Shown here: one piece after another, positions 1-64,000 of the stretch
Position numbering within the stretch: position 1 is the first letter of the stretch
Layout: each line of letters begins with the position of its first letter
Assembly: GCA_002928955.1 (NCBI GenBank)
Contig: PERT01000013.1
Coordinates: 1-64,000, forward strand
Direction: 5' to 3'
Length of the DNA: 64,000 bases
DNA from: Hyphomicrobium sp.
GTDB lineage: Bacteria > Pseudomonadota > Alphaproteobacteria > Rhizobiales > Hyphomicrobiaceae
The notes under the pieces: model-generated
Database searches by the model: none
What the model saw: the letters and a program-made list of their open reading frames with translations, nothing else
What the model was told of the DNA's origin: nothing
Made by a program: the position numbers and the translations under genes

Positions 1-90
1 GAATCATAGGTTTGCTAGTGTTCCTTAGGCGCCGACATTTGATCTGGAGCGCGTTGCAACGGGAATCAAATGTCGGCGCCGGAACACTAG
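1..90. repeat. Dispersed palindromic repeat, unit B (copy 1)
   Basis: Positions 15-24 plus 28-43 are the reverse complement of 65-80 plus 81-90. This gives a 26-bp near-perfect hairpin with a 3-nt bulge (25-27) and a 21-nt loop (44-64). The leading bases 1-26 are repeated exactly at 53885-53910, so this is the same element as the copy at 53.8 kb. The partner unit A, if present, would lie before the window. It sits 25 bp upstream of the Rieske gene. Related copies lie at 31773, 38225, 39225 and 53809. Confidence 0.85.
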
Positions 91-115
91 CATTCGTTCC
101 CGACGCAGAGGTTTC

Positions 116-493
116 ATGAGCTGGATCCGAGTCTGTGCCGCCGCCGAGGTGCCCGCAAACACCGCCAAGAAATTCTGGGTGGCGGGGGGAATCCCGATGC
201 TGATTGTCAACTACGGCAGCGGCTTCCGCGCGATGCCTCCGGTGTGCCCGCACATGGAGGAGCCGCTGGAAGACTCGGGCGTGGTCGCCAACTGCATCCT
301 GACCTGCACCAAGCATCTCTGGGCCTGGAATCTCCTGACACTCGAAATGCAGGGTGAAACCGAACGGCCGCTTCAGGTTTACGAGGTCAAGCAGGAGGGT
401 GGCGACGTGTTCGCGCTCGTCGACAAGGAAATCCTCTACGACTTCGAGACGGACGACGACATGGACGACGACGCGTTCTTCAACAAGAGCTGA
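116..493 (+). CDS. Rieske [2Fe-2S] ferredoxin, toluene-monooxygenase type
   Basis: A 125-residue soluble Rieske protein. C44-x-H46 and C64-x2-H67, separated by 17 residues, are the cluster ligands. Spacing and length match the T4moC/TmoC ferredoxins that pass electrons from an NADH reductase to the diiron hydroxylase of toluene/alkene monooxygenases. The C-terminus is very acidic (a run of Asp), which would suit docking to a partner. The next gene is a matching iron-sulfur flavoprotein reductase 117 nt downstream. No hydroxylase or effector subunit lies in the window, so the terminal acceptor is unknown; it may lie upstream of position 1. A nitrite-reductase NirD-like ferredoxin is a less likely alternative. 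The family call is firm; the pathway is inference. Confidence 0.85.
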   Translation: MSWIRVCAAAEVPANTAKKFWVAGGIPMLIVNYGSGFRAMPPVCPHMEEPLEDSGVVANCILTCTKHLWAWNLLTLEMQGETERPLQVYEVKQEGGDVFALVDKEILYDFETDDDMDDDAFFNKS

Positions 494-610
494 CGTCGAG
501 ACGAGCTGACTTCGACGAAAGCTGAGACGAGGGCAGGGCACTCCGGTGGCTCGACCCGACTTCCATCCCGCAGTCGGGCACCTGCGATCACACAGGTTGA
601 GGGGCGCCAC

Positions 611-1651
611 GTGACGATCAGGATCGAGACCAAGTCGGGCGAGTTCGAACTCGCGGGGATCTCCAACGAGAACATCCTTTTCAGCGGGCTCTCGAAGGGC
701 CTGACCTTGCCCTACGAGTGCGCCACCGGTACCTGCGGGACCTGCCGGGCGCGGGTGATGAGCGGGACGGTTGATATCGTTTGGGACGCAGCACCAGGGT
801 TCGCCCGGTTGAAGCGCGACAAGGGCGACATTCTGATGTGTCAGGCTCACGCGCCGGGTGACTGCGTGCTCCGAATTCCGTCGGATGTCTGTATCTCCGA
901 GCGGCCGCGGCCACGGCAGTTCTCGGGCGAAATCACGAAAACGCGGTTGCTGACCCACGACGTCGTCCATTTCGACGTCGCGCTCGACGCCCGGATGCCG
1001 TTCGATGCTGGTCAGTTCGTGGTGCTCGCGGTGCCCGGCATGGCGGGCGGGCGGGCCTATTCGATGGTCAACTATGCGCCAGAGACCGATCGGCTGTCGT
1101 TCGTGGCCAAGAAGAAGCCTGGCGGAGGCTTCTCACAGTGGATGTTCGGCGGCGCGGTGCAAGGCAGCCGGATCAAGGTGTTCGGTGCCGTGGGCAAGGC
1201 GACTTTCCGCCCGGCGGTCGAAGCCAACGATCTGGTCATTGTCGCAGGTGGCTCGGGCATCGCCGGAATGATGTCGATCCTCGACTGCGCGATCGCTGCT
1301 GGACACTTCGAGCGGCATCGCGGTCGCGTCTACTTCGGTGTGAGGACGCTCGCCGACGGGTTTTATCTCTCCGAGCTTTCACGGTTTTCTTTTGCGGCCA
1401 AAGGGGCGCTGACAATCAGTTTGGTGCTGTCGCATGAAAACCCCCAGCGGGACACCCATCCGGAGTTCCCAGAGATCAGGCTCGACACTGGCTTCGTGCA
1501 CGAGGCCGCGGCGCGGAGCCTCGAGGGGGGGGCGGAAACCGCGCTGGGCTTTGTCGCAGGTCCGCCGCCCATGGTCGAGGGTGCGATACGAGTGTTGCTG
1601 AAAGACGCCCGTATCCCCGCCCGCTCGATCCGTTACGACAAATTCGGCTGA
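611..1651 (+). CDS. NADH:ferredoxin oxidoreductase with plant-type [2Fe-2S] domain (TmoF/MmoC-like)
   Basis: 346 residues. The N-terminal ferredoxin domain has C37, C42, C45 and C77 in the plant-type Cx4CxxC...C pattern. An FNR-like module follows, with the flavin motif RAYSMVN near residue 150, a nucleotide-binding VAGGSGIAG near 210 and a C-terminal AGPPPMVEG. This architecture is that of the reductases feeding multicomponent mono- and dioxygenases: NAD(P)H to FAD to [2Fe-2S] to Rieske ferredoxin. The start is GTG at 611; it gives the ferredoxin domain its usual N-terminal length. With the preceding Rieske gene it forms a complete electron-transfer chain without its oxygenase. Confidence 0.88.
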   Translation: MTIRIETKSGEFELAGISNENILFSGLSKGLTLPYECATGTCGTCRARVMSGTVDIVWDAAPGFARLKRDKGDILMCQAHAPGDCVLRIPSDVCISERPRPRQFSGEITKTRLLTHDVVHFDVALDARMPFDAGQFVVLAVPGMAGGRAYSMVNYAPETDRLSFVAKKKPGGGFSQWMFGGAVQGSRIKVFGAVGKATFRPAVEANDLVIVAGGSGIAGMMSILDCAIAAGHFERHRGRVYFGVRTLADGFYLSELSRFSFAAKGALTISLVLSHENPQRDTHPEFPEIRLDTGFVHEAAARSLEGGAETALGFVAGPPPMVEGAIRVLLKDARIPARSIRYDKFG

Positions 1652-1786
1652 ATTCGTCCAAGGTCCTAGTAGAGTACGACGCCGCCCGAGACCATGACGA
1701 GGTCGTCCGGACATGACATCCACCCACGTCATCAGATGCCAAGGTGACCCGCACCGCGAACCCACGGGGCTTTCAGGGACAGGATC

Positions 1787-2710
1787 ATGAATTTTTATCT
1801 GCCCATTGCCGAGTTGTCGGTGAACATTTTTGTGTTCCTCGGAATGGGCGCGGCTGTGGGCTTCCTATCGGGCATGTTCGGCGTTGGCGGCGGGTTCCTG
1901 ATGACGCCGCTGCTGATTTTCTCAGGCATCCCGTCGGCGGTCGCGGTCGGAACCGAGGCCGCGCAGATCGTTGCATCCTCGGTATCAGGCGCCATCGCCC
2001 AGTACCGGCGCAGGAACGTCGACGTGAAGCTCGGCGTGGTGCTGCTGGTCGGCGGTATTCTCGGCTCGATCATCGGCGTCGAGGTGGTCAAGATACTGCG
2101 CCGTATCGGGCAATTCGATCTTGTGATTTCGCTCGCCTACGTGACGTTCCTCGGCGCCATCGGCACATTGATGATGATCGAGAGCCTGAACACCATCCGC
2201 AAGTCGCGCGCCGGACACGTCGCGTCCCGGCGATCGGGTCAGCACAGCTGGATCCACGGGTTGCCCCTGAAGATGCGGTTCAACCGTTCGAAGCTCTACA
2301 TCAGCGCCATCCCCCCGTTCGTGATCGGCGCGTTCGTGGGCTTTCTTGCAGCGCTGATGGGTGTCGGCGGCGGGTTCATCATGATCCCGGCCATGATCTA
2401 TCTGTTGCGTGTACCAACCAACGTGGTGGTAGGTACGTCCCTGTTCCAGATCGTATTCGTGACGGCGATGACAACTGTTCTGCACGCGACGCAGAACTAC
2501 ACGGTTGATATCGTGCTGGCGCTCCTGTTGATGACGGGCGGCGTGATCGGCGCCCAGTTCGGTGCGGTCGCGGGCGAGAAGCTCAAGGGCGAGCAATTGC
2601 GCTTTCTGCTGGCGGCCCTGGTACTGATGGTATGTCTGCGCCTTGCGTGGGATCTCGTCGTCGAGCCGAGCGAACTCTATTCGATATCGTCGCTGACGGG
2701 TGGTCACTGA
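1787..2710 (+). CDS. Sulfite exporter TauE/SafE family membrane protein
   Basis: 307 residues, almost entirely hydrophobic helices. The family's two-fold repeat is clear: a GVGGGF motif at about 32-37 and again at about 192-197, each followed by a Pro-containing helix and a VVGT/AVGT motif. TauE/SafE proteins are inner-membrane permeases proposed to export sulfite, sulfoacetate or other organic anions; the substrate here is unknown. The stop codon overlaps the start of the next gene (TGATG at 2708-2712), so the two are translationally coupled and probably work together. Confidence 0.88.
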   Translation: MNFYLPIAELSVNIFVFLGMGAAVGFLSGMFGVGGGFLMTPLLIFSGIPSAVAVGTEAAQIVASSVSGAIAQYRRRNVDVKLGVVLLVGGILGSIIGVEVVKILRRIGQFDLVISLAYVTFLGAIGTLMMIESLNTIRKSRAGHVASRRSGQHSWIHGLPLKMRFNRSKLYISAIPPFVIGAFVGFLAALMGVGGGFIMIPAMIYLLRVPTNVVVGTSLFQIVFVTAMTTVLHATQNYTVDIVLALLLMTGGVIGAQFGAVAGEKLKGEQLRFLLAALVLMVCLRLAWDLVVEPSELYSISSLTGGH

Positions 2711-3531
2711 TGGGCTGGATCCAAGCGGCCGTGTCGACCGTCGCCGTTCTCGTGCTTGGCATCGCCACGCCGGTCGCGCACGCGGCCCTCGAAGGCACGG
2801 TGGCGACTGAGCAGCTGGAGGTCGACGTGTCGTCGCGCAGCGTCGCCGTCACGTCCGGATTCAATGGCACCGAACTCGTCGTCTTTGGTTCGGTCGCCAA
2901 CAGTCGCCAAGATAGCCCGGAGTCCGGCTACTACGACGTCGTCATCGTCGTCGAAGGCGTCATGTCACCGGTGGTCGTCCGCAGGAAGAGCAGTGTCGGG
3001 GGGCTATGGATCAACACCGCGTCGATCCGGTTCGGCAGCTTGCCGTCCTATTACGCGATCGCTTCGACCCGGCCGATCGACGAGATCGCGGATGCTGACG
3101 CGCGCAACTTGCACCGCATCGGGTTCAGCCATGTGCCGATGCAGGTCGCGTCCAGGGGTTTCAGCTCGGGCCTGTCCCAGTCCGAGTTAATGGCGTTCCA
3201 GGAATCCGTGGTGCGGTTGAAGCGGAAAGACGGCTTGTACGTCAGCGAAGACTACAGCGTGGCGTTCATCGGACGATCGCTGTTCCGGGCGGCGATCGGA
3301 CTGCCCGCCAATATTCCCGTTGGTCCGGTCACGGCGCGTGTCTATCTGTTCCGGTCTGGTGAAATGCTGAGCATGGCGGATGTTCGGGTGGCGCTGACGC
3401 GCCAGGGGCTGGATCGGTACCTCCACACGATGTCCAAGTCGCAGCCGCTGCTCTACGGCCTGTTGTGCGTGGCGCTGGCGGTGGGCGCCGGGATGCTGGG
3501 ATCAACGTTGTTCCGCAAGGCGTCGCACTGA
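2710..3531 (+). CDS. TIGR02186-family membrane-anchored periplasmic protein
   Basis: 273 residues from ATG 2710, which overlaps the TauE stop. An upstream in-frame start at 2632 would lie inside the TauE gene and is rejected. It has a signal-like N-terminus (hydrophobic to about residue 24, ending AHA), a long predicted periplasmic portion, and one C-terminal helix at about 245-268 followed by a short basic tail. The combination with a TauE/SafE gene and the body motifs (VVVRRKSSVGGLWIN) fit the alphaproteobacterial family TIGR02186. Its function is not established; the overlap suggests an accessory subunit of the transporter. It ends 9 bp from the convergent pxpA. Confidence 0.75.
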   Translation: MGWIQAAVSTVAVLVLGIATPVAHAALEGTVATEQLEVDVSSRSVAVTSGFNGTELVVFGSVANSRQDSPESGYYDVVIVVEGVMSPVVVRRKSSVGGLWINTASIRFGSLPSYYAIASTRPIDEIADADARNLHRIGFSHVPMQVASRGFSSGLSQSELMAFQESVVRLKRKDGLYVSEDYSVAFIGRSLFRAAIGLPANIPVGPVTARVYLFRSGEMLSMADVRVALTRQGLDRYLHTMSKSQPLLYGLLCVALAVGAGMLGSTLFRKASH

Positions 3532-3540
3532 CGCGCCCGC

Positions 3541-4314
3541 TCAGCGTAGAAGTGTGGGCAACGAAACCGTGGACCACGCCGAAGCATCGAGAGCAGCCCG
3601 CACGGCACGGGCATTATCAACCGCGCAGGGCTCGTCGCCATGGATGCATAGGGTGTCGACTGCGAGTTTGAGCCGCTTTCCGCTGGCCGCGACGATTTCG
3701 CCGTCACAGGCCATCCGTAGGGCGCGTTCCGCGATTGCGGCGGGGTTTTTGATCACGGCCCCGGGCACGCCACGAGGAACGAGGTGGCCATTGTCGTCAT
3801 AGGCCCTGTCAGGGAAGCCTTCGCGAGCTATGGCGAGACCGAGGTCGCGCCCGGCCCGCTCCATAGCGCTGCCCGGAGGAACGATGAAAATCAATGCCCG
3901 GTCGAGGGCATGAATGGCGCGGGCGATCGCCATTGCATAGCCGCTGTCGGCCGCCGCCATATTATAGAGCGCGCCGTGCGGTTTGACGTGGGTGATGGTC
4001 GAGGCCGCGAGACGTGCAATGCCGTCAAGAGCCCCGATCTGATAGGCCACCATGTGTTCGATGCCTGCCGGAGACATGCGGATTTCGCGGCGGCCGAAGC
4101 CTTCACGGTCGTGGAAGCCTGGATGCGCGCCGATGCTCACCCCCCTCGCGGCGGCGGCGGCGACAACGCGATGCATGACCTCGGGATCGCCGGCGTGAAA
4201 GCCGCAAGCGATGCTGGCGGAAGTCACATGGTCGAGCAGGGCGAGGTCGCGCGCGATGTCTGCACCACCGGTGCTTTCACCCATATCGGCATTGAGATTG
4301 ATGGCCGGTGCCAT
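3541..4314 (-). CDS. pxpA: 5-oxoprolinase subunit PxpA (LamB/YcsF family)
   Basis: 257 residues, the usual length. NLNADMGES at the N-terminus, ACGFHAGDP, GAHPGFHDREGFGRR and VKPHGALYN are the hallmark motifs of the family. PxpA with PxpB and PxpC forms the ATP-dependent prokaryotic 5-oxoprolinase, which opens 5-oxoproline (pyroglutamate) to glutamate. The gene is divergent from pxpBC with 173 bp between, instead of the commoner co-directional operon. The start ATG at 4314 opens directly on the conserved N-terminal strand. Confidence 0.93.
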   Translation of the reverse strand: MAPAINLNADMGESTGGADIARDLALLDHVTSASIACGFHAGDPEVMHRVVAAAAARGVSIGAHPGFHDREGFGRREIRMSPAGIEHMVAYQIGALDGIARLAASTITHVKPHGALYNMAAADSGYAMAIARAIHALDRALIFIVPPGSAMERAGRDLGLAIAREGFPDRAYDDNGHLVPRGVPGAVIKNPAAIAERALRMACDGEIVAASGKRLKLAVDTLCIHGDEPCAVDNARAVRAALDASAWSTVSLPTLLR

Positions 4315-4487
4315 GTCGATCCAATCTGGTTGAACAGCTCAGGGCTTCGGTCAGCGTGTCAACTCAAGAAACCGAGGAGCATCCGAAAGCAATAGCACGG
4401 GTTGTGCTCCAATGGATTGCGATCCAGGGTTGCAGTAGACAGGGTTCTGATCGATGCTGATGGCGTGACGGTCCGAAGAAGGCATGG
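4315..4487. promoter_or_regulatory. Divergent pxpA / pxpBC intergenic region
   Basis: 173 bp separating two divergently transcribed halves of one enzyme, so it must hold promoters in both directions. I see no clear -10/-35 pair or operator palindrome, and no regulator gene is adjacent. The claim rests on gene layout. Confidence 0.4.
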
Positions 4488-5279
4488 GTGAGCATGCAAC
4501 CTTTACCGGTCGACAACAGTCCTTTGCCGGTTGGCGGGGCCGGGCTGCGAGAGCTGCTGTTCCGGCCGGCGGGCGATACAGCGCTTGATATCTTCCTAGG
4601 CGACCGGATGGACCGGGCGCTGTCGGATGCCGTGTTGGCGATGGCCATGCGGATCCAGGCCGCGCAGATGCCCGGTGTGGTCGAGGCGGTGCCGGCGTTT
4701 GCTTCTCTCACCGTGCACTACGATCCGCTGGTTGTGAGCTATGAGGTTCTGGCGACGCGTGTGAGGTCGCTGGGTCATATGCCGGCTGCCTCCACCCCGC
4801 CGCGCCGCTGGCGCGTGCCAGTGTGCTACGAGGGTACGGGCGCACCCGACCTCGATCACGTTGCGGCAAGTGTCGGGCTGTCGCGGGCCGAAGTGATCAC
4901 CCGGCATGAAGCGCAGTCCTATCACGTCTACATGCTCGGTTTTCTGCCGGGCTTCCCCTACATGGGGGATCTGCCAACGGAGTTGCGCCTGCCGCGGCGC
5001 GGCAGCCCGCGTGTGGCGGTGCCGGCAGGATCGGTCGCCATCGCCAACGCAATGACGGCGGTCTATCCGCTCAATAGTCCGGGAGGTTGGCACATCATCG
5101 GTGTAACGCCCGTGCAATTGTTCGATCCGTCACGCCGTTCGCCGTCGCTGTTCGCGCCCGGTGATGTGGTCTGCTTCGAGGCTGTGACCGCGTTCGAGTT
5201 GGGACGCCTCGAGTACTACGCCGAGCGCGGGCAGTGGAGTTTGCAGCCTGAACCGATGGACAGGTCGCGCATACCATGA
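4488..5279 (+). CDS. pxpB: 5-oxoprolinase subunit PxpB (KipI family)
   Basis: 263 residues from GTG 4488; ATG at 4494 is an alternative two codons later. Typical motifs are FRPAGDTAL near the N-terminus, FLPGFPYMG, PAGSVAIAN and NSPGGWHIIGVTP. PxpB forms the ATP-using PxpBC complex that phosphorylates 5-oxoproline for cleavage with PxpA. The stop overlaps the pxpC start by four bases (ATGA at 5276-5279). KipI, the Bacillus kinase inhibitor, belongs to the same family, but the PxpA/PxpC context supports the oxoprolinase role. Confidence 0.92.
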   Translation: MSMQPLPVDNSPLPVGGAGLRELLFRPAGDTALDIFLGDRMDRALSDAVLAMAMRIQAAQMPGVVEAVPAFASLTVHYDPLVVSYEVLATRVRSLGHMPAASTPPRRWRVPVCYEGTGAPDLDHVAASVGLSRAEVITRHEAQSYHVYMLGFLPGFPYMGDLPTELRLPRRGSPRVAVPAGSVAIANAMTAVYPLNSPGGWHIIGVTPVQLFDPSRRSPSLFAPGDVVCFEAVTAFELGRLEYYAERGQWSLQPEPMDRSRIP

Positions 5280-6313
5280 CCGCTGCGTTGCGCATCATCG
5301 AGCCGGGCCTGATGACAACCGTGCAGGATCTTGGACGGCCACGGTTTCAGTCACTGGGTGTCCCGGTATCCGGTGCACTCGACACCACTGCGCTCAGGGC
5401 GGCCAATATCGTCGTGGGCAATGGACAGGGCACGGCCGCCATCGAGATGATGATGTTGGGGCCGTCGATCGAGGTTGCAGCCGACAGCGTCCTGGTTGCG
5501 CTGGCGGGCGCGGGTGCCGCCCTCGACGTTTCAAGCAGCGACGGCCGGCGGACCATCCCGACGCTGAGGTCCGTCAGGCTCACGCGCGGCGATCGCGTAC
5601 GCTGCGTGGGGCTCGATCAGGCGGGTGTCGCCTATCTCGCGGTTGGCGGCGGCTTTGATCTTGCGCCTGTCCTTGGCAGCCGGTCGACCTATGTGCGGGC
5701 GGGATTGGGGGGGGTGGATGGGCGCGCCATTCGCGTGGGCGACGTGTTGCCGCTCAATGAGCTTGACGCGGCCAAGGGTGTGGAGGGGACGGGGCGCGGG
5801 CTCGATCTGGCGCGGCCGTCGGTGCTGCGAGTTCTGGCCGGCGAAGATGGCATTGACTTCAGCGCCGAGGCGGTCGCGACATTTCTCGGTGGCCGTTTTG
5901 TCGTGTCGGCTTCGGCCGATCGCATGGGGCTGCGCCTCGACGGCCTCCGGTTCGACAGGGCGGGTGCTGGGGAAGGCTTGTCGGAAGCGATCGCGCCCGG
6001 TGCGATTCAGGTGCCGCCCGATGGCCAGCCTATCCTGCTGCGTGCCGATCGGCAGACCGTCGGCGGCTATCCCCGGATCGCGCACGTGATCTCGGCTGAC
6101 ATTCCGGCTGCCGGCCGGCTGAGGCCCGGCGATGCTATCCGATTTGCGGCGGTCGGCTTGGCTGAGGCGGTTGCCGCCCGCGCGTCACTGGAGCAGGCCA
6201 TCGCCCAATTTGGCGTTCGGATCGATAACCGAAAGGGAACGCCCGAGATCGACGATGCCGCGCTGATGGCCGAGAACCTTGTCAGTGGCGTGTCCATGGG
6301 CGACGAGAGTTAG
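5276..6313 (+). CDS. pxpC: 5-oxoprolinase subunit PxpC (KipA / biotin-dependent carboxyltransferase-like)
   Basis: 345 residues. The N-terminus has MTTVQDLGRPRFQSLGVP and SGALD, and the middle has AGEDGIDF and SADRMGLRLDG, all typical of the AHS2/KipA domain. It pairs with PxpB in the 5-oxoprolinase complex. The four-base overlap with pxpB indicates translational coupling. It ends 18 bp before the convergent cytochrome gene. Database names such as 'urea amidolyase related' or 'carboxyltransferase domain subunit C' refer to the same family. Confidence 0.92.
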   Translation: MTAALRIIEPGLMTTVQDLGRPRFQSLGVPVSGALDTTALRAANIVVGNGQGTAAIEMMMLGPSIEVAADSVLVALAGAGAALDVSSSDGRRTIPTLRSVRLTRGDRVRCVGLDQAGVAYLAVGGGFDLAPVLGSRSTYVRAGLGGVDGRAIRVGDVLPLNELDAAKGVEGTGRGLDLARPSVLRVLAGEDGIDFSAEAVATFLGGRFVVSASADRMGLRLDGLRFDRAGAGEGLSEAIAPGAIQVPPDGQPILLRADRQTVGGYPRIAHVISADIPAAGRLRPGDAIRFAAVGLAEAVAARASLEQAIAQFGVRIDNRKGTPEIDDAALMAENLVSGVSMGDES

Positions 6314-6331
6314 GCATACGAACAGAACCGC

Positions 6332-8227
6332 TCACTTGCGGCGAAGGATTTGCGTCCATCGGTTCGTGGTATGGCAGTCCACGCATTGGGGCCGTCGGCC
6401 TTTGTGCACGTCGTCCTTTTTGTGACAACTTGCGCAAGCCCGCGCCACGATCTGGCGCACCTCGCGCAACGGCGCCGTGTGGCACGACGTGCACTCGGCT
6501 TTCAGGTGCTTGCCGTTCAACGCGAAGCCTGTCTCCATCTCGTTGTGTGCGAACTGTTGCGCCGCCATCCGCGCCTTCAAATGATGGATCTGCTCGGCAA
6601 GCGTGCGCAACCCCGGGCCGCCTAGGCCCGTGCCCAGGACGGTACCGAGCGCGTTACTCACGCCGTCATCGGAACCGCCAGCGGGTGATCTTCCTTCGCC
6701 GCCGGGTCCTGCGGCAATCATGCCCAGGCCCATGGGCTTGTCGAGGCGGCGTTCGAGTTCTGCGATTGCAGCTGCAGCCGATGGATCCGGTTTCGTGCCG
6801 CCAGTCTGCTTGATGGGATCGACCGGGCTATCCACGTCGCGCACGGTCGGTAACGGTGGAGCGTCTGGGTGCGCGGCACGGACCAGCGGCTGGTCGAATG
6901 CCGCGGCTGAAACCGGCGGCCGGGACTGCGGCAGAGTTCCGATTGCCCTCGCCACCGGAACCTGACTGCTTTGAGCCGCGGTTTGCCGTGTGGTCTGTGC
7001 GGTTGAGTGGTCGGTCCGGGGTCTTGTGGTGATCAACTTGGGCGGCACGAGGAGCCGGGGGACATGTGTGGTCTCAGTCGCAGTTTTGGCCTCAAGCGCT
7101 GGTTTTTCCGGGCGAGATAAAATCTCTGGGGTCGGGCTGGGGGCACCGTCAGCACCTTTTTCGCGAGTGAGCAAGGCACCGATGGGGTCATTCGCCTGCG
7201 CTCCGCGCGGTTTCAATTCAGCGACGGAAACAGGTGTCGTCGCGACCAATCCGGTGCTCGAATGGTCCGAGACTTCATCCACACCCCAGACCGCGATGAC
7301 ATGGAGAACGATCGCGACCAACATGATCAGGAACAGCGGCAGGTGAAACAACCGCCACCGCGACCATGCCTGCTCGCGGACAGATTGGCTGGCTGAAGAC
7401 CGCGCAAGTGAGAAGTAGGCGCCAAGATGCCGGCCGGTGACCGACCGCAAAGCCAGATACTGGTCGTGACCAAGGCTCCGGGCGTTGGCGTATTGGTTCA
7501 TATAGGCGGCGATGCTCTGCACGATAGGCCGACGTCGTTGCTCCACGCGCCAGCGCGTCCTGATGCTCGTGATCACTCCCTGGCGCGGCGCGAGAACATC
7601 GGCCTCGAACGCCTCGAAGTCGCGCGTCAGCTGATTCGTCCAGGGTTGGTTCTGCTCCAGTCCGGGCAGGCTCGCCAGCAGAGACTTGCGTAATTGACGG
7701 GCACGATCGATCGTCACGTAGAAGTCGTGGCTCACGCGAGAATAGACAAAAAAGCCGACGATGCCGCTGGCGGCAATCGCGAGCATGGTCCACAGCGCGA
7801 CGTTGGCGTTGAAGCCGCCTTGCTCGAAATTGCAGTGGTAGAGAATAGCGACCGGACCCAGCAGACCCAACAGAATGTGGACGTGGAACCAGCCGCTGAC
7901 GGTGCCCGGTGCGCGCGCTTTTAACAAGACTTTGCGCAAGGGATAAAGCAGCAGCAGCGCCATCATCATCGCGCCGGAAACGCCAAGCCAGAAGCGGATG
8001 CCGCTACCGAACTTGATTTCGGCGAGGGCACGTGCCACCGGCTCGATCAAGGACGCCAGGACGGACTGGCTGAGGAGCGCCATTCCGACCTTCGCCGCGA
8101 TGCCGGGCACGAGCGCCAGAAGGGCGATCGCAATGTAGCCGACGACCAGCCTGGAGCGCAGACCATGCTGCGGCTTGAGCACGGGCGCGGCGGCATTTCC
8201 GCCACTTGAAGTGTCGGGACGCAACAT
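6332..8227 (-). CDS. Membrane b-type cytochrome domain fused to a three-heme c-type tail
   Basis: 631 residues from ATG 8227; the frame is open to 8335, but those extra residues look non-coding. Several transmembrane helices fill the N-terminal half, with paired histidines about 14-15 residues apart in WFHVHILLGLLGP...H and LFHLPLFL...H, as in ferric-reductase-like diheme b domains. A long Pro/Thr/Ala-rich linker follows. The last about 55 residues hold three c-type heme sites, CTSCH, CASCH and CVDCH, preceded by FALNGKHLKAE, a common lead-in to multiheme c domains. It would move electrons across the inner membrane to periplasmic c hemes. It is divergent from a ferredoxin-flavoprotein gene 237 bp away, a plausible cytoplasmic partner. 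The exact family is unknown to me. Confidence 0.75.
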   Translation of the reverse strand: MLRPDTSSGGNAAAPVLKPQHGLRSRLVVGYIAIALLALVPGIAAKVGMALLSQSVLASLIEPVARALAEIKFGSGIRFWLGVSGAMMMALLLLYPLRKVLLKARAPGTVSGWFHVHILLGLLGPVAILYHCNFEQGGFNANVALWTMLAIAASGIVGFFVYSRVSHDFYVTIDRARQLRKSLLASLPGLEQNQPWTNQLTRDFEAFEADVLAPRQGVITSIRTRWRVEQRRRPIVQSIAAYMNQYANARSLGHDQYLALRSVTGRHLGAYFSLARSSASQSVREQAWSRWRLFHLPLFLIMLVAIVLHVIAVWGVDEVSDHSSTGLVATTPVSVAELKPRGAQANDPIGALLTREKGADGAPSPTPEILSRPEKPALEAKTATETTHVPRLLVPPKLITTRPRTDHSTAQTTRQTAAQSSQVPVARAIGTLPQSRPPVSAAAFDQPLVRAAHPDAPPLPTVRDVDSPVDPIKQTGGTKPDPSAAAAIAELERRLDKPMGLGMIAAGPGGEGRSPAGGSDDGVSNALGTVLGTGLGGPGLRTLAEQIHHLKARMAAQQFAHNEMETGFALNGKHLKAECTSCHTAPLREVRQIVARACASCHKKDDVHKGRRPQCVDCHTTNRWTQILRRK

Positions 8228-8464
8228 TCCGAATGACTTCACTATTCTTGCGACCGACAAAATCCAACCTCTTGAAACCCCGTCCAGCCCTGTCCGAAGC
8301 TCCGTCGATAAAAGGCCGCGTGGTGCGCCGAGCACCGAGCCTCGAAGCCCGGCCCTCCGTCCGGTGAGTACGCAACGAAGTGCTCAATATTGTGTTGCCA
8401 GTGTAGCGATTGTGGGATGTGCTTTTGCCTCGCAGCCGCCGCACTCGTCTGCGAGGCCTTGCCG

Positions 8465-9778
8465 ATGATCGAAGAACTTCCGAAAATTGGCTATCTTGCC
8501 TACGCGATGGCCCTCGTCGGCTTGTGGATCGCATTTGCCGCCTTCCAGAGGGTGCGCGAGCGCGGTGACGGCCGCCGCAAGGTCTCGGCCCTGGTATCCG
8601 GGGCGATCGAGCCACCGTCGTTGCATCCAGTGATTGATCCCGCCCTTTGCGTCGGCTGCAGTGCCTGCACGCACGCCTGCCCGGAAGGCCGCATAATTGG
8701 CATGATCGCCGGGAAGGCCGAGCTGATCGATCCGCAATCGTGCATCGGCCACGGTGCATGCAAGACCGCGTGTCCGGTTGGTGCGATAGAATTGGTGTTC
8801 GGATCGGCGCGCCGTGGCGTTGATATCCCCGTCGTCACCCCGCAGTTCGAATCGACCGTGCCAGGGCTTTTCATTGCCGGTGAGCTCGGTGGCATGGGGC
8901 TGATCGCGAACGCCATCGAGCAGGGCCGGCAAGCGATCGATGCCATCGCCAAGCGCGACCGTAGCGGCGAGAAGGGCCACTATGACGTTGTTATAGTCGG
9001 GGGCGGCCCTGCAGGCATCGCCGCTAGTCTCGCGGCGAAAGAGAAAAAGCTCAACTACTTGACCCTTGAGCAAGACACGCTTGGCGGAACGGTCGCGCGC
9101 TATCCGCGCAACAAGCTGGTAATGACGCGACCGGCAGTGCTGCCGCTGTTCGGCAAAGTGAAGCTGCGCAGCGTCCGCAAGGAGCAGCTGTTGAAGTTCT
9201 GGGCATCGGTGGTCGCCAAGACCGGGGTGCAGATCAACGGTGGTGTGCGGGTCGAGCGCATAACGCCGCGATCCTGGGGTTTCGATGTCGAAACGTCGTC
9301 GGGTCTGGCGCGCGCGCGGAGCGTGCTGTTGGCGACCGGGCGCCGCGGCTCGCCACGTCGGCTCGGTGTTCCCGGCGAGAATCTGCCTCACGTCGTCTAC
9401 AGCCTCGACGATCCACTCCAGTATCGCGGGCGGCGCGTGCTGGTGGTCGGCGGCGGTGACAGCGCCATCGAAGCGGCCCTCGAACTCGCACGTCATGGAA
9501 ACGCGGACGTGACGCTGTCCTATCGTGGCCAGAAATTCGAACGTGGGAAGCCGACCAACCGGCGTCGACTAGACGAAGCGGTCGCCGCAGGCAGGCTGCG
9601 CGTGCTGATGCGGTCTCATGTCAGGGCCATCGGTCCCGCCAGCGTGACAATGGACCAGCCCGGGTTCCGGCAGACGCCGGCGATCGATGCCGTGATCATC
9701 TGCGTGGGCGGATTGTTGCCGACGTCGCTGCTCGCCGATATCGGCGTGCGCGTCGAGACCAAATACGGCACGGCCTAA
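8465..9778 (+). CDS. Ferredoxin-fused FAD/NAD(P)-dependent oxidoreductase (thioredoxin-reductase fold)
   Basis: 437 residues from ATG 8465. It begins with one hydrophobic helix (residues 5-22), then a two-cluster 4Fe-4S domain: CVGCSACTHACP, and CIGHGACKTACP in which the second cysteine is His. A flavoprotein with an FAD motif VVIVGGGPAGIAAS and an NAD(P) motif VLVVGGGDSAIEAA follows. There is no redox CxxC between the two nucleotide motifs, so it is not a thioredoxin reductase; it resembles ferredoxin-NADP reductase/YpdA-type enzymes. The N-terminal helix suggests membrane attachment. Lying back-to-back with the b/c cytochrome, it could feed NAD(P)H electrons to it (inference). Confidence 0.8.
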   Translation: MIEELPKIGYLAYAMALVGLWIAFAAFQRVRERGDGRRKVSALVSGAIEPPSLHPVIDPALCVGCSACTHACPEGRIIGMIAGKAELIDPQSCIGHGACKTACPVGAIELVFGSARRGVDIPVVTPQFESTVPGLFIAGELGGMGLIANAIEQGRQAIDAIAKRDRSGEKGHYDVVIVGGGPAGIAASLAAKEKKLNYLTLEQDTLGGTVARYPRNKLVMTRPAVLPLFGKVKLRSVRKEQLLKFWASVVAKTGVQINGGVRVERITPRSWGFDVETSSGLARARSVLLATGRRGSPRRLGVPGENLPHVVYSLDDPLQYRGRRVLVVGGGDSAIEAALELARHGNADVTLSYRGQKFERGKPTNRRRLDEAVAAGRLRVLMRSHVRAIGPASVTMDQPGFRQTPAIDAVIICVGGLLPTSLLADIGVRVETKYGTA

Positions 9779-9954
9779 CGTGAGTTGCCTGCAACGCCCG
9801 ACAAGCTATTCGGACAACTCGTGAATTCGCATATACCGTTGATGGTCGAAAAACGACGAATTCGGGCGGCGGCGACCAACAAAAAACCGATATTATCTGT
9901 CAGTGTTTTCATGAAGATAAGGTAATTCGCTGTAGGGCTTAGCCGAGGATTTTC

Positions 9955-11391
9955 ATGAGCCGACACAGTCCCGAACTCTCCCGCCGCGACCTCATCAAGT
10001 CGTTCGGACTTTCAGCGCTGCTCATTCATCCCGTGCTGAGAAGCATGGCCTATGCGGCTGAAACGCCGCTCGAAAAAGCGCCGCGCTACGTGATGTTTTT
10101 CAAGGGAGGCTCGTACTACCCAAGCCGCACCAATCCAACGTCGTTGACGAACCTCGTCGGTACGCCCATCGCGCCTTTGCAGGCGCATGCGTCCGACCTT
10201 ATTCTGTTCAAGAACATGAACATCCATGGCGGTAGCCCGAAGAGCGACGGCTACAAGGAGGAACATGCCGCCGGCGTCATCGGTTGCACCACCGGCAACA
10301 GCTACAAGTACTCGTCCAACGATGCCTACTTCGCCTACACCGACAACGAGTCGATCGATGTCCGCATCGCCAATCACTACAAGAGTCGCCCCGATCTGAA
10401 GGACGTGCCGATTTCGAGCCTGCATCTGGGCGGCGGCGCGCATTCGGATGCCGATCACGTCGGCGTCGGCAGCCGCTATATCTCGTTCCGCAACCGCGTG
10501 CGGGGCGACACTCGCTACGGCAACGCCATCGAGCCGATACAGGATGCCGGGCAGGTCTATGACATGCTGATCAAGGCGGCGAACTCGACCTGCACCGCGC
10601 AATCGAACAAGCCCGACGGCGACACGGCAAAAATCAACGCGGCACTCGCGCGGCGGGCAAGCGTGGTCGATTTCATCGTCTCCGACATCAAGGCCGCCAA
10701 GATGAAGTTCGGCCTGGACACCGAGCACGCACACAAGCTCGACGGGTTGCTCGAAAGCTGGAGCCAGACCGAGCGGTCCGCTCGACAGGCCGTGGCTGGA
10801 ACCGAGGCCGCGCCAAAGAGCAAGGACACGCCCTGCCCGGCATCGGCGCGCCCCAACGGCAAGGGCGCCAACAAGTTCAATCTCGATCAGTTGTCGCCGG
10901 TGCACGATCAGATGATCCAGCTGATCAAGCTCGCTTTCGAAACCGATCTGACGCGCGTCGTCGCGTTCACCCTGTCAGGAGCGTCGAGCGGGCAGACTTG
11001 GCCGTCGCGCGGGATCCACAAAGCGCACCACACACTCGAGCATAACGGTGACGTCGACAGCCTGGTCAAGATCGACACGTATTACTCAGAGAAGTTCGCG
11101 AGCCTGCTGACGGCGTTGAAATCAATCGACGACGGCGGCGGCAAGACCGGGCTCTACAATAGCTCGGTCGTGCTCGGCATGGAGTGTTGGAGCAACAGCT
11201 CGAGCGGGCACTACTTGACCAACATCCCGTTCGTGTTCGCGGGCCAAGGCGGCGGACGCTTCAAGACCGGCCGCATCGTCAATGCCGGTGGTCGCAACAA
11301 CAACGACCTGCATATCGCCTGTCAGAACGCGGCCGGCATCGCGTCCGATACGTTCGGGCTGCCGAGCCTGTGCCGCGGAGCCATCATATGA
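9955..11391 (+). CDS. DUF1552 domain protein with Tat signal
   Basis: 478 residues. The N-terminus S9-R10-R11-D12-L13-I14-K15 followed by a hydrophobic stretch and AYA is a twin-arginine signal, predicting export of a folded protein. The body (YVMFFKGGSYYPS, NIHGGSPKSDGYKEEHA, LGMECWSNSSSGHY) matches DUF1552, common in planctomycetes and myxobacteria and almost always beside a DUF1592/DUF1588/DUF1585 c-heme protein. That partner follows here with a 4-nt overlap (ATGA, 11388-11391). Biochemical function is unknown; a polymer- or alcohol-related periplasmic redox role has been guessed for such pairs. About 170 bp of AT-richer sequence precedes it. Confidence 0.85.
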   Translation: MSRHSPELSRRDLIKSFGLSALLIHPVLRSMAYAAETPLEKAPRYVMFFKGGSYYPSRTNPTSLTNLVGTPIAPLQAHASDLILFKNMNIHGGSPKSDGYKEEHAAGVIGCTTGNSYKYSSNDAYFAYTDNESIDVRIANHYKSRPDLKDVPISSLHLGGGAHSDADHVGVGSRYISFRNRVRGDTRYGNAIEPIQDAGQVYDMLIKAANSTCTAQSNKPDGDTAKINAALARRASVVDFIVSDIKAAKMKFGLDTEHAHKLDGLLESWSQTERSARQAVAGTEAAPKSKDTPCPASARPNGKGANKFNLDQLSPVHDQMIQLIKLAFETDLTRVVAFTLSGASSGQTWPSRGIHKAHHTLEHNGDVDSLVKIDTYYSEKFASLLTALKSIDDGGGKTGLYNSSVVLGMECWSNSSSGHYLTNIPFVFAGQGGGRFKTGRIVNAGGRNNNDLHIACQNAAGIASDTFGLPSLCRGAII

Positions 11392-13100
11392 TGGCGGGCC
11401 AACGGATGAGGCGAATGCTTGTGGCTGGATTTCTGGCCGCTGTCGGCGTTGCATGCCTCATCGAAGCGTCGACTACGGTTCGCGCCAACGCGCAGCCTCA
11501 AGCGGGTGCACCTCGACCGGGCGCCGCTGAGGACATCGGGCAGGAGATTGCGAAGTCCGATCCGGCGCTCTATGCCGCCGCGCGTCAATACTTCCCCGGA
11601 ACCGCTGCGGACGTCCCGTCAAAGCGGATCTTCCGGCTGACGCGCGATCAGATCGACGTGACGGTCGCGTCGCTGCTGCCGGGGCTCACGATCCCGTCGG
11701 TGAAGGAGGCGATGCCGCGCGACTTGCTTCAGACCAACTATGAGTATGCCGACATCCTGAGCCTCAATGCCGCGAACATCGGTTCCTACTCGGGCTGGGT
11801 GGCGGGAATCGCCGCAAAGGTGCGCGAAAAGCCCGCGAGCGTGATCGACTGCGCGTCGAGCAACAATTCTCCCGCGTGCCTCAAGACCAAGGCGCACGCT
11901 TTTCTGACACGGGCTTACCGCGGAGACGCTGCGACCGACACCATTGATCGGATGACGGCGTTCTACCTTTCGGGGGTCCAGAGCATCGGGTATGCGCAGG
12001 CTACGGGAGAACTCGTCGAGATCGGACTCAATTCGCCAAACTTCCTTTTCCGCCAAGAGCTCGAGGTCAACCAGAACGGCCGCCTGTCGCCGGCTCAGCT
12101 GCTGCAAGCGGTAACCTACACGCTGGCGGACGCGCCGCCCGAGCGGTTGGGTCTCGATTCGCGGCGGGCGGACGATTACCTACGCAGCAGCAAGGAAGCG
12201 GCATCCACGATCGGCAGCATCGTCGCTTCGAAGGAAGCGCGTGAAAAGATCCTGCGCTTCTTCATGGCTTGGCTCGAGATCAAGGAGGCTGGAGATTTCA
12301 CGATCTCTCGACAGTCCTACCCAGAGTTCACGCCCCAGTTGGCTGCCGCCATGCGATCGGAGACGCGGCAGTTCCTGCGTGCCCAATTGGAAAAGCCTTC
12401 GCCGAGTTTGAAAGACATCACGCAGTCGACAAAGACGTTTGTGCCGAGATCGATGGCCCAGGTCTATGGTGAGACGGTTGCGACATCGACAGGCTCGGCG
12501 CTGGTCGATCTTGATCCGGCACAGCGGCTCGGCATTTTCTCGCAGCCGGCTGTGCTAGCCTCCCATTCCGGCCCGACCGATACTCGACCGATCAAGCGCG
12601 GTGTGTTCTGGGTGCGCAAGGTCATGTGCATGGAGATGGACGCGCCTCCCTTGGGTGTGGAACCGAAACTGGTCGATGAGAAGGGGTTGAGCGAGCGCCA
12701 GCGCATCGAGCAATCGACCAGCGGCCCGGCCTGCTCCGGTTGCCACAAGGTGATCAATCCGTTCGCGTTTTTCCAAGAGAACTATGACGCGCTTGGCCGC
12801 TGGCGAACGATCGAGCACGGCAAGCCGATCGACCCAGGCATTCTAATCAATTTTCTCGACGAGGAGCCGGTGAAAACCTCGACACCGGTTGAAGCCTTGA
12901 AGCTGTTGACCAGTTCGCTGATGTTCAAGCAGTGCTTCGTGCGCCAGCTGTTCCGCTTCTATATGGGGCGCAGCGAGGAGCCATCGGATCATCCGCTGTT
13001 GCGGCGCATGCTGATCGAGTTCGTCCATAATGACGAGCAAGATATTTTGCGGACAATCCAAGTGATGGCGTCCTCGGACCGTATCGTGCGGCGGCAGTAG
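11388..13100 (+). CDS. DUF1592/DUF1588/DUF1585 domain protein with c-type heme motif
   Basis: 570 residues from ATG 11388, overlapping the DUF1552 stop; a longer upstream reading would overlap that gene deeply and is rejected. A signal peptide spans about residues 5-33. The order follows the known family: DUF1592 in the middle (FLFRQELEVNQNGRLSP, LTYTLADAPP-like), DUF1588 with C449-S-G-C452-H453, INPFAFFQENYDALGRWR, and a C-terminal DUF1585 (LLRRMLIEF). The CxxCH implies covalent heme and periplasmic maturation. It is translationally coupled to the DUF1552 gene. Function is unknown. Confidence 0.85.
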   Translation: MMAGQRMRRMLVAGFLAAVGVACLIEASTTVRANAQPQAGAPRPGAAEDIGQEIAKSDPALYAAARQYFPGTAADVPSKRIFRLTRDQIDVTVASLLPGLTIPSVKEAMPRDLLQTNYEYADILSLNAANIGSYSGWVAGIAAKVREKPASVIDCASSNNSPACLKTKAHAFLTRAYRGDAATDTIDRMTAFYLSGVQSIGYAQATGELVEIGLNSPNFLFRQELEVNQNGRLSPAQLLQAVTYTLADAPPERLGLDSRRADDYLRSSKEAASTIGSIVASKEAREKILRFFMAWLEIKEAGDFTISRQSYPEFTPQLAAAMRSETRQFLRAQLEKPSPSLKDITQSTKTFVPRSMAQVYGETVATSTGSALVDLDPAQRLGIFSQPAVLASHSGPTDTRPIKRGVFWVRKVMCMEMDAPPLGVEPKLVDEKGLSERQRIEQSTSGPACSGCHKVINPFAFFQENYDALGRWRTIEHGKPIDPGILINFLDEEPVKTSTPVEALKLLTSSLMFKQCFVRQLFRFYMGRSEEPSDHPLLRRMLIEFVHNDEQDILRTIQVMASSDRIVRRQ

Positions 13101-13123
13101 AATTTCGAGGTAAGGAGCTGCAA

Positions 13124-13618
13124 GTGATCGCGCACGCCCGACGGACTTCGATCCAAGTCTCGATGACAGCCCTGGCGGTTGGAACGCTTGTCGCCAGCGC
13201 CGCGACGGCTGAGCCTTCGGTGCAAATTGCGAATGCTATGCAGCGGCCCGCGCCGGTCCTGCTGGCGCCGCCGATGCTGGTTTCTCGGCCGGCGGGGCGT
13301 GCAATCCCTGAACTTCAATCACCGAACCCCCAGCTGCTGATCCCAGAGGAATCGCCGGGTCGTGCACGTGCGCCGGCGGCTTCCGCGGCGATCGAGAAGC
13401 CGGGCGCAAAGATCACGCCGGTGACGGGGGTCTGGGTGGAAGGCCCAGGCTTCGAGGTGACCTATGGCGGCAATTTCGACGGCTGCGCAAAGCGCTGCCT
13501 CGGCAACAAATCGTGCCTGATGATCGAGTACTTCCGGCCGGAAAAGAAGTGCAACCTTTACAACACGATCAGGCCGCGCAAGGTCGGCGGATCGTCGATT
13601 GTGGGAATCAGAGGCTGA
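13124..13618 (+). CDS. Secreted PAN/Apple-domain protein
   Basis: 164 residues from GTG 13124, preceded by a good AAGGAG site at 13111-13116. A signal peptide (cleavage near SAATAEP) leads into a Pro/Ala-rich linker of about 70 residues. The C-terminal 65 residues read as a PAN-type domain: GGNFDGCAKRCLGN, SCLMIEYF and KKCNLYN, with four cysteines in the expected spacing for two disulfides. PAN domains bind protein or carbohydrate. It lies 23 bp after the c-heme gene on the same strand, so it is probably in the same transcript. Confidence 0.75.
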   Translation: MIAHARRTSIQVSMTALAVGTLVASAATAEPSVQIANAMQRPAPVLLAPPMLVSRPAGRAIPELQSPNPQLLIPEESPGRARAPAASAAIEKPGAKITPVTGVWVEGPGFEVTYGGNFDGCAKRCLGNKSCLMIEYFRPEKKCNLYNTIRPRKVGGSSIVGIRG

Positions 13619-14037
13619 CGGCAATGTGAAGGCTGACGGAAGCGTTGGCCGTGCAAGCGCCTGAGCCGCTGCTTCCGGTCGAGCCGCCCACAGCGAGCCG
13701 CAGTATGTTGAGCGGCATGGCGGGCAAGAATTCGATCGTTGCCCGCTCGCTCTGCTTCGACAGGAGCTCGTCGTCCGGCGTGCGGAACGGCCCTTACTAT
13801 GGCGGCACGAATGTCCCAGCGGAGCTTTGCCGGGGGACCCGCCATCCAGGCGCGCTTCGTCTGAGCTTTGCGGCGAATTTTGAGACGAGAAACCGGACCA
13901 TCCACTGGGCTGGTAGCGGCGCACGGCCTGCGAATGGCCAAGGCTACAGGCCGGTTTGCGCAGGCGGTCAGCGGACCACCTGCGCGAAACAATTATTGTG
14001 CGCAGCCCAGTGCGTCATATCGCCGGGCAGGGTTAGG
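13619..14037. other. 419-bp stretch with no convincing gene
   Basis: Open frames exist on both strands (TTG 13645 to 14106 on plus; 13558-13992 on minus), but none has a ribosome-binding site, family motif or coherent composition. The region separates convergent genes, so downstream untranslated sequence is the simplest reading. Confidence 0.5.
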
Positions 14038-14322
14038 TTACCACCAGCCCTTGCAGGTGTAGTAGCGGTTCTTCCAATAGTGGTTTCCGGTCTTCGACCA
14101 CATTGATTTGGCGTATCCGCACCCGTCGCCATGACCGTAACCATAGCCATAGCTGGATCTTGCAACGAGGAAGTGGCGCTTGTGGAACTTGTGGTGGAAG
14201 TGGTGGCCGCCGCCGAACTTGACCACGACCCGCTTGCCCTTGGCGTCAGCCGTGGCCGCCAATCCGCTTACTGCCAAGATTGTGGCGGCTGTGGCCGCGA
14301 GTAGCGTTGCTGTTTTCGTCAT
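14038..14322 (-). CDS. Small secreted His/Gly-rich protein
   Basis: 94 residues from ATG 14322, which has GGAG seven bases upstream; ATG 14334 is an in-frame alternative. A clear signal peptide (MTKTATLLAATAATILAVSG, cleaving after TADA) is followed by a His-rich GGGHHFHHKFHKRHF segment, a Gly/Tyr-rich segment, and a C-terminal Trp/Tyr-rich tail ending CKGWW. Two cysteines remain in the mature protein. Such short envelope proteins are frequent in Hyphomicrobiales and unnamed; the His cluster could bind metal (guess). Confidence 0.7.
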   Translation of the reverse strand: MTKTATLLAATAATILAVSGLAATADAKGKRVVVKFGGGHHFHHKFHKRHFLVARSSYGYGYGHGDGCGYAKSMWSKTGNHYWKNRYYTCKGWW

Positions 14323-14527
14323 TTCTGGCTCCATGTCCTGTTGTGTTTTTGGCTGGGCCGTGGGTTGCGTTGGGACGGCCCGGGAGTTTCGGACGCAGCC
14401 CGGGAAAGGTCCGCGTCCGACTGGCCGACAATGGCGAACCAGGAACGCAGGCGCTGTTCCCTGCGTTACACATACGAGCAAGCGCGGAGTGGCGATGCGG
14501 CGATCGCGCCCTGAAACTGGTGGCGGA

Positions 14528-15208
14528 TCAACTGTCGCTTTGCGCGGCTTCGATGATTGCAAGGACCTGTTCGGGACTTGTTGTCACCGGCATTGCCATG
14601 AAATCTCCGCGTCCGATCATGGCCTCCGAGAGCAGGTGTTGAAACGCGCCACGGTCGACCTCGATCGTGCCGAACTGCTTCAAGTGATCGGTGACGAATT
14701 GCGTGTCGAGCAACTTGAACCGCCCTGCCAGAAGTCGTGCGGCAAGGTGGACGAGCGCGATTTTCGAAACGTCGCGCTCTGTTGAGAACATGCTCTCGCC
14801 GAAGAACGCCGACCCGAGTGCGACCCCATAGAGGCCGCCTACCAGTTTCCCGTCCGCCCAGACTTCTACGGTGTGGCAGTGGCCGAGGTCGAACAATTCG
14901 CGATAGGGGCTGCGAATGCGCGCGTTGATCCAGGTCGATCGGCGGCCCGGCCGGGAGCCGGCGCAGCCCGAAATCACGCCCTCAAAATCAGTATCGATCC
15001 GAACATCGACCGGCGCGGTGCGGATCGTTCGTGCCAACCGGCGCGGAATGTGTATCCGGTCTAGGGGCAGGATGCCGCGATGTTGCGGCTCTATCCAGTA
15101 GAGCGCGGGATCGTCCGCACTCTCGGCCATCGGAAAAATCCCGCAGCTGTAGGCTTTGAGGAGCACTTGCGGTGTGATCGCGATCATGATGTCGTCATGC
15201 GACGTCAC
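14528..15208 (-). CDS. aat: Leucyl/phenylalanyl-tRNA-protein transferase
   Basis: 226 residues, full length. [29 protein letters not shown] and [11 protein letters not shown] are family signatures. The enzyme adds Leu or Phe to N-terminal Arg/Lys of proteins, marking them for ClpS/ClpAP degradation (N-degron pathway). It is last in the minus-strand run aroQ-accB-accC-aat, a conserved alphaproteobacterial order, 143 bp after accC. The start is ATG 15208, with ATG 15187 possible. Confidence 0.93.
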
Positions 15209-15351
15209 GGGGGTGTCTCCAGGGGCGGGTCCAAACGCCCAATGTGCTCATCGACTGTGGGGGGCCGTCGGCTGCTTTATACCCGCCAATCTGAGCCCGA
15301 CCCAAACCGAACTCAACCCACTCCGCGGCCCCACGACAGTTGCCCGCCAGA

Positions 15352-16692
15352 TTACGGCTTCTGGAGGTATTTTTCGAGCCAATGAATATCGTACATTCCG
15401 TTGACGAAGTCGGGTTGCGAGACGAGATCCTGGAACAGCGGGATAGTGGTTTCGATGCCGTCGATGACGAATTCAGACAGTGCGCGTCTGAGGCGCATCA
15501 TGCACTCGTTGCGGGTTTTGCCGTGTACGATGAGCTTGCCGATCAAGCTGTCGTAGTAGGGCGGTATGCGGTATCCCTGATAGACGCCGCTGTCGACACG
15601 AACGCCGAGCCCCCCAGGCGGATGCCAGTAGGTTATCTGACCCGGCGAGGGACGGAACGTGCGCGCGTTTTCCGCATTGATGCGGCATTCGATGGCGTGT
15701 CCCGAGAAGGTCACCTGATCCTGTTTGTAAGTGAGCGGCGCACCCGACGCGATACGGATCTGTTCAAGCACGAGGTCGATCCCGGTGATTGCTTCCGTGA
15801 CGGGGTGCTCCACCTGAAGCCGTGTGTTCATCTCGATGAAATAGAATTCGCCATCCTCGAACAGGAATTCGACGGTGCCCGCGCCGCGGTACTTGAGTGT
15901 CTGCATCGCAGTTGAGACGGTTTCGCCGATTTTCTTGCGCGCTGCGGCATTGAGTGCGGGCGACGGAGCTTCTTCAAGAATTTTCTGATGGCGGCGCTGC
16001 AAAGAGCAATCGCGCTCACCCAGGTAGATGGCATTGCCCTTGCCGTCGCCGAACACCTGGATCTCGATGTGACGGGGCTTTGGGAGGTACTTTTCGATGT
16101 AAACGGCGTCGTTGCCGAACGCAGCCTTGGCTTCACTGCGGGCGGTGGCGAGTGCGAGCCCAAGCTCTAGGGCGGAGTGGGCGACCTTCATGCCGCGCCC
16201 GCCGCCGCCGGCAGTCGCCTTGACCAGCACCGGGAAGCCCATCTCCTTGGCGATCTTCAGAGCCTGCGTCTCGCTTGTCACCTCGCCGGCAGAACCTGGC
16301 ACGACAGGGATCCCGAGCGACTTGGCTGTCTCCTTGGCGGTGATCTTGTCACCCATGATCCGGATGTGCTCGGACGTCGGCCCTATAAACGTGATCTGGT
16401 GCTCTTCGAGGATCTCGGCGAAGCGGGCGTTCTCGGACAGGAACCCGTAGCCAGGATGCACGGCGTCGGCGCCTGTGATCTCGCACGCCGCCAACAATCG
16501 CGGAATGTTTAGGTAGCTTTCGGAAGCGGCGGGTGGGCCAATGCACACACTTTCGTCAGCAAGGCGGACGTGCATAGCGTCGGCATCGGCGGTCGAGTGG
16601 ACCGCGACAGTTGCAATACCAAGTTCCTTGCATGCGCGTTGCACGCGCAGGGCAATTTCACCTCGGTTGGCAATCAGGACCTTATCGAACAT
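15352..16692 (-). CDS. accC: Acetyl-CoA carboxylase, biotin carboxylase subunit
   Basis: 446 residues versus 449 in E. coli. The N-terminus FDKVLIANRGEIALRV, the ATP-grasp loop KATAGGGGRGMK, FIEMNTRLQVEH and HAIECRINAE are diagnostic. It carboxylates biotin on AccB using ATP and bicarbonate, the first step of malonyl-CoA synthesis. The start ATG lacks a recognisable Shine-Dalgarno; a pyrimidine-rich tract precedes it instead, part of a structured accB-accC gap described separately. Confidence 0.96.
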   Translation of the reverse strand: MFDKVLIANRGEIALRVQRACKELGIATVAVHSTADADAMHVRLADESVCIGPPAASESYLNIPRLLAACEITGADAVHPGYGFLSENARFAEILEEHQITFIGPTSEHIRIMGDKITAKETAKSLGIPVVPGSAGEVTSETQALKIAKEMGFPVLVKATAGGGGRGMKVAHSALELGLALATARSEAKAAFGNDAVYIEKYLPKPRHIEIQVFGDGKGNAIYLGERDCSLQRRHQKILEEAPSPALNAAARKKIGETVSTAMQTLKYRGAGTVEFLFEDGEFYFIEMNTRLQVEHPVTEAITGIDLVLEQIRIASGAPLTYKQDQVTFSGHAIECRINAENARTFRPSPGQITYWHPPGGLGVRVDSGVYQGYRIPPYYDSLIGKLIVHGKTRNECMMRLRRALSEFVIDGIETTIPLFQDLVSQPDFVNGMYDIHWLEKYLQKP

Positions 16693-16701
16693 TTTTTCTA
16701 A

Positions 16702-16793
16702 GGGGTGGGGAAAGGGCGTTGGGAGCAGGACCTAGGGTGAAACCAAATCCCTGTCTCCAACCGCCCGTTCCCTGCTCCCTACTCCCTACTCCC
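16702..16793 (-). promoter_or_regulatory. Structured accB-accC intercistronic region with G-quadruplex motif
   Basis: Read on the transcribed (minus) strand, four GGG runs with 4-nt loops (16770-16793), plus a fifth at 16764-16766, begin 6 nt after the accB stop and fit an RNA G-quadruplex. Nearer accC, a C-rich tract (16702-16729) can pair with the G-rich arm in two registers: the 9-bp perfect stem 16721-16729 with 16771-16779, or an imperfect pairing with the adjacent G-rich segment. The C-rich arm lies where the accC ribosome-binding site should be. The motif is visible; a regulatory role is inference. Confidence 0.45.
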
Positions 16794-16798
16794 TCATT

Positions 16799-17281
16799 TT
16801 ATTCGATGATGACGAGCGGCTCACCAAACTCGACCGGCTGGCCATTCTCGAACAGGATGGCGGTCACGGTACCCGATTTTGTGGCCGGGATCTGGTTCAT
16901 GGTCTTCATGGCCTCAATGATCAGCAGCGGGTCGCCTTGAACGACTCGGCTGCCGACCTCGATGAATGCGGCGGCGCCGGGCTCAGGGGAGCGATAGGCC
17001 GTACCCACCATCGGCGATTTGACCGCGCCCGGATGTTTGGCCGGATCAGCGACCTGCCCGCCGCCTGGCGCAGCATCGGCACCGCCCATCGCGTGGGCCT
17101 GACTCATGACGGCGGCCGGAGCGGCGGTCGCCGCGATCGTGATCGTGCGGGCGACGCGGACCTTGAGGCCGGATTTTTCGATCTCGATTTCGGTCAGGCC
17201 GGTCTCGTTCAGCAACTCGGCAAGCTCTTTGATGAGCCGGCGTTCCGCGCTTTCGGTGCCGATTGCCTCTTTGGACGTCAT
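16799..17281 (-). CDS. accB: Acetyl-CoA carboxylase biotin carboxyl carrier protein
   Basis: 160 residues from ATG 17281; the frame is open further upstream, but the longer product starts with a basic non-family segment. Residues 15-45 hold the helical N-terminal region, then an Ala/Pro-rich hinge, then the biotinyl domain with the lysine in EAMKTMNQI (AMKT replaces the AMKM of E. coli). It carries biotin between AccC and the carboxyltransferase. It follows aroQ by 58 bp on the same strand. Confidence 0.95.
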
Positions 17282-17339
17282 GAAACGTTGTCCTCCATTC
17301 GACGGCGCCTTTGCCGGCCGCCTTGCTGGTTTCTTTGGC

Positions 17340-17795
17340 TTAGCCACGGCTGCTTGCGGACGCCAGGATGTCTGCCATGGCCTCGACCGCCAATTCATAA
17401 CCCTTGGCACCGAGACCGCAGATCACGCCCATCGCCGCCAGCGAGACGTGGGAATGTTGGCGGAAGCTTTCGCGGCGGAAGATATTGGAGAGGTGAACTT
17501 CGATCACCGGCAATTCTGCGGCTTGAAGGGCGTCCAGGATCGCGACCGAGGTGTGTGTGAGGCCACCGGCGTTGATGATAATGCCGCGGGCGTTGTCACG
17601 CGCGTCCTGGATCCAGCCGATCAACTCACCTTCGCTGTTGGTTTGGCGGAAATCCACGGCAATCCCGAGCGTCGACGCTCGGTCTTCGGCGCGCAATTTG
17701 ATTGCGGCCAGCGTGTCGCGACCGTAGATGGCCGGTTCTCGCTTGCCCAACATGTTGAGATTGGGCCCGTTGAGGACGTAGATTGGTTTTCCCAT
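17340..17795 (-). CDS. aroQ: Type II 3-dehydroquinate dehydratase
   Basis: 151 residues, normal length. [19 protein letters not shown] carries the catalytic Tyr/Arg loop, [13 protein letters not shown] and [15 protein letters not shown] carry the substrate-binding residues and active His. It dehydrates 3-dehydroquinate in the shikimate pathway. It is the first gene of the aroQ-accB-accC-aat run; about 220 bp with no gene separates it from the upstream dsbA-like gene. Confidence 0.95.
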
Positions 17796-18014
17796 CGCTC
17801 TCCGAGGCGCACGCCCATCTGAAACGTGGTTGTCCTGCAGGTGCAGCTCGCAAAGTCGCGCTTTGTCCGATAAGCCACCGTGGACATCAGAGCCATCGTC
17901 TAACAGCTTTCCCGCACCTGCGAAAGAGCGGGAGACATCCGACCTGTTGAGAGTTTGAGCAGTGTTCAGTAAGTTCGGAGAATCTGGGCGGTCAGCGACT
18001 CCGGCTGGGGTGGT

Positions 18015-18920
18015 TCAGCAGACTGAGCAGCCGTTCTTGCGGATTTCGCCAGCGAGCTTGGCAATCTGCTCATACAGATCCTCCGGTGCGCCCGGAATCG
18101 ACTTGTCGCCGACCAGAAAATGAGGCGTGCCATTGATCCCCATCTTCTGGGCCAGCGCGCGCACTTTCTCGATTTCCGCCGTCACTTCAGGGCCGTTCAT
18201 GTCTTTTTTCAGCTTGGCGATGTCGAGCGACACTTTTTCGGCGATCTTCAGGCTCGTGGCCTCATTGAGCTGTCCCTTGGCCTCCAGCAGCCCGCGATGC
18301 ACCTCCCAGTATTTGCCCTGAATGCGGGCAGCCAACGCGACCCGCGCAGCTTCTTCCGAACCCTTGGAAAGTATTGGCAATTCCTTGAACACGACCTTCA
18401 CCTTCGGATCCCTGTCGAGGAGCTTGATGATCTCTGGCAACCCGCGCTTGCAGTACCCGCAGTTGTAATCGAAGAACTCGACAACCGTGACATCGCCCTT
18501 CGGATTGCCACTGAACGGTGCATCGGGCCGACGGAAGATCTCACCCGCGTTCTCGGTCAAAGCGGCCTTGAGCTTCTCGGACTGGATCTTTTCCATCTTC
18601 TGCTCGAGAGCGCCCTGGATCTCGAGGAACAGCTCGGGGTTGGCCACCAGATAGTCTTTGATTATGGTCTCGATCGCCTTTTTCTGATCTGGCGAGAACA
18701 GGCTTGGTGTGGCTGAGGGCTGGGTCGCAGCCGGTGTGGCGGTCACCGCTGGAGCTCCGGCAGAACCGGCCTGCGAGGGCGACTGACACCAAACCGCTGC
18801 TGCCAAACCGGCCGTGATCGCGAAACAGGCGGCGGCCAGCCGATTCGAGCGCGCGCCGCGTTTTGTGCCACGAGCCGCGATGCACGACGGGCGACGGCGC
18901 GGTATTGAACGGAAGGGCAT
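18015..18920 (-). CDS. DsbA-family thiol:disulfide oxidoreductase
   Basis: 301 residues. A long basic N-terminus and hydrophobic signal (about 28-45) lead to an Ala/Pro/Thr linker, a helical segment, then a thioredoxin fold with VVEFFDYNCGYCKRG (C154-G-Y-C157) and the cis-Pro loop GINGTPHFLVGD. It resembles the Com1/ScsC-like DsbA group acting in periplasmic disulfide exchange. The protein ends C-S-V-C: an extra CxxC at residues 298-301. It is followed by aroQ on the same strand, with the M48 protease gene just upstream. Confidence 0.88.
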   Translation of the reverse strand: MPFRSIPRRRPSCIAARGTKRGARSNRLAAACFAITAGLAAAVWCQSPSQAGSAGAPAVTATPAATQPSATPSLFSPDQKKAIETIIKDYLVANPELFLEIQGALEQKMEKIQSEKLKAALTENAGEIFRRPDAPFSGNPKGDVTVVEFFDYNCGYCKRGLPEIIKLLDRDPKVKVVFKELPILSKGSEEAARVALAARIQGKYWEVHRGLLEAKGQLNEATSLKIAEKVSLDIAKLKKDMNGPEVTAEIEKVRALAQKMGINGTPHFLVGDKSIPGAPEDLYEQIAKLAGEIRKNGCSVC

Positions 18921-19015
18921 GTCGTCTCCGAGGTGAGTTTAACGGGGCGGCAAAAATCAGCCGATCTGGACAGGCCATCAGGCTGAGCATGGGCCCTGAG
19001 GGTGTCTTACGGCGA

Positions 19016-20458
19016 TCACGACTGAGGTAGCTTGTAGTTGATGACGTCCTCGTTGTTCGCCCAAACCGGTGTTCCGGCCTTCAAGCGGGTTTGTGCACGT
19101 TTGGCAAAGATCTGGGCCTGTTTAAGGTCGCCTTCGAAAAAGTGAGCTTGTGCCTGCATGGCGTCGGCCTCGGGGGCCCGGTTCTGCTTGAAGTAGGCGT
19201 TGGCCAGAAGCCGGTAGGCGCGGGGGTTCTGATCTTCGATCAGCGATTTGCGCAACAATTCGACGGATTCCGCGACCGCTCCCGGCTCATCCCCGCTTTG
19301 CAATGCGGTAGCCAGTTGCACGCGAATGAGGCTGGCGTCGGGCGCGAGCTTCAGCGCTTGCTTGAGGTTCGGGATGGCCTCTTTCATCTTGCCCGAACGC
19401 ATGTAGAGATCGCCCTTCACTTCCCAGAAATAGGGATAGTCCGGTTTTTCGCGGATCAGACCGTCGACTTCGGCGGTGGCCGCCTCGAGTGCGCCCTGTC
19501 CGCCCTGGAAGTAGCGTGCAAGCGCACGCGCGTATCGTGCCGGCAGGCTCCTGTCGGTCGCCGGATAACGGTTCAGCACAACGCCCGGTCTATCGAGATA
19601 GCCGGCGAGCTTGGCGCGCATCAGATCATGACGCAGTTGAAGCTGCGGCGGGTCCTTCTCGGCGTAAAGCGGGCTCTTTTCAACCAGCTCCCTGAGCCGT
19701 GCTAGGCGATCGGTGGCAACCGGATGGCTGCGCACGAAGGCGTCCTTGTGCGCCTCCGAGATGTACTCCTGCTGCGCGAAGCGCTCGAATGTCTCAAGCA
19801 TGCCGCGGCCAGATTGCTTGGTCGCGTTCAGAAACGAAAGCCCAGCCTGGTCCGCAGCGCCTTCCTGCGAACGCCGTTCGGCCAACAGCGAGCGCAGGAT
19901 GATTTCATTGCCAGCACCGAGAATGCCCTGACCCGCACCGCCCACCTCGCGGCCCTGATCGCCACCGGCAACCGCACCGCCGATGATTGCACCGATGCCG
20001 AGGATCTGGACCAGAAGCGCACGGGTCTGGTCCCTGGCGATGCGGGCCCGGAGAGCCGCCAGGTGTCCGCCGGATATATGTCCGGTCTCATGGGCGATGA
20101 CGCCGATCACCTGATTGGGCGTGTCGGCTTGAGTCAACGATCCCGTGTGGATGAAGACGTTGCGGCCATCGAGCACGAAAGCGTTGAAGCTGTCGTTCTT
20201 GACGATGCGCATCTGCACCCGGCCAGTGCCGAGGCCGGCCGCGCGGAACAATGGCCGGGCGTAGTCGTTGAGCAGGTTCTCGATCTCGGTATCGCGGATC
20301 AGAGGTAGGCCCTGGGCCTGGGCCGAGGGGGGGGCGAGCGTGCCGCAAGCCAACAGCGCAGTGAGGCCCGTCGTCGCCATCCGCCAGACGCGTGGCAGAA
20401 GACCGTTTCGAACGGCGGACTGCCAAGCGCGGCCTGAAGTGAAAGTGCGTGCCATCAT
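19016..20458 (-). CDS. M48 family zinc metalloprotease with TPR tail (BepA-like)
   Basis: 480 residues from ATG 20458; TTG 20497, GTG 20494 and ATG 20380 are alternatives. After a signal peptide (ending SAQA) comes the peptidase domain with HETGHISGGH (HExxH zinc motif) and the downstream EEGAADQAGLSF-like Glu ligand region. The C-terminal half holds tetratricopeptide-like helices (KGDLYMRSGKMKEAI). BepA-type proteases act on outer-membrane protein assembly in the periplasm; bamB lies elsewhere in the window. It precedes the DsbA-like gene by 95 bp on the same strand. Confidence 0.88.
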   Translation of the reverse strand: MMARTFTSGRAWQSAVRNGLLPRVWRMATTGLTALLACGTLAPPSAQAQGLPLIRDTEIENLLNDYARPLFRAAGLGTGRVQMRIVKNDSFNAFVLDGRNVFIHTGSLTQADTPNQVIGVIAHETGHISGGHLAALRARIARDQTRALLVQILGIGAIIGGAVAGGDQGREVGGAGQGILGAGNEIILRSLLAERRSQEGAADQAGLSFLNATKQSGRGMLETFERFAQQEYISEAHKDAFVRSHPVATDRLARLRELVEKSPLYAEKDPPQLQLRHDLMRAKLAGYLDRPGVVLNRYPATDRSLPARYARALARYFQGGQGALEAATAEVDGLIREKPDYPYFWEVKGDLYMRSGKMKEAIPNLKQALKLAPDASLIRVQLATALQSGDEPGAVAESVELLRKSLIEDQNPRAYRLLANAYFKQNRAPEADAMQAQAHFFEGDLKQAQIFAKRAQTRLKAGTPVWANNEDVINYKLPQS

Positions 20459-20724
20459 GATGCCCGTGGTATCGCTTCCGATGATATCGCTCACCAACCG
20501 CGAACTGCGTCCGCGCTGATGCGCTGCTTTCCTGGCTAACGAACAACGTACGGGCGAACCGTAGATGCCGAGATCGGGGGCGTCAACGCACTGCCTTAAG
20601 AGTATTTTACCCCGTCGGAAGCAGTTCGGCGGCGAGATCGACCACCCGGTCGAGCAACGGGGAACCGCCTTTGCTAAGGCACATCAACGGTTTGGAATTA
20701 GGCAGGAACAAGGCGCGAGCAAAA

Positions 20725-21924
20725 ATGGACGGTCTTGGAAAGATGAGCCTGGACGCGCGCGGCCATTCGGGCCTCGCCGCATCTCGCCGCAGCGACATCG
20801 CGAGCTTCATCGTGATGGACGTGATGGCCGCAGCCGCGGCCCGGGAGGCAGCAGGCCATAGGGTGATCCACATGGAAGTCGGCCAGCCAGGGACCCGCGC
20901 CCCGCGAGCCGCACGCGAGGCGTTGATCCGCGCGATCGAGACCGAGCCACTTGGTTACACTCTGGCGCTGGGACTGCAGCCGCTGCGAGAACGGATCGCG
21001 CGCCACTACCTCGATGCCTACGGTGTCCCGGTCCCCGCCGAGCGCGTGGTCGTCACCTCAGGCTCGTCCGCGGCATTCGTGCTCGCATTTCTAGCGTTGT
21101 TCGATGTGGGCGCACGGGTTGCGCTGCCGTCGCCCGGCTACCCGTGCTACCGGCACATCCTGACGGCGCTCGGGTGTTCGCCGCTGATGCTCGAAACCGG
21201 TCCGGACACCCGATGGATGCCGACCGCCGAGGGTGTGCTGGGCGCGGCCGGGCCATTGGCCGGGCTGTTGGTGGCGTCGCCCGCGAACCCGACAGGCACC
21301 ATGATCGAGCCCGATCGCCTGCGTCGCCTGGTCGACGCCTGTGCCGCCCGCAAGATGTGGTTCGTCTCAGACGAAATTTATCACGGACTGACCTACGGCC
21401 TCGCGGCTTCGACCGCGCTCGCTTGGTCAGATGAAGCGGTCGTCATCAACAGTTTCTCGAAGTACTATTCGATGACCGGGTGGCGCGTCGGCTGGATGGT
21501 GGTGCCTGAGCGGCTCGTCCGCCCCATTGAGCGACTTGCGCAAAACCTCTACATCTCGCCGCCGGCCGCGGCTCAAGTGGCAGCCCTCGGCGCTTTCGAG
21601 GGGTTGGACGAGCTCGAGGATAACAGGCGCATCTACGGGAATAACCGCGCGCTGCTTCTCGATGCGCTTCCGGCGGTAGGGTTCACAAAAATCGCGCCTG
21701 CGGATGGGGCCTTCTATTTCTATTGCGACATCGCGCACCTGACGGACGACAGTCTTGCTTTCAGCCGGTTGATGCTTGACGAAACCGGGGTTGCCGCGAC
21801 TCCGGGTGTCGATTTCGATGGTGTCAACGGCAAACGCTTCATCAGGTTCTCGTACGCCGGAACACCAGCGGATATGGCGGAGGCACTTGAACGGCTGAGT
21901 GGCTGGGCAAGGCTCAAAGGGTGA
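20725..21924 (+). CDS. Class I/II pyridoxal-phosphate aminotransferase
   Basis: 399 residues from ATG 20725 (ATG 20743, preceded by GGAAAG, is equally possible). The fold-type I signatures are present: HMEVGQPGTRAP, the cofactor loop VVTSGSSAAF, ASPANPTGTM, WFVSDEIYHGLTY and the Schiff-base lysine in NSFSKYYSMTGWRVGW, with C-terminal RFSYAG providing the carboxylate-binding Arg. This subgroup is annotated as aspartate- or branched-chain/aromatic-type aminotransferase; the substrate cannot be read from sequence. It is convergent with rne. Confidence 0.9.
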   Translation: MDGLGKMSLDARGHSGLAASRRSDIASFIVMDVMAAAAAREAAGHRVIHMEVGQPGTRAPRAAREALIRAIETEPLGYTLALGLQPLRERIARHYLDAYGVPVPAERVVVTSGSSAAFVLAFLALFDVGARVALPSPGYPCYRHILTALGCSPLMLETGPDTRWMPTAEGVLGAAGPLAGLLVASPANPTGTMIEPDRLRRLVDACAARKMWFVSDEIYHGLTYGLAASTALAWSDEAVVINSFSKYYSMTGWRVGWMVVPERLVRPIERLAQNLYISPPAAAQVAALGAFEGLDELEDNRRIYGNNRALLLDALPAVGFTKIAPADGAFYFYCDIAHLTDDSLAFSRLMLDETGVAATPGVDFDGVNGKRFIRFSYAGTPADMAEALERLSGWARLKG

Positions 21925-22012
21925 ACGGGCGCTGGGCGCGGGTGTTGGGAGTGGATCGTCCGCGAATGGAACCTGTTGCCGTCACGGGCGTTGTGCACGT
22001 GGCTGGCGGGGC

Positions 22013-22048
22013 GGACTGCGGCGGCGAACGGATCGCGCACCGCAGTCC
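22013..22048. terminator. Hairpin between convergent aminotransferase and rne genes
   Basis: GGACTGCGG (22013-22021) and its complement CCGCAGTCC (22040-22048) form a perfect 9-bp stem with an 18-nt loop. There is no T-run on either side, so it is at best a weak or factor-assisted bidirectional terminator. Confidence 0.4.
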
Positions 22049-22058
22049 ACATACACCC

Positions 22059-25000
22059 TCACTCTCCGCCGAAGCGCCGAGACCACCAGCCTTTGCGTAC
22101 CGGTTGTTCGGCTGCACCCACGTCGGCTTCGGTTGCCCCCGTGTCCGGACGCACGACTACGCGCTCGATCTTCGGCTCGCTCGCTGTGGCCAGGGACCTT
22201 TGCCGATGACGGGGTATTTCCGTCTCGGAATTCGGCTCCGATTTCAGCTCTGGCGTCGTCATCGGGTCGGGCGATGGTGCTGAGGGCGATCGAGCTCCAG
22301 CGTCCGGCTCGGACACTCCCGTGAACTGCGCGTCGCGGGGCGTCGCCGCTGCTTCCAGATTTTCTACGCCGCTCACCGGTCGCTCGTCGCTGTGTCCCCG
22401 GAAGCGGCCTCGAACCCGTCCGCCGCCTGACGCGTCGTCACGCCCAGAATTGCTTTCAAGGTTCGTGTCAGGGCGGAGGTCTGCGTTGCGGCCCTGCGCT
22501 CGATCGTTGTGGCCGTTTTGGTCGGTTCGGCTTGGCTTGTTGCCGTCCATTTTTGCAAATGACCCACTGTGATCGTCATCCGGGTCGCGCCCGTCCAACA
22601 TCGGGACCTCGTCCTCCGTGGCCGCGAACGGCTGCACGTCAAATCCTGGCACGCCGTTTCCATTGCCGTCTCCGCGCTCACGGTTGCGGCGTCCACCACG
22701 GCGCCCGCGCCTGCGCCCGCGACGGCGCTGATCGCCGTCCGCACCGCTGCGCGTTTCGCCGTTGCCGTCGTCTCCCGCACCATCGGGGTTGTCGTCGCCT
22801 GCGCCGGCATTGATCTCGGTTACGCCGTCGTCGTCAGCCGGATCATCGGGAGTGAAGGTGATGCGATCGCCGCCCGGGTCCGAGCCGTGGCGTTCGTCGT
22901 CGCCGTCGGCCGCGTTACCGCTGACGCCAATGGCGCCCGACGCGATGCGTTCACCATCGGCACGATCGCCGCGCCGGCCACCACGGCGTCTGCGGCGACG
23001 CTTGCGGCGGCTCCCATCGTCGGCGCCCGAAGCGTCGCGATCCCTTTCACCATCGGCGTCTCCGCCACGGCCGCTTGGCAGGCTCTCTCGTGGCTCCCGG
23101 CGGAACGTCCTTTGGTCGGTGCGCGGGGCTTCGGGACCCTCGTCGTGATCATGTTCCTCGACATCGGAGACCCGATCGCCGTCGTTGTCGGCGTCCTGGT
23201 CCTCGCCGTCGAAGCCCCAGTCCATGTTGACGGCATTCCGGTCGACGCGCCGCAATGGCGTTGCGACGATGGCGGACGCACCTTTCTCGATCGTATAATT
23301 CGCGCCCTGCAACTTGTCGGATCCTTGCACGGTGACGGGCAATCCAAGCCGCGCCTCCATGTCGATGATGAAGGCGCGCTTGTTGTTGAGGATGTAGAGC
23401 GCCACCGTCGGTGTCGTCGTGGCGATCAGCGGCGTGCGGGCGCCCGCGGTGACGGCATCTTCGAGACCACGCAATACTGCCAGCGCCACGCTTTCAACGG
23501 AGCGGATGATGCCGGTGCCCTGGCAATGCGGGCACTGCGTGGTCGAGCCTTCCAGAACGCCGGTTCGCAGACGCTGCCGTGACATTTCCATGAGGCCGAA
23601 GTGGCTGATGCGCCCTAGTTGGATCCGCGCGCGGTCGAACCGGAGCGCATCCTTCAAGCGGCGCTCGACCGCCCGGTTGTTGCGCTTCTCGTCCATGTCG
23701 ATGAAGTCGACGACGATCAAGCCTGCGAGGTCGCGCAGCTTCACCTGGCGCGCAATCTCGTCCGACGCTTCGAGGTTGGTGTTGAGCGCGGTCTCTTCGA
23801 TCGAAAATTCTCGGGTCGATTTGCCCGAGTTGACGTCGACCGCGACCAGAGCTTCGGTCTGGTTGATGACCAGATAGCCGCCCGAGCGCAAGGTGACGTA
23901 GGGGCTGAACATTGCGTTCAATTGCCGTTCGATGCCGAAGCGCGTGAACAAAGGTTCTGGTGCCTGGTATTCAACGACGTTCTTGGCGTGGCTTGGCATC
24001 AACATGCGCATGAAGTCGCGCGCATCGCGATGAGCCTCGGAGCCGGCCACAATGATCTCGTCGACGTCCTTGCCGTAGAGGTCGCGAATCGAGCGCTTGA
24101 TGAGGTTGCCTTCCTCGTAGACGAGGCTCGGCGCTTCACTCTGCAGCGTCATGTCGCGGACGCTTTCCCACAACCGAAGCAGATACTCGAAGTCGCGCTT
24201 GATCTCTTGCTGCGTGCGGGCTGCACCCGCCGTGCGAATGATGAGCCCCATGCCTTCCGGCACCTCGAGGTCCTGGGCTATGGCCTTCAGGCGCTTGCGA
24301 TCCTGCGGGCTGGAGATTTTGCGGCTTATTCCGCCGCCACGGGCGGTGTTCGGCATCAAAACGGTATAGCGGCCGGCCAGCGACAAATAGGTCGTGAGTG
24401 CGGCGCCCTTAGTGCCACGCTCTTCCTTGACGACTTGGACAAGGATCACCTGCCGACGCTTGATCACTTCCTGGATCTTGTAGCTACGCGTGCGGCGGCG
24501 GGTGCGCGGCCGACTGGAGAATTCCTCGAGCGCGTCCTCCGAACCGACTTGATCGACATCGGCAGATGCGGCTCCACCAGCCACTTCCCGGATGCTGTCC
24601 GTGTCATCGCCGTTGCGATCGCCATCGATGGCGTCGTCACGGTGCATTGGCTGGCTTGCTGCCGATGGACCGCCATGGCCACCAGGGTGTTCACCGTCGT
24701 TGCCGCGGCTATGGTGGCTTTCGTCCGGCTCCCGATCGTTTGCGTCCGGCGCGGGCTCGAACCCGCCAACAGTCTCCGGCGGAGGCATTTCCTGGATCGG
24801 GTCATCGATCAGGCCCGTCTGATCGGCAAATGTAGCCGAAGCCGCATCGTCGTCCTCATGGCCAGAGCGCGGCTCCGCCTCTTCGTGATGATCAGCGCCG
24901 TCGGTATCGTAATCACTTTGCGGTCCGGCATCGATGTCGTTGTCAGAGTCCCCAGTGGCCCGCTGTGCCGATGCTTGACCCGTTGGGTGGCTCGGCCGTA

Positions 25001-25355
25001 CCTGACGCCGGCGCCGGGCAACCGCTTCCGCCCGCGCATCGGCCTCGGCCTCTTCCTCGGCTTCGGCGCGTGCTTCCTCGTCGATGAGCGCCTGCCGGTC
25101 GGCCATCGGGATCTGGTAATAATCGGGATGGATTTCGTTGAAAGCCAGAAAGCCGTGCCGATTGCCGCCATAGTCGATGAACGCCGCTTGCAGCGACGGT
25201 TCGACCCGCGTGACTTTGGCAAGATAGATATTGCCGCGCAGCAATTTCCGGGCAGCGCTCTCGTAATCGAACTCCTCTACCCGGCCTCCACGCAGAACCA
25301 CGACCCGGGTCTCTTCCGGATGAGTGGCATCAATAAGCATTTTGTTGTGTGACAT
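22059..25355 (-). CDS. rne: Ribonuclease E
   Basis: 1098 residues. The N-terminal S1 domain (GNIYLAKVTRVEPSLQAAF) is interrupted after about residue 90 by an acidic, low-complexity insert of roughly 190 residues, then resumes at KIQEVIKRRQ. The catalytic DNase I-like part has VAVDVNSGKST and LIVVDFIDMDE, carrying the metal-binding aspartates, and the Zn-link C608-P-H-C611. The C-terminal half is disordered, with Arg-rich RNA-binding blocks alternating with acidic stretches, and ends KGWWSRRFGGE. It is the scaffold of the RNA degradosome. The acidic insert in S1 is known from alphaproteobacterial RNase E. It is divergent from the amidase gene across a long leader. Confidence 0.96.
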   Translation of the reverse strand: MSHNKMLIDATHPEETRVVVLRGGRVEEFDYESAARKLLRGNIYLAKVTRVEPSLQAAFIDYGGNRHGFLAFNEIHPDYYQIPMADRQALIDEEARAEAEEEAEADARAEAVARRRRQVRPSHPTGQASAQRATGDSDNDIDAGPQSDYDTDGADHHEEAEPRSGHEDDDAASATFADQTGLIDDPIQEMPPPETVGGFEPAPDANDREPDESHHSRGNDGEHPGGHGGPSAASQPMHRDDAIDGDRNGDDTDSIREVAGGAASADVDQVGSEDALEEFSSRPRTRRRTRSYKIQEVIKRRQVILVQVVKEERGTKGAALTTYLSLAGRYTVLMPNTARGGGISRKISSPQDRKRLKAIAQDLEVPEGMGLIIRTAGAARTQQEIKRDFEYLLRLWESVRDMTLQSEAPSLVYEEGNLIKRSIRDLYGKDVDEIIVAGSEAHRDARDFMRMLMPSHAKNVVEYQAPEPLFTRFGIERQLNAMFSPYVTLRSGGYLVINQTEALVAVDVNSGKSTREFSIEETALNTNLEASDEIARQVKLRDLAGLIVVDFIDMDEKRNNRAVERRLKDALRFDRARIQLGRISHFGLMEMSRQRLRTGVLEGSTTQCPHCQGTGIIRSVESVALAVLRGLEDAVTAGARTPLIATTTPTVALYILNNKRAFIIDMEARLGLPVTVQGSDKLQGANYTIEKGASAIVATPLRRVDRNAVNMDWGFDGEDQDADNDGDRVSDVEEHDHDEGPEAPRTDQRTFRREPRESLPSGRGGDADGERDRDASGADDGSRRKRRRRRRGGRRGDRADGERIASGAIGVSGNAADGDDERHGSDPGGDRITFTPDDPADDDGVTEINAGAGDDNPDGAGDDGNGETRSGADGDQRRRGRRRGRRGGRRNRERGDGNGNGVPGFDVQPFAATEDEVPMLDGRDPDDDHSGSFAKMDGNKPSRTDQNGHNDRAQGRNADLRPDTNLESNSGRDDASGGGRVRGRFRGHSDERPVSGVENLEAAATPRDAQFTGVSEPDAGARSPSAPSPDPMTTPELKSEPNSETEIPRHRQRSLATASEPKIERVVVRPDTGATEADVGAAEQPVRKGWWSRRFGGE

Positions 25356-26247
25356 TGCATGTGTTCCCTCGCGCGCCGGCTCTGCGGCCCGCCGGTACTG
25401 GATCTTGCGTTATGAAGTGCCGATCCAGCGGCTGCGATACGCCAAGCAAGGGCGCGCGCTTCGAAGGGGTTGTGTGACTGTAGTCGAATGGTGGCGGCGA
25501 CTGTGGCGGTCTCGGACCCGGCTGGCCTAACAGGCCGGGGTCCCATGCGTCGCGAGGACCGGGCTCGGATGAGCTGGATTCCGACGATGCAAGACGAGCG
25601 TTGGTCGCGCATGACGATTTCTTACTTTATTTTGGCGACCCGCCTGCCGGCTTTTCAACCGCGGCGGGCGGGAAACAACGAAAAAACTGGCACGATTGCG
25701 GCATCAAGGTCAGTTTAGCGACACATGTGCACGCTTCTCGGCTCCTCGCTTGCGCCCCTTTCACTTGGCGCCGCGGCAGGAGCCGCATTCAGGCACGGAG
25801 ACGGATCCGAGTGCGTGCTCGCCTCTGCGATCCTTGCCGCACGAATGCGGAGCAAATGGATTTCCGGGCGGCGGAGAACAGCACTCGCAGAACCGTGTAT
25901 CGCGGGAAACCGTCCTTCAGCACTTTCGGCAGTCGCAATCGGATGTGAGGACTGAAAAAGACCGAGCTTGCACCCTGCCAGCAATCCTGTTCCGAAGGCC
26001 TTGACCGCTGACGGCCGGGTCCATCGACTAACGCAAACAACCGTAGGGCTTCACCACAACCGTGGCAAGAGTGCTATAAGCGAATCATGCCACAAGCCAT
26101 GTGACCCGAAGCCACAACTTATGGAGATTGTTTGCGAAAGTCTCGTTAATTTCTGTGCCGGCCTTGGCCTGCACGGCAAAGTGTGGCGCGGAAAGTTGCG
26201 TTGCCGGGAACGGCGCGCGCCGCGTCGAACGGTTCGGGGGGCTGGCC
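25356..26247. promoter_or_regulatory. Long rne / amidase divergent region with rne leader hairpins
   Basis: About 890 bp without a convincing gene. Two strong hairpins lie on the rne side: 25515-25542 (GACCC/GGGTC and GGCC/GGCC stems around a 5-nt loop) and 25639-25672 (a 12-nt arm CCCGCCTGCCGG against 25659-25672). RNase E genes often carry structured 5' leaders through which the enzyme limits its own mRNA, so these are candidates. On the amidase side a TATAAG at 26075 could be a -10, but no good -35 is visible. Confidence 0.45.
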
Positions 26248-27750
26248 ATGTCGGGCCACGGAAGACAGGTTTGGGTGGGACAGCGAACGCAAGCGTCGGC
26301 CCGGGTTGGAGGTTCGATCCAGCTCAGGCTGAACCTTTTCGTGGCGTGGGCGCTCGCCGTCGTTCTGTATCCGGCGCCAGAGGTCTTTTCGCAAGTCGCG
26401 AATGGCGGCGAATCCGCCCACGGCTGGCAAACAAAGTCGACCGGTCCGGCACCTTCCAACGGCGCGGACAACAGTCGAACCAACGCGAATTCGGTACCTA
26501 AGTCTGGCCCCAAGCCGGCCACCGCGCCAGCAGCAAAGAATGCCGTGGCGCCCCAGAGCAACTCTCCATCTGGCCGGACGATCGAAGCGACGGGTGCCAA
26601 GCTGTTGACAGATGGAAACATAACAACGTTCAGTATTGATCTCACCAGGAGTCTCAAGGCAGAAATCGTAACGCTGGCAAATCCTTATCGCGTCATTGTC
26701 GACATGGCCAATGTCACGTTCCGACTGCCCGCGGGGACGGGTAGAGAGCCATTGGGCCTCGTCAGCGCCTTTCGCTATGGACTGTTTGCCGAAGGCAAGG
26801 CGCGCATCGTCCTGGACGCCACGGGCCCGGTTGTGATTTCGCGGGCTGAACTGAAGCCTGTTCCAGGTGGAAGCACCATGCGGCTCGCAATCGATTTGGT
26901 TGCGACGGACGCCGCGAGCTTTGGCGAGGGCACGGGGGCTGCTCGCGCCGCGGCTGCGGCGGCCATCGCTCAGGAGGCGCTGACCAAGGAGCAGAAGCCG
27001 ACAATTCATGAGGATCGGACCCCCGCCCCCAAACATCGGGCGAAACCCGTGATCATGATCGACCCGGGCCACGGCGGCATCGATCCGGGTGCGGTCAGCA
27101 CCGCCAATCTCTATGAAAAAACCGTTGTGCTGGCGGTCGCCAAGCAATTGCAGGCCGCGCTTGTCGCAAAGGGCCGCTACGACGTGTTGATGACGCGGCA
27201 ATCCGACGTATTCGTTTCGCTCGACCAGCGCTTGAAGCTATCGCGCCAGACGGCCCCGGATCTTTTCATTTCGTTGCACGCGGATTCCATCGACACGAAA
27301 GGGTTGACGCAGGCGATCCGGGGAGCATCGGTCTACACGTTATCGGAGCGGGCATCTGACGAACTGGCGCGGCTGGCGGCCGAGAAGGAGAACGCGTCGG
27401 ATCTGATCGCCGGGCTGCAGACTGCCGAAGGCGCGGGACAGGATCAGGTGCGGTCGATCTTGATCGACTTATTAAAGCGGGAAACCGCCAATTTCTCAGC
27501 GGATTTCTCACGTATGCTCGTTACGAAGCTGGGCAAGTCGGTGCCGCTGGCGCGCGATCATAGCCGGGCGGCCGCATTCAAGGTTTTGAAGCAGCCCGGA
27601 TCACCGTCCGTCCTTGTGGAACTCGGCTACCTCAGTAATTCGGACGACGAAAAGCTCATGACGTCGCCAGATTGGCAAAAGCAGGTGACGACTGCCATCG
27701 CACTTGCAGTCGATGCCTATTTTGGCCGGCGGGGCATAGGTTCGCGATAG
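26248..27750 (+). CDS. N-acetylmuramoyl-L-alanine amidase with AMIN domain (AmiC type)
   Basis: 500 residues from ATG 26248, which has a GGGG run upstream; the frame is open to GTG 26101, which would add a second hydrophobic stretch. A signal-like helix lies at about 28-46, then an AMIN domain (ITTFSIDLTRSLKAEIV, RVIVDMANVTF) that targets septal peptidoglycan, then Amidase_3 with the zinc ligands in MIDPGHGGIDPGA, the following Glu, SLHADS and VELGYLSN. It cleaves the stem peptide from MurNAc during cell separation. It is followed by mrcA and prfB, the usual Hyphomicrobiales order. Confidence 0.9.
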   Translation: MSGHGRQVWVGQRTQASARVGGSIQLRLNLFVAWALAVVLYPAPEVFSQVANGGESAHGWQTKSTGPAPSNGADNSRTNANSVPKSGPKPATAPAAKNAVAPQSNSPSGRTIEATGAKLLTDGNITTFSIDLTRSLKAEIVTLANPYRVIVDMANVTFRLPAGTGREPLGLVSAFRYGLFAEGKARIVLDATGPVVISRAELKPVPGGSTMRLAIDLVATDAASFGEGTGAARAAAAAAIAQEALTKEQKPTIHEDRTPAPKHRAKPVIMIDPGHGGIDPGAVSTANLYEKTVVLAVAKQLQAALVAKGRYDVLMTRQSDVFVSLDQRLKLSRQTAPDLFISLHADSIDTKGLTQAIRGASVYTLSERASDELARLAAEKENASDLIAGLQTAEGAGQDQVRSILIDLLKRETANFSADFSRMLVTKLGKSVPLARDHSRAAAFKVLKQPGSPSVLVELGYLSNSDDEKLMTSPDWQKQVTTAIALAVDAYFGRRGIGSR

Positions 27751-27930
27751 CCCGACCGTCCGCCGCCCACATGCACAACGACCCAAGGAGAACGACGTGG
27801 GTGTTGGCAAAGTTGGTGACGCGGACGACGTGATGCCACAATGCGTGTTAGATTGAGTTTGTCGGCGTGGGCGGTTGCTGCGTTGAAAAAAGCGGTCTAA
27901 ATACCGAGTTCCCAACGGACACCGAGGCGC

Positions 27931-30510
27931 ATGAGAGCCCCCGTCTATCCACCACCACAACAGCCGCAGAAAAGGCGCAAGCGTCGCAAGAGCTGGCTGT
28001 TGAGCTTCCTCGGCTTCGCGTTTGCCGCAGGCGTGGTGATGTTCCTTGTGGGCTCGGCGGTTGCCGGCTACTTCCTCTGGAAAGCATCCAAAGATCTGCC
28101 GGATTACGACAGCCTCGCGAAGTACGAGCCGCCTGTCATGTCGCGCATTCACGCTCACGATGGGTCGCTCATCGCGGAGTATGCGCGGGAACGCCGCATT
28201 TTCGTGCCGATCAACACGATCCCGAAGCAGGTTCTGGCGGCATTCCTGTCGGCCGAGGACAAGCGGTTCTACGAACACGGCGGCTTGGATTTCGTCGGCA
28301 TCGTACGGGCGCTGGTGGCTGCCGTTCAGAACAAGATCAAAGGCAGTGATAAACGCGATCAGGGCGCCTCGACCATTACCCAGCAGGTCGCCAAGAATTT
28401 CTTGTTGTCGAACGAACGGTCGCTCGAACGCAAGATCAAGGAGGCCATTCTTGCCATCAGGATCGAGCGAGCCTATTCGAAGGACAAGATCCTCGAGCTC
28501 TACCTGAACGAGATCTTCCTGGGTCTGAACTCCTACGGTGTCGCCGCAGCGTCTCTCAATTACTTCAGCAAGGAATTGAAGTATCTCGAACCGCACGAGG
28601 CGGCCTACCTGGCGGCATTGCCGAAGGCGCCCAACAACTACCATCCCTACAAGTCGGATACGACCAAGCGCCGCGCCAAGGAGCGCCGCAACTGGATTCT
28701 GGACGAGATGGTTCAGAATGGTCACTTGACTCGGGCGCAGGCGGACGAGGGCAAGAAAAAAGACCTGAGCGTCAATCCGCGTCAGTTCGGAACCCATATT
28801 TCCACGGCCGAGTTCTTCGCGGAGGAAGTCCGCCGCACGCTGTTCGCGCAGTACGGCGAAGAAAAGCTTTACGCGGGCGGCCTTTCGGTTCGAACGACGC
28901 TCGATCCGAAGCTGCAGCAGTATGCGCGGCGCGCGCTGATCGATGGGCTCGTCGCATTCGACCGGCAGCAAGGTTGGCGCGGCCCGATCTCGAAAATCGA
29001 CATCTCCGGCGACTGGGGCTTGGCGCTTGGTGCGATCGACAGCCCCTCCGACATTCAGCCGTGGCGGCTCGGCGTCGTGCTCGATTCACAGAAGACCAAG
29101 GCCATCGTGGGGTTGAAGCCTCAGAAACAGCCCGACGGCACCTTGGTCGCCCAGCGTGAGGCCGTCGAAGTCGGCTTCGAAGAAATCAAATGGGCCAAAA
29201 CGCTCGTCAGGAAGGCCGATCCAAAAGCGGTCAGCGACGTGCTGACTGCTGGCGACGTGATCTATGTTTCGCCGAAGGATCCGGCCAATCTGAACGGCAT
29301 CTGGTCGTTGATGCAGATCCCCGAGGTCGGCGGCGGACTGATCGCCATGGATCCGCACACCGGCCGCGTGCACGCGGTTGCCGGCGGGTTCTCGTTCGCC
29401 ATGAGCCAGTTTGACCGCGCCATGCAGGCCAAGCGTCAACCGGGCTCATCATTCAAACCGTTTGTCTACGCGGCAGCCATCGATAATGGCTACAAGCCGA
29501 CTTCGATCGTGCTTGACGCGCCGATCGAGATTGAAAGCCGGCCGGGCGAAATCTGGAAGCCGGAGAACTATAACAAGGAGAAGTCCTACGGGCCGACGAC
29601 GCTGCGGATCGGCATCGAGAAGTCGCGTAACCAGATGACGGTGCGGCTCGCCCAGGACATGGGAATGCCGATCATCACGGAATACGCTCGTCGCTTCGGC
29701 ATTTATGAAGACCTGCTGCCGGTGCTGTCGATGTCGCTCGGCGCCGGAGAAACCACGCTGCTGCGCATGACCACGGCGTATGCGATGCTGGCCAACGGTG
29801 GCAAGCAGGTCCGCCCCACCCTCGTCGACCGCATCCAGGACCGTTGGGGCAAGACCGTCTGGCGTCACGATGCGCGGAGCTGCGATGGCTGCAAGCTCGA
29901 CAAGTGGGCAGGGCAGCCCGAGCCCGAGATACCCGACGACCGGAAGCAGATCGTCGACCCGCACACCGCCTACCAGATGACGACGGTCATGGAAGGCGTG
30001 GTCCAGCGCGGAACCGCAACGGTTTTGAAGCCGCTCGGCCGGCCGATTGCGGGCAAGACCGGCACCACCAATGAAGAAAAGGACGCGTGGTTCGTCGGCT
30101 ACACGCCGGACATGGTCGTGGGTGTTTTCGTCGGATATGATACGCCCAAGCCGATGGGCAAGGGCCAGACCGGTGGCCAGATCGCAGCACCCATTTTCGG
30201 AAATTTCATGAAGCTCGCACTGGCCGAAAAGCCGGCTGTGCCGTTCCGCATTCCACCGGGAATCAAGCTCGTTCGCGTCAACCTCAAGACCGGGTTGCGA
30301 GCGGCCGGGGTCGAAGGCGAGCAATCGATCATGGAAGCCTTCAAGCCGTCCGAGGAGCCAGACGACGCCTTCTCAGTGATCGGGTTCTCTGATCCTTTGG
30401 CTTCGGGGCAAACAGGGGCAGCTCATTCGCCGGCGAACGCCTACGATAGCGCCCCCTCGACCTGGAACAACGGTAGCGGCCGCATCGGCCGGCCCGGTGG
30501 TCAGTGGTAG
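27931..30510 (+). CDS. mrcA: Penicillin-binding protein 1A (bifunctional peptidoglycan synthase)
   Basis: 859 residues. A basic N-terminus and one membrane helix (about 21-50) precede the GT51 glycosyltransferase with E109-D in SAEDKRFYEHGG and GASTITQQVAKN. The transpeptidase has the Ser506-x-x-Lys509 active site in PGSSFKPFVY, the SRN triad in EKSRNQMT, and KTG at 709-711. An OB-like insert lies between the two domains. It polymerises lipid II and cross-links strands. The gene is 180 bp after the amidase. Confidence 0.95.
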   Translation: MRAPVYPPPQQPQKRRKRRKSWLLSFLGFAFAAGVVMFLVGSAVAGYFLWKASKDLPDYDSLAKYEPPVMSRIHAHDGSLIAEYARERRIFVPINTIPKQVLAAFLSAEDKRFYEHGGLDFVGIVRALVAAVQNKIKGSDKRDQGASTITQQVAKNFLLSNERSLERKIKEAILAIRIERAYSKDKILELYLNEIFLGLNSYGVAAASLNYFSKELKYLEPHEAAYLAALPKAPNNYHPYKSDTTKRRAKERRNWILDEMVQNGHLTRAQADEGKKKDLSVNPRQFGTHISTAEFFAEEVRRTLFAQYGEEKLYAGGLSVRTTLDPKLQQYARRALIDGLVAFDRQQGWRGPISKIDISGDWGLALGAIDSPSDIQPWRLGVVLDSQKTKAIVGLKPQKQPDGTLVAQREAVEVGFEEIKWAKTLVRKADPKAVSDVLTAGDVIYVSPKDPANLNGIWSLMQIPEVGGGLIAMDPHTGRVHAVAGGFSFAMSQFDRAMQAKRQPGSSFKPFVYAAAIDNGYKPTSIVLDAPIEIESRPGEIWKPENYNKEKSYGPTTLRIGIEKSRNQMTVRLAQDMGMPIITEYARRFGIYEDLLPVLSMSLGAGETTLLRMTTAYAMLANGGKQVRPTLVDRIQDRWGKTVWRHDARSCDGCKLDKWAGQPEPEIPDDRKQIVDPHTAYQMTTVMEGVVQRGTATVLKPLGRPIAGKTGTTNEEKDAWFVGYTPDMVVGVFVGYDTPKPMGKGQTGGQIAAPIFGNFMKLALAEKPAVPFRIPPGIKLVRVNLKTGLRAAGVEGEQSIMEAFKPSEEPDDAFSVIGFSDPLASGQTGAAHSPANAYDSAPSTWNNGSGRIGRPGGQW

Positions 30511-30647
30511 TGATCGAAGCCTTCGCAGAGCCAATCGCCATCGAACCATAGATTGCCGTGGCGTGACAATCGCCCTATATCGATCCCCGCCCGTCACATC
30601 GCTCGTACGGTCACTCTTACATCCACCCAACTTCGGGAGGCTTCGCC

Positions 30648-31776
30648 ATGCGCGCTGAAGCAGTGAAAGCCATCGAATCGATCAAGGAGGCCATGACCCT
30701 CCTGAGGAGGTCACTTTGACTGGGACACCGCTGAATTTCGGCTCGCGGAGTTGAACAAGAAGTCGGAAGATCCCACCCTCTGGAACGATCCGGCGCAGGC
30801 GCAGAAAGTGATGCGGCAGCGCCAGACCCTGGAAGCGGCGGTGACAGCATTCAAGCGCATGGAGAGGGACCTCGACGACAGCGTGACGTTGATCGAACTG
30901 GGCGAGGCCGAAGGCGATGATGCGACGGTGGCTGAGGGCGAGGCACAACTTGCCCGCCTCGTCGAACACTCCGAACGCAAGAGCGTCGAAGCGCTGCTGT
31001 CGGGTGAGGCCGATGCCAACAACACCTATCTCGAAGTGCATGCGGGCGCCGGCGGCACCGAAAGCCAGGATTGGGCTTCGATGCTGCTGCGCATGTACAT
31101 GCGCTGGGGTGAGCGCCGCGGCTACAAGGTCAAGCTTATTGACGAGAGCGCCGGTGAAGAGGCTGGCATAAAGTCTGCGACACTCGAGATCATCGGTGAG
31201 AACGCTTATGGCTGGTTGAAGACGGAAGCCGGCGTACATCGACTGGTGCGCATCTCGCCCTATGATTCCAACGCCCGCCGCCACACGTCCTTTGCGTCCG
31301 TGACCGTTTATCCGGTGATCGACGACACCATCGACATCGAGATCAATCCGGCGGACATAGAAATCAGCTTCGCGCGCTCATCGGGCGCCGGCGGGCAGTC
31401 GGTCAACAAGACCGAGTCGGCCGTTCGCCTGCTGCACAAGCCCAGCAATATCATGATCTTTGCTCAGGAGCAGCGTTCGCAGCACCAAAACCGCGAGCTT
31501 GCCATGAACCGCCTGAAGTCAAAGCTTTACGAACTCGAGCTGAAGCGCCGCGAGGAAAAGGCACTCGCAGACCAGGCCGCCAAGTCGGACATCGGATGGG
31601 GTCACCAGATCCGGTCCTACGTCTTGCAGCCCTATCAGATGATCAAGGACTTGCGGACGGGCGTGCAGACGTCCGACACGTCCGGCGTGCTCGACGGTGA
31701 CATCGACCGGTTTATCGAGGCTACGCTCGCCCATCGCATCAAGGGTGGCGGCGGGGCTGTCGCAGATATCGACTAG
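30648..31776 (+). CDS. prfB: Peptide chain release factor 2, expressed by programmed +1 frameshift
   Basis: Reading from ATG 30648 gives 23 codons ending CTT, then an in-frame TGA (30717-30719). Skipping T30717 continues at GAC 30718 in the frame that runs to TAG 31774-31776, giving 375 residues (E. coli RF2: 365). The joined N-terminus (…[14 protein letters not shown]…NDP) matches RF2. SPY at 203-205 is the equivalent of the anticodon-like SPF motif, and GGQ at 248-250 triggers hydrolysis. RF2 reads UGA and UAA. It follows mrcA by 137 bp; a palindromic repeat starts at its stop codon. Confidence 0.96.
30705..30720 (+). promoter_or_regulatory. prfB programmed +1 frameshift signal
   Basis: AGGAGG (30705-30710) sits three bases before CTT TGA C (30714-30720), matching the RF2 recoding site: an internal Shine-Dalgarno, a slippery CUU and a UGA followed by C. 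Low RF2 lets the ribosome slip and make more RF2, a known autoregulatory loop. Confidence 0.95.
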
Positions 31777-31846
31777 TGTTCCGGCGCCGGCATTTGGTCG
31801 GTCAATCAGGTGCTGCAAGCGGGACCAAGTGTCGGAGACGGAACAC
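31773..31846. repeat. Dispersed palindromic repeat, unit B (copy 2)
   Basis: Arms 31776-31799 and 31823-31846 are inverted (outer GTGTTCC / GGAACAC, inner part diverged), with a 23-nt loop. It starts at the prfB stop codon, so it forms the 3' end hairpin of the prfB message and could stabilise or terminate it. There is no adjacent unit A. Confidence 0.75.
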
Positions 31847-32129
31847 GCGGTACGGCGATCAATCCCCGATCCAAGACAGCGTCAGAGTGGTCACGCGCGG
31901 ATTTCAAGGCACTGCCAAGAAAGCGCGCGAGATCTTATGTGCCTGAGTGGCAAGAATACTACATGTTGCACTTTGCCGTTGCGGGATGACTGCTTTAATA
32001 ACGTGAGGGGACGTCACCACACGATTTCTTGAAGTATGAATGCGCCCGGAACCGGCCAGGCCGGAGAGGACATGCCGGCGAGCAGCCGGCAGTTTCCGTG
32101 GCGTCAATAGAGGTGAGGACACGAGTCAT

Positions 32130-33689
32130 ATGGCTATGAGTACACTCAATCTTTTGTCGGGCCTCATGACGCCCGACTTCCTGAGGACCGTGGCACAGTC
32201 CACCGGCGAAAGTGACAGCGGTGTTGCCAAGGCGCTCGGGGCGGCTTTTCCCGCCATACTCGGCCAACTCGCCCAAGGTGCGGGAAATTCGACGCTGATG
32301 GGAAAAGTGGCCGAGATGGCCCGCGATCCCGCCATTGAAGCGTTGATGGGCCCCGGCGGGGGCATATTGGCCAGCGTTGGATCAATGCTCTCGCCAAGCT
32401 CGGCAAGCAGCCCCATCGGTGCCATCGGAACGTCGATGCTGGCGGGTCTGTTTGGTAGCAATATCGGCGGACTGGCGAGTGCGCTCAGCTCACTTGCGGG
32501 CCTTAAGAATGCTGGTTCGGCTTCCTCGCTGCTCGGATTGGCCGCGCCGATGGTGCTAGCTGCGGTCGGCAACAGGCTCGGCGGCTCGCTGACGGGCACA
32601 GCACTTTCGGTGCTGCTCGGTCAGGAAAAGAACGGCATCATGAGTGCGCTGCCGAGTGCACTTTCGGGAGCAATGGGACTTCTGGGAGGCGCAGCCTCCA
32701 CGATGGGAGCTCCGGGCATGGCTCCGGCAGCCGCCACGGTCGCGGCCGCAGCGGGTGCCGTGGCCAGTCAGGCAACGAGCCAAGTGACGGCGGCTGCTTC
32801 GGCCGCGGCCGACGCGGTAAAGTCGGTGGCCGCCGCAAGTCAGGCGCCGATCGCCGCCGCACCGCAGGTAAAGCCCGCGGCCGTTGCGCCTGCCCCCGCG
32901 GCGGTTGTGCACTCGGACGAACCTTCAGGCGGCTCGGCCATCGGTGGCAGCGTGCTTGGCCTGCTTCTGACCTGCGCCATTCTGGCTGGCGTCGTGTTTG
33001 GCGTGAACCAGTGCGCCAAGGCCACGGCACCGGTCGCGCCACCGGCCGTCAAGAAAGCGGAAACTCCGCCCGTCCCGGTTGCCAAGGCACCCGAGGCTCC
33101 AAAGCCTGTTGATAAGCCCGTGGTGGTCGCGGCTCCAGCTCCTGCTCCTGCTCCTGCTCCAGCACCGGCGCCCGCACCGGCACCGGTCAGCAAGTCGGCT
33201 AAGCTGCTCGCATCCCTGAAGCCGGGGGACGGCGGCCTGTTCAATTTGGCACTGCCAACGGGCAAGACCGTCGCGATTGCTGAAAAGGGAGTTGAGACCG
33301 AGCTGATAGGTTTTCTTGAGGACCAGTCGCAGCCAATCGACAAGGGAACGTGGTTCAACTTCGACCGGTTGACCTTCAAGACCGCCTCGACGGATCTCAC
33401 CCCAGAGTCGAAGGCGCAGATCGACGCTATTGCCGAGATTCTGAAAGCGTTCTCGACCGCGCACATCAAGATCGGCGGCTATACCGACAACCAGGGCGAT
33501 CCGGCGATGAACCTGAAGCTGTCGGACGATCGGGCCAAGCGCGTAATGTCCGAGATTGTCGGACTCGGCATCGCGCCGGATCGGCTGTCGGCAGAGGGCT
33601 ACGGCGATCAGCACGCCATTGGCGACAACGGGACGCCGGAAGGCCGCGCCAAAAACCGCCGCACGGCACTCAGCGTTCGTCAGCGTTGA
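32130..33689 (+). CDS. DUF937-OmpA fusion protein with one membrane helix
   Basis: 519 residues from ATG 32130; the frame is open to 32040, but that part lacks domain similarity. Residues 1 to about 190 are Gly/Ala/Ser/Leu-rich with the YidB/DUF937 pattern (SGVAKALGAAFPAILGQLAQGA). A membrane helix at about 273-295 is followed by a Pro-Ala repeat linker (about 330-352) and a C-terminal OmpA/MotB domain from about 405 (FDRLTF…, GGYTDNQGD, LSDDRAKRV) that binds peptidoglycan. So a cytoplasmic DUF937 part would be tied through the inner membrane to the cell wall. Function is unknown. About 280 bp with no gene precede it. Confidence 0.8.
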   Translation: MAMSTLNLLSGLMTPDFLRTVAQSTGESDSGVAKALGAAFPAILGQLAQGAGNSTLMGKVAEMARDPAIEALMGPGGGILASVGSMLSPSSASSPIGAIGTSMLAGLFGSNIGGLASALSSLAGLKNAGSASSLLGLAAPMVLAAVGNRLGGSLTGTALSVLLGQEKNGIMSALPSALSGAMGLLGGAASTMGAPGMAPAAATVAAAAGAVASQATSQVTAAASAAADAVKSVAAASQAPIAAAPQVKPAAVAPAPAAVVHSDEPSGGSAIGGSVLGLLLTCAILAGVVFGVNQCAKATAPVAPPAVKKAETPPVPVAKAPEAPKPVDKPVVVAAPAPAPAPAPAPAPAPAPVSKSAKLLASLKPGDGGLFNLALPTGKTVAIAEKGVETELIGFLEDQSQPIDKGTWFNFDRLTFKTASTDLTPESKAQIDAIAEILKAFSTAHIKIGGYTDNQGDPAMNLKLSDDRAKRVMSEIVGLGIAPDRLSAEGYGDQHAIGDNGTPEGRAKNRRTALSVRQR

Positions 33690-33901
33690 GCTTCAGGTCG
33701 CAGACCCGATTTTGCAGATAAGTTTGCAGTGTCGTGGCCGAACCGCGTGATCGGCGAAAGAACGGGTGGCCCGCAATGGCCGCCCGTTTTGCATTGCGGA
33801 CAGTCCGGTCGGGTCGTTGCTCGAGAGAAAACCGTTCAACAGGCGCTCCATGCCATGCTAGATCCGCCGGCTCTACTCGAGTTCATTCACAATCGGCGCC
33901 G

Positions 33902-34840
33902 ATGTCACAAACTTCGCGACAGCTCACGTTAATTACCTCCTCCGGCTTCGGGAGCTATGCGCTTCTCGACTCGGGCGGCGGGCGCAAACTTGAGCGGTTC
34001 GGGTCGATCGTCGTCGACCGGCCGGAGGTGCAGGCCATCTGGCGCCGGCAGCAGCCAGATGTCGAATGGGCGAAAGCGCACGCGGTATTCTCCGCCTCGG
34101 TCGAGGACGATGAAAAGGGTAGGTGGCGCGTTGACAAGCCGGTACCCGACAGCTGGCCGGTGGTGATCGGGACGAGACGTGGCGGGACGACTGGAGGTGC
34201 AAATGCGCCGGACGTAACCATGTTGTGCAGATTGCAGGGGCTTTGGCACCTCGGGCTTTTCCCGGAACAGCTGCCGCACTGGCGGTGGATGCTGGAGCGC
34301 TTGGATGAAGTCAAGGGCGAGCGCCCGCGCGTGTTGAACCTGTTCGCGTACACCGGCGCGGCCACGCTGATCGCGGCGGCTGCAGGTGCCGAGGTGACAC
34401 ACGTCGACGCCTCCAAGAAGGCGATTGCCTGGGCGAAGGAGAACCAGGCAGCCTCCAAGTTGGCAGACAAGCCGGTGCGCTGGATCTTGGATGACGCGAC
34501 AAAGTTCGTGGCCCGCGAGGCACGCCGGGGCAAGACTTATGATGTGATCCTGGTTGATCCGCCGAAATTCGGGCGTGGACCCGAGGGCGAAGTCTGGGAT
34601 CTGTTCACTGGCCTGCCGCATTTGCTGCGTGACTGCACCGCGCTGCTCGCGCCGGATCGCGCGGCGATGATCTTGACTGTTTATGCCATTCGCGCGTCGG
34701 CGCTGGCATTCGATCAAGTGATGCGGCAGCACCTTGTGAACCGCGGCGGGCGATATGATACTGGAGAGCTGGCGATCGAGCCGGTTGGCGGCAGGTTTGC
34801 GGTTCCGACGTCGTTGTTCACGCGCTGGGTGTCGGCATGA
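33902..34840 (+). CDS. Class I SAM-dependent RNA methyltransferase (RlmI-like)
   Basis: 312 residues from ATG 33902; an in-frame upstream extension to 33734 has no family features. VLNLFAYTGAATL is the SAM-binding motif I, VDASKKAIAWAKEN motif II, and VDPPKFGRGP motif IV. The pattern fits the RlmI/RlmK-like m5C rRNA methyltransferase superfamily, but the N-terminal PUA domain of RlmI is absent. The target base is unknown. The stop overlaps the next gene (ATGA, 34837-34840), another RNA methyltransferase. Confidence 0.82.
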   Translation: MSQTSRQLTLITSSGFGSYALLDSGGGRKLERFGSIVVDRPEVQAIWRRQQPDVEWAKAHAVFSASVEDDEKGRWRVDKPVPDSWPVVIGTRRGGTTGGANAPDVTMLCRLQGLWHLGLFPEQLPHWRWMLERLDEVKGERPRVLNLFAYTGAATLIAAAAGAEVTHVDASKKAIAWAKENQAASKLADKPVRWILDDATKFVAREARRGKTYDVILVDPPKFGRGPEGEVWDLFTGLPHLLRDCTALLAPDRAAMILTVYAIRASALAFDQVMRQHLVNRGGRYDTGELAIEPVGGRFAVPTSLFTRWVSA

Positions 34841-35697
34841 CAGGGCGCGGGCCGGGCAAAAGACCAGAGCGAGGCGAGAGTGCCGGCGCGGGCCCCCGCC
34901 TCATCACCAGCCTCACCAACGACCGGATCAAGGCGGTCCGCGCACTTGAGATGCGCAAGGAGCGCAAGGAGACCGGATTGTTCGTGGCGGAGGGTGCGTC
35001 GATACTGGTGACGGCCCGGGACGCTGGTTTTGTGCCCGAAAGACTCGTTCTTCTTGCCGGGTCGGCCGACAGCAGCATTCCGCGAGGGCTCGTCGCATGG
35101 GCGCTCGAAGCGGGTTCTGACGTGCTCGAGGTCTCCGACGCGGTCCTTGCCAAGCTGTCGGCCAAGGACAACCCGCAGACCATGCTGGGCGTCTTCCAGC
35201 AGCGCTGGGTGTCGTTGCCTGATGTGGGATCGCTCGCGTCGTCGTCGTGCTGGGTGGTCCTTGAAGAGGTGCGCGACCCAGGCAATCTCGGTACCATCGC
35301 GCGAACCGTCGACGCGGTCGGGGCCGATGGCATCATCCTGGTTGGCAACTGCTGCGATCCCTATTCGCGGGAGTGCGTGCGCGCCACTATGGGATCGATC
35401 TTCACCGTTCCGATCACGCGAGCAACGAGACCTGCGTTTCTCGAGTGGCGCGCCCGTTGGCCGGGCACAGTGATCGGCACGCACTTGACAGCGACCGGGG
35501 ACTTCCGATCCGTGACGCCTGAAGAGCCCATTCTGCTGATCATGGGCAGCGAAGGGCCGGGCCTCTCGGACGAAATGGCCGAGGCATGCTCCTTGCTCGT
35601 CAAGATACCGATGGCCGGTTCGCTCGACAGCCTCAATCTCGCGATTGCGACTGCGCTGGCACTTTACCAGCTCCGAAGCCCACACCTGAGGCTTTGA
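34837..35697 (+). CDS. TrmH/SpoU family RNA 2'-O-methyltransferase
   Basis: 286 residues. A substrate-binding N-terminal domain (LITSLTNDRIKAVRAL) leads to the SPOUT knot: motif 1 DPGNLGTIARTVDA, motif 2 IMGSEGPGLSDE and motif 3 IPMAGSLDSLNLAIA. It methylates ribose 2'-OH in rRNA or tRNA; the exact site cannot be read. It is translationally coupled to the preceding methyltransferase and 3 bp from the following PRMT-like gene. Confidence 0.9.
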   Translation: MTGRGPGKRPERGESAGAGPRLITSLTNDRIKAVRALEMRKERKETGLFVAEGASILVTARDAGFVPERLVLLAGSADSSIPRGLVAWALEAGSDVLEVSDAVLAKLSAKDNPQTMLGVFQQRWVSLPDVGSLASSSCWVVLEEVRDPGNLGTIARTVDAVGADGIILVGNCCDPYSRECVRATMGSIFTVPITRATRPAFLEWRARWPGTVIGTHLTATGDFRSVTPEEPILLIMGSEGPGLSDEMAEACSLLVKIPMAGSLDSLNLAIATALALYQLRSPHLRL

Positions 35698-35700
35698 CCG

Positions 35701-36651
35701 ATGCGCATCGAGTATCATCGCACGCTGATCGCCGATCTGGTCCGCAATGCCGCCTTTCACGCGGCCTTGAAGGCGGCGATTGTTCCAGGGGTCACGACGG
35801 TGGCCGATATCGGCGCCGGCACCGGGCTGCTCGGATTGATGGCGGCAAGACTCGGCGCAAAAGATGTCTTTCTCTACGAAACGGCGGAGGTCGCAGGCGT
35901 TGCGGCCCAGATCCTCCACCGGAACCGCGCCAGGAACTGCCACGTCTTCCCATGCCACTCGACCGAGATGGACGACCCGCCACGCGTCGACGTCGTGGTA
36001 TCGGAAACGCTCGGCAATTACGCGCTTGAGGAAAACATCCTCGAAACGGCCAAGGATGCGGTCGCCCGTCATCTCAAACCAGGCGGTGCCCTGATCCCAC
36101 GGCAGGTCATCCAGCGGGTGTGCCCGGTGGTCACCTCGCGAATCCAGGAAGAGTTTTGCGCTTGGGACCGGGTGGGGCTCGATCTGGGACTCGACATGGA
36201 TCTGTCTCCCGCGAAGGCCATGAGCATGAACAATATCTACGTGCGCTCGTTCCAACCCGTCGATTTCCTCGATCAGATGATGGCCGCCAAGGCCTGGGAT
36301 ACCATTGATCTGTTGCGCGACCACCGCGCAACTCGCAAAGCCGAACTCAAGTGGGCTATCGGCGACCACCAGACGATCCACGGTTTTGCGATCTGGTGGG
36401 ATGTCGAACTTGCCACCGGCATCACGCTTTCGACGGCACCTGATGCGCCGCGCACGCACTGGGAGCAACTCTACCTGCCGCTGCTCCACCCCTTCACGTG
36501 CCGTGCGACGGAAACCCTCGCCCTCTCCATCAGGTCGAAATCATCGAGCGAAGCTGGCACGCACCTCGCGTGGACCGCCAGCAGGATGGATGCCCGCGGC
36601 AAGAGCCTGGAACGACAATCGCTGGACTTGGACAAGGGCTTTTTGCCCTAA
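35701..36651 (+). CDS. Protein arginine methyltransferase (PRMT) homologue
   Basis: 316 residues. SAM motif I is VADIGAGTGLLGLMA (34-48). SETLGNYALEEN (101-112) matches the PRMT double-E loop: E102 and E111 are nine residues apart, as are the paired active-site glutamates in eukaryotic PRMTs. T252-H253-W254 in RTHWEQLYLPL is the THW loop. The N-terminus YHRTLIADLVRNAAF also follows the PRMT pattern, though shorter. PRMTs transfer methyl groups to arginine and are rare in bacteria; the substrate is unknown. It lies 3 bp after two RNA methyltransferase genes, so a ribosomal or RNA-binding protein substrate is plausible (inference). A generic 'class I SAM methyltransferase' label would undersell it. 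Confidence 0.78.
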   Translation: MRIEYHRTLIADLVRNAAFHAALKAAIVPGVTTVADIGAGTGLLGLMAARLGAKDVFLYETAEVAGVAAQILHRNRARNCHVFPCHSTEMDDPPRVDVVVSETLGNYALEENILETAKDAVARHLKPGGALIPRQVIQRVCPVVTSRIQEEFCAWDRVGLDLGLDMDLSPAKAMSMNNIYVRSFQPVDFLDQMMAAKAWDTIDLLRDHRATRKAELKWAIGDHQTIHGFAIWWDVELATGITLSTAPDAPRTHWEQLYLPLLHPFTCRATETLALSIRSKSSSEAGTHLAWTASRMDARGKSLERQSLDLDKGFLP

Positions 36652-36678
36652 GCCCCGCCACCCGTTCGCGGGCTGGCA

Positions 36679-37371
36679 TCAGAATTCGCGGCGCCGGCCA
36701 ACGTTGTAGGGATAGCGATCCCAATGGCCCTCATCGGTTTCACCTTTGCTCGCACGCCGCTCCCAAGGCGGCGCGTTGTCGTGCGGATAACTCCGCTGAG
36801 CATGGGGACTGTAACGGCGATCGTATCGTTCCTCGTCACGATACCGAGCGCCATACGACCCTCGCGGCTCCAAGCGAAAAGCATAGCGATACCGGTTGTT
36901 GTCGAAACGACTACGGCCAGCGTAACCGGGGCGTGAAGCCGGTCTCACGTAGATCCATCGACCGCCGAAGGCATCACGAGGCGCGCGGTATGTCCTTACA
37001 GCGGTGAGCGGCCAATCCCTGCTCACGGCCCGGCCACGGCGAAAGCCTGGGCTCACTTCGGCGGCATAGCGACCTTGGCGATCAATGTCCCGGAATTGCG
37101 GAGTGGGAGTAACGGCAGGCGGGCGCGCACTTTCAGCTTGGTCATCCTTATAGTCGCGGGCAACCGCCGGCCTTTGATCCCGTGGCATGGCCTGGACCGG
37201 AAGGACTGCTGCCACCGGCATGGACTGGGCCGCAAGCGCCTTTGCTTCGGCGCTGGGCTTCGGCGCGGTTACAGAATTCATCAGCGCCGGCGCCGCGTTG
37301 TCCGCCATCGTTGGCAGTATCGCGGCTGCCCACGCCATCACGCCTAGCGACACACATTTCAAACGCCACAT
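36679..37371 (-). CDS. Secreted Arg/Tyr-rich hypothetical protein
   Basis: 230 residues from ATG 37371, chosen because GGAGG lies six bases upstream. A signal peptide (cleavage near TMADN) is followed by an Ala/Pro-rich part and a strongly basic C-terminal half rich in Arg, Tyr and Pro (RYRDEERYDRRYSPHAQRSY). I do not recognise a family. The charge suggests binding to an anionic partner such as nucleic acid or polysaccharide, or disorder. It is convergent with the PRMT-like gene, 27 bp apart. Confidence 0.65.
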   Translation of the reverse strand: MWRLKCVSLGVMAWAAAILPTMADNAAPALMNSVTAPKPSAEAKALAAQSMPVAAVLPVQAMPRDQRPAVARDYKDDQAESARPPAVTPTPQFRDIDRQGRYAAEVSPGFRRGRAVSRDWPLTAVRTYRAPRDAFGGRWIYVRPASRPGYAGRSRFDNNRYRYAFRLEPRGSYGARYRDEERYDRRYSPHAQRSYPHDNAPPWERRASKGETDEGHWDRYPYNVGRRREF

Positions 37372-37483
37372 CGCAACCTCCAATATCGAACTGCATCAGC
37401 ACCTCGACAATATATTCACTTTTTGTTCCTGTCATGTTCTATTTGGTGAGAGATGGAACCTCCGGCATCAATAATGCCTGTGA

Positions 37484-38206
37484 TCACCGGCTGAGGAGCA
37501 GCCAGGCCGATACCCACAACGATACGTAGGCGGTGGTCACCAGCGCGTAGGGGCCGTAGATATCGATCCGCATGTTCCACATGCCCCGGCGCACGGCCGC
37601 GATGTCGCCGCTCTTGGCCAGCGCGCGTTCAAGATCGACGGGATCGTGGTTGGTCGGGCAACGCCCCTCGATCTCGTGATAGCGGCGGCGGTACTCCTGC
37701 AACTCGGGCACCGTTACCGGACGTGCGATCTCCAACTCGCGTGCGAGGTTGCCAAGATCCATGGCGCAGCGTTGCAGGTAAAGTGCCCGGGTCTGGTAGT
37801 TGGCGAGGCCGACAACGAGGCCGAAGCCGAACAGGAACACGCCTGTGACAATCGAAGCGAAGTCAAGAAATGACCGGATGTCGGCGGGCAGCTTGTTTTC
37901 GTAGATGATCGTGAATAACGAGATCGCGATCTCGGCGACGGTCGCCAGTGTGAAGGCGGCAACACTCGCGTTGTGCTTGGCTTCGAGGCGCTCGTGAGCG
38001 TTGAATCGGGCGCGCTTCACAAGCAGCATTGTCTTGAGGAACTTCGCTGCAATCTCTGGCTTGCCTTCGGTATCGGACACATGGCGTTGTCCGGCTATCG
38101 CCGCCTCCAGCGAGGCAACGAGCCGCGGCTGGGAGGAGCTGATGTCTGCAGATTGCCGCATGGGCCGAGAAATAGCCTGATTCGCCGCAGCCGGACGCAG
38201 AACCAC
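37484..38206 (-). CDS. SLATT-type membrane protein (SMODS/SLOG-associating 2TM effector-like)
   Basis: 240 residues from GTG 38206 (ATG 38161 possible). RARFNAHERLEAKHN leads into two adjacent membrane helices (about 86-105 and 117-138), then ANYQTRALYLQRCAMDLGNL and a helical stretch ending in EGRCPTNHDPVDLERA. This order and the NHxPVD-like motif resemble SLATT family 5 proteins, predicted pore-forming effectors in bacterial conflict systems. A third hydrophobic segment closes the protein (about 216-238), which is unusual. No nucleotidyltransferase, reverse transcriptase or SLOG gene is adjacent, so a defence role is unproven. Confidence 0.6.
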   Translation of the reverse strand: MVLRPAAANQAISRPMRQSADISSSQPRLVASLEAAIAGQRHVSDTEGKPEIAAKFLKTMLLVKRARFNAHERLEAKHNASVAAFTLATVAEIAISLFTIIYENKLPADIRSFLDFASIVTGVFLFGFGLVVGLANYQTRALYLQRCAMDLGNLARELEIARPVTVPELQEYRRRYHEIEGRCPTNHDPVDLERALAKSGDIAAVRRGMWNMRIDIYGPYALVTTAYVSLWVSAWLLLSR

Positions 38207-38224
38207 TTCGACTGCTCATCTCTC

Positions 38225-38382
38225 GTGTAGCGCATATGGCGGTTACCCCCCGCAGGCGCGGACGGCCGAAGCCAAACGTCAGATGCAAAGGCTACACTGG
38301 CATCATCGCCATCCTCGTGCTTCCTTTGGTTCAGACATTTGCTCCGGACCGCGCTGCGACAGGAAGCGAATGTCGGAGCCGG
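38225..38382. repeat. Dispersed palindromic repeat, units A+B (copy 3)
   Basis: Unit A (38225-38297) has GTGTAGCGCAT… paired with …AGATGC…CTACAC; unit B (about 38318-38382) has CAGACATTTGCTCC paired with GGAAGCGAATGTCGG. It lies between the SLATT-type gene and the next minus-strand gene. It is more diverged than copies 1 and 5. Confidence 0.75.
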
Positions 38383-38435
38383 TCTAGAGCTGGCCCTCGG
38401 GCAGATTTGGTCGGATGCAAGGTGGACGGACGAGG

Positions 38436-39053
38436 TCAAAGTCGGTCTTGCAGCTTATCGCCTTCGCCAAGCACGTCTTTTCGATGAACGTCGGCCTGCG
38501 GCAATCCTGGTCGCGCCAAGCTGGTCTTGAGTGCGCGCGCTCCGTAGTCCTGCCAGGCTTTGACGTCGTTCGGCGTATTGAAAAGGAAACTCGCCGCCGC
38601 AATAACGATGGCTGTACCGATTACCACGGTCGCAATCCAGGAGCCGGCCTGGCGCAGGCCGTCGTAGATGCGCCGTCTCCGCGCCCGCCTCATCCAATGG
38701 GCCGAGCCTTCGAGCGACGGCCGCCCGTTGATAAGGCGTTCAGTGTCTACCTCGTCCAATCGACCGTCGACCGGCAGTTCGGCGGAGATTGCTTCGTCGA
38801 GGCGAAGCGCTGAGGCGAAAACTCTGCGACCTGAGGGACTGACCGAAGCCGGGTCCTCGAAGTCTGCGCTGCTGCCGTGCGGGGGCAGCCGTGCTCTCGT
38901 GCCGGGCTCGGCTCGCTTGGGTCTGCGGGCGAGGATCTTTTCTAGCTCGGAAGTGAGCCGGTCGTGTTCGTCATCGTCGTCGAACACACTGTCATCGGCA
39001 ATGAGATCGAGAGTTGCACCTTGCGTGCTGGTGTCGTCTAAGTGCGTGGCCAT
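38436..39053 (-). CDS. Single-pass membrane hypothetical protein with acidic N-terminus
   Basis: 205 residues from ATG 39053, with GGAG six bases upstream. The N-terminal part has an Asp-rich stretch (DDSVFDDDDEHD) followed by a basic patch; residues 130-140 are Arg-rich (MRRARRRR) just before one membrane helix (about 149-166), so the N-terminus should be cytoplasmic. The short C-terminal part (about 40 residues) would be periplasmic. No family recognised. The same orientation as the downstream SLATT-type gene, but a repeat element separates them. Confidence 0.65.
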   Translation of the reverse strand: MATHLDDTSTQGATLDLIADDSVFDDDDEHDRLTSELEKILARRPKRAEPGTRARLPPHGSSADFEDPASVSPSGRRVFASALRLDEAISAELPVDGRLDEVDTERLINGRPSLEGSAHWMRRARRRRIYDGLRQAGSWIATVVIGTAIVIAAASFLFNTPNDVKAWQDYGARALKTSLARPGLPQADVHRKDVLGEGDKLQDRL

Positions 39054-39224
39054 GCCCACTCCACCACCTGGGTTTCCGCGCCCCGGTGTGTTGAGTACAA
39101 ACGTTTGCCTCGTCGACGAGGATCCCTCGATCCCTCGCGGGGGAAAAATACCCCGACCGCAGTCGTTTCGCAACGTCGATCTGTGATCAGATCGTCATTG
39201 GCACCGTCATTGGCACCCTAGGGT

Positions 39225-39385
39225 CGCGCATCTGTCGTTTGGTCCCCGCGCGCGGCTGATCTTGACACCAAACGTCAGATGCAAATGCTACACTCGCGCT
39301 CATAGCCGTGTTCGTGTTCCTCATGGATCCGACATTTGCTCCGCACGGCGCTGAGACCGGACGCAAATGTCGGAACCGGAACACG
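39225..39385. repeat. Dispersed palindromic repeat, units A+B (copy 4)
   Basis: Unit A (39225-39294): GCGCATCTGTCGTTTGGT pairs with ACCAAACGTCAGATGC, 16 of 17 pairs. Unit B (39313-39385): CGTGTTCC / GGAACACG plus CCGACATTTGC / GCAAATGTCGG. Unit A ends in TGCTACACT, which resembles an extended -10, and the nnrU-like gene starts 61 bp after unit B. The rest of 39054-39446 holds no gene. Confidence 0.85.
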
Positions 39386-39446
39386 CTCGAAGTCCTTGGC
39401 AGCGGCGGGTGTTTGGCTTCGGTCGCGAATTTTGGGAGTGCTTGCA

Positions 39447-40031
39447 ATGCTGCTGCTATTCGTCGGTCTCGCAGTGTTTTTCGCAATTCATGCGGTTCCG
39501 ACCCAACCGGATCTGAGGACCGGTCTCGTAAACCGATTTGGAGAGACCACTTACAAGAGCCTTTTTGCCGTGCTGTCGATCTCCGGGCTGGCGCTGATCG
39601 TCTTCGGTTACGGCAAGCTTCAAGGGACGCCCGGAAAGAACCCCGATATCTGGTTCCCGCCGGCATGGACCCGCCCTATCGCGATGCTGGTGATGCTGCC
39701 GGCGATGGTGTTTCTGGTGGCTGCCAATGTACCGTCGCGCATTCGCGACGGGGTCAAGCATCCCATGCTGCTGGGTGTCATACTCTGGGCACTGGCCCAT
39801 CTCCTGGTAAATGGTGATCTGGCGTCGGTCATCCTGTTCGGATCGTTTTTCGCCTGGGCCGCCGTCGATCTGATGTCGGTCAGGCGCCGCCAGGCCCTCG
39901 GCCCGCTTGGGTCGCGCAAGGGCGGACCTATCGTCAATGACATCATCGTCGTCGGAGCTGGTGTCGGGTTATACGTCCTGTTCATATCATGGGCTCACAA
40001 GATATTGATCGGAGTGTCGATTTTTGGCTGA
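39447..40031 (+). CDS. NnrU-family membrane protein
   Basis: 194 residues from ATG 39447, with GGGAG eight bases upstream; the frame is open into the repeat (39336), which is rejected as coding. Five to six hydrophobic helices, with FFAIHAVPTQPDLR, WFPPAWTRP, RDGVKHPMLLGVILWALAHLL and DLASVILFGSFFAWA, fit NnrU/NnuR-like proteins, first found near nitric oxide metabolism genes. Conserved histidines in the helices suggest heme or metal contact. No denitrification genes are nearby. It overlaps the MOSC gene by 8 bp. Confidence 0.82.
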   Translation: MLLLFVGLAVFFAIHAVPTQPDLRTGLVNRFGETTYKSLFAVLSISGLALIVFGYGKLQGTPGKNPDIWFPPAWTRPIAMLVMLPAMVFLVAANVPSRIRDGVKHPMLLGVILWALAHLLVNGDLASVILFGSFFAWAAVDLMSVRRRQALGPLGSRKGGPIVNDIIVVGAGVGLYVLFISWAHKILIGVSIFG

Positions 40032-40566
40032 TACGAGCGCTCAGAAGGGTGTTTCTCCAGATGGTGAGGGCATGCTCGCTGGCCGCCTGATTGGTATCGC
40101 CCGGCGTCCGGCGCGACGGGCGCCGATGGAGGAGCTCTACGAAGGATCGATCAGCATCGAAGGCGGGCTCGACGGTGACCATAAGGGAGCCAAGTTTCCG
40201 CGCCGCCGGATCACGGTGCTATCGCGGGAGGCATGGGAATTGGCGCTGGCCGATCTCACCGATCTCGCTGGTCGCGTGCCGCTGCCTTGGACCTTTCGCC
40301 GGGCAAATCTGTTTGTCGAGGGCGTGCGGCTACCGCGGGCGCTGGGTGGGGTTGTCCAAGTTGGAGACGTGATCCTCGAGGTGACCTACCCGACGCAGCC
40401 CTGCTCGCGCATGAACGAGGCCCATCCAGGACTTTTGAAGGCTTTGCACCCGGATTGGCGGGGTGGGATCACGTGCGCGGTCCGGCAGTCGGGCGTGGTC
40501 CGCATCGGCGACCCTGTCAAAGTTCTGGTATCGCCTCCGGAAAAGAAAATCCGATTGCCGGGTTGA
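40024..40566 (+). CDS. MOSC domain protein
   Basis: 180 residues from TTG 40024 (GGAG nine bases upstream); ATG 40072 is a possible shorter start. LIGIARRPARRAPM, GLDGDHKGAKFPRRRITVLS and TYPTQPCSRMNEAHPGL, with the conserved cysteine in QPCSRM, are typical of MOSC proteins (molybdenum cofactor sulfurase C-terminal domain), which handle sulfur or molybdopterin. No partner is visible; it overlaps nnrU. Confidence 0.85.
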   Translation: MADTSAQKGVSPDGEGMLAGRLIGIARRPARRAPMEELYEGSISIEGGLDGDHKGAKFPRRRITVLSREAWELALADLTDLAGRVPLPWTFRRANLFVEGVRLPRALGGVVQVGDVILEVTYPTQPCSRMNEAHPGLLKALHPDWRGGITCAVRQSGVVRIGDPVKVLVSPPEKKIRLPG

Positions 40567-40630
40567 GGTCAATCTGTGGGCCACGCCATAGGCGCCGACA
40601 AGGTGCCTGATCTTGTAGGATTGGACACCG

Positions 40631-42328
40631 TCACTGGCGCGTCAGCAGCACGACGTCCGTGCCCTTGCCCGTCTCGTGCGATACGTCGACATCGGAGATC
40701 ATGAAAGTCGAGCCCGGTTTCACATATTCGGCGAGTCGTTCGAGTACGTCGTCAGAAATCCGAATGCGGTCTAGCGATGCCGAGGCCGTTTGGGGGATGT
40801 TGGGACGCGCCGCAGGTGCAACGTCAACGGCCGCCTCGCGACTGCGTAGCCGCGCGGGCTTGGTGTCGCGATCTGGTTCCTTGGCCCCGGCGGCAACGGA
40901 CACCACGCTCCAGTTCAGCTCACGCTCGCCTGCCGTGTAGCCAAGCGCTGTGAACACATGGGTACCAAAGGGCGCATCCGGATTGTCGATCTTGACCGCC
41001 GCGTCGAACAACGGCTCGGCTCCCTGCCGCACGAGCAGCTTTCCAGTCTTGCGGCTGACGAACATGGTGATTGGCAGGTTTTGCCGCTGCATTGCTCGTT
41101 CGGCTGACGTCTTGGCAAGTTGCGCTTGTCTCAGGGCCTCGCTGCTGCGGGCCAATGATTGCTGGGCCTCCCGGCGCTGGTTATCGAAATTGGCGACGGT
41201 TTCTAGCAATCGGTCGAGTGAGCCGCGATGATCCGCAAGTTCGAGCTCCAGATCCTCTATCTCAAACAGGAGCGAGTGAACCAGACCCTCGAGCCGATCT
41301 TCTTCCGAGCCGAGTGCCGCGAGCTTGCCTTCGATGTCGCCGCCTGTATCGAACGGGACACCGCCCGCCTGCCGGTTGCGTGCGATGAAGGCCGCGAGTT
41401 GAGCTTGGGCACTCGCCTTTCCGCGGAGCGCGGATTGCAGTGCCACCTCGAAAGGCCTCATCTCGTCGCGAGCGGTATCAACCATTTCCAGGGCGTCACG
41501 CAAATCGAAAGCGGCGTCTTTGGCGCGGGCCTCGTCATAATCACGTTGCAATTCTGCTTTGCGTATTGCGTCGGCGTGGCCGGCAAGCATGGCGGCCCTG
41601 GCCGCCGCAACCGAAGCGCGCGTCCGCTGGGGGGTGAATGCGTCGGGCGCCGCGTGCCCGGCTACTGTGGCGGGGACGCTGAAAAGCAGGTCGAGATTGC
41701 CGGACCCGGCGTCCGCAACGGTTCCATTGGCGACGGACGTGACGTAAGGGGCAGCGGCCGTGACGTCCCCCGATGGCGTCGCGGACGGCGGCAGCGGAAC
41801 CGGCAGCCTCGAATGGGCGATCATGCGCGGCTCGGCGTCGTCGCGGGCTACGACGACACGGGCGCCGACGCGAGTGAGGTCGAACAGCTGCTTGGCGAAC
41901 GAGAACGGCAACCGGATGCACCCGTGCGACGCAGGGTAACCGGGCAGCGCGCCAGCGTGCAGGGCAACGCCCGACCATGTCAGCCGCTGCATGAACGGCA
42001 TGGGAGCATTATTGTAGAGATTGGAAAAGTGAACTTTGTTTTTTTCTAGAATGCTGAACACGCCCGTCGGGGTCTCGTGCCCCCTCATGCCCGAGGATAT
42101 CGGCGCTTCGGCGATTTTCTTGACACCGTCCCAGACCGACAGGTGTTGGCGCCGGATCGATACAATCAACTTGAGCGGTGTCGTTGGTCGGGCAATGGAC
42201 AGGAGTTGTTTCAACCGTTCGTCGCGATCGCTGCGCGCGACAGCAGACCCGGACGAAAGAGACAGACCGAGCGCGGTCGCAAGCAGAAATGAAACGGCTC
42301 GGACACGCGCTTGGACATGGTGACGCAC
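40631..42328 (-). CDS. L,D-transpeptidase (YkuD domain) with coiled coil
   Basis: 565 residues from GTG 42328, chosen because GGAG lies six bases upstream; TTG 42343 and GTG 42340 are alternatives. After a signal peptide (ending AVA) the YkuD domain has HAGALPGYPASHGCIRLP with catalytic Cys137. A coiled coil (about 250-410) rich in Glu/Arg/Ala follows, then a second domain with VSRKTGKLLVRQGAEP and FDAAVKIDNPDAPFGTHVF that looks like another YkuD-like or substrate domain. It cross-links peptidoglycan 3-3 or attaches outer-membrane proteins. The length is well above the usual 300-350. Confidence 0.85.
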   Translation of the reverse strand: MRHHVQARVRAVSFLLATALGLSLSSGSAVARSDRDERLKQLLSIARPTTPLKLIVSIRRQHLSVWDGVKKIAEAPISSGMRGHETPTGVFSILEKNKVHFSNLYNNAPMPFMQRLTWSGVALHAGALPGYPASHGCIRLPFSFAKQLFDLTRVGARVVVARDDAEPRMIAHSRLPVPLPPSATPSGDVTAAAPYVTSVANGTVADAGSGNLDLLFSVPATVAGHAAPDAFTPQRTRASVAAARAAMLAGHADAIRKAELQRDYDEARAKDAAFDLRDALEMVDTARDEMRPFEVALQSALRGKASAQAQLAAFIARNRQAGGVPFDTGGDIEGKLAALGSEEDRLEGLVHSLLFEIEDLELELADHRGSLDRLLETVANFDNQRREAQQSLARSSEALRQAQLAKTSAERAMQRQNLPITMFVSRKTGKLLVRQGAEPLFDAAVKIDNPDAPFGTHVFTALGYTAGERELNWSVVSVAAGAKEPDRDTKPARLRSREAAVDVAPAARPNIPQTASASLDRIRISDDVLERLAEYVKPGSTFMISDVDVSHETGKGTDVVLLTRQ

Positions 42329-42614
42329 GACAATCTCCACCAACTGGAGGCCGCAGATCGGCCATCACAGACTAGGTCGAGCAATGCTCGAACATGACGC
42401 CGAGAAAACGCGGAGGCATCTCAATCTTCGGCTAACAGAGCAGTGTCTGTCGCGCAACTCAATGCATGGTGATTGTCATATTGTGGACATGAGGTGTGTC
42501 CTTACAACATCTGCTCCCAGTGGAGCCGCTGGCGTGTGCCGCGTTCTAAGGTGGCCGTGCTGCCGTCCAGCAGGGTAGACTGCCGCAAACCGGGACGGAG
42601 GATCGCCACCAGCC

Positions 42615-43496
42615 ATGTCTTTGCAGAACCCCTCGAAGCGCCTGATGGCGCCGGACATCACCGCCAAGAAGGGTGTCGAGGCGATCGTATCGTTGACATC
42701 CTACCACGCGCACACGGCGGCTATTGCCGACAAGTACTGCGATTTCCTGCTGGTCGGCGACAGTCTCGGCATGGTCATGCACGGCTATGACACGACGGTG
42801 CCGGTGCCGCTCGAGTTGATGATCATGCATGGCAAAGCCGTGGTCCGTGGCGCCAAAAGGGCACTCGTCGTCATCGACATGCCGTTCGGCACTTACGAGG
42901 AGAGCCCGTCGGTCGCCTTCCGCAATGCGGCGCGCGTTATGAAAGAGACCGATTGCGGCGCTGTGAAGATCGAGGGTGGCAGGCGAATGGCTGAGACGAT
43001 CCACTTTCTGGTCGACCGCGGGGTCCCGGTAATGGCGCACATCGGCCTCACGCCGCAGTCTATCAACGTCATCGGCGGCTTCAAGGCGCAGGGGCGCGAG
43101 CAGGCCCAATGGGCGGCTATCGAGGAAGATGCGCGACGGGTCGCCGAGGCGGGGGCATTTGCCGTGGTGCTCGAAGCGATGACCGAGCCCCTGGCGGCCA
43201 AGATCACCGCGGCCATAGCAATCCCGACCATCGGGATTGGCGCCGGCGCGGGCTGCGACGGCCAAATCCTGGTGATGGAGGATATGCTCGGCCTGTCGCC
43301 GCGGGTGCCGAAATTCGTGAAGGAGTTTGGGAAGATCGGGGCGGCCATCGAAGGTGCCATCAGGGGTTACGCAGAGGAAGTCAGGGCCGGCACGTTCCCG
43401 GCCAGCGAGCACACGTACGCGGTCAGGGAGACGGCGCCAGGCGTTGTGCATCCCCCCCACCGGGTCACCAAAAAGCCCAAAATTCCAAGCACCTAG
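42615..43496 (+). CDS. panB: 3-methyl-2-oxobutanoate hydroxymethyltransferase
   Basis: 293 residues. [45 protein letters not shown] and the metal/substrate motif AHIGLTPQS are diagnostic. It makes ketopantoate, the first step of pantothenate synthesis. The usual partner panC is not in the window. About 270 bp with no gene precede it. Confidence 0.95.
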
Positions 43497-43733
43497 TGGA
43501 TCGGCTAGGCACTTCGACAGCGTCATGCACTCATTCTCTGCCCCGGCATTAAGGATTTGCGTCTGCTCGGTACTCGGCTAAGACGATCAACTGCATCGGT
43601 CGGCTCGTGCGGGCACTGCGCTGCAGACGGTTGGGCAGAACATCGTCTTTCGATGCGCATGATCGAGCGTGAAGCGCCGGGAATCCGCGGTGGATGACGA
43701 AAATCGGATACGGGCTTGGGGGCTCGAGGCTAG

Positions 43734-44522
43734 ATGGTCGACAAGAATGATTCGCTGTTGCGCGAAGTTGACGAGGAACTGCGGCGCGAGCAGCTCGAAA
43801 AGCTTTGGCAGAAGTACGGCACCTACGCTTTCGTTTTCGCGGCGTTGATCGTTGTCGGCGTTGGTGGCGCCAAATGGCTTGAAGCGCATCGTCTTGCTGC
43901 GGCCGAGAAGGCTGGCGCTTCCTATCAGCAGGCGGTCGCGGCAATAGCCGCTGGGAAGCCGGAGGATGCGGCAAGGGCCCTGAACGCGCTGTCGGCCGAA
44001 GGCCCGGCGGGTTATGCACAACTCGCTGAACTGCAGCTGGCAGGCAACGCGCTCAAATCGGGCAATCCAGCCGAAGCGCTCAAGATCTACGAGCGTTTGG
44101 GAAGCGACCGATCCTCCGATCGCCTGTTGCAGGGCTTTGCAAGGCTGCAGGCAGCATCGATCAGAATGGCTGACGCCGACTTTACCGAGATGCAGAATCG
44201 GCTCAACGATCTGATTGTCGCCGAAAGCCCTTGGCGCGCCAACGCTGGCGAGCTTTTGGGTCTGGCAGCGATGAAGGCTGGAAAGCCCGGCGATGCGCGC
44301 AAAGCGTTCGAACAAGTCATGGGTGAGCGGAATGCGCCGCAAAGTGTGATCGAGCGGACCAGGATGTTCATGGGGAATCTGATTGCCGGCGAACTTGCCA
44401 AGACTAGGCCAGGCGAAGGATCGCAGACCCAGGCGGCGCCGGACACGGCCGCTGATCAGCCGAAGCCAGCCGAGCCTAAAGCTGCCGATACCAAGCCGAC
44501 TGAGCCTGCGAAAAAGCAATAG
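43734..44522 (+). CDS. YfgM-like tetratricopeptide membrane protein
   Basis: 262 residues. One membrane helix (about 27-43, YAFVFAALIVVGVGG) follows a short charged N-terminus with REVDEELRREQLEKLWQKYG, the conserved lead of the YfgM/TPR_21 family. TPR-like helices fill the rest, and a Pro/Ala/Lys-rich tail ends it. YfgM is an ancillary protein of the SecYEG translocon and outer-membrane assembly. bamB follows 10 bp later, as in many proteobacteria. Confidence 0.85.
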   Translation: MVDKNDSLLREVDEELRREQLEKLWQKYGTYAFVFAALIVVGVGGAKWLEAHRLAAAEKAGASYQQAVAAIAAGKPEDAARALNALSAEGPAGYAQLAELQLAGNALKSGNPAEALKIYERLGSDRSSDRLLQGFARLQAASIRMADADFTEMQNRLNDLIVAESPWRANAGELLGLAAMKAGKPGDARKAFEQVMGERNAPQSVIERTRMFMGNLIAGELAKTRPGEGSQTQAAPDTAADQPKPAEPKAADTKPTEPAKKQ

Positions 44523-44532
44523 GGGGAGGCAT

Positions 44533-45942
44533 ATGCCTCTTGGAACATTGGGTTCGCAACACGCCTCGACGCACATCTTGATTAAGTGGTCGGTCTTGAT
44601 CGTCACCGCAATGGTCTCGTTCGGATCCCTCGGCGGGTGCTCCGACGGCGGGCTGCCCAGTTTGCCGAAAATCGGGGACCTCAATCCGTTCAAAGAGAAG
44701 CAGGCGCCGCTGCCCGGTAAGCGAATTCCGGTGATTGCCGCTGCCGAGAAGATCCCGGGTGAACTGGCCAACGCCGATAAACCGATCCTTATTCCTGCTC
44801 CTCGGCAAAACGATACCTGGGCGCAACCGGGCGGCGAGCCGAACAATTCGCCCGGGCATCTGGCGCTCGGGACGACACCACGCGAGGCTTGGCGTTCTGA
44901 CGTCGGAACCGGGTCCAGCAAGGCCGGCCGTTTGACGGCTTCACCAATCGTCTATGGCGGCCGCATCTTTACGATCGATGCCGAAAGCGTCGTCAGTGCG
45001 TTCGCGCTGTCGGGCGGATCCGCTGCATGGCGGGTCTCGATGAAGCCCGACCGCGAGAAATCCGGGGGGTTCTTCTCGCTCGGCGCAGGTGGCGGCGGAG
45101 GGTTCGGCGGCGGACTTGCCGCGGACGGAGGCAGGGTATTCGCCACCAGCGGCTTCGGCACCGTGGTCGCATTTGACCCGCAAAGCGGCAAGAAGCTTTG
45201 GGAAAAATCACTTGGCACGCCGATCCGCGCCGCACCGACCGCCACGGGAGACCGGGTGTTCGTGGTCAGCACCGATGGCCGCTTCTACTGCCTCTCCGGC
45301 AGCGATGGAAACGAGCTGTGGGTGGTACGCGGATTGCCTCAACAGGCGAGCCTCGTGATCAATACCAGCCCCGCGGTCGAAGGCGACGTTGCGGTGGTGC
45401 CCTATCCGTCTGGAGATCTCGTCGCGGTCAAGGTCTCCGACGGCGGAGCGCTATGGTCGGAGAGCCTGACACGCACCCGCGCGACATCGCAGCTTGCCTC
45501 ACTGAGTGACGCAGCGCGCCCGGCGATCGATGCCGGCACCGTGTTCGCGATCGGCCACGCCGGCCGCATGATCGCCACGTCGGCCAAGACGGGCGAGCGG
45601 CTGTGGTCGCTCAACGTGCCGGGAACACAGACCCCATCGGTGAGTGGGGAGAGTGTTTTCGTAGTCGATACCTCGGGCCAGCTGATGGCCATTTCGCGTC
45701 GCGATGGCAAAGTGCAGTGGACTGCGAAACTTCCTGGGGGTGGCACTTGGTCGGGCCCTGTGCTTGCAGGGGGCTCGCTGTGGCTCGCCTCGAACAAGGG
45801 TGACCTTGTTGGCGCCGATGCCGCGACCGGACGAGTGACGAGCCAGCAGAATGTTGGCAGTCCGGTGTTCATTGCGCCGATTGTCGCCCAAGGCCGCATG
45901 TTCGTGGTTACCGACAACGCCAAGCTGATTGCGCTCAACTGA
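44533..45942 (+). CDS. bamB: Outer-membrane protein assembly factor BamB
   Basis: 469 residues from ATG 44533, preceded by GGGGGAGG. A lipoprotein signal with LGGC (Cys36) is followed by a beta-propeller of PQQ-like repeats (VVAFDPQSGKKLWEKSL, FYCLSGSDGNELW, MIATSAKTGERLWSL, LMAISRRDGKVQW). BamB is a lipoprotein of the BAM complex that inserts beta-barrels. It pairs with the YfgM-like gene; the usual next gene, der, is absent and a minus-strand Sua5 gene follows. Confidence 0.92.
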   Translation: MPLGTLGSQHASTHILIKWSVLIVTAMVSFGSLGGCSDGGLPSLPKIGDLNPFKEKQAPLPGKRIPVIAAAEKIPGELANADKPILIPAPRQNDTWAQPGGEPNNSPGHLALGTTPREAWRSDVGTGSSKAGRLTASPIVYGGRIFTIDAESVVSAFALSGGSAAWRVSMKPDREKSGGFFSLGAGGGGGFGGGLAADGGRVFATSGFGTVVAFDPQSGKKLWEKSLGTPIRAAPTATGDRVFVVSTDGRFYCLSGSDGNELWVVRGLPQQASLVINTSPAVEGDVAVVPYPSGDLVAVKVSDGGALWSESLTRTRATSQLASLSDAARPAIDAGTVFAIGHAGRMIATSAKTGERLWSLNVPGTQTPSVSGESVFVVDTSGQLMAISRRDGKVQWTAKLPGGGTWSGPVLAGGSLWLASNKGDLVGADAATGRVTSQQNVGSPVFIAPIVAQGRMFVVTDNAKLIALN

Positions 45943-45988
45943 TCCGAACCTGGATTGTGTCGACCGTGCCCGGCGTGCGCTGACCTGG

Positions 45989-46945
45989 TCAGCGTCTGGC
46001 GGCCGCGCGCTGAAGCCGGTCGTTGATGGCTTGGCCGAGACCGTCCGTGGGGATGGGCATCACGGCGATGCAATCGGCGCCGGAGGCATCCAACGCGCGA
46101 AGGGCCGCGAACAGGTTTGACGCCGCTTCGATGTCGTCGCGCCGGCGGCTCAAGTTCAGAATAGGTCCCGACGTTGCAATCGGTTCGCCAAACGCCAGCA
46201 GCGCCTCGCCGTCACGCACGTCGACTGCCTCAAGCCGGACCCGGGCGCGTGGCGCGTAGTGGCTGTCGAGCTGGCCAGGCGATTGAGGCGCACCTCCGCT
46301 CTTCAACGCGTGCCTCAGCGACATGCCGAGCGCGGCCTCGATGGTCTCCGCGGGGATAGCGCCGGGCCGAAGTTGCACGGCATCCACCCCCGCTGCATCT
46401 AGCACCGTCGATTCGAGCCCGTGCGCCGTCGGCCCGCCGTCGAGGATCATCGCCACCCGGTCTCCGAGGTCGGATGCCACATGCTCGGCCCGGGTCGCCG
46501 AGACATGGCCAGAGCGGTTGGCCGACGGTGCAGCAATCGGCAGGCCGGCAGCCGTGATCAGCGCGCGTGCGACCGGATGATCCGGCGAGCGCACTGCAAC
46601 GGTGCCAAGACCGGCGGTCACCAGATCCGACAGTCCGCTGTGCAGGCGCCGTTCGACGACGAGGGTGAGCGGCCCTGGCCAGAACGTCTCAGCTAGCCTT
46701 CGGGCCAGTGGCGAGAGGATGGCCAGTCGTTCCGCGCTCGCAAGATCGGCGACGTGTACGATCAGCGGATTGAATCGCGGCCGGCCCTTGGCAGCAAAAA
46801 TCCTCGCCACCGCTTCGCCTTGGGTGGCAACCGCGCCGAGGCCATAGACGGTCTCGGTTGGGAAAGCCACGAGCCGCCCCTCTCTCAATAGCCGCGCCGC
46901 CTCGCGGATAGCCGCCTCGTCCGCCCTTCTGATGTTGCTGGTCAT
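45989..46945 (-). CDS. tsaC: L-threonylcarbamoyladenylate synthase (Sua5/TsaC type)
   Basis: 318 residues: the YrdC fold (LVAFPTETVYGLGAVAT, KGRPRFNPLIVHV, WPGPLTLVVERR, VAVRSPDHPVARALI, APSANRSGHVSAT) plus a C-terminal Sua5 domain, longer than single-domain TsaC. It makes threonylcarbamoyl-AMP for t6A at position 37 of ANN-reading tRNAs. It is convergent with bamB. Confidence 0.93.
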   Translation of the reverse strand: MTSNIRRADEAAIREAARLLREGRLVAFPTETVYGLGAVATQGEAVARIFAAKGRPRFNPLIVHVADLASAERLAILSPLARRLAETFWPGPLTLVVERRLHSGLSDLVTAGLGTVAVRSPDHPVARALITAAGLPIAAPSANRSGHVSATRAEHVASDLGDRVAMILDGGPTAHGLESTVLDAAGVDAVQLRPGAIPAETIEAALGMSLRHALKSGGAPQSPGQLDSHYAPRARVRLEAVDVRDGEALLAFGEPIATSGPILNLSRRRDDIEAASNLFAALRALDASGADCIAVMPIPTDGLGQAINDRLQRAAARR

Positions 46946-47290
46946 GGGCTACAGGCGCCATCTTTCACAAAAGTTGTCGAGGTCAGGGTCATGATGGACT
47001 GTCGACGGTGTCGGCGTGATTTCGCATGTTCTCGATCAGGTGTCTTTCTCCGGCCGGAAACTCGGCCTAATGTGACGTTCGAAAACTTCGTTGCGATGTG
47101 CCGCAGACTCGACCGAACATCGCGAGCGACAAAGAAACGATATAAATCATGGGGTTGGTGTATGGGAATGTTTAAAGTGTCCCTGATCCCGACAGCTGCG
47201 GCTTGAACGCGAATTTCCAACGTAGATGGCTAGACTTGGTCTAGTCGATGACAAAAAGCGGCATAACCGCCGAGATGCAGGGGAACGTCC
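46946..47290. other. 345-bp intergenic region
   Basis: Lies between divergent tsaC and the acyl-CoA dehydrogenase gene. A 71-codon frame at 46991-47206 has no ribosome site or family likeness. A TATAAA at 47140 may be a -10 for the downstream gene; no clear -35. A CTAGACTTGGTCTAG inverted pair lies near 47230-47244. Confidence 0.4.
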
Positions 47291-49069
47291 ATGACCTACC
47301 AACCGCCGATAGACGACATCATGCTAGCCTTGAGGTCGGCAGTCGGTCTCGATGGCTTGATCGCCGACGGGACCTACGCCGGGCTTGACGCAGACACGGT
47401 CCGCGCCATCATCGAAGAGGCGGGCAAGTTCGGCGCCGAGGTGCTGGACCCGCTCAATTGGCCGGGCGACCGGCAAGGGTCGAAACTCTCGAACGGCACC
47501 GTCGAAACGCCGGCCGGCTGGAAGGCCGCCTATCGGCAATTCATCGAGAGTGGTTGGAGTGCTTTGCCGTGTCCCGAGGACTATGGTGGTCAGGGTCTGC
47601 CGGGCGTGCTGTCGATGGCCGCGTGCGAGATCTGGAACGCCACCAACATGTCGTTCGGTCTCTGCCCGCTTCTCACCCAAGGCGCGATCGACGCCATCCA
47701 TGCCGATGGCTCAGACGAATTGAAGGCCATCTACCTGCCCAAGATGGTGTCCGGCGAGTGGACCGGGACAATGAACCTGACCGAACCGCAGGCCGGCTCC
47801 GATCTGGCGGCGATCAGAACCAAGGCCGTGAGAAAGGACGACGGTACCTATCGGATTTTTGGCACCAAGATCTTCATAACCTACGGCGACCACGAGATGA
47901 CAGATAACATCGTGCATCTGGTGCTGGCACGCGTCGAGGGCGCACCTTCCGGAACCAAAGGCATCTCGTTGTTCGTCGTGCCGAAAAAACTGGTCAATGC
48001 TGACGGTACGCTGGGCGCCCGCAATGACGTCATCTGCGCTGGCCTTGAGCATAAGCTTGGAATTCACGCGAGCCCGACGTGCGTGATGAAGTTCGGCGAG
48101 GGTGACGGCGCGATCGGCTTCCTCGTCGGCCAGGAGAACCGCGGCCTCAACACCATGTTCATCATGATGAACGCGGCGCGTCTTGCCGTCGGCATCCAGG
48201 GCGTGGCCATCGCCGAGCGGGCGACGCAGAGGGCGATGGCGTACGCCAAGGACCGCCGGCAGGGGCGCACAGCGTCGTCAAAGCCTGGCGAGATGGGGCC
48301 GATCGTCGAACATGCCGACATCCGCCGTACACTTCTCACCATGAAATCGCTGACCCAGGCGGCCCGCGCGATTTGCCTCGTTACCGCCCGCGAGATCGAT
48401 ATCTCGCACCGCGCCGGTAATGAGGCCCAGCGACTATCGGCGTCCAACAAGGCGGCTCTGTTGACGCCGATCGCCAAGGCATTCTCAACCGACATCGGGT
48501 GCGAGGTGGCGTCGATGGGTGTGCAGATTCACGGCGGAATGGGTTTTGTCGAGGAGACCGGCGCCGCTCAGTATTACCGCGATGCGCGTATTCTTCCGAT
48601 CTACGAAGGTACTAACGGCATTCAGGCGATCGATCTGGCCATACGCAAACTGCCGCTCGAAGGTGGCGCGGTAGCCAAGGCTTTCATTGCCGAGATTGCA
48701 GACACGGCGTCCGCGGTCAAAGCCTCGAACCGGCCAGAGTTTGGGCGCTTGGGCGATCGGCTTGTCGAAGCCGTAGCCGCGCTCGGTGTTGCGACCGAGT
48801 TCATGGGCCGCTGCGTGAAGGACAACCAGGACGCCGCACTCGCGGGTGCAACGCCTTATCTGCGGCTGTTCGGGCTGGCGGCAGGCGGGCACTATCTGGC
48901 GCGCGCCGCCTTGAATGCCAGTCGTGACCAATCGGACGGGGCGGGCCCGATCGCGCTCGCGCGATTCTTCGCAGAAAATTTGCTTGTCGCAGCCCCTGGC
49001 CTCGCCGAGGCCGTGACTGGCGGCGCCGACGCGATCCTGGACGTTGATCCCCATCGTCTCTCGGCTTGA
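47291..49069 (+). CDS. Acyl-CoA dehydrogenase with C-terminal extension (DmdC/FadE-like)
   Basis: 592 residues, start preceded by AGGGGA. TMNLTEPQAGSDLA is the FAD motif, GTKIFITYGDHEM follows, and YEGTNGIQAIDLA carries the probable catalytic region of this long subgroup, which also has a C-terminal helical domain (from about 470). Members include methylthiopropanoyl-CoA dehydrogenase DmdC and many beta-oxidation enzymes; the substrate cannot be read. It lies 12 bp before an enoyl-CoA hydratase/isomerase gene. Confidence 0.9.
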   Translation: MTYQPPIDDIMLALRSAVGLDGLIADGTYAGLDADTVRAIIEEAGKFGAEVLDPLNWPGDRQGSKLSNGTVETPAGWKAAYRQFIESGWSALPCPEDYGGQGLPGVLSMAACEIWNATNMSFGLCPLLTQGAIDAIHADGSDELKAIYLPKMVSGEWTGTMNLTEPQAGSDLAAIRTKAVRKDDGTYRIFGTKIFITYGDHEMTDNIVHLVLARVEGAPSGTKGISLFVVPKKLVNADGTLGARNDVICAGLEHKLGIHASPTCVMKFGEGDGAIGFLVGQENRGLNTMFIMMNAARLAVGIQGVAIAERATQRAMAYAKDRRQGRTASSKPGEMGPIVEHADIRRTLLTMKSLTQAARAICLVTAREIDISHRAGNEAQRLSASNKAALLTPIAKAFSTDIGCEVASMGVQIHGGMGFVEETGAAQYYRDARILPIYEGTNGIQAIDLAIRKLPLEGGAVAKAFIAEIADTASAVKASNRPEFGRLGDRLVEAVAALGVATEFMGRCVKDNQDAALAGATPYLRLFGLAAGGHYLARAALNASRDQSDGAGPIALARFFAENLLVAAPGLAEAVTGGADAILDVDPHRLSA

Positions 49070-49081
49070 ACGGAGAACACC

Positions 49082-49870
49082 ATGGCCGATATCGAAGTCT
49101 CGCTGGCGGATGGCGTGCAGATCATTCGGTTCACGCGCCCCGCCAAGAAGAATGCCTTCACCAGTGCAATGTACGCGGTCATCGCCGACGCTTTGGACCA
49201 GGGCGACGCTGACCCGGCAGTGGCTGCACACGTGTTCCTTGGCTCGGGTGGCATGTTTTCCGCTGGCAACGACATCGGTGACTTTCTCGCGACATCGCGC
49301 GGCGCAGGGGGATTGGGCCAAGAGGTCGAGCGCTTCATTCGATCCCTGCCTCTGGTAGCCAAGCCGATGATCGCGGGTGTCGATGGGCCCGCGGTGGGTG
49401 TCGGCACCACCCTCTTGTTCCATTGCGATCTTGTCTATGCGACGCCGAACGCGGTGTTCTCGACGCCATTTCTCGATCTCGGATTGGTGCCGGAAGCAGG
49501 TTCGAGCCTGCTGATGCCAATGCGGATGGGCTACGCGCGCGCCTTCGAGATGCTCGTGCTCGGCGATACATTTTCAGTGGAGCAGGCACGGGAGGCCGGT
49601 TTCGTCAACGCGATCGTCGGTGCCGAACTCCTGGAAGCAACAGTTATGAAGGTCGGCCGCCGGCTTGCGCAAAAGCCGCCGGAGGCACTCATTCAGGCCC
49701 GCCGATTGATGCGGGGCGAGACAGGTCTGGTCCTCGAGCGCATCGACCAGGAGGTGGTTGCCTTCCGCGATCGGCTTGCGTCGCCCGAGGCCGAAGAGGC
49801 ATTCCGGGCGTTCTTCGAAAAGCGCAAGCCTGATTTTGCGGGCGCACGGGCCCGTACGTCGACCGGCTGA
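49082..49870 (+). CDS. Enoyl-CoA hydratase/isomerase
   Basis: 262 residues. The crotonase oxyanion region FSAGNDIGDFL and IAGVDGPAVGVGTTLLFHCD are present. The second acid motif reads VPEAGSSLLMP, closer to the PEGxSS of delta3-delta2-enoyl-CoA isomerases than to the GGTQRL of hydratases, so isomerase activity is possible. With the dehydrogenase upstream it forms part of an acyl-CoA degradation operon. Confidence 0.88.
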   Translation: MADIEVSLADGVQIIRFTRPAKKNAFTSAMYAVIADALDQGDADPAVAAHVFLGSGGMFSAGNDIGDFLATSRGAGGLGQEVERFIRSLPLVAKPMIAGVDGPAVGVGTTLLFHCDLVYATPNAVFSTPFLDLGLVPEAGSSLLMPMRMGYARAFEMLVLGDTFSVEQAREAGFVNAIVGAELLEATVMKVGRRLAQKPPEALIQARRLMRGETGLVLERIDQEVVAFRDRLASPEAEEAFRAFFEKRKPDFAGARARTSTG

Positions 49871-49926
49871 TGGCGCCGCATGCGGAATTCTAAGGTGGCG
49901 ACAGAGCAGCGAACAGGAGGCCGGAC

Positions 49927-51516
49927 ATGGGCGATCCTCGCCAGAGGTCGGAGGACTGTCGATCACCGATCGGCCTGCTGGGGGGGAAGTCGTTGCGGCT
50001 GCCGACTGCCGCAGTGGTGGTGCCATTGGCACTGGCGTTGACAGCCGTACTGAGCCCCGTCGATGCCAATTGGCTGACCAAGCTTTTCCGCGAATCGGGC
50101 GAGGCAAGCAGTAAGGACACGAAGCTCAGGTTGGGGGCACTCGGCGACGCAGCCCTCTACATCAAGGCGCAACCGTCCGGTGCCGGCGGATCGGACCTGG
50201 CGATCGCGGCTCATGCCGGGTCGGAGGGGCATTGGACGTTCGTCAACAAGAACGGTGACGCTTATACGGCTGGCACTCCCGACGAAATGAAGCGAGTGAC
50301 ATCCGCGCTCGCGCCCGAGGCCACATCAGAAAGCAAGCTGGCGCTCTACCTCACCGACCAGACCGTATTTCGGCAGCGGTCATCGCTCAAGGACTTGCCG
50401 CAAGAAGCGCGCCTTGGCGTCGTCGTTGGCACCGACGGCTATTCGCTGATTCGCCGGAAAGATGGGTTGCAAGACACGGTGTTTGCCGAACTCCGGACGA
50501 ACCTGATGGTCGCCATGCACGACGAGCGGTTGTTCCGCGAAGCGATCTGGCAACTGTCCCGGCCCCTCAGGACATCTTATCTCAGGGTCCTGGCGCTTGA
50601 GGCGGGCGGTCCAGACCGTCTTGCGGCGGTTCCACGTTTTGATCCGGCGACCAAGGGCGCGCTTGTAGATCGCATCGATCCCAACTCGCTGGGTGCAGCG
50701 CTGGGTGGAATTCGCGGACAGACGGCGGTGCTAACAGCACGGGTCGAGGCCGGTCACCTGCGGTTTGTGTACGGCACCAGCGAACGCTCACTGCCGCTGG
50801 CCGAGATCGACCGCGCCGCCGCCGGTGCGGACGTCAATCTCGTCATCCTGCAGTCGTCCTCGCCGCGACAGCCTGGCGGTCGCAACTGGCTGTGGCAGAC
50901 GGTGACTGTCAACGGTCTCGACAACGCCATGAAGCGGGCGACCTTCGCCGATTTTTTAAACGCACTAGGAGCCAGCCGCGGCGTGCGATTTTCAGTGGAC
51001 GTGGTTCGCTCGGCCTCCGGCCGAACACTGTTGAGAGCGCTTCCCGAGAGCCCCGACACAAGACCGATTGGCGGGCAGCTTGAGGACTGGGCGGCGGAAT
51101 TGGCGTCAGCCATCACCGGCAACGTGCTCACCAGTGCAGTCGAGTTCACAGGAAACAGCGCGGAACGGCAGTCGGAGCTCGATCTCAGGGTCCTGCCCGG
51201 CATCCCGTCTGCAATCCAAATGATCTATTTCGCCGGACTTTTCGCCGGTATTCTTGGGCTCGGGGTTGTGCGCGACTGGTGGCGACGGCTGTGGCCCGCG
51301 GAAATCCGCAAGGACTACAGCGGCGCATTCGGATATCACGCCGCCCGGGCCGCGAAACTCCTCGCCTTCGGTCTGCTGTTCCTGCCGCTGGCCGGTATTC
51401 CCGGATTCGCCAAGGCAGTGATGCTGCAACTTTGGCGGGCGATCATGTGGCCGAACTACGCAATGCGTTGGATTGGCGAGAGATTCGTGCATAGTCGCAA
51501 TCACGCTTCTGGGTGA
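49927..51516 (+). CDS. Large membrane-anchored protein of unknown function
   Basis: 529 residues from ATG 49927, which has AGGAGG eight bases upstream. The N-terminal helix (about 24-43) is followed by a long soluble part with beta-like stretches, then one or two C-terminal helices (about 420-440 and 475-495) with WWRRLWP between them. I do not recognise a family; no catalytic motif stands out. It lies between the acyl-CoA genes and an SDR gene on the same strand, so it may share their transcript. High GC codon use matches its neighbours. Confidence 0.75.
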   Translation: MGDPRQRSEDCRSPIGLLGGKSLRLPTAAVVVPLALALTAVLSPVDANWLTKLFRESGEASSKDTKLRLGALGDAALYIKAQPSGAGGSDLAIAAHAGSEGHWTFVNKNGDAYTAGTPDEMKRVTSALAPEATSESKLALYLTDQTVFRQRSSLKDLPQEARLGVVVGTDGYSLIRRKDGLQDTVFAELRTNLMVAMHDERLFREAIWQLSRPLRTSYLRVLALEAGGPDRLAAVPRFDPATKGALVDRIDPNSLGAALGGIRGQTAVLTARVEAGHLRFVYGTSERSLPLAEIDRAAAGADVNLVILQSSSPRQPGGRNWLWQTVTVNGLDNAMKRATFADFLNALGASRGVRFSVDVVRSASGRTLLRALPESPDTRPIGGQLEDWAAELASAITGNVLTSAVEFTGNSAERQSELDLRVLPGIPSAIQMIYFAGLFAGILGLGVVRDWWRRLWPAEIRKDYSGAFGYHAARAAKLLAFGLLFLPLAGIPGFAKAVMLQLWRAIMWPNYAMRWIGERFVHSRNHASG

Positions 51517-51574
51517 TGCAGTCTCGCTGCTTCTCACTTAAATTGAAAAAAATGGTTCGGGAGGATGAGGTTTT

Positions 51575-52459
51575 ATGCTGACGCTGAAAGGCAAGACACT
51601 ATTCATCACAGGTGCCAGTCGCGGCATTGGCTTGGCGATCGCTTTGCGGGCCGCGCGAGATGGAGCCAACGTAGCAGTTGCCGCCAAAACCAGCGATCCC
51701 AATCCGAAGCTTGAGGGCACGATCCACAGTGCTGCGGCCGCGATCGAGCAAGCCGGTGGCCACGCGCTCCCGCTGATGTGCGACATCCGCGACGAGGCTC
51801 AGGTTGCCGCGGCAGTGGCCAAGACTGTGGATACATTTGGCGGCATCGACATTTGCATCAATAATGCGAGCGCGATTTCGCTGACACCGATCGACAAGAC
51901 CGAACCGAAGCGGTTCGATCTCATGTTCGGCATCAATACGCGCGGTACTTTCGTTACCACACAGGCTTGCCTGCCTCACCTCAAGAAATCCGCTAACCCG
52001 CACGTCCTCATGATGTCGCCGCCCCTCGACATGAAACCGCAGTGGTTCGCGGGGCACGTCGCCTACTCCATCGCCAAGTACGGCATGAGCCTCTGCGTGC
52101 TGGGGCTTGCCGAGGAGCTGAAGGTGGACGGCGTGGCCGTCAATGCGCTGTGGCCGCGAACAACGATCGCGACGGCGGCGATCAAGAATGTTCTCGGTGG
52201 CGACAAGCTCATGCGCATGAGCCGTTCTCCAGAGATCCTTGCTGACGCGGCACACCTGATCTTCACGCAGCCTGCGAAAACGTTCACGGGCAACTTCCTG
52301 ATCGACGATACGTTCCTCCACAAGGTTGGCGGCGTGACGCAATTCGAGGACTATCGGATCGATCCAGCGATGCCGTTGGCGCCCGATTTCTTCGTGCCCG
52401 CCGACAGTGTCCCGCCGCCAGGCGTGAAAATTGCGAGTATCACCATGCTCAAGTCGTAA
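51575..52459 (+). CDS. Short-chain dehydrogenase/reductase (HSDL2-like)
   Basis: 294 residues. TGASRGIGLAIA is the nucleotide-binding loop, INNASAI motif II, and YSIAKYG holds the catalytic Tyr-Lys. TSDPNPKLEGTIHSAA and the truncated-active-site spacing resemble hydroxysteroid dehydrogenase-like 2 proteins, linked to fatty-acid metabolism. It is preceded by GGGAGG. It fits the acyl-CoA gene context. Confidence 0.9.
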   Translation: MLTLKGKTLFITGASRGIGLAIALRAARDGANVAVAAKTSDPNPKLEGTIHSAAAAIEQAGGHALPLMCDIRDEAQVAAAVAKTVDTFGGIDICINNASAISLTPIDKTEPKRFDLMFGINTRGTFVTTQACLPHLKKSANPHVLMMSPPLDMKPQWFAGHVAYSIAKYGMSLCVLGLAEELKVDGVAVNALWPRTTIATAAIKNVLGGDKLMRMSRSPEILADAAHLIFTQPAKTFTGNFLIDDTFLHKVGGVTQFEDYRIDPAMPLAPDFFVPADSVPPPGVKIASITMLKS

Positions 52460-52512
52460 CAGCGCATTTTGCCTCTTGTCCTAACCCTCATGCGAAGTCA
52501 TGGACCTGATCG

Positions 52513-53463
52513 ATGTCGACACTGCTCGTCACACACCCTTGTTTTCTCGAACATGTGACCGGCGAGGGCCATCCGGAAAGGCCGGATCGCATGCGGGCCA
52601 TCGATCGCGTTCTCGGCCACGAGATCTTCAAGGACCTGGTGCGCGAAGAGGCACCGTTGCGCGATGATGTCGAAGTAGCGATTCTCAATGCGCACCCGCA
52701 ACACTATATCGATGCGATCAAGACGGCGCGGCCTGGTCCCGACGGGCCGTCGGTCCGGCTCGATCCGGATACGGTAATGTCGCCCGGCAGCTGGGAGGCG
52801 GCGTTGCGCGCTGTCGGTGCCGGGCTCAGGGCCGTAGACGCGGTGATGGACCGATCGAGCGGCATCAAGAACGCTTTCGCGCAGGTGCGGCCGTGCGGCC
52901 ATCACGCCGAAAGCGAAAAGGCCATGGGGTTCTGTATTTTCTCGAACGTGGCCATCGCCGGGATGTATGCCCGCGCGAAACACGGAGCTGAACGTATCGC
53001 GGTCGTCGATTTCGACGTGCACCACGGCAACGGCACGCAGGACATCTTCTGGTCCGACAAAGATCTCTATTTCGCATCCACCCATCAGATGCCGCTCTAC
53101 CCCGGAACCGGTGCCATGAACGAGGCCGGAGTCGGCAATGTGTGGAACGCGCCGTTGAGGCCGGGTGACGGCGGAGAGATGTTTCGCCAGGCCATGGAGG
53201 AGCGCATTTTGCCCTCGCTCCGCCATTTCTCGCCGGATCTGATCCTCATTTCCGCGGGCTTCGACGCCCACCAAGCCGATCCGCTGGCTAATCTGCGGCT
53301 GGTCGAAGCAGATTTCATGTGGGCGACGGAACAATTATGCAAGGTAGCCGACAGTCATTGCCACGGCCGCGTGGTGTCGATGCTCGAGGGCGGCTACGAC
53401 CTGCAAGCGCTCGCGCGTTCGGTCGCGGTCCACGTCCGCACGCTCATGGATGCGGGCGCGTAA
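52513..53463 (+). CDS. Histone deacetylase family (acetylpolyamine/acetoin-type) amidohydrolase
   Basis: 316 residues. HPERPDRM near the start, RPCGHHAES with the catalytic His pair, [13 protein letters not shown] with the zinc-binding Asp/His, and [12 protein letters not shown] are the arginase/deacetylase signatures. Bacterial members deacetylate polyamines, acetoin-related or other N-acetyl compounds; the substrate is unknown. The order deacetylase-xseB-dxs recurs in Hyphomicrobiales. Confidence 0.9.
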
Positions 53464-53515
53464 CGCATTTTCATCGCAAATCTCGCCCAGAGGCGGCGGA
53501 AGGCACGCAACGACC

Positions 53516-53779
53516 ATGACCAAGGCAACAGTTAAAAATCATCCTGATATCAAGGAGATGACCTTTGAGCGCGCGTTGAAGGAATTGGAAAGCATCGTCG
53601 GCCGGCTGGAGCGCGGAGATGTGGAGCTCGAAGAGAGTATTTCGATATACGAACGTGGAGAAGCGCTCAAAGACCACTGCGATCGCCTTCTTAAGCAGGC
53701 CGAGGCCAAGGTCGAGAAGTTGAATTTCGGCAGCGACGGCGCGCCGAAGGGAACCGAGCCGTTCGATCCAGGGATGTGA
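53516..53779 (+). CDS. xseB: Exodeoxyribonuclease VII small subunit
   Basis: 87 residues from ATG 53516. [35 protein letters not shown] and [13 protein letters not shown] are the conserved helical blocks of XseB, which joins XseA to form the single-strand nuclease. The large subunit is not in the window. An upstream frame extension to 53450 overlaps the deacetylase gene and is less likely. Confidence 0.93.
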
Positions 53780-53808
53780 CATTGAAAGGCCCACCGTGCC
53801 GAGGCTCC

Positions 53809-53968
53809 AGTGTAGCGCATCTGACGTTGGGTCTCCACTCGGGACTGGACTCGAAACCAAACGCCAGATGCAAAAGATACACTAGAATCATAGGTTTGCT
53901 AGTGTTCCTTGGGCGCCGACATTAGATCTAGAGCGTGTTGGAATGGGAACCAAATGTCGGCGCCGGGA
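53809..53968. repeat. Dispersed palindromic repeat, units A+B (copy 5)
   Basis: Unit A (53809-53883) pairs AGTGTAGCGCATCTGACGTT with the complement ending AGATGC…ATACACT. Unit B (53899-53968) has CTAGTGTTCC and GGCGCCGACAT against ATGTCGGCGCC; the right outer arm is damaged (CGGGAAA). The 26 bases 53885-53910 equal window bases 1-26. The rest of the 401-bp xseB-dxs gap shows no gene. Confidence 0.85.
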
Positions 53969-54180
53969 AATTCGCCACGCGATGAAGCGCCCGCGTCACG
54001 GCTATTGAATCACAGGTAACCGCGCTTGATCGGAAACCCCGCTCGCCACGTTCAATCATTCGCGGGGTATCCAAACACACTCGACCGGTCAGTATGACAC
54101 AGCGGCGACGGCTCTCGACTTTGGCACTATAAGACTGCAGTTCCACCCGGCGCGCGCCGTTGAGTAGAAAAGGGTAGCTC

Positions 54181-56106
54181 TTGGACCATCAAAGCAAGAC
54201 TCCGCTTCTCGATCGGGTGAGAACACCGGCTGACCTTCGCACGTTATCGGAGCAGGATCTGGTGCAGCTTGCGAGCGAGCTGCGCACTGAACTGGTCGAT
54301 GCTGTCTCGGTAACCGGCGGACACCTGGGTGCCGGCCTTGGCGTCATCGAGTTGACCGTTGCGCTTCACTATCTGTTCAACACCCCCCGAGACCGTCTGA
54401 TCTGGGATGTCGGCCATCAAGCCTACCCGCACAAGATCCTGACCGGCCGCCGGGACCGCATACGCACGCTGCGCCAGGCTGGCGGTTTATCGGGGTTCAC
54501 CAAGCGCGCGGAGAGTGAATACGACCCATTCGGCGCCGCCCACTCGTCGACGTCGATCTCGGCCGGCCTCGGCATGGCGGTCGCCCGCGACCTCGATGGA
54601 CGCGACAATCACGTCATCGCTGTGATCGGCGACGGTGCGATGTCGGCCGGTATGGCCTACGAGGCCATCAACAACGCTGGCGCACGCGACGAGCGGCTGA
54701 TTGTTATCCTGAATGACAACGACATGTCGATCGCCCCGCCCACGGGCGCGCTGTCGGCCTATCTCGCGCGCATGACGTCGAGCGGGACGTATCTTTATTT
54801 TCGCGATATTGCAAAGCAGCTTGCCAAGCAGTTGCCGAAGAGCTGGGAGCGGCGAGCGGCTCGCGTGGAGGAATACACCCGTCATCTTTGGCAGGGCGGC
54901 GCCTGGTTCGAAGAACTGGGCTTCTATTATATCGGGCCGATCGACGGGCACGACTTCAATCACCTGCTACCGGTCCTCAAGAATGTGAGGGATGCCAAAA
55001 ACGGTCCTATCCTGGTCCACGTCGTGACCAAGAAGGGCAAGGGTTACGCTCCGGCCGAGGCGTCCGACGACAAGTACCACGGCGTTGCCAAGTTCAACGT
55101 CATCACCGGCGCACAAGTGAAGCCGAAGGCCAATGCGCCAAGCTATACGCGCGTCTTCGCCGACAGTCTCGTGGCCGAGGCCGAGAAGGACAAGCGGATT
55201 GTCGCCATCACGGCGGCGATGCCGGATGGGACTGGGCTTGACGTGTTCGGCAAGCGCTTCCCAGATCGTACATTCGACGTCGGCATCGCAGAACAACATG
55301 CGGTGACCTTCGCGGCGGGCCTTGCCACCGAAGGTATGAAACCGTTCGCGGCGATCTACTCGACATTCCTGCAGCGCGGCTACGATCAGGTCGTCCACGA
55401 CGTGGCCATTCAGAGGCTGCCCGTGCGCTTCGCGATTGACCGCGCCGGGTTCGTTGGCGCCGACGGTGCGACCCATGCCGGCTCCTTCGATCTTGCCTAT
55501 CTTGGATGCCTTCCTGATTTCGTGATCATGGCGGCTGCCGACGAGGCGGAGCTCGTGCACATGGTGGCGACGGCGGCAGCCATCGACGATCGGCCAAGCG
55601 CGTTCCGCTATCCGCGTGGCGAGGGCACCGGCGTAGACCTGCCGAAGGTGGGTATTCCGCTTGAGATCGGTCGCGGACGCATCGTGCGCGAGGGTACCAA
55701 GATTGCGCTTCTGTCCTTCGGAACGAGACTGCAGGAGTGTCTCAAGGCCGCCGACCAACTGGCCGCACTTGGACTGTCGACCACGGTTGCGGATGCCAGA
55801 TTCATGAAGCCGCTCGATGCCGACCTTATTGCGCGTCTGGCGCGTGAGCACGAAGTCATGATCATGGTCGAGGAAGGCTCGGTCGGCGGCTTCGGCAGTC
55901 ATGTCTTGCATCATCTGGCGACCACCGGTCTGCTCGATCGCGGACTGAGGGTGCGATCACTGGTTCTGCCGGACCAGTTCATCGATCAGGATACGCCCGC
56001 CTTGATGTACGAACGCGCCGGATTGGGCGCGGCGGGCATCGTCGAGACGGCATTCGGTGCCCTCGGCCGCGCGTGGGTGGACCGGCAGGAAGGTGGCCGA
56101 GCCTGA
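54181..56106 (+). CDS. dxs: 1-deoxy-D-xylulose-5-phosphate synthase
   Basis: 641 residues from TTG 54181, which gives the normal N-terminus [15 protein letters not shown]; no nearby ATG is in frame. [14 protein letters not shown], the thiamine diphosphate motif [13 protein letters not shown]…NDND, and the pyrimidine-binding [15 protein letters not shown] are diagnostic. It starts the MEP isoprenoid pathway from pyruvate and glyceraldehyde 3-phosphate. The rare start may lower expression of this rate-limiting step (inference). Confidence 0.95.
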
Positions 56107-56518
56107 CGTGATTTCCCGGAAAGTTTCCGCAGGGGTATGCGAACCTTGAAGCGCTCGATCGGATCGCTGCGCCTGGATCAGGATATTCCGCTCGTGTGAT
56201 GATCGCGAGGTCCGTCTCATTTTGCGGCGAGTTCGGAGACGAATTTCGCGAAATTAATGATAATAGAATCAATTGGTTGCCAGTGCTTTCTCGGGCGCGA
56301 GATTCGCTCAATGCCCGTTGCAGGACGAAGCGAACTTCGCGGCCGGCACACGAGCGTGATTAACGCGAGGTCATGCTTTTCCGCACACCGGCTGAAGTGA
56401 AACACCTCAGAATGATCTCTTCGAGGGTTTATTTCTGAGGACGCAACGCAGTGAGGTTCCCTGGACACAATCGATTTGGAGATGCCCACCAGGCGCGACT
56501 GGAGGTGGCCAAAATTCG
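56107..56518. other. 412-bp gap between convergent dxs and eutC
   Basis: No gene supported. The stretch around 56240-56280 is AT-richer than the surroundings. No terminator hairpin with T-run found. Confidence 0.5.
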
Positions 56519-57310
56519 CTATCTGCCCTGTTCATCGAGGACAGTCGCCCCGATTGTTCCTTCAAGCCCTCCATGGCTTCGGTCCTTAAGCGCGACGCCT
56601 GTCAGCTCCATCGCAAGCGCTGCTTTGGCAAGCCACGCGAGCTTTGCGGCAGCGACCTCCGGCGCGAGCCCGCCCGGGCGAATGTTCGAGATGCAGTTGC
56701 GCTCAGCGTCGGTGCGGCCGCGGCGCGGCAGATAGGTGAGATAGACGCTCAAGCTGTCGGCGGCGGTGAGGCCGGGGCGCTCGCCAATCAGCACGGCGAC
56801 GAGCCGCGCGCCGAGGAGCTCGCCGACCTCGTCGCCCAACGCCACGCGCGCGCCTTCGGCGATGACAGTCGGCCCCAGCTTCAACCCGAGCGCATTCACA
56901 TGCAGCAGCACAGCCTCCACCAGCTTCGGGGCATGAGACGCAACCGCAATCGCCGAGAGCCCGTCGCCGATCATCAGCACAAGATCGCTTGTCTGGTTTC
57001 GCACGGCCGCCTTGATCCGTTCCCGAGATGGTTCGTCGAGCTGCCGGCCAAGGTCGGGCCGACGCAGGTATGTGGCGCGGTCCCGCGCCTCGCTCTCAGC
57101 CTCCACCGTGGCGAGTCCAAGAGTCCGCATTTGTACAGCGAGGGCTGAGCGATCGAGACGGGCATGAACAGCATCCCGCGCTTTGGCATGCGCCAGCGCG
57201 AACGACAGCACTTCCCGCGTCGGCAGCGATGCGCCGGTGCGGCCGAGCGCGATCCGGGCCGGTGTCCGCGCGCAGAGATGTTTCCACGGATCGCGCGGAA
57301 CGTCGCTCAT
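56519..57310 (-). CDS. eutC: Ethanolamine ammonia-lyase small subunit
   Basis: 263 residues. ARIALGRTGASLPTREVL at the N-terminus, LVLMIGDGLSAIAVASHAPKL, and IGERPGLTAADSLSVYLTY are EutC signatures. With EutB it forms the adenosylcobalamin enzyme that converts ethanolamine to acetaldehyde and ammonia. It overlaps eutB by four bases (57307-57310). Confidence 0.95.
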   Translation of the reverse strand: MSDVPRDPWKHLCARTPARIALGRTGASLPTREVLSFALAHAKARDAVHARLDRSALAVQMRTLGLATVEAESEARDRATYLRRPDLGRQLDEPSRERIKAAVRNQTSDLVLMIGDGLSAIAVASHAPKLVEAVLLHVNALGLKLGPTVIAEGARVALGDEVGELLGARLVAVLIGERPGLTAADSLSVYLTYLPRRGRTDAERNCISNIRPGGLAPEVAAAKLAWLAKAALAMELTGVALKDRSHGGLEGTIGATVLDEQGR

Positions 57311-58713
57311 GGCGCGGGCTCACTTTCATTGGCTGCAGCGTGCACATCCGCAATGAGCTGGTGGCTGGGCGACGGTGGCAGCAGCTGTCCCGTCGCATCG
57401 GTGATCGCCATTCGTTCAAGCCAGCCCTCAAACTCGGGCGCGCGCTTCAGGCCGAACGCTTCGCGCACGTAGAGCGCATCATGGAAGGACGTCGACTGGT
57501 AGCCGAGCATCACGTCGTCTGCGCCCGGCACGCCCATGATGAAGGTGACGCCCGCCGCGGCCAGAGCCGTCAGCACCACGTCCATATCATCCTGGTCGGC
57601 CTCGGCGTGGTTGGTATAACAAACATCGACGCCCATCGGCAGGCCCATCAGCTTGCCGCAGAAGTGGTCCTCGAGCGCGGCGCGCAGGATCTCTTTGCCG
57701 TCGTAGAGGTATTCAGGGCCAATGAAGCCGACGACCGTATTGACGAGCAAGGGATCAAATGCACGCGCCACGGCATAGGCACGTGCCTCGCAGGTCTGCT
57801 GATCGACACCGTGATGGGCCCCAGCGGAAAGCGCCGAGCCCTGCCCGGTTTCAAAGTACATCACATTCTCTCCGACCGTGCCGCGCCTCAGGCTGCGCGC
57901 CGCTTCGTTGGCTTCACGCAACAGATCGAGCGTGATGCCGAACGAGCGATTGGTTGCCTCGGTGCCGCCGATTGACTGGAAGACGAGGTCAGTCGGCACG
58001 CCTCTCGCCATGAGATCGAGGGCGGTGGTGACATGGCAGAGCACGCAGGCCTGGGTCGGGACCTCGTAGCGCTGGATCAGCTCGTCGAGCATCCTGAGCA
58101 TGGCCGCGATGCGATCCGGCTGATCGCTCGCCGGGTTGATGCCGATTACCGCATCGCCGCAGCCGTACATGAGGCCGTCGGCGGTTGCGGCCATGATGCC
58201 GGCGAGATCGTCCGTTGGGTGGTTCGGCTGCAGCCGCACGGCCGTGGTGCCGGGAAGGCCAAGCGTGTTGCGGAAGCGCGTGATCACCCGGCACTTTCTT
58301 GCCGCCAGAATCAGATCCTGGTTGCGCATGAGCTTGGCGACGGCCGCCGCGATTTCAGGCGTGATGGCGGGAGCGAGCCTGGCGAGCGTCTCGGAACTCG
58401 TCGCGCGCGACAGGAGATAGTCGCGGAGCTCGCCCACTGTCATAGACGCAATTGCTCCGAACGCACGGGTATCGTGTCGGTCGAGGATCAACCGCGTGAC
58501 GTCGTCGTTCTCGTAGAGGATCAGCGGCTCGGCAAGAATGGTTTTGAGCGACACGTCGGCGAGGGTGAGCTTGGCAGCCACGTTCTCCTCAGCGGACGCG
58601 GCCGCGATTCCAGCCAGCCGGTCGCCCGCTCGCGGCGGCGACGCCTTCGCCAGAAGCACCCTCAGGGACGGGAAGACATACCGCGTGCCGCAAACTGTGT
58701 GGGAATACGCCAT
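57307..58713 (-). CDS. eutB: Ethanolamine ammonia-lyase large subunit
   Basis: 468 residues from ATG 58713; a longer in-frame reading to 58959 is not family-like. YGCGDAVIGINPASDQ, FETGQGSALSAGAHHG and FIGPEYLYDGKEI are conserved EutB motifs near the substrate and cobalamin sites. It is followed by eutC. No ethanolamine permease, EutA reactivase, aldehyde dehydrogenase or microcompartment shell gene is nearby, which is common in non-enteric bacteria. Confidence 0.95.
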   Translation of the reverse strand: MAYSHTVCGTRYVFPSLRVLLAKASPPRAGDRLAGIAAASAEENVAAKLTLADVSLKTILAEPLILYENDDVTRLILDRHDTRAFGAIASMTVGELRDYLLSRATSSETLARLAPAITPEIAAAVAKLMRNQDLILAARKCRVITRFRNTLGLPGTTAVRLQPNHPTDDLAGIMAATADGLMYGCGDAVIGINPASDQPDRIAAMLRMLDELIQRYEVPTQACVLCHVTTALDLMARGVPTDLVFQSIGGTEATNRSFGITLDLLREANEAARSLRRGTVGENVMYFETGQGSALSAGAHHGVDQQTCEARAYAVARAFDPLLVNTVVGFIGPEYLYDGKEILRAALEDHFCGKLMGLPMGVDVCYTNHAEADQDDMDVVLTALAAAGVTFIMGVPGADDVMLGYQSTSFHDALYVREAFGLKRAPEFEGWLERMAITDATGQLLPPSPSHQLIADVHAAANESEPAP

Positions 58714-59369
58714 CCGGCACCCGCCCCCGAGCCAACTGCTGCGTCGGACAATGTGCCCGACGGCCCTATTCGAAATGGTAACCCGCTTGTTTGCCAGCCG
58801 CCATTGTCTTGAATATCTGGATATCGGCCCCGGGGCGCCGTTGTGCGTCGGGCCGAGGGCGGCGAGCGGCTGTGGGTGCGCCGGAACCCAAGCGGCGGCC
58901 ATTATAGCGTCGGCATTGGACCGTTGTTGCGTGGTCGGACGGTTTCGAGGAGGCGGCATGACTTGGGGCTATTCCAAGTGACGCGTGCCTTAGACGCCGA
59001 GCCAGACGATGGCACGGTCGGGGGTGCTCGCATGCGCCTCGGCCGGTGCGGGTACAATCGGCGGCTTGCTGACCTGCCAGAAACAAGCATCAAACCTTGG
59101 CAATAGGTGTTTTGCGACGAGTATACTTGGCGACCGGGCTACCTTATGGCCAGCCGGCTCCCTCCAAGAATTCGAACACAGGTATTGCTCGCCTGGAACT
59201 CGAACAAACCTCAAAGGCAACCGAGCCAGATCCACTGTCGGCTGAGTTACAGCATATGGTTCTGAACTACTGGCTTGAATTGATTCGATTGGGTAAACCC
59301 TTCCGGGTGCTGAGACGTACCCCGCGCCAGCGTCTGTGGACATGGCTGCCCAACCTGCTGGAGACCCTG
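58714..59369. other. 656-bp divergent region between eutB and the polysaccharide cluster
   Basis: Frames here (minus 58766-59086; plus from 59097) lack ribosome sites and family likeness. It must hold promoters for eutBC leftward and the surface-sugar genes rightward. I found no riboswitch or clear promoter. Confidence 0.45.
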
Positions 59370-60023
59370 GTGACCAAGTTCGACGAGCGCATCTTCATCC
59401 ACCAGAGTTCCTACGTCGATCCCGGCGCGAAGCTCGGGGTTCACACGTCGATCTGGCATTTCGTGCATGTGGAGGGCGGTGCGATTGTCGGCGAGAACTG
59501 CAACATCGGGCAGAATTGCTACATCGGAAACAACGCCGTCGTTGGGAATGCCTGCCGACTTGGCAACTCGGTCGCGATCTTCTCACATGTGGAGTTGGGT
59601 GACTTTGTGTTCTGCGCGCCTTACATGGTCTTCACCCACATCGATTTTCCGCGAGCGGCCGTCAGCCGGCGGGAGGTGTTCGTCAAGACGCTGGTCGGTA
59701 CCGGCTCGACACTGGGCGCCAACTGCACCGTCGTGCCCGGCATCGAGATCGGAACCGGCACGTTTGTCGCCGCTGGCGCGACCTTGACCGGGAGCACCGC
59801 CGATTGGAGCTTGATGATCGGCACGCCGGCGCGGCACGTCGGCTGGGTCAGCGCCTATGGCGAGCGCATCGCTCTGCCTTTGACGGGACAAGGAAGCTGG
59901 ACCTGTCCGCACACGGGCGATACCTATGTGCTCGAGGACAAGTCCCTGAGGCGCATTGCGGGACCGGACGATTTGCTGAGTTATAAGCCGGGTGCGAAAT
60001 TGGAACGGCGTGTGGCCGTTTAG
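59370..60023 (+). CDS. Left-handed beta-helix N-acetyltransferase (WlbB/WbpD-like)
   Basis: 217 residues from GTG 59370, with GGAG six bases upstream, giving the family start FDERIFIHQSSYVDPGAKLG. Hexapeptide repeats run through IVGENCNIGQNCYIGNNAVVG and TLGANCTVVPGIEIGTGTFV. Such enzymes acetylate amino sugars, for example UDP-2-acetamido-3-amino-2,3-dideoxyglucuronate in O-antigen synthesis. An in-frame ATG at 59256 would add 38 residues not seen in the family. It begins the polysaccharide cluster. Confidence 0.85.
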   Translation: MTKFDERIFIHQSSYVDPGAKLGVHTSIWHFVHVEGGAIVGENCNIGQNCYIGNNAVVGNACRLGNSVAIFSHVELGDFVFCAPYMVFTHIDFPRAAVSRREVFVKTLVGTGSTLGANCTVVPGIEIGTGTFVAAGATLTGSTADWSLMIGTPARHVGWVSAYGERIALPLTGQGSWTCPHTGDTYVLEDKSLRRIAGPDDLLSYKPGAKLERRVAV

Positions 60024-60116
60024 GACGCTCCGATCGGACGAAGCCGCGTGGGGCAAATTCGTCCTGACAGGACTGGGCATGCGAACTAGTCTATTTTTCA
60101 GGCGAGGGAGATCTGC

Positions 60117-60845
60117 TTGTCGCTGGCTAAACATCTGAAGGCTTGGGCCGCCTGGGCAGGATATCATATCGTTCGCAATCACAACAATCCCGAGCATACG
60201 CTGGCGGGATTGGGAGGTCTCGATTTCAGAACCATTATTGATATTGGAGCGAATACTGGCCAGTTCGCGCGTGATATTCGTGCGCGCTTCCCAACGGCGC
60301 GGATTTACTGCTTTGAGCCGGTGCCGCAGGCTTTCGCAATGCTCGAAGCGTGGGCGGCGGCTGACGGGCGTGCCGAGGCGGTTCAGCTGGCTCTCGGCGA
60401 CGAGCCGGGCCGTGTCGAGATGTTCGTCCATACCAATGCGACGACCTCCTCGTCACTGCTGCCGACGACGTCTCGGTCGCACGAGCTTTACCCCACCACC
60501 GTGAAGCAAACGACGGTTTCGGTGGCCGTGCAGCGGTTGGACGACTGGGCACGCCTCTCCGGCGCGGATCTCGCTCGGGCGCTGGTCAAGATCGACGTGC
60601 AGGGGTATGAGGCCAATGTCCTGCGTGGCGGGCCGAATGTACTCGCCAAGGCCAAGGCCGTGATTATCGAGGTCAACATCGAGGGTCTCTATGAAGGGCA
60701 GGGCCGGTTTCGTGATCTGGTCCAGCTCCTGGACGCGGCTGGCCTGAAGTATGCCGGCAATTTGAGCCAGGCTTGTGCAGCTGATGGCCGCATCGTCTTC
60801 GTGGATGCTGTGTTCGTGCGTCCGGATAACGAGGCGCCGCAATGA
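60117..60845 (+). CDS. FkbM family methyltransferase (first)
   Basis: 242 residues from TTG 60117, preceded by AGGGAG. IIDIGANTGQFARD is the SAM motif and LVKIDVQGYEANVLRGG the FkbM signature. FkbM-type enzymes O-methylate sugars or polyketides. It overlaps the next, related gene by four bases (60842-60845). Confidence 0.88.
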   Translation: MSLAKHLKAWAAWAGYHIVRNHNNPEHTLAGLGGLDFRTIIDIGANTGQFARDIRARFPTARIYCFEPVPQAFAMLEAWAAADGRAEAVQLALGDEPGRVEMFVHTNATTSSSLLPTTSRSHELYPTTVKQTTVSVAVQRLDDWARLSGADLARALVKIDVQGYEANVLRGGPNVLAKAKAVIIEVNIEGLYEGQGRFRDLVQLLDAAGLKYAGNLSQACAADGRIVFVDAVFVRPDNEAPQ

Positions 60846-61762
60846 ACTCAAGGCAAGCCATGATAAAGACAATCATTCGTGCCGCCCATCAACATGGCGT
60901 ATTGAGGGCAGCGATGATGCCTGCGCGCAAGCTCGTCGCGCACTACATGCAGAAGCGTGACAGGGTGGAGCGGGCCGCGATCGAGCGGATTGCCTCGATG
61001 CTGGTGGAAGATCCCGTGTTGCGCGTGAATGAGTTCGTGGGTGTTTTCGCGCTATCGCCGCAAAGCCACATCTTCCGCCGCGTGGCAATGGCCGGACACT
61101 ACGAGCCGGAGTTGACCGCGCGGTGCCGCGTCCTGCTCGACGTGGACCGCGACGTCATGGATATCGGCGCCAACGTCGGTTTTCACAAGGTGCTGCTCGG
61201 CGGGTTGCTGCGCAAAGGACGTCTCCTCGCCGTCGAACCGACACACGATGCGTTGAAACGGCTGCGCCGGAACATCATCATGAACGGCGTCGGAGACAAA
61301 GTGGCGGTGCTCGAAGGCGTTGCATCGGATGCGCCAGGCCAGATCGAAATCAAGATCGTGGCAGGTCTCGAAGAATACTCGACCATCGGAGCGCTCGAAC
61401 ATCCCTCGGTGGCCAATGCCGAAATCGTGACGCGGACGGTTGAGGCGCGCACGCTCGATCAGCTGGCCACCGAGCACGGGCTCGATGTGGGCTTCATCAA
61501 GGTCGACGTCGAAGGGGCCGAGCATCTGGTATTCAGGGGCGGGCAAGCGACACTTGCCCGCTGTCGACCCGTTGTTTTGTCGGAGCTGTCCGATACGCTG
61601 CTGCGCAAGAACGGTTCCTCCTCGCAGGAGGTGATCAAGATGTTCGAGGTGCTCGGCTACGTGGTCAGCGATCCCATGCGTCCGAACCTGAAGCCCGGGA
61701 ACGTCGAATTCGGCGATATCCTCTGCATCCCGCGTGAGCACCCGCTCGCGTCGGCGGCATGA
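60842..61762 (+). CDS. FkbM family methyltransferase (second)
   Basis: 306 residues. VMDIGANVGFHKVLLGG and FIKVDVEGAEHLVFRGG are the SAM and FkbM motifs. It has about 60 extra N-terminal residues relative to the preceding gene and differs in sequence, so it is not a recent duplicate. It overlaps the flippase gene by four bases (61759-61762). Confidence 0.88.
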   Translation: MNSRQAMIKTIIRAAHQHGVLRAAMMPARKLVAHYMQKRDRVERAAIERIASMLVEDPVLRVNEFVGVFALSPQSHIFRRVAMAGHYEPELTARCRVLLDVDRDVMDIGANVGFHKVLLGGLLRKGRLLAVEPTHDALKRLRRNIIMNGVGDKVAVLEGVASDAPGQIEIKIVAGLEEYSTIGALEHPSVANAEIVTRTVEARTLDQLATEHGLDVGFIKVDVEGAEHLVFRGGQATLARCRPVVLSELSDTLLRKNGSSSQEVIKMFEVLGYVVSDPMRPNLKPGNVEFGDILCIPREHPLASAA

Positions 61763-63264
61763 GCCGCCGCAGGCTCTATACCAATGCGCTGGTTGCCGTC
61801 GTGCAGGTCGTCGTCGTGGCGGGGCTGCTGTTCGAACTCTATCGCTTTCTACTGCGGCAAATCGGGACCGAGCAGCTCGGTGCCTGGTCGCTGGTGCTGG
61901 CGATCGTTTCCATGTCGAGCATCGCCGAGTTCGGCATCGGCGGAAGCGTCGTCAAGTTCGTCGCCGGTGATCTGGGGGCTGGCAAGAGGGAACGAGCGGC
62001 TGCAACGGTGGCGATGTGCGCGGCCACCGCCGCGACGTTCGTCGCCGTCTCGTTTGTCGTGGTCGCCCCGCTCGCCACCTATATGCTCAAGGGTGTGATC
62101 GCCGACCCGGCGCTCTACGCCTCCGCAATCGGGCTGCTGCCGTGGGCGCTCGCGTCCGTTCTGACGACGACGGTCGCACAAATGATGCTGAGCACACTCG
62201 ACGCTTGCCAGCGCACGGACTTGCGCGCAGCCATCGGCTTGTCGGGTGCGGCGGCGCAGCTTGGGGCGGCCTATTACTTCGTTCCGCGTGATGGTGTGCT
62301 GGGGGTGGGGCCAGCGCTCTTTGCGCAGGGCGCGCTTACGCTCGTTCTCGGTGTCGTGGCTGTGGTTTTGGTGTTGAATGTTCCGGCGCGCGTTTGGCTC
62401 GGCGGAGAACGCTCCCGCCTGCGCGAAATACTGCGCTATGGCGGCGCCATCCAGGTGATCGCGGTGGCACAGATGTTGTTCGATCCCGCCGTGAAGCTGT
62501 TGCTGTCGATCTTCGGCGGCCTTTCGGCCACCGGGTTGTACGAGGTTGCCAACAAGGCGGTCATCCAGTTCCGCAGTATCATTGTCAGCGCGTTTCAGAT
62601 GCTCGTTCCATTCCTCGCGCACCGTCTCGGCGGCAACGATTACCCGCGCGAGGTGATGGCCAAGATATACCGTGATGTGCAGGGTCTGTTGATCGTGTTG
62701 ACCGTGCCCTATTACGCACTGGTCGCCGCCGCGTTGCCGATCTTGCTGACGCTCTGGCTCGGCCGCTTCGAACAGGTCTTCGTCGAGATGGGGCTCATCT
62801 GTCTCGCGGGCTGGACCGTCAATACGCTGGTCGTCTCATCTTACATGATCTCGGTTGCCACCGGGCAACTCAAGTGGCTCGTCGGAGCGCACGTTCTGAT
62901 CGGCGCGGGAAGCATGGTGCTTGGTTTTGCCGGCGGGACGGTATTCGGCGGCATGGGCGTGATCGCAGGATCGATGCTGGGACTTGCGGCCGGCAGTTCG
63001 ATCGTGCCGTTATGGTTTCATCGCTACTATGGCGTATCGCCGCGTGCGTTCGTTCCCGCTCATACCGGTCCATTGATCGCGGCTAGTCTCGTTGGCGTCG
63101 GGGTGTTGCTCGCCATGCAGTTGTCCGGCACGTCGCCGCAACTATCTGTGTCGCTCGTCACGAGTTATGGCCTCTTCGCGTCGATCTTGGCAGTTCTCGT
63201 GGTGCGGCATCCGGTTGTTGCTGAGCTGATCGCACGCAAACGGCCAGCGCAGTCTTCGTCGTAA
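61759..63264 (+). CDS. Polysaccharide flippase (Wzx/MATE-like, oligosaccharide transporter)
   Basis: 501 residues with about 12-14 hydrophobic helices. ALSVxEFGIGG-like IAEFGIGGSVVKFVAGDLG, LSTLDACQRTDLRAA and LYEVANKAVIQFRSI follow the polysaccharide-biosynthesis transporter pattern, which flips undecaprenyl-linked sugar units across the inner membrane. It is translationally coupled to the FkbM gene and 15 bp before a glycosyltransferase-like gene. Confidence 0.87.
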   Translation: MSRRRLYTNALVAVVQVVVVAGLLFELYRFLLRQIGTEQLGAWSLVLAIVSMSSIAEFGIGGSVVKFVAGDLGAGKRERAAATVAMCAATAATFVAVSFVVVAPLATYMLKGVIADPALYASAIGLLPWALASVLTTTVAQMMLSTLDACQRTDLRAAIGLSGAAAQLGAAYYFVPRDGVLGVGPALFAQGALTLVLGVVAVVLVLNVPARVWLGGERSRLREILRYGGAIQVIAVAQMLFDPAVKLLLSIFGGLSATGLYEVANKAVIQFRSIIVSAFQMLVPFLAHRLGGNDYPREVMAKIYRDVQGLLIVLTVPYYALVAAALPILLTLWLGRFEQVFVEMGLICLAGWTVNTLVVSSYMISVATGQLKWLVGAHVLIGAGSMVLGFAGGTVFGGMGVIAGSMLGLAAGSSIVPLWFHRYYGVSPRAFVPAHTGPLIAASLVGVGVLLAMQLSGTSPQLSVSLVTSYGLFASILAVLVVRHPVVAELIARKRPAQSSS

Positions 63265-63279
63265 CGGCAGAGCGGATCG

Positions 63280-64000
63280 ATGACACATCGCGACGGAAAA
63301 TCTGCGGCGCAGCGCGGCCTCGTCTACGCGTCCAACCCTGGCGGGCATCGCGGGCCGTATGTGGCGCTGTTTGCTTCGTTGCTCGGCCTCGAAGGCCTGT
63401 GCGCGCCGGCGAGCGGGGCTGTGCTGCGGCGATTGATTGCCGCTCCGCGGCTGCTCGTGGCGACGTTCGAGGACGACCTGCCGACGATCACGGCCGCAGT
63501 TATGGCGCGGGCGGTACTCGGGCGGCCGACCGCCGGAATCTTTCTGTCGCCGCAGCGCTGTTTCGTTCGTGATGAGCTGAAGTGCCGGATCAAGAAGCTG
63601 GCCTTCATGGGCTATAAGCGGGTGCCCGGTCTGACCCTGTTCACGATCACGCCGTTCGAGATCGAGCCGCGTTTCGCTGAGGTCGCCAACGTCGGGGCCT
63701 ACGATCCGCAATACTGGGACATGCACGACGGCATGCGCATTGTGATGCCGCCGTCGACGCCGTTCTCGGATGAAATTCTGGCTGCTGCGGCCGGCCGGCC
63801 GGTCGTCTGCATGCCAGGCAGCCTCAATGCGGCAAAGGGCTTCGGCTTCCTCGCCGCCGCGCTCGCGGCCACACCCGCACTCGCGGAGCGGTTGTTGATC
63901 GTTGCTGCCGGTCGCGTGCTGCCGTGCGCGCGCGCCTCGGTTGAGACGTTCGTGGCGAGTGGCGGCCTGCTCTACGACCGCCGGTTGGACGACGCCGAAC
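63280..64000 (+). CDS. Glycosyltransferase-like protein, 3' truncated by window end
   Basis: From ATG 63280 the frame stays open for 240 codons to the window edge. VYASNPGGHRGPYVALFASLLG at the start, the GIFLSPQRCFV and PFEIEPRFAEVANVGAYDP stretches and a Rossmann-like VVCMPGSLNAAKGFGFLAAAL resemble a GT-B type glycosyltransferase, with the G-x-K-G-F segment in place of the usual GxxxxxKG donor loop. It continues the polysaccharide operon. The family is tentative and the C-terminal half is unseen. Confidence 0.6.
   Translation, partial: MTHRDGKSAAQRGLVYASNPGGHRGPYVALFASLLGLEGLCAPASGAVLRRLIAAPRLLVATFEDDLPTITAAVMARAVLGRPTAGIFLSPQRCFVRDELKCRIKKLAFMGYKRVPGLTLFTITPFEIEPRFAEVANVGAYDPQYWDMHDGMRIVMPPSTPFSDEILAAAAGRPVVCMPGSLNAAKGFGFLAAALAATPALAERLLIVAAGRVLPCARASVETFVASGGLLYDRRLDDAE

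Follow-up and report, generated by a model that had tools for sequence, protein, structure and literature searches.

PRMT arginine methylation is mostly regarded as belonging to eukaryotes. The eukaryotic type I protein arginine methyltransferases (PRMTs), namely PRMT1/Hmt1, PRMT6, PRMT8 and CARM1, have a Rossmann domain, an arm and a beta-barrel, carry two glutamates nine residues apart in a “double-E” loop, and share the motif STxPxxPxTHWxQ. They close over the cofactor with a helix called alpha-X (YFxxY). PRMT5, a type II enzyme, has a large N-terminal domain. PRMT7/PRMT9-like proteins of Alphaproteobacteria other than those described below share the PRMT core and the double-E loop, and many also have an HW loop. 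Arginine methylation has already been reported in bacteria, as excerpts of three papers indicate: one (PMC8466066) cites the presence of methyl-arginine in a protein of E. coli and of methylated lysine or arginine in mycobacterial proteins; another (PMC8546571), whose title names CheR, states that PhoP can be methylated on an arginine; and the third (PMC10117894) calls Rv1988 the sole nucleomodulin then known to have PRMT activity, and mentions two predicted PRMTs in L. pneumophila. Rv1988 and the Legionella proteins have thus been named as bacterial arginine methyltransferases, the activity predicted for the protein described below; they are set apart by their descriptions in that excerpt, i.e., host-directed or only predicted (PMC10117894). 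A search of the open-licence literature, whose coverage takes in few subscription papers and no bioRxiv preprints, found no study of a Hyphomicrobium PRMT, nor did we find in it a family-wide PRMT-fold enzyme of the kind found in Hyphomicrobiaceae.

Here, we describe a PRMT homologue encoded in a 64,000-nucleotide stretch of Hyphomicrobium DNA (“the window”). We put at roughly 80% the probability that this 316-aa protein is a compact bacterial PRMT that is confined to Hyphomicrobiaceae and falls with type I in the PRMT tree, with arginine methylation as its predicted activity. The gene is the last of three closely packed methyltransferase genes:

33902..34840, + strand: RlmI/RlmKL-like class I SAM methyltransferase, 312 aa (Pfam Methyltrans_SAM, 2.2e-8; Cons_hypoth95, 6.8e-9)
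34837..35697, + strand: SpoU (TrmH-superfamily) RNA methyltransferase with an MRM3-like substrate-binding domain, 286 aa (Pfam SpoU_methylase, 3.9e-35; MRM3-like_sub_bind, 1.3e-19)
35701..36651, + strand: PRMT homologue, 316 aa (Pfam PRMT_C, 1.6e-11; PRMT5_C, 1.3e-8; both above the cut-off)

A preliminary description of this DNA reported overlapping RlmI-like and TrmH-like genes with a PRMT homologue 3 bp further on, and the open reading frames bear out this order. The first gene likely starts at ATG 33902; GTG 33734 is the opening of the enclosing ORF. Its TGA overlaps the SpoU ATG by 4 bp, and the SpoU–PRMT junction reads TGA-CCG-ATG, with a 3 bp gap and both genes in one frame. The labels given to the two upstream genes are broad ones, since both genes stay under the NCBIfam cut-offs of the narrower families: the first scored 43.1 bits against NCBIfam RlmI (cut-off 712), its best NCBIfam match being RlmKL (1.9e-19, under that model's cut-off), and the second scored 112.1 bits against RlmB (cut-off 160.15) and 53.4 bits against TrmH (cut-off 227). 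From the spacing, co-transcription of the PRMT gene with the two RNA methyltransferase genes is probable in this genome. A SpoU–PRMT read-through fusion was considered and rejected; we take the shared frame to be chance, because the upstream in-frame stops and the spacing differ among related loci. Downstream of the PRMT gene, a convergent frame (36682–37383) has no Pfam match at 1e-3, and 37487–38206 encodes a SLATT_5 protein (Pfam).

Sequence comparisons place the 316-aa protein among the PRMTs. For conservation analysis we used 68 full-length sequences, i.e., the window PRMT and 67 relatives, after dropping three partial sequences (L068, L069 and L070); from these, 44 with pairwise identity <80% were picked for an alignment. 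All 44 (the window protein and 43 relatives) match Pfam PRMT_C at E ≤ 1e-3. In phmmer searches of the PDB, the best match of the window protein is PRMT6 (1e-26), followed by CARM1 and PRMT8. Among the best 60 of 72 PDB matches of the 44-sequence profile, type I PRMTs score highest (PRMT6, 3.9e-41; PRMT8, 1.7e-39; PRMT1, 4e-37), PRMT7/PRMT9 follow near 1e-30, and PRMT5 is absent. A PADLOC match to mad2 (7.6e-11) spans residues 26–131; a link to defence was set aside, as this match covers the methyltransferase domain only.

The same searches raise the question of whether a PrmA-like (ribosomal protein L11) methyltransferase has been misread as a PRMT. Residues 31–152 of the window protein match Pfam PrmA above the cut-off; at E ≤ 1e-3, the same model is matched by all 44 alignment members. 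However, this match is limited to the Rossmann, SAM-binding domain, the NCBIfam PrmA models give only 13.4–21.1 bits against cut-offs of 183–327, and the C-terminal half is PRMT_C in a protein to which PRMT structures align end to end. We therefore reject the PrmA assignment, which we regard as barely credible.

An AF2 model built from the 44-sequence alignment has a mean pLDDT of 92.6 and a pTM of 0.89. Its secondary structure suggests the following division, which is our own:

Residues 5–26, + strand gene: alpha-Y helices
Residues 33–143, + strand gene: SAM-binding Rossmann domain
Residues 147–193, + strand gene: dimerisation-arm region
Residues 197–309, + strand gene: beta-barrel

Foldseek matched the model to PRMT6 (E 6.6e-26, TM 0.82), and VIA-align superposed it on PRMT1 with Z 31.7 and rmsd 2.6 over 301 aligned residues, spanning residues 2–311. 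Identity to eukaryotic type I PRMTs in these structural alignments is 20–28%. Since the superposition on PRMT1 runs from end to end, both barrel and arm are predicted to be present: the modelled protein has a Rossmann SAM domain followed by a PRMT beta-barrel with an arm. The preliminary description had proposed such a comparison with PRMT1 and had staked its reading on a barrel after the SAM domain, which is what the model contains.

Conservation within the family covers the motifs expected of a PRMT. Across the 68 full-length sequences, 59 positions are invariant, including R15, D36, G38, G40, G42, E102, E111 and the whole of T252–L257, while E60 is kept in 99%. The main motifs are as follows:

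35743..35745, + strand: codon of R15 in the alpha-Y motif H-x5-D-x2-R; in 68/68, aligns with PRMT1 HEEMLKDEVR
35806..35826, + strand: motif I, D36-I-G-A-G-T-G42, SAM binding; D36, G38, G40 and G42 in 68/68
36001..36036, + strand: double-E loop, SETLGNYALEEN, residues 101–112; E102, T103, L104, G105, N106, E110 and E111 in 68/68
36454..36468, + strand: THW loop, T252-H-W-E-Q256; in 68/68, aligns with type I THWKQ/THWYQ

The spacing of E102 and E111, nine apart, and the THW at 252–254 had been described exactly, and their reading as signatures of eukaryotic PRMTs was justified, as both align to the corresponding loops of PRMT1, PRMT6, CARM1 and Hmt1. Indeed, the alpha-Y motif H-x5-D-x2-R, E60, E102, E111 and THWEQ each have a type I counterpart in the alignment. 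Going by the sequences, the double-E and THW motifs are not chance; the seeds used to find relatives held neither loop. The first eight residues (MRIEYHRT) did serve as a seed, so invariance there is partly ascertained.

Three features separate the protein from type I PRMTs. First, it has L9 in place of the methionine of HEEM. Second, its double-E loop reads SETLGNY, where type I enzymes have SEWMGY or SEPMGY, so that N106 replaces a tyrosine. This loop also resembles, and is closer to, the SELLGSF of PRMT5, with which it shares the pattern SE-x-L-G-[NS]-[YF]-A, and PRMT5_C is likewise matched by the protein; however, PRMT5 has FSW where the window PRMT has THW. Third, the window leaves no room to encode an alpha-X helix (YFxxY ahead of HEEM), the frame being closed by a stop just one codon before the start. 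By hand count, the upstream open frame is ≤10 codons in 36 of 70 related loci and longer in the other 34. Unlike the eukaryotic enzymes, moreover, the protein is bacterial and restricted to one family. On sequence grounds we thus describe the window protein as a type I-like enzyme of the PRMT fold, and stop short of calling it a type I PRMT because of L9, SETLGNY and the missing alpha-X.

Two unrooted trees were built to place the lineage. The first has 57 rows: 15 of the 68 family rows, 34 other bacterial rows and eight eukaryotic rows. Duplicates (L116, L119 and L134) and partial sequences (L132 and L099) were removed manually, and a motif filter discarded L104, L105, L107 and L113. For the second tree, ten long or divergent rows and L102 were removed and L097 was retained. 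In the 57-row tree, the Hyphomicrobiaceae PRMTs form one clade (100/99). A branch with 99/96 support joins 28 of the 34 bacterial rows to eukaryotic PRMT7/PRMT9, and the Hyphomicrobiaceae PRMTs lie across it. On their side are also PRMT5, the type I PRMTs and six divergent bacterial proteins, and this tree does not resolve how these groups branch relative to each other. In the second, a branch with 100/99 support separates the Hyphomicrobiaceae clade, the type I PRMTs and one bacterial row from the other bacterial rows. Type I PRMTs are the closest described enzymes both in this long-branch-pruned tree and in profile score among the best 60 of 72 PDB matches. The five sampled type I PRMTs form a clade of their own (100/98 and 99/95 in the first and second tree, respectively), and in both trees the Hyphomicrobiaceae clade lies beside it rather than inside it, on a stem of 0.94 and 1.38 changes per site, respectively. 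An AU test rejects the eight eukaryotic PRMTs as a single clade (p 0.004), a result to be taken with caution, given that the group was chosen after the tree had been seen, that the eukaryotic rows are few and the tree has no root, and that PRMT5, PRMT7 and PRMT9 are long branches.

The bacterial proteins on the PRMT7/PRMT9 side are of a different build. Many of the weaker bacterial matches lie in frames of about 490–660 aa, and both of those scanned with Pfam have N-terminal TPR repeats before PRMT_C, whereas the window PRMT has no TPR match (Pfam). One of the two (L085) matches PRMT7 (4.9e-51) and human PRMT9 (4.6e-41) in the PDB, as well as 8rbk (2.3e-44), whose chain is named MGC151858 protein and which we take to be a PRMT9; the match to 8rbk begins in the TPR part.

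Within Hyphomicrobiaceae, the PRMT gene is nearly universal: it is present in 92 of 103 genomes and in 71 of the 76 of high quality. These counts omit one of 93 matching genomes (G096), where the match is marginal and confined to the SAM domain, and include some fragments at contig ends. The window's own genome has one copy. The 70 related loci come from genomes labelled Hyphomicrobium, Filomicrobium or Hyphomicrobiaceae, or from other, often loosely named, alphaproteobacterial bins; H. facile and H. zavarzinii are among the carriers. Full-length family members score 455–545 bits, and no candidate scored in the order and class searches exceeds 144 bits outside the family. At 1e-10, the order search matched 17 of 249 genomes, ten with family members at >490 bits and seven with others at 82–144 bits. 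The class search found PRMT-like matches below 1e-17 in at least 34 of 289 genomes besides the window's own, and one more at 2e-14 (G306), with a highest score of ≤137 bits among the candidates scored; no more than seven candidates per genome were scored, so these counts are lower bounds. Of 397 Pseudomonadota genomes, 10 have PRMT_C, and two of these belong to Hyphomicrobiaceae; none of 14 control genomes has it. The earlier statement that bacterial PRMTs are rarely described thus holds in that little was found in the open-licence literature and PRMT_C is scarce among the Pseudomonadota genomes; it needs qualifying in that other bacteria do carry PRMT-like proteins, e.g., those with TPR repeats.

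Could the gene have been acquired recently from a eukaryote, as a type I PRMT gene that may have no native function? The best PDB matches are indeed eukaryotic type I PRMTs, at 20–28% identity. By contrast, the clade is deep: its stem is long (0.94 and 1.38) and it lies outside the type I PRMTs, of which five were sampled. The gene is present family-wide and is, from its codons, under purifying selection: dN/dS is 0.008–0.135 in six close pairs, one pair being saturated at synonymous sites. Plasmids and phages gave no match at the limits used, on which basis a recent mobile or phage origin was rejected. We consider recent transfer rather improbable; an ancient transfer, in either direction, may have occurred, the sampling here comprising eight eukaryotic rows. 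Because of its family-wide presence, the weak matches outside the family and the lack of plasmid or phage matches, the PRMT gene is a stable, family-specific orthologue of Hyphomicrobiaceae. The bacterial PRMT lineage to which its sequence and model point is real and well supported.

The neighbours of the PRMT gene are a poor guide to what the enzyme modifies. Of the 90 genomes that carry both genes, 50 have SpoU immediately before the PRMT gene; by eye, SpoU–PRMT occurs in 41 of 70 loci and RlmI–SpoU–PRMT in 38, with prfB further upstream in many. In one locus (L010), on a contig as long (13819) as that of genome G101, the SpoU gene ends 35 bp upstream of the PRMT gene, at a contig end; G101 is nonetheless counted below as non-adjacent. 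An arrangement with SpoU next to the PRMT gene would suit an enzyme that modifies ribosomes alongside the two RNA methyltransferases, and ribosomal substrates had been proposed on this ground. The argument is weak: the PRMT gene is away from SpoU in 40 of the 90 genomes (one of which, G101, is a contig break), and 10 of 19 genera have no adjacent case. In these settings its neighbours vary and include lgt, gmk/yicC and an RNase D-like gene (named by eye from translations), and Pfam found no ribosomal protein among the 14 window proteins scanned. Since SpoU adjacency is a genus-level trait, seen in 9 of the 19 genera, we reject operon logic as a general key to PRMT function. Ribosome modification in concert with the two RNA methyltransferases is, in our view, unlikely. 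The substrates need not be ribosomal, and a ribosomal one is possible. The RNase E (rne) tail, put forward as an RGG-rich substrate, fared no better: it has 10 RG (shuffled mean 8.7) and three RGG (shuffled mean 1.15, with 534 of 5000 shuffles as high), not a significant enrichment beyond composition, and it was rejected as an RGG substrate.

A further alternative is that the guanidinium methylated by the enzyme belongs to a small molecule or to a natural product of peptide type (e.g., free arginine, agmatine or a RiPP) and not to cellular proteins. The protein is compact and, unlike the TPR-bearing alphaproteobacterial PRMT-like proteins, has no extra substrate-recruiting domain; its neighbours also differ between genera, so no protein partner is evident. 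However, a full arm and barrel superpose end to end on protein-modifying PRMTs, the gene is almost universally retained in Hyphomicrobiaceae, and no biosynthetic gene occurs among the 14 window proteins scanned. Such a role is improbable in our view; the near-universal retention and the lack of a biosynthetic gene among those 14 proteins suggest, instead, a housekeeping role.

As a compact bacterial PRMT, the enzyme would bind S-adenosylmethionine in its Rossmann domain, hold the substrate arginine through E102, E111 and H253/W254, and transfer a methyl group to a guanidinium nitrogen of arginines in bacterial proteins, presumably in the form of a dimer held together by the arm, like the eukaryotic PRMTs. 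Its type I-like THW loop and position in the tree suggest that the product would likely be mono- or asymmetric dimethylarginine. This is the least certain step, as the double-E loop also recalls that of PRMT5 and the 57-row tree leaves the branching among this family, type I and PRMT5 unsettled.

Taken together, a broader reading is possible, which we offer tentatively: PRMTs would not be a eukaryotic invention, the Hyphomicrobiaceae lineage would be a family-wide housekeeping system of arginine methylation, and the eukaryotic types would derive from more than one bacterial lineage. It would include, equally tentatively, at least two old bacterial lineages: one, with TPR repeats in some members, that is kin to PRMT7/PRMT9, and one that is compact, lacks alpha-X and is kin to type I. 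The Hyphomicrobiaceae lineage bears on the origin of the eukaryotic PRMT types, and a minimal PRMT without the alpha-X lid would be of use for studies of mechanism and for engineering. Because the gene is kept across a family with cultured, non-pathogenic strains, bacterial protein arginine methylation becomes directly testable; given how nearly universal the gene is, methyl marks on arginines may belong to the ordinary biology of Hyphomicrobiaceae.

Four further features of the window lie around the gene for the compact PRMT (the 316-aa PRMT homologue) or at some distance from it:
22059-25355, minus strand: RNase E, whose long tail is acidic and rich in arginine
32130-33689, plus strand: DUF937 domain fused to an OmpA C-terminal domain
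34714-36489, minus strand: 591-aa open frame antisense to the SpoU and PRMT genes
37484-38206, minus strand: SLATT_5 two-transmembrane protein (Pfam, 1.7e-29; PADLOC RTasSLATT, 6e-28)

The RNase E tail contains blocks such as RRRRRRGGRRGD, and its RG content is no higher than composition gives. The antisense frame most likely arises as a shadow of coding sequence with a high GC content. SLATT_5-type two-transmembrane proteins are familiar from defence systems; no reverse transcriptase was found among the scanned neighbors.

Three Hyphomicrobiaceae genomes (G094, G055, and G095) encode an additional, longer PRMT-like protein (frames of 479-491 aa) alongside the compact PRMT. PRMT-like proteins akin to eukaryotic PRMT7/PRMT9 are encoded by other bacteria (L085:715-2352, L082:865-2349, and further loci among L083-L135). 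In a 57-row unrooted tree, this kinship holds for 28 of the 34 bacterial sequences from outside the Hyphomicrobiaceae lineage. Both PRMT7/PRMT9-like bacterial proteins scanned have TPR repeats N-terminal to the PRMT core, as does PRMT9.
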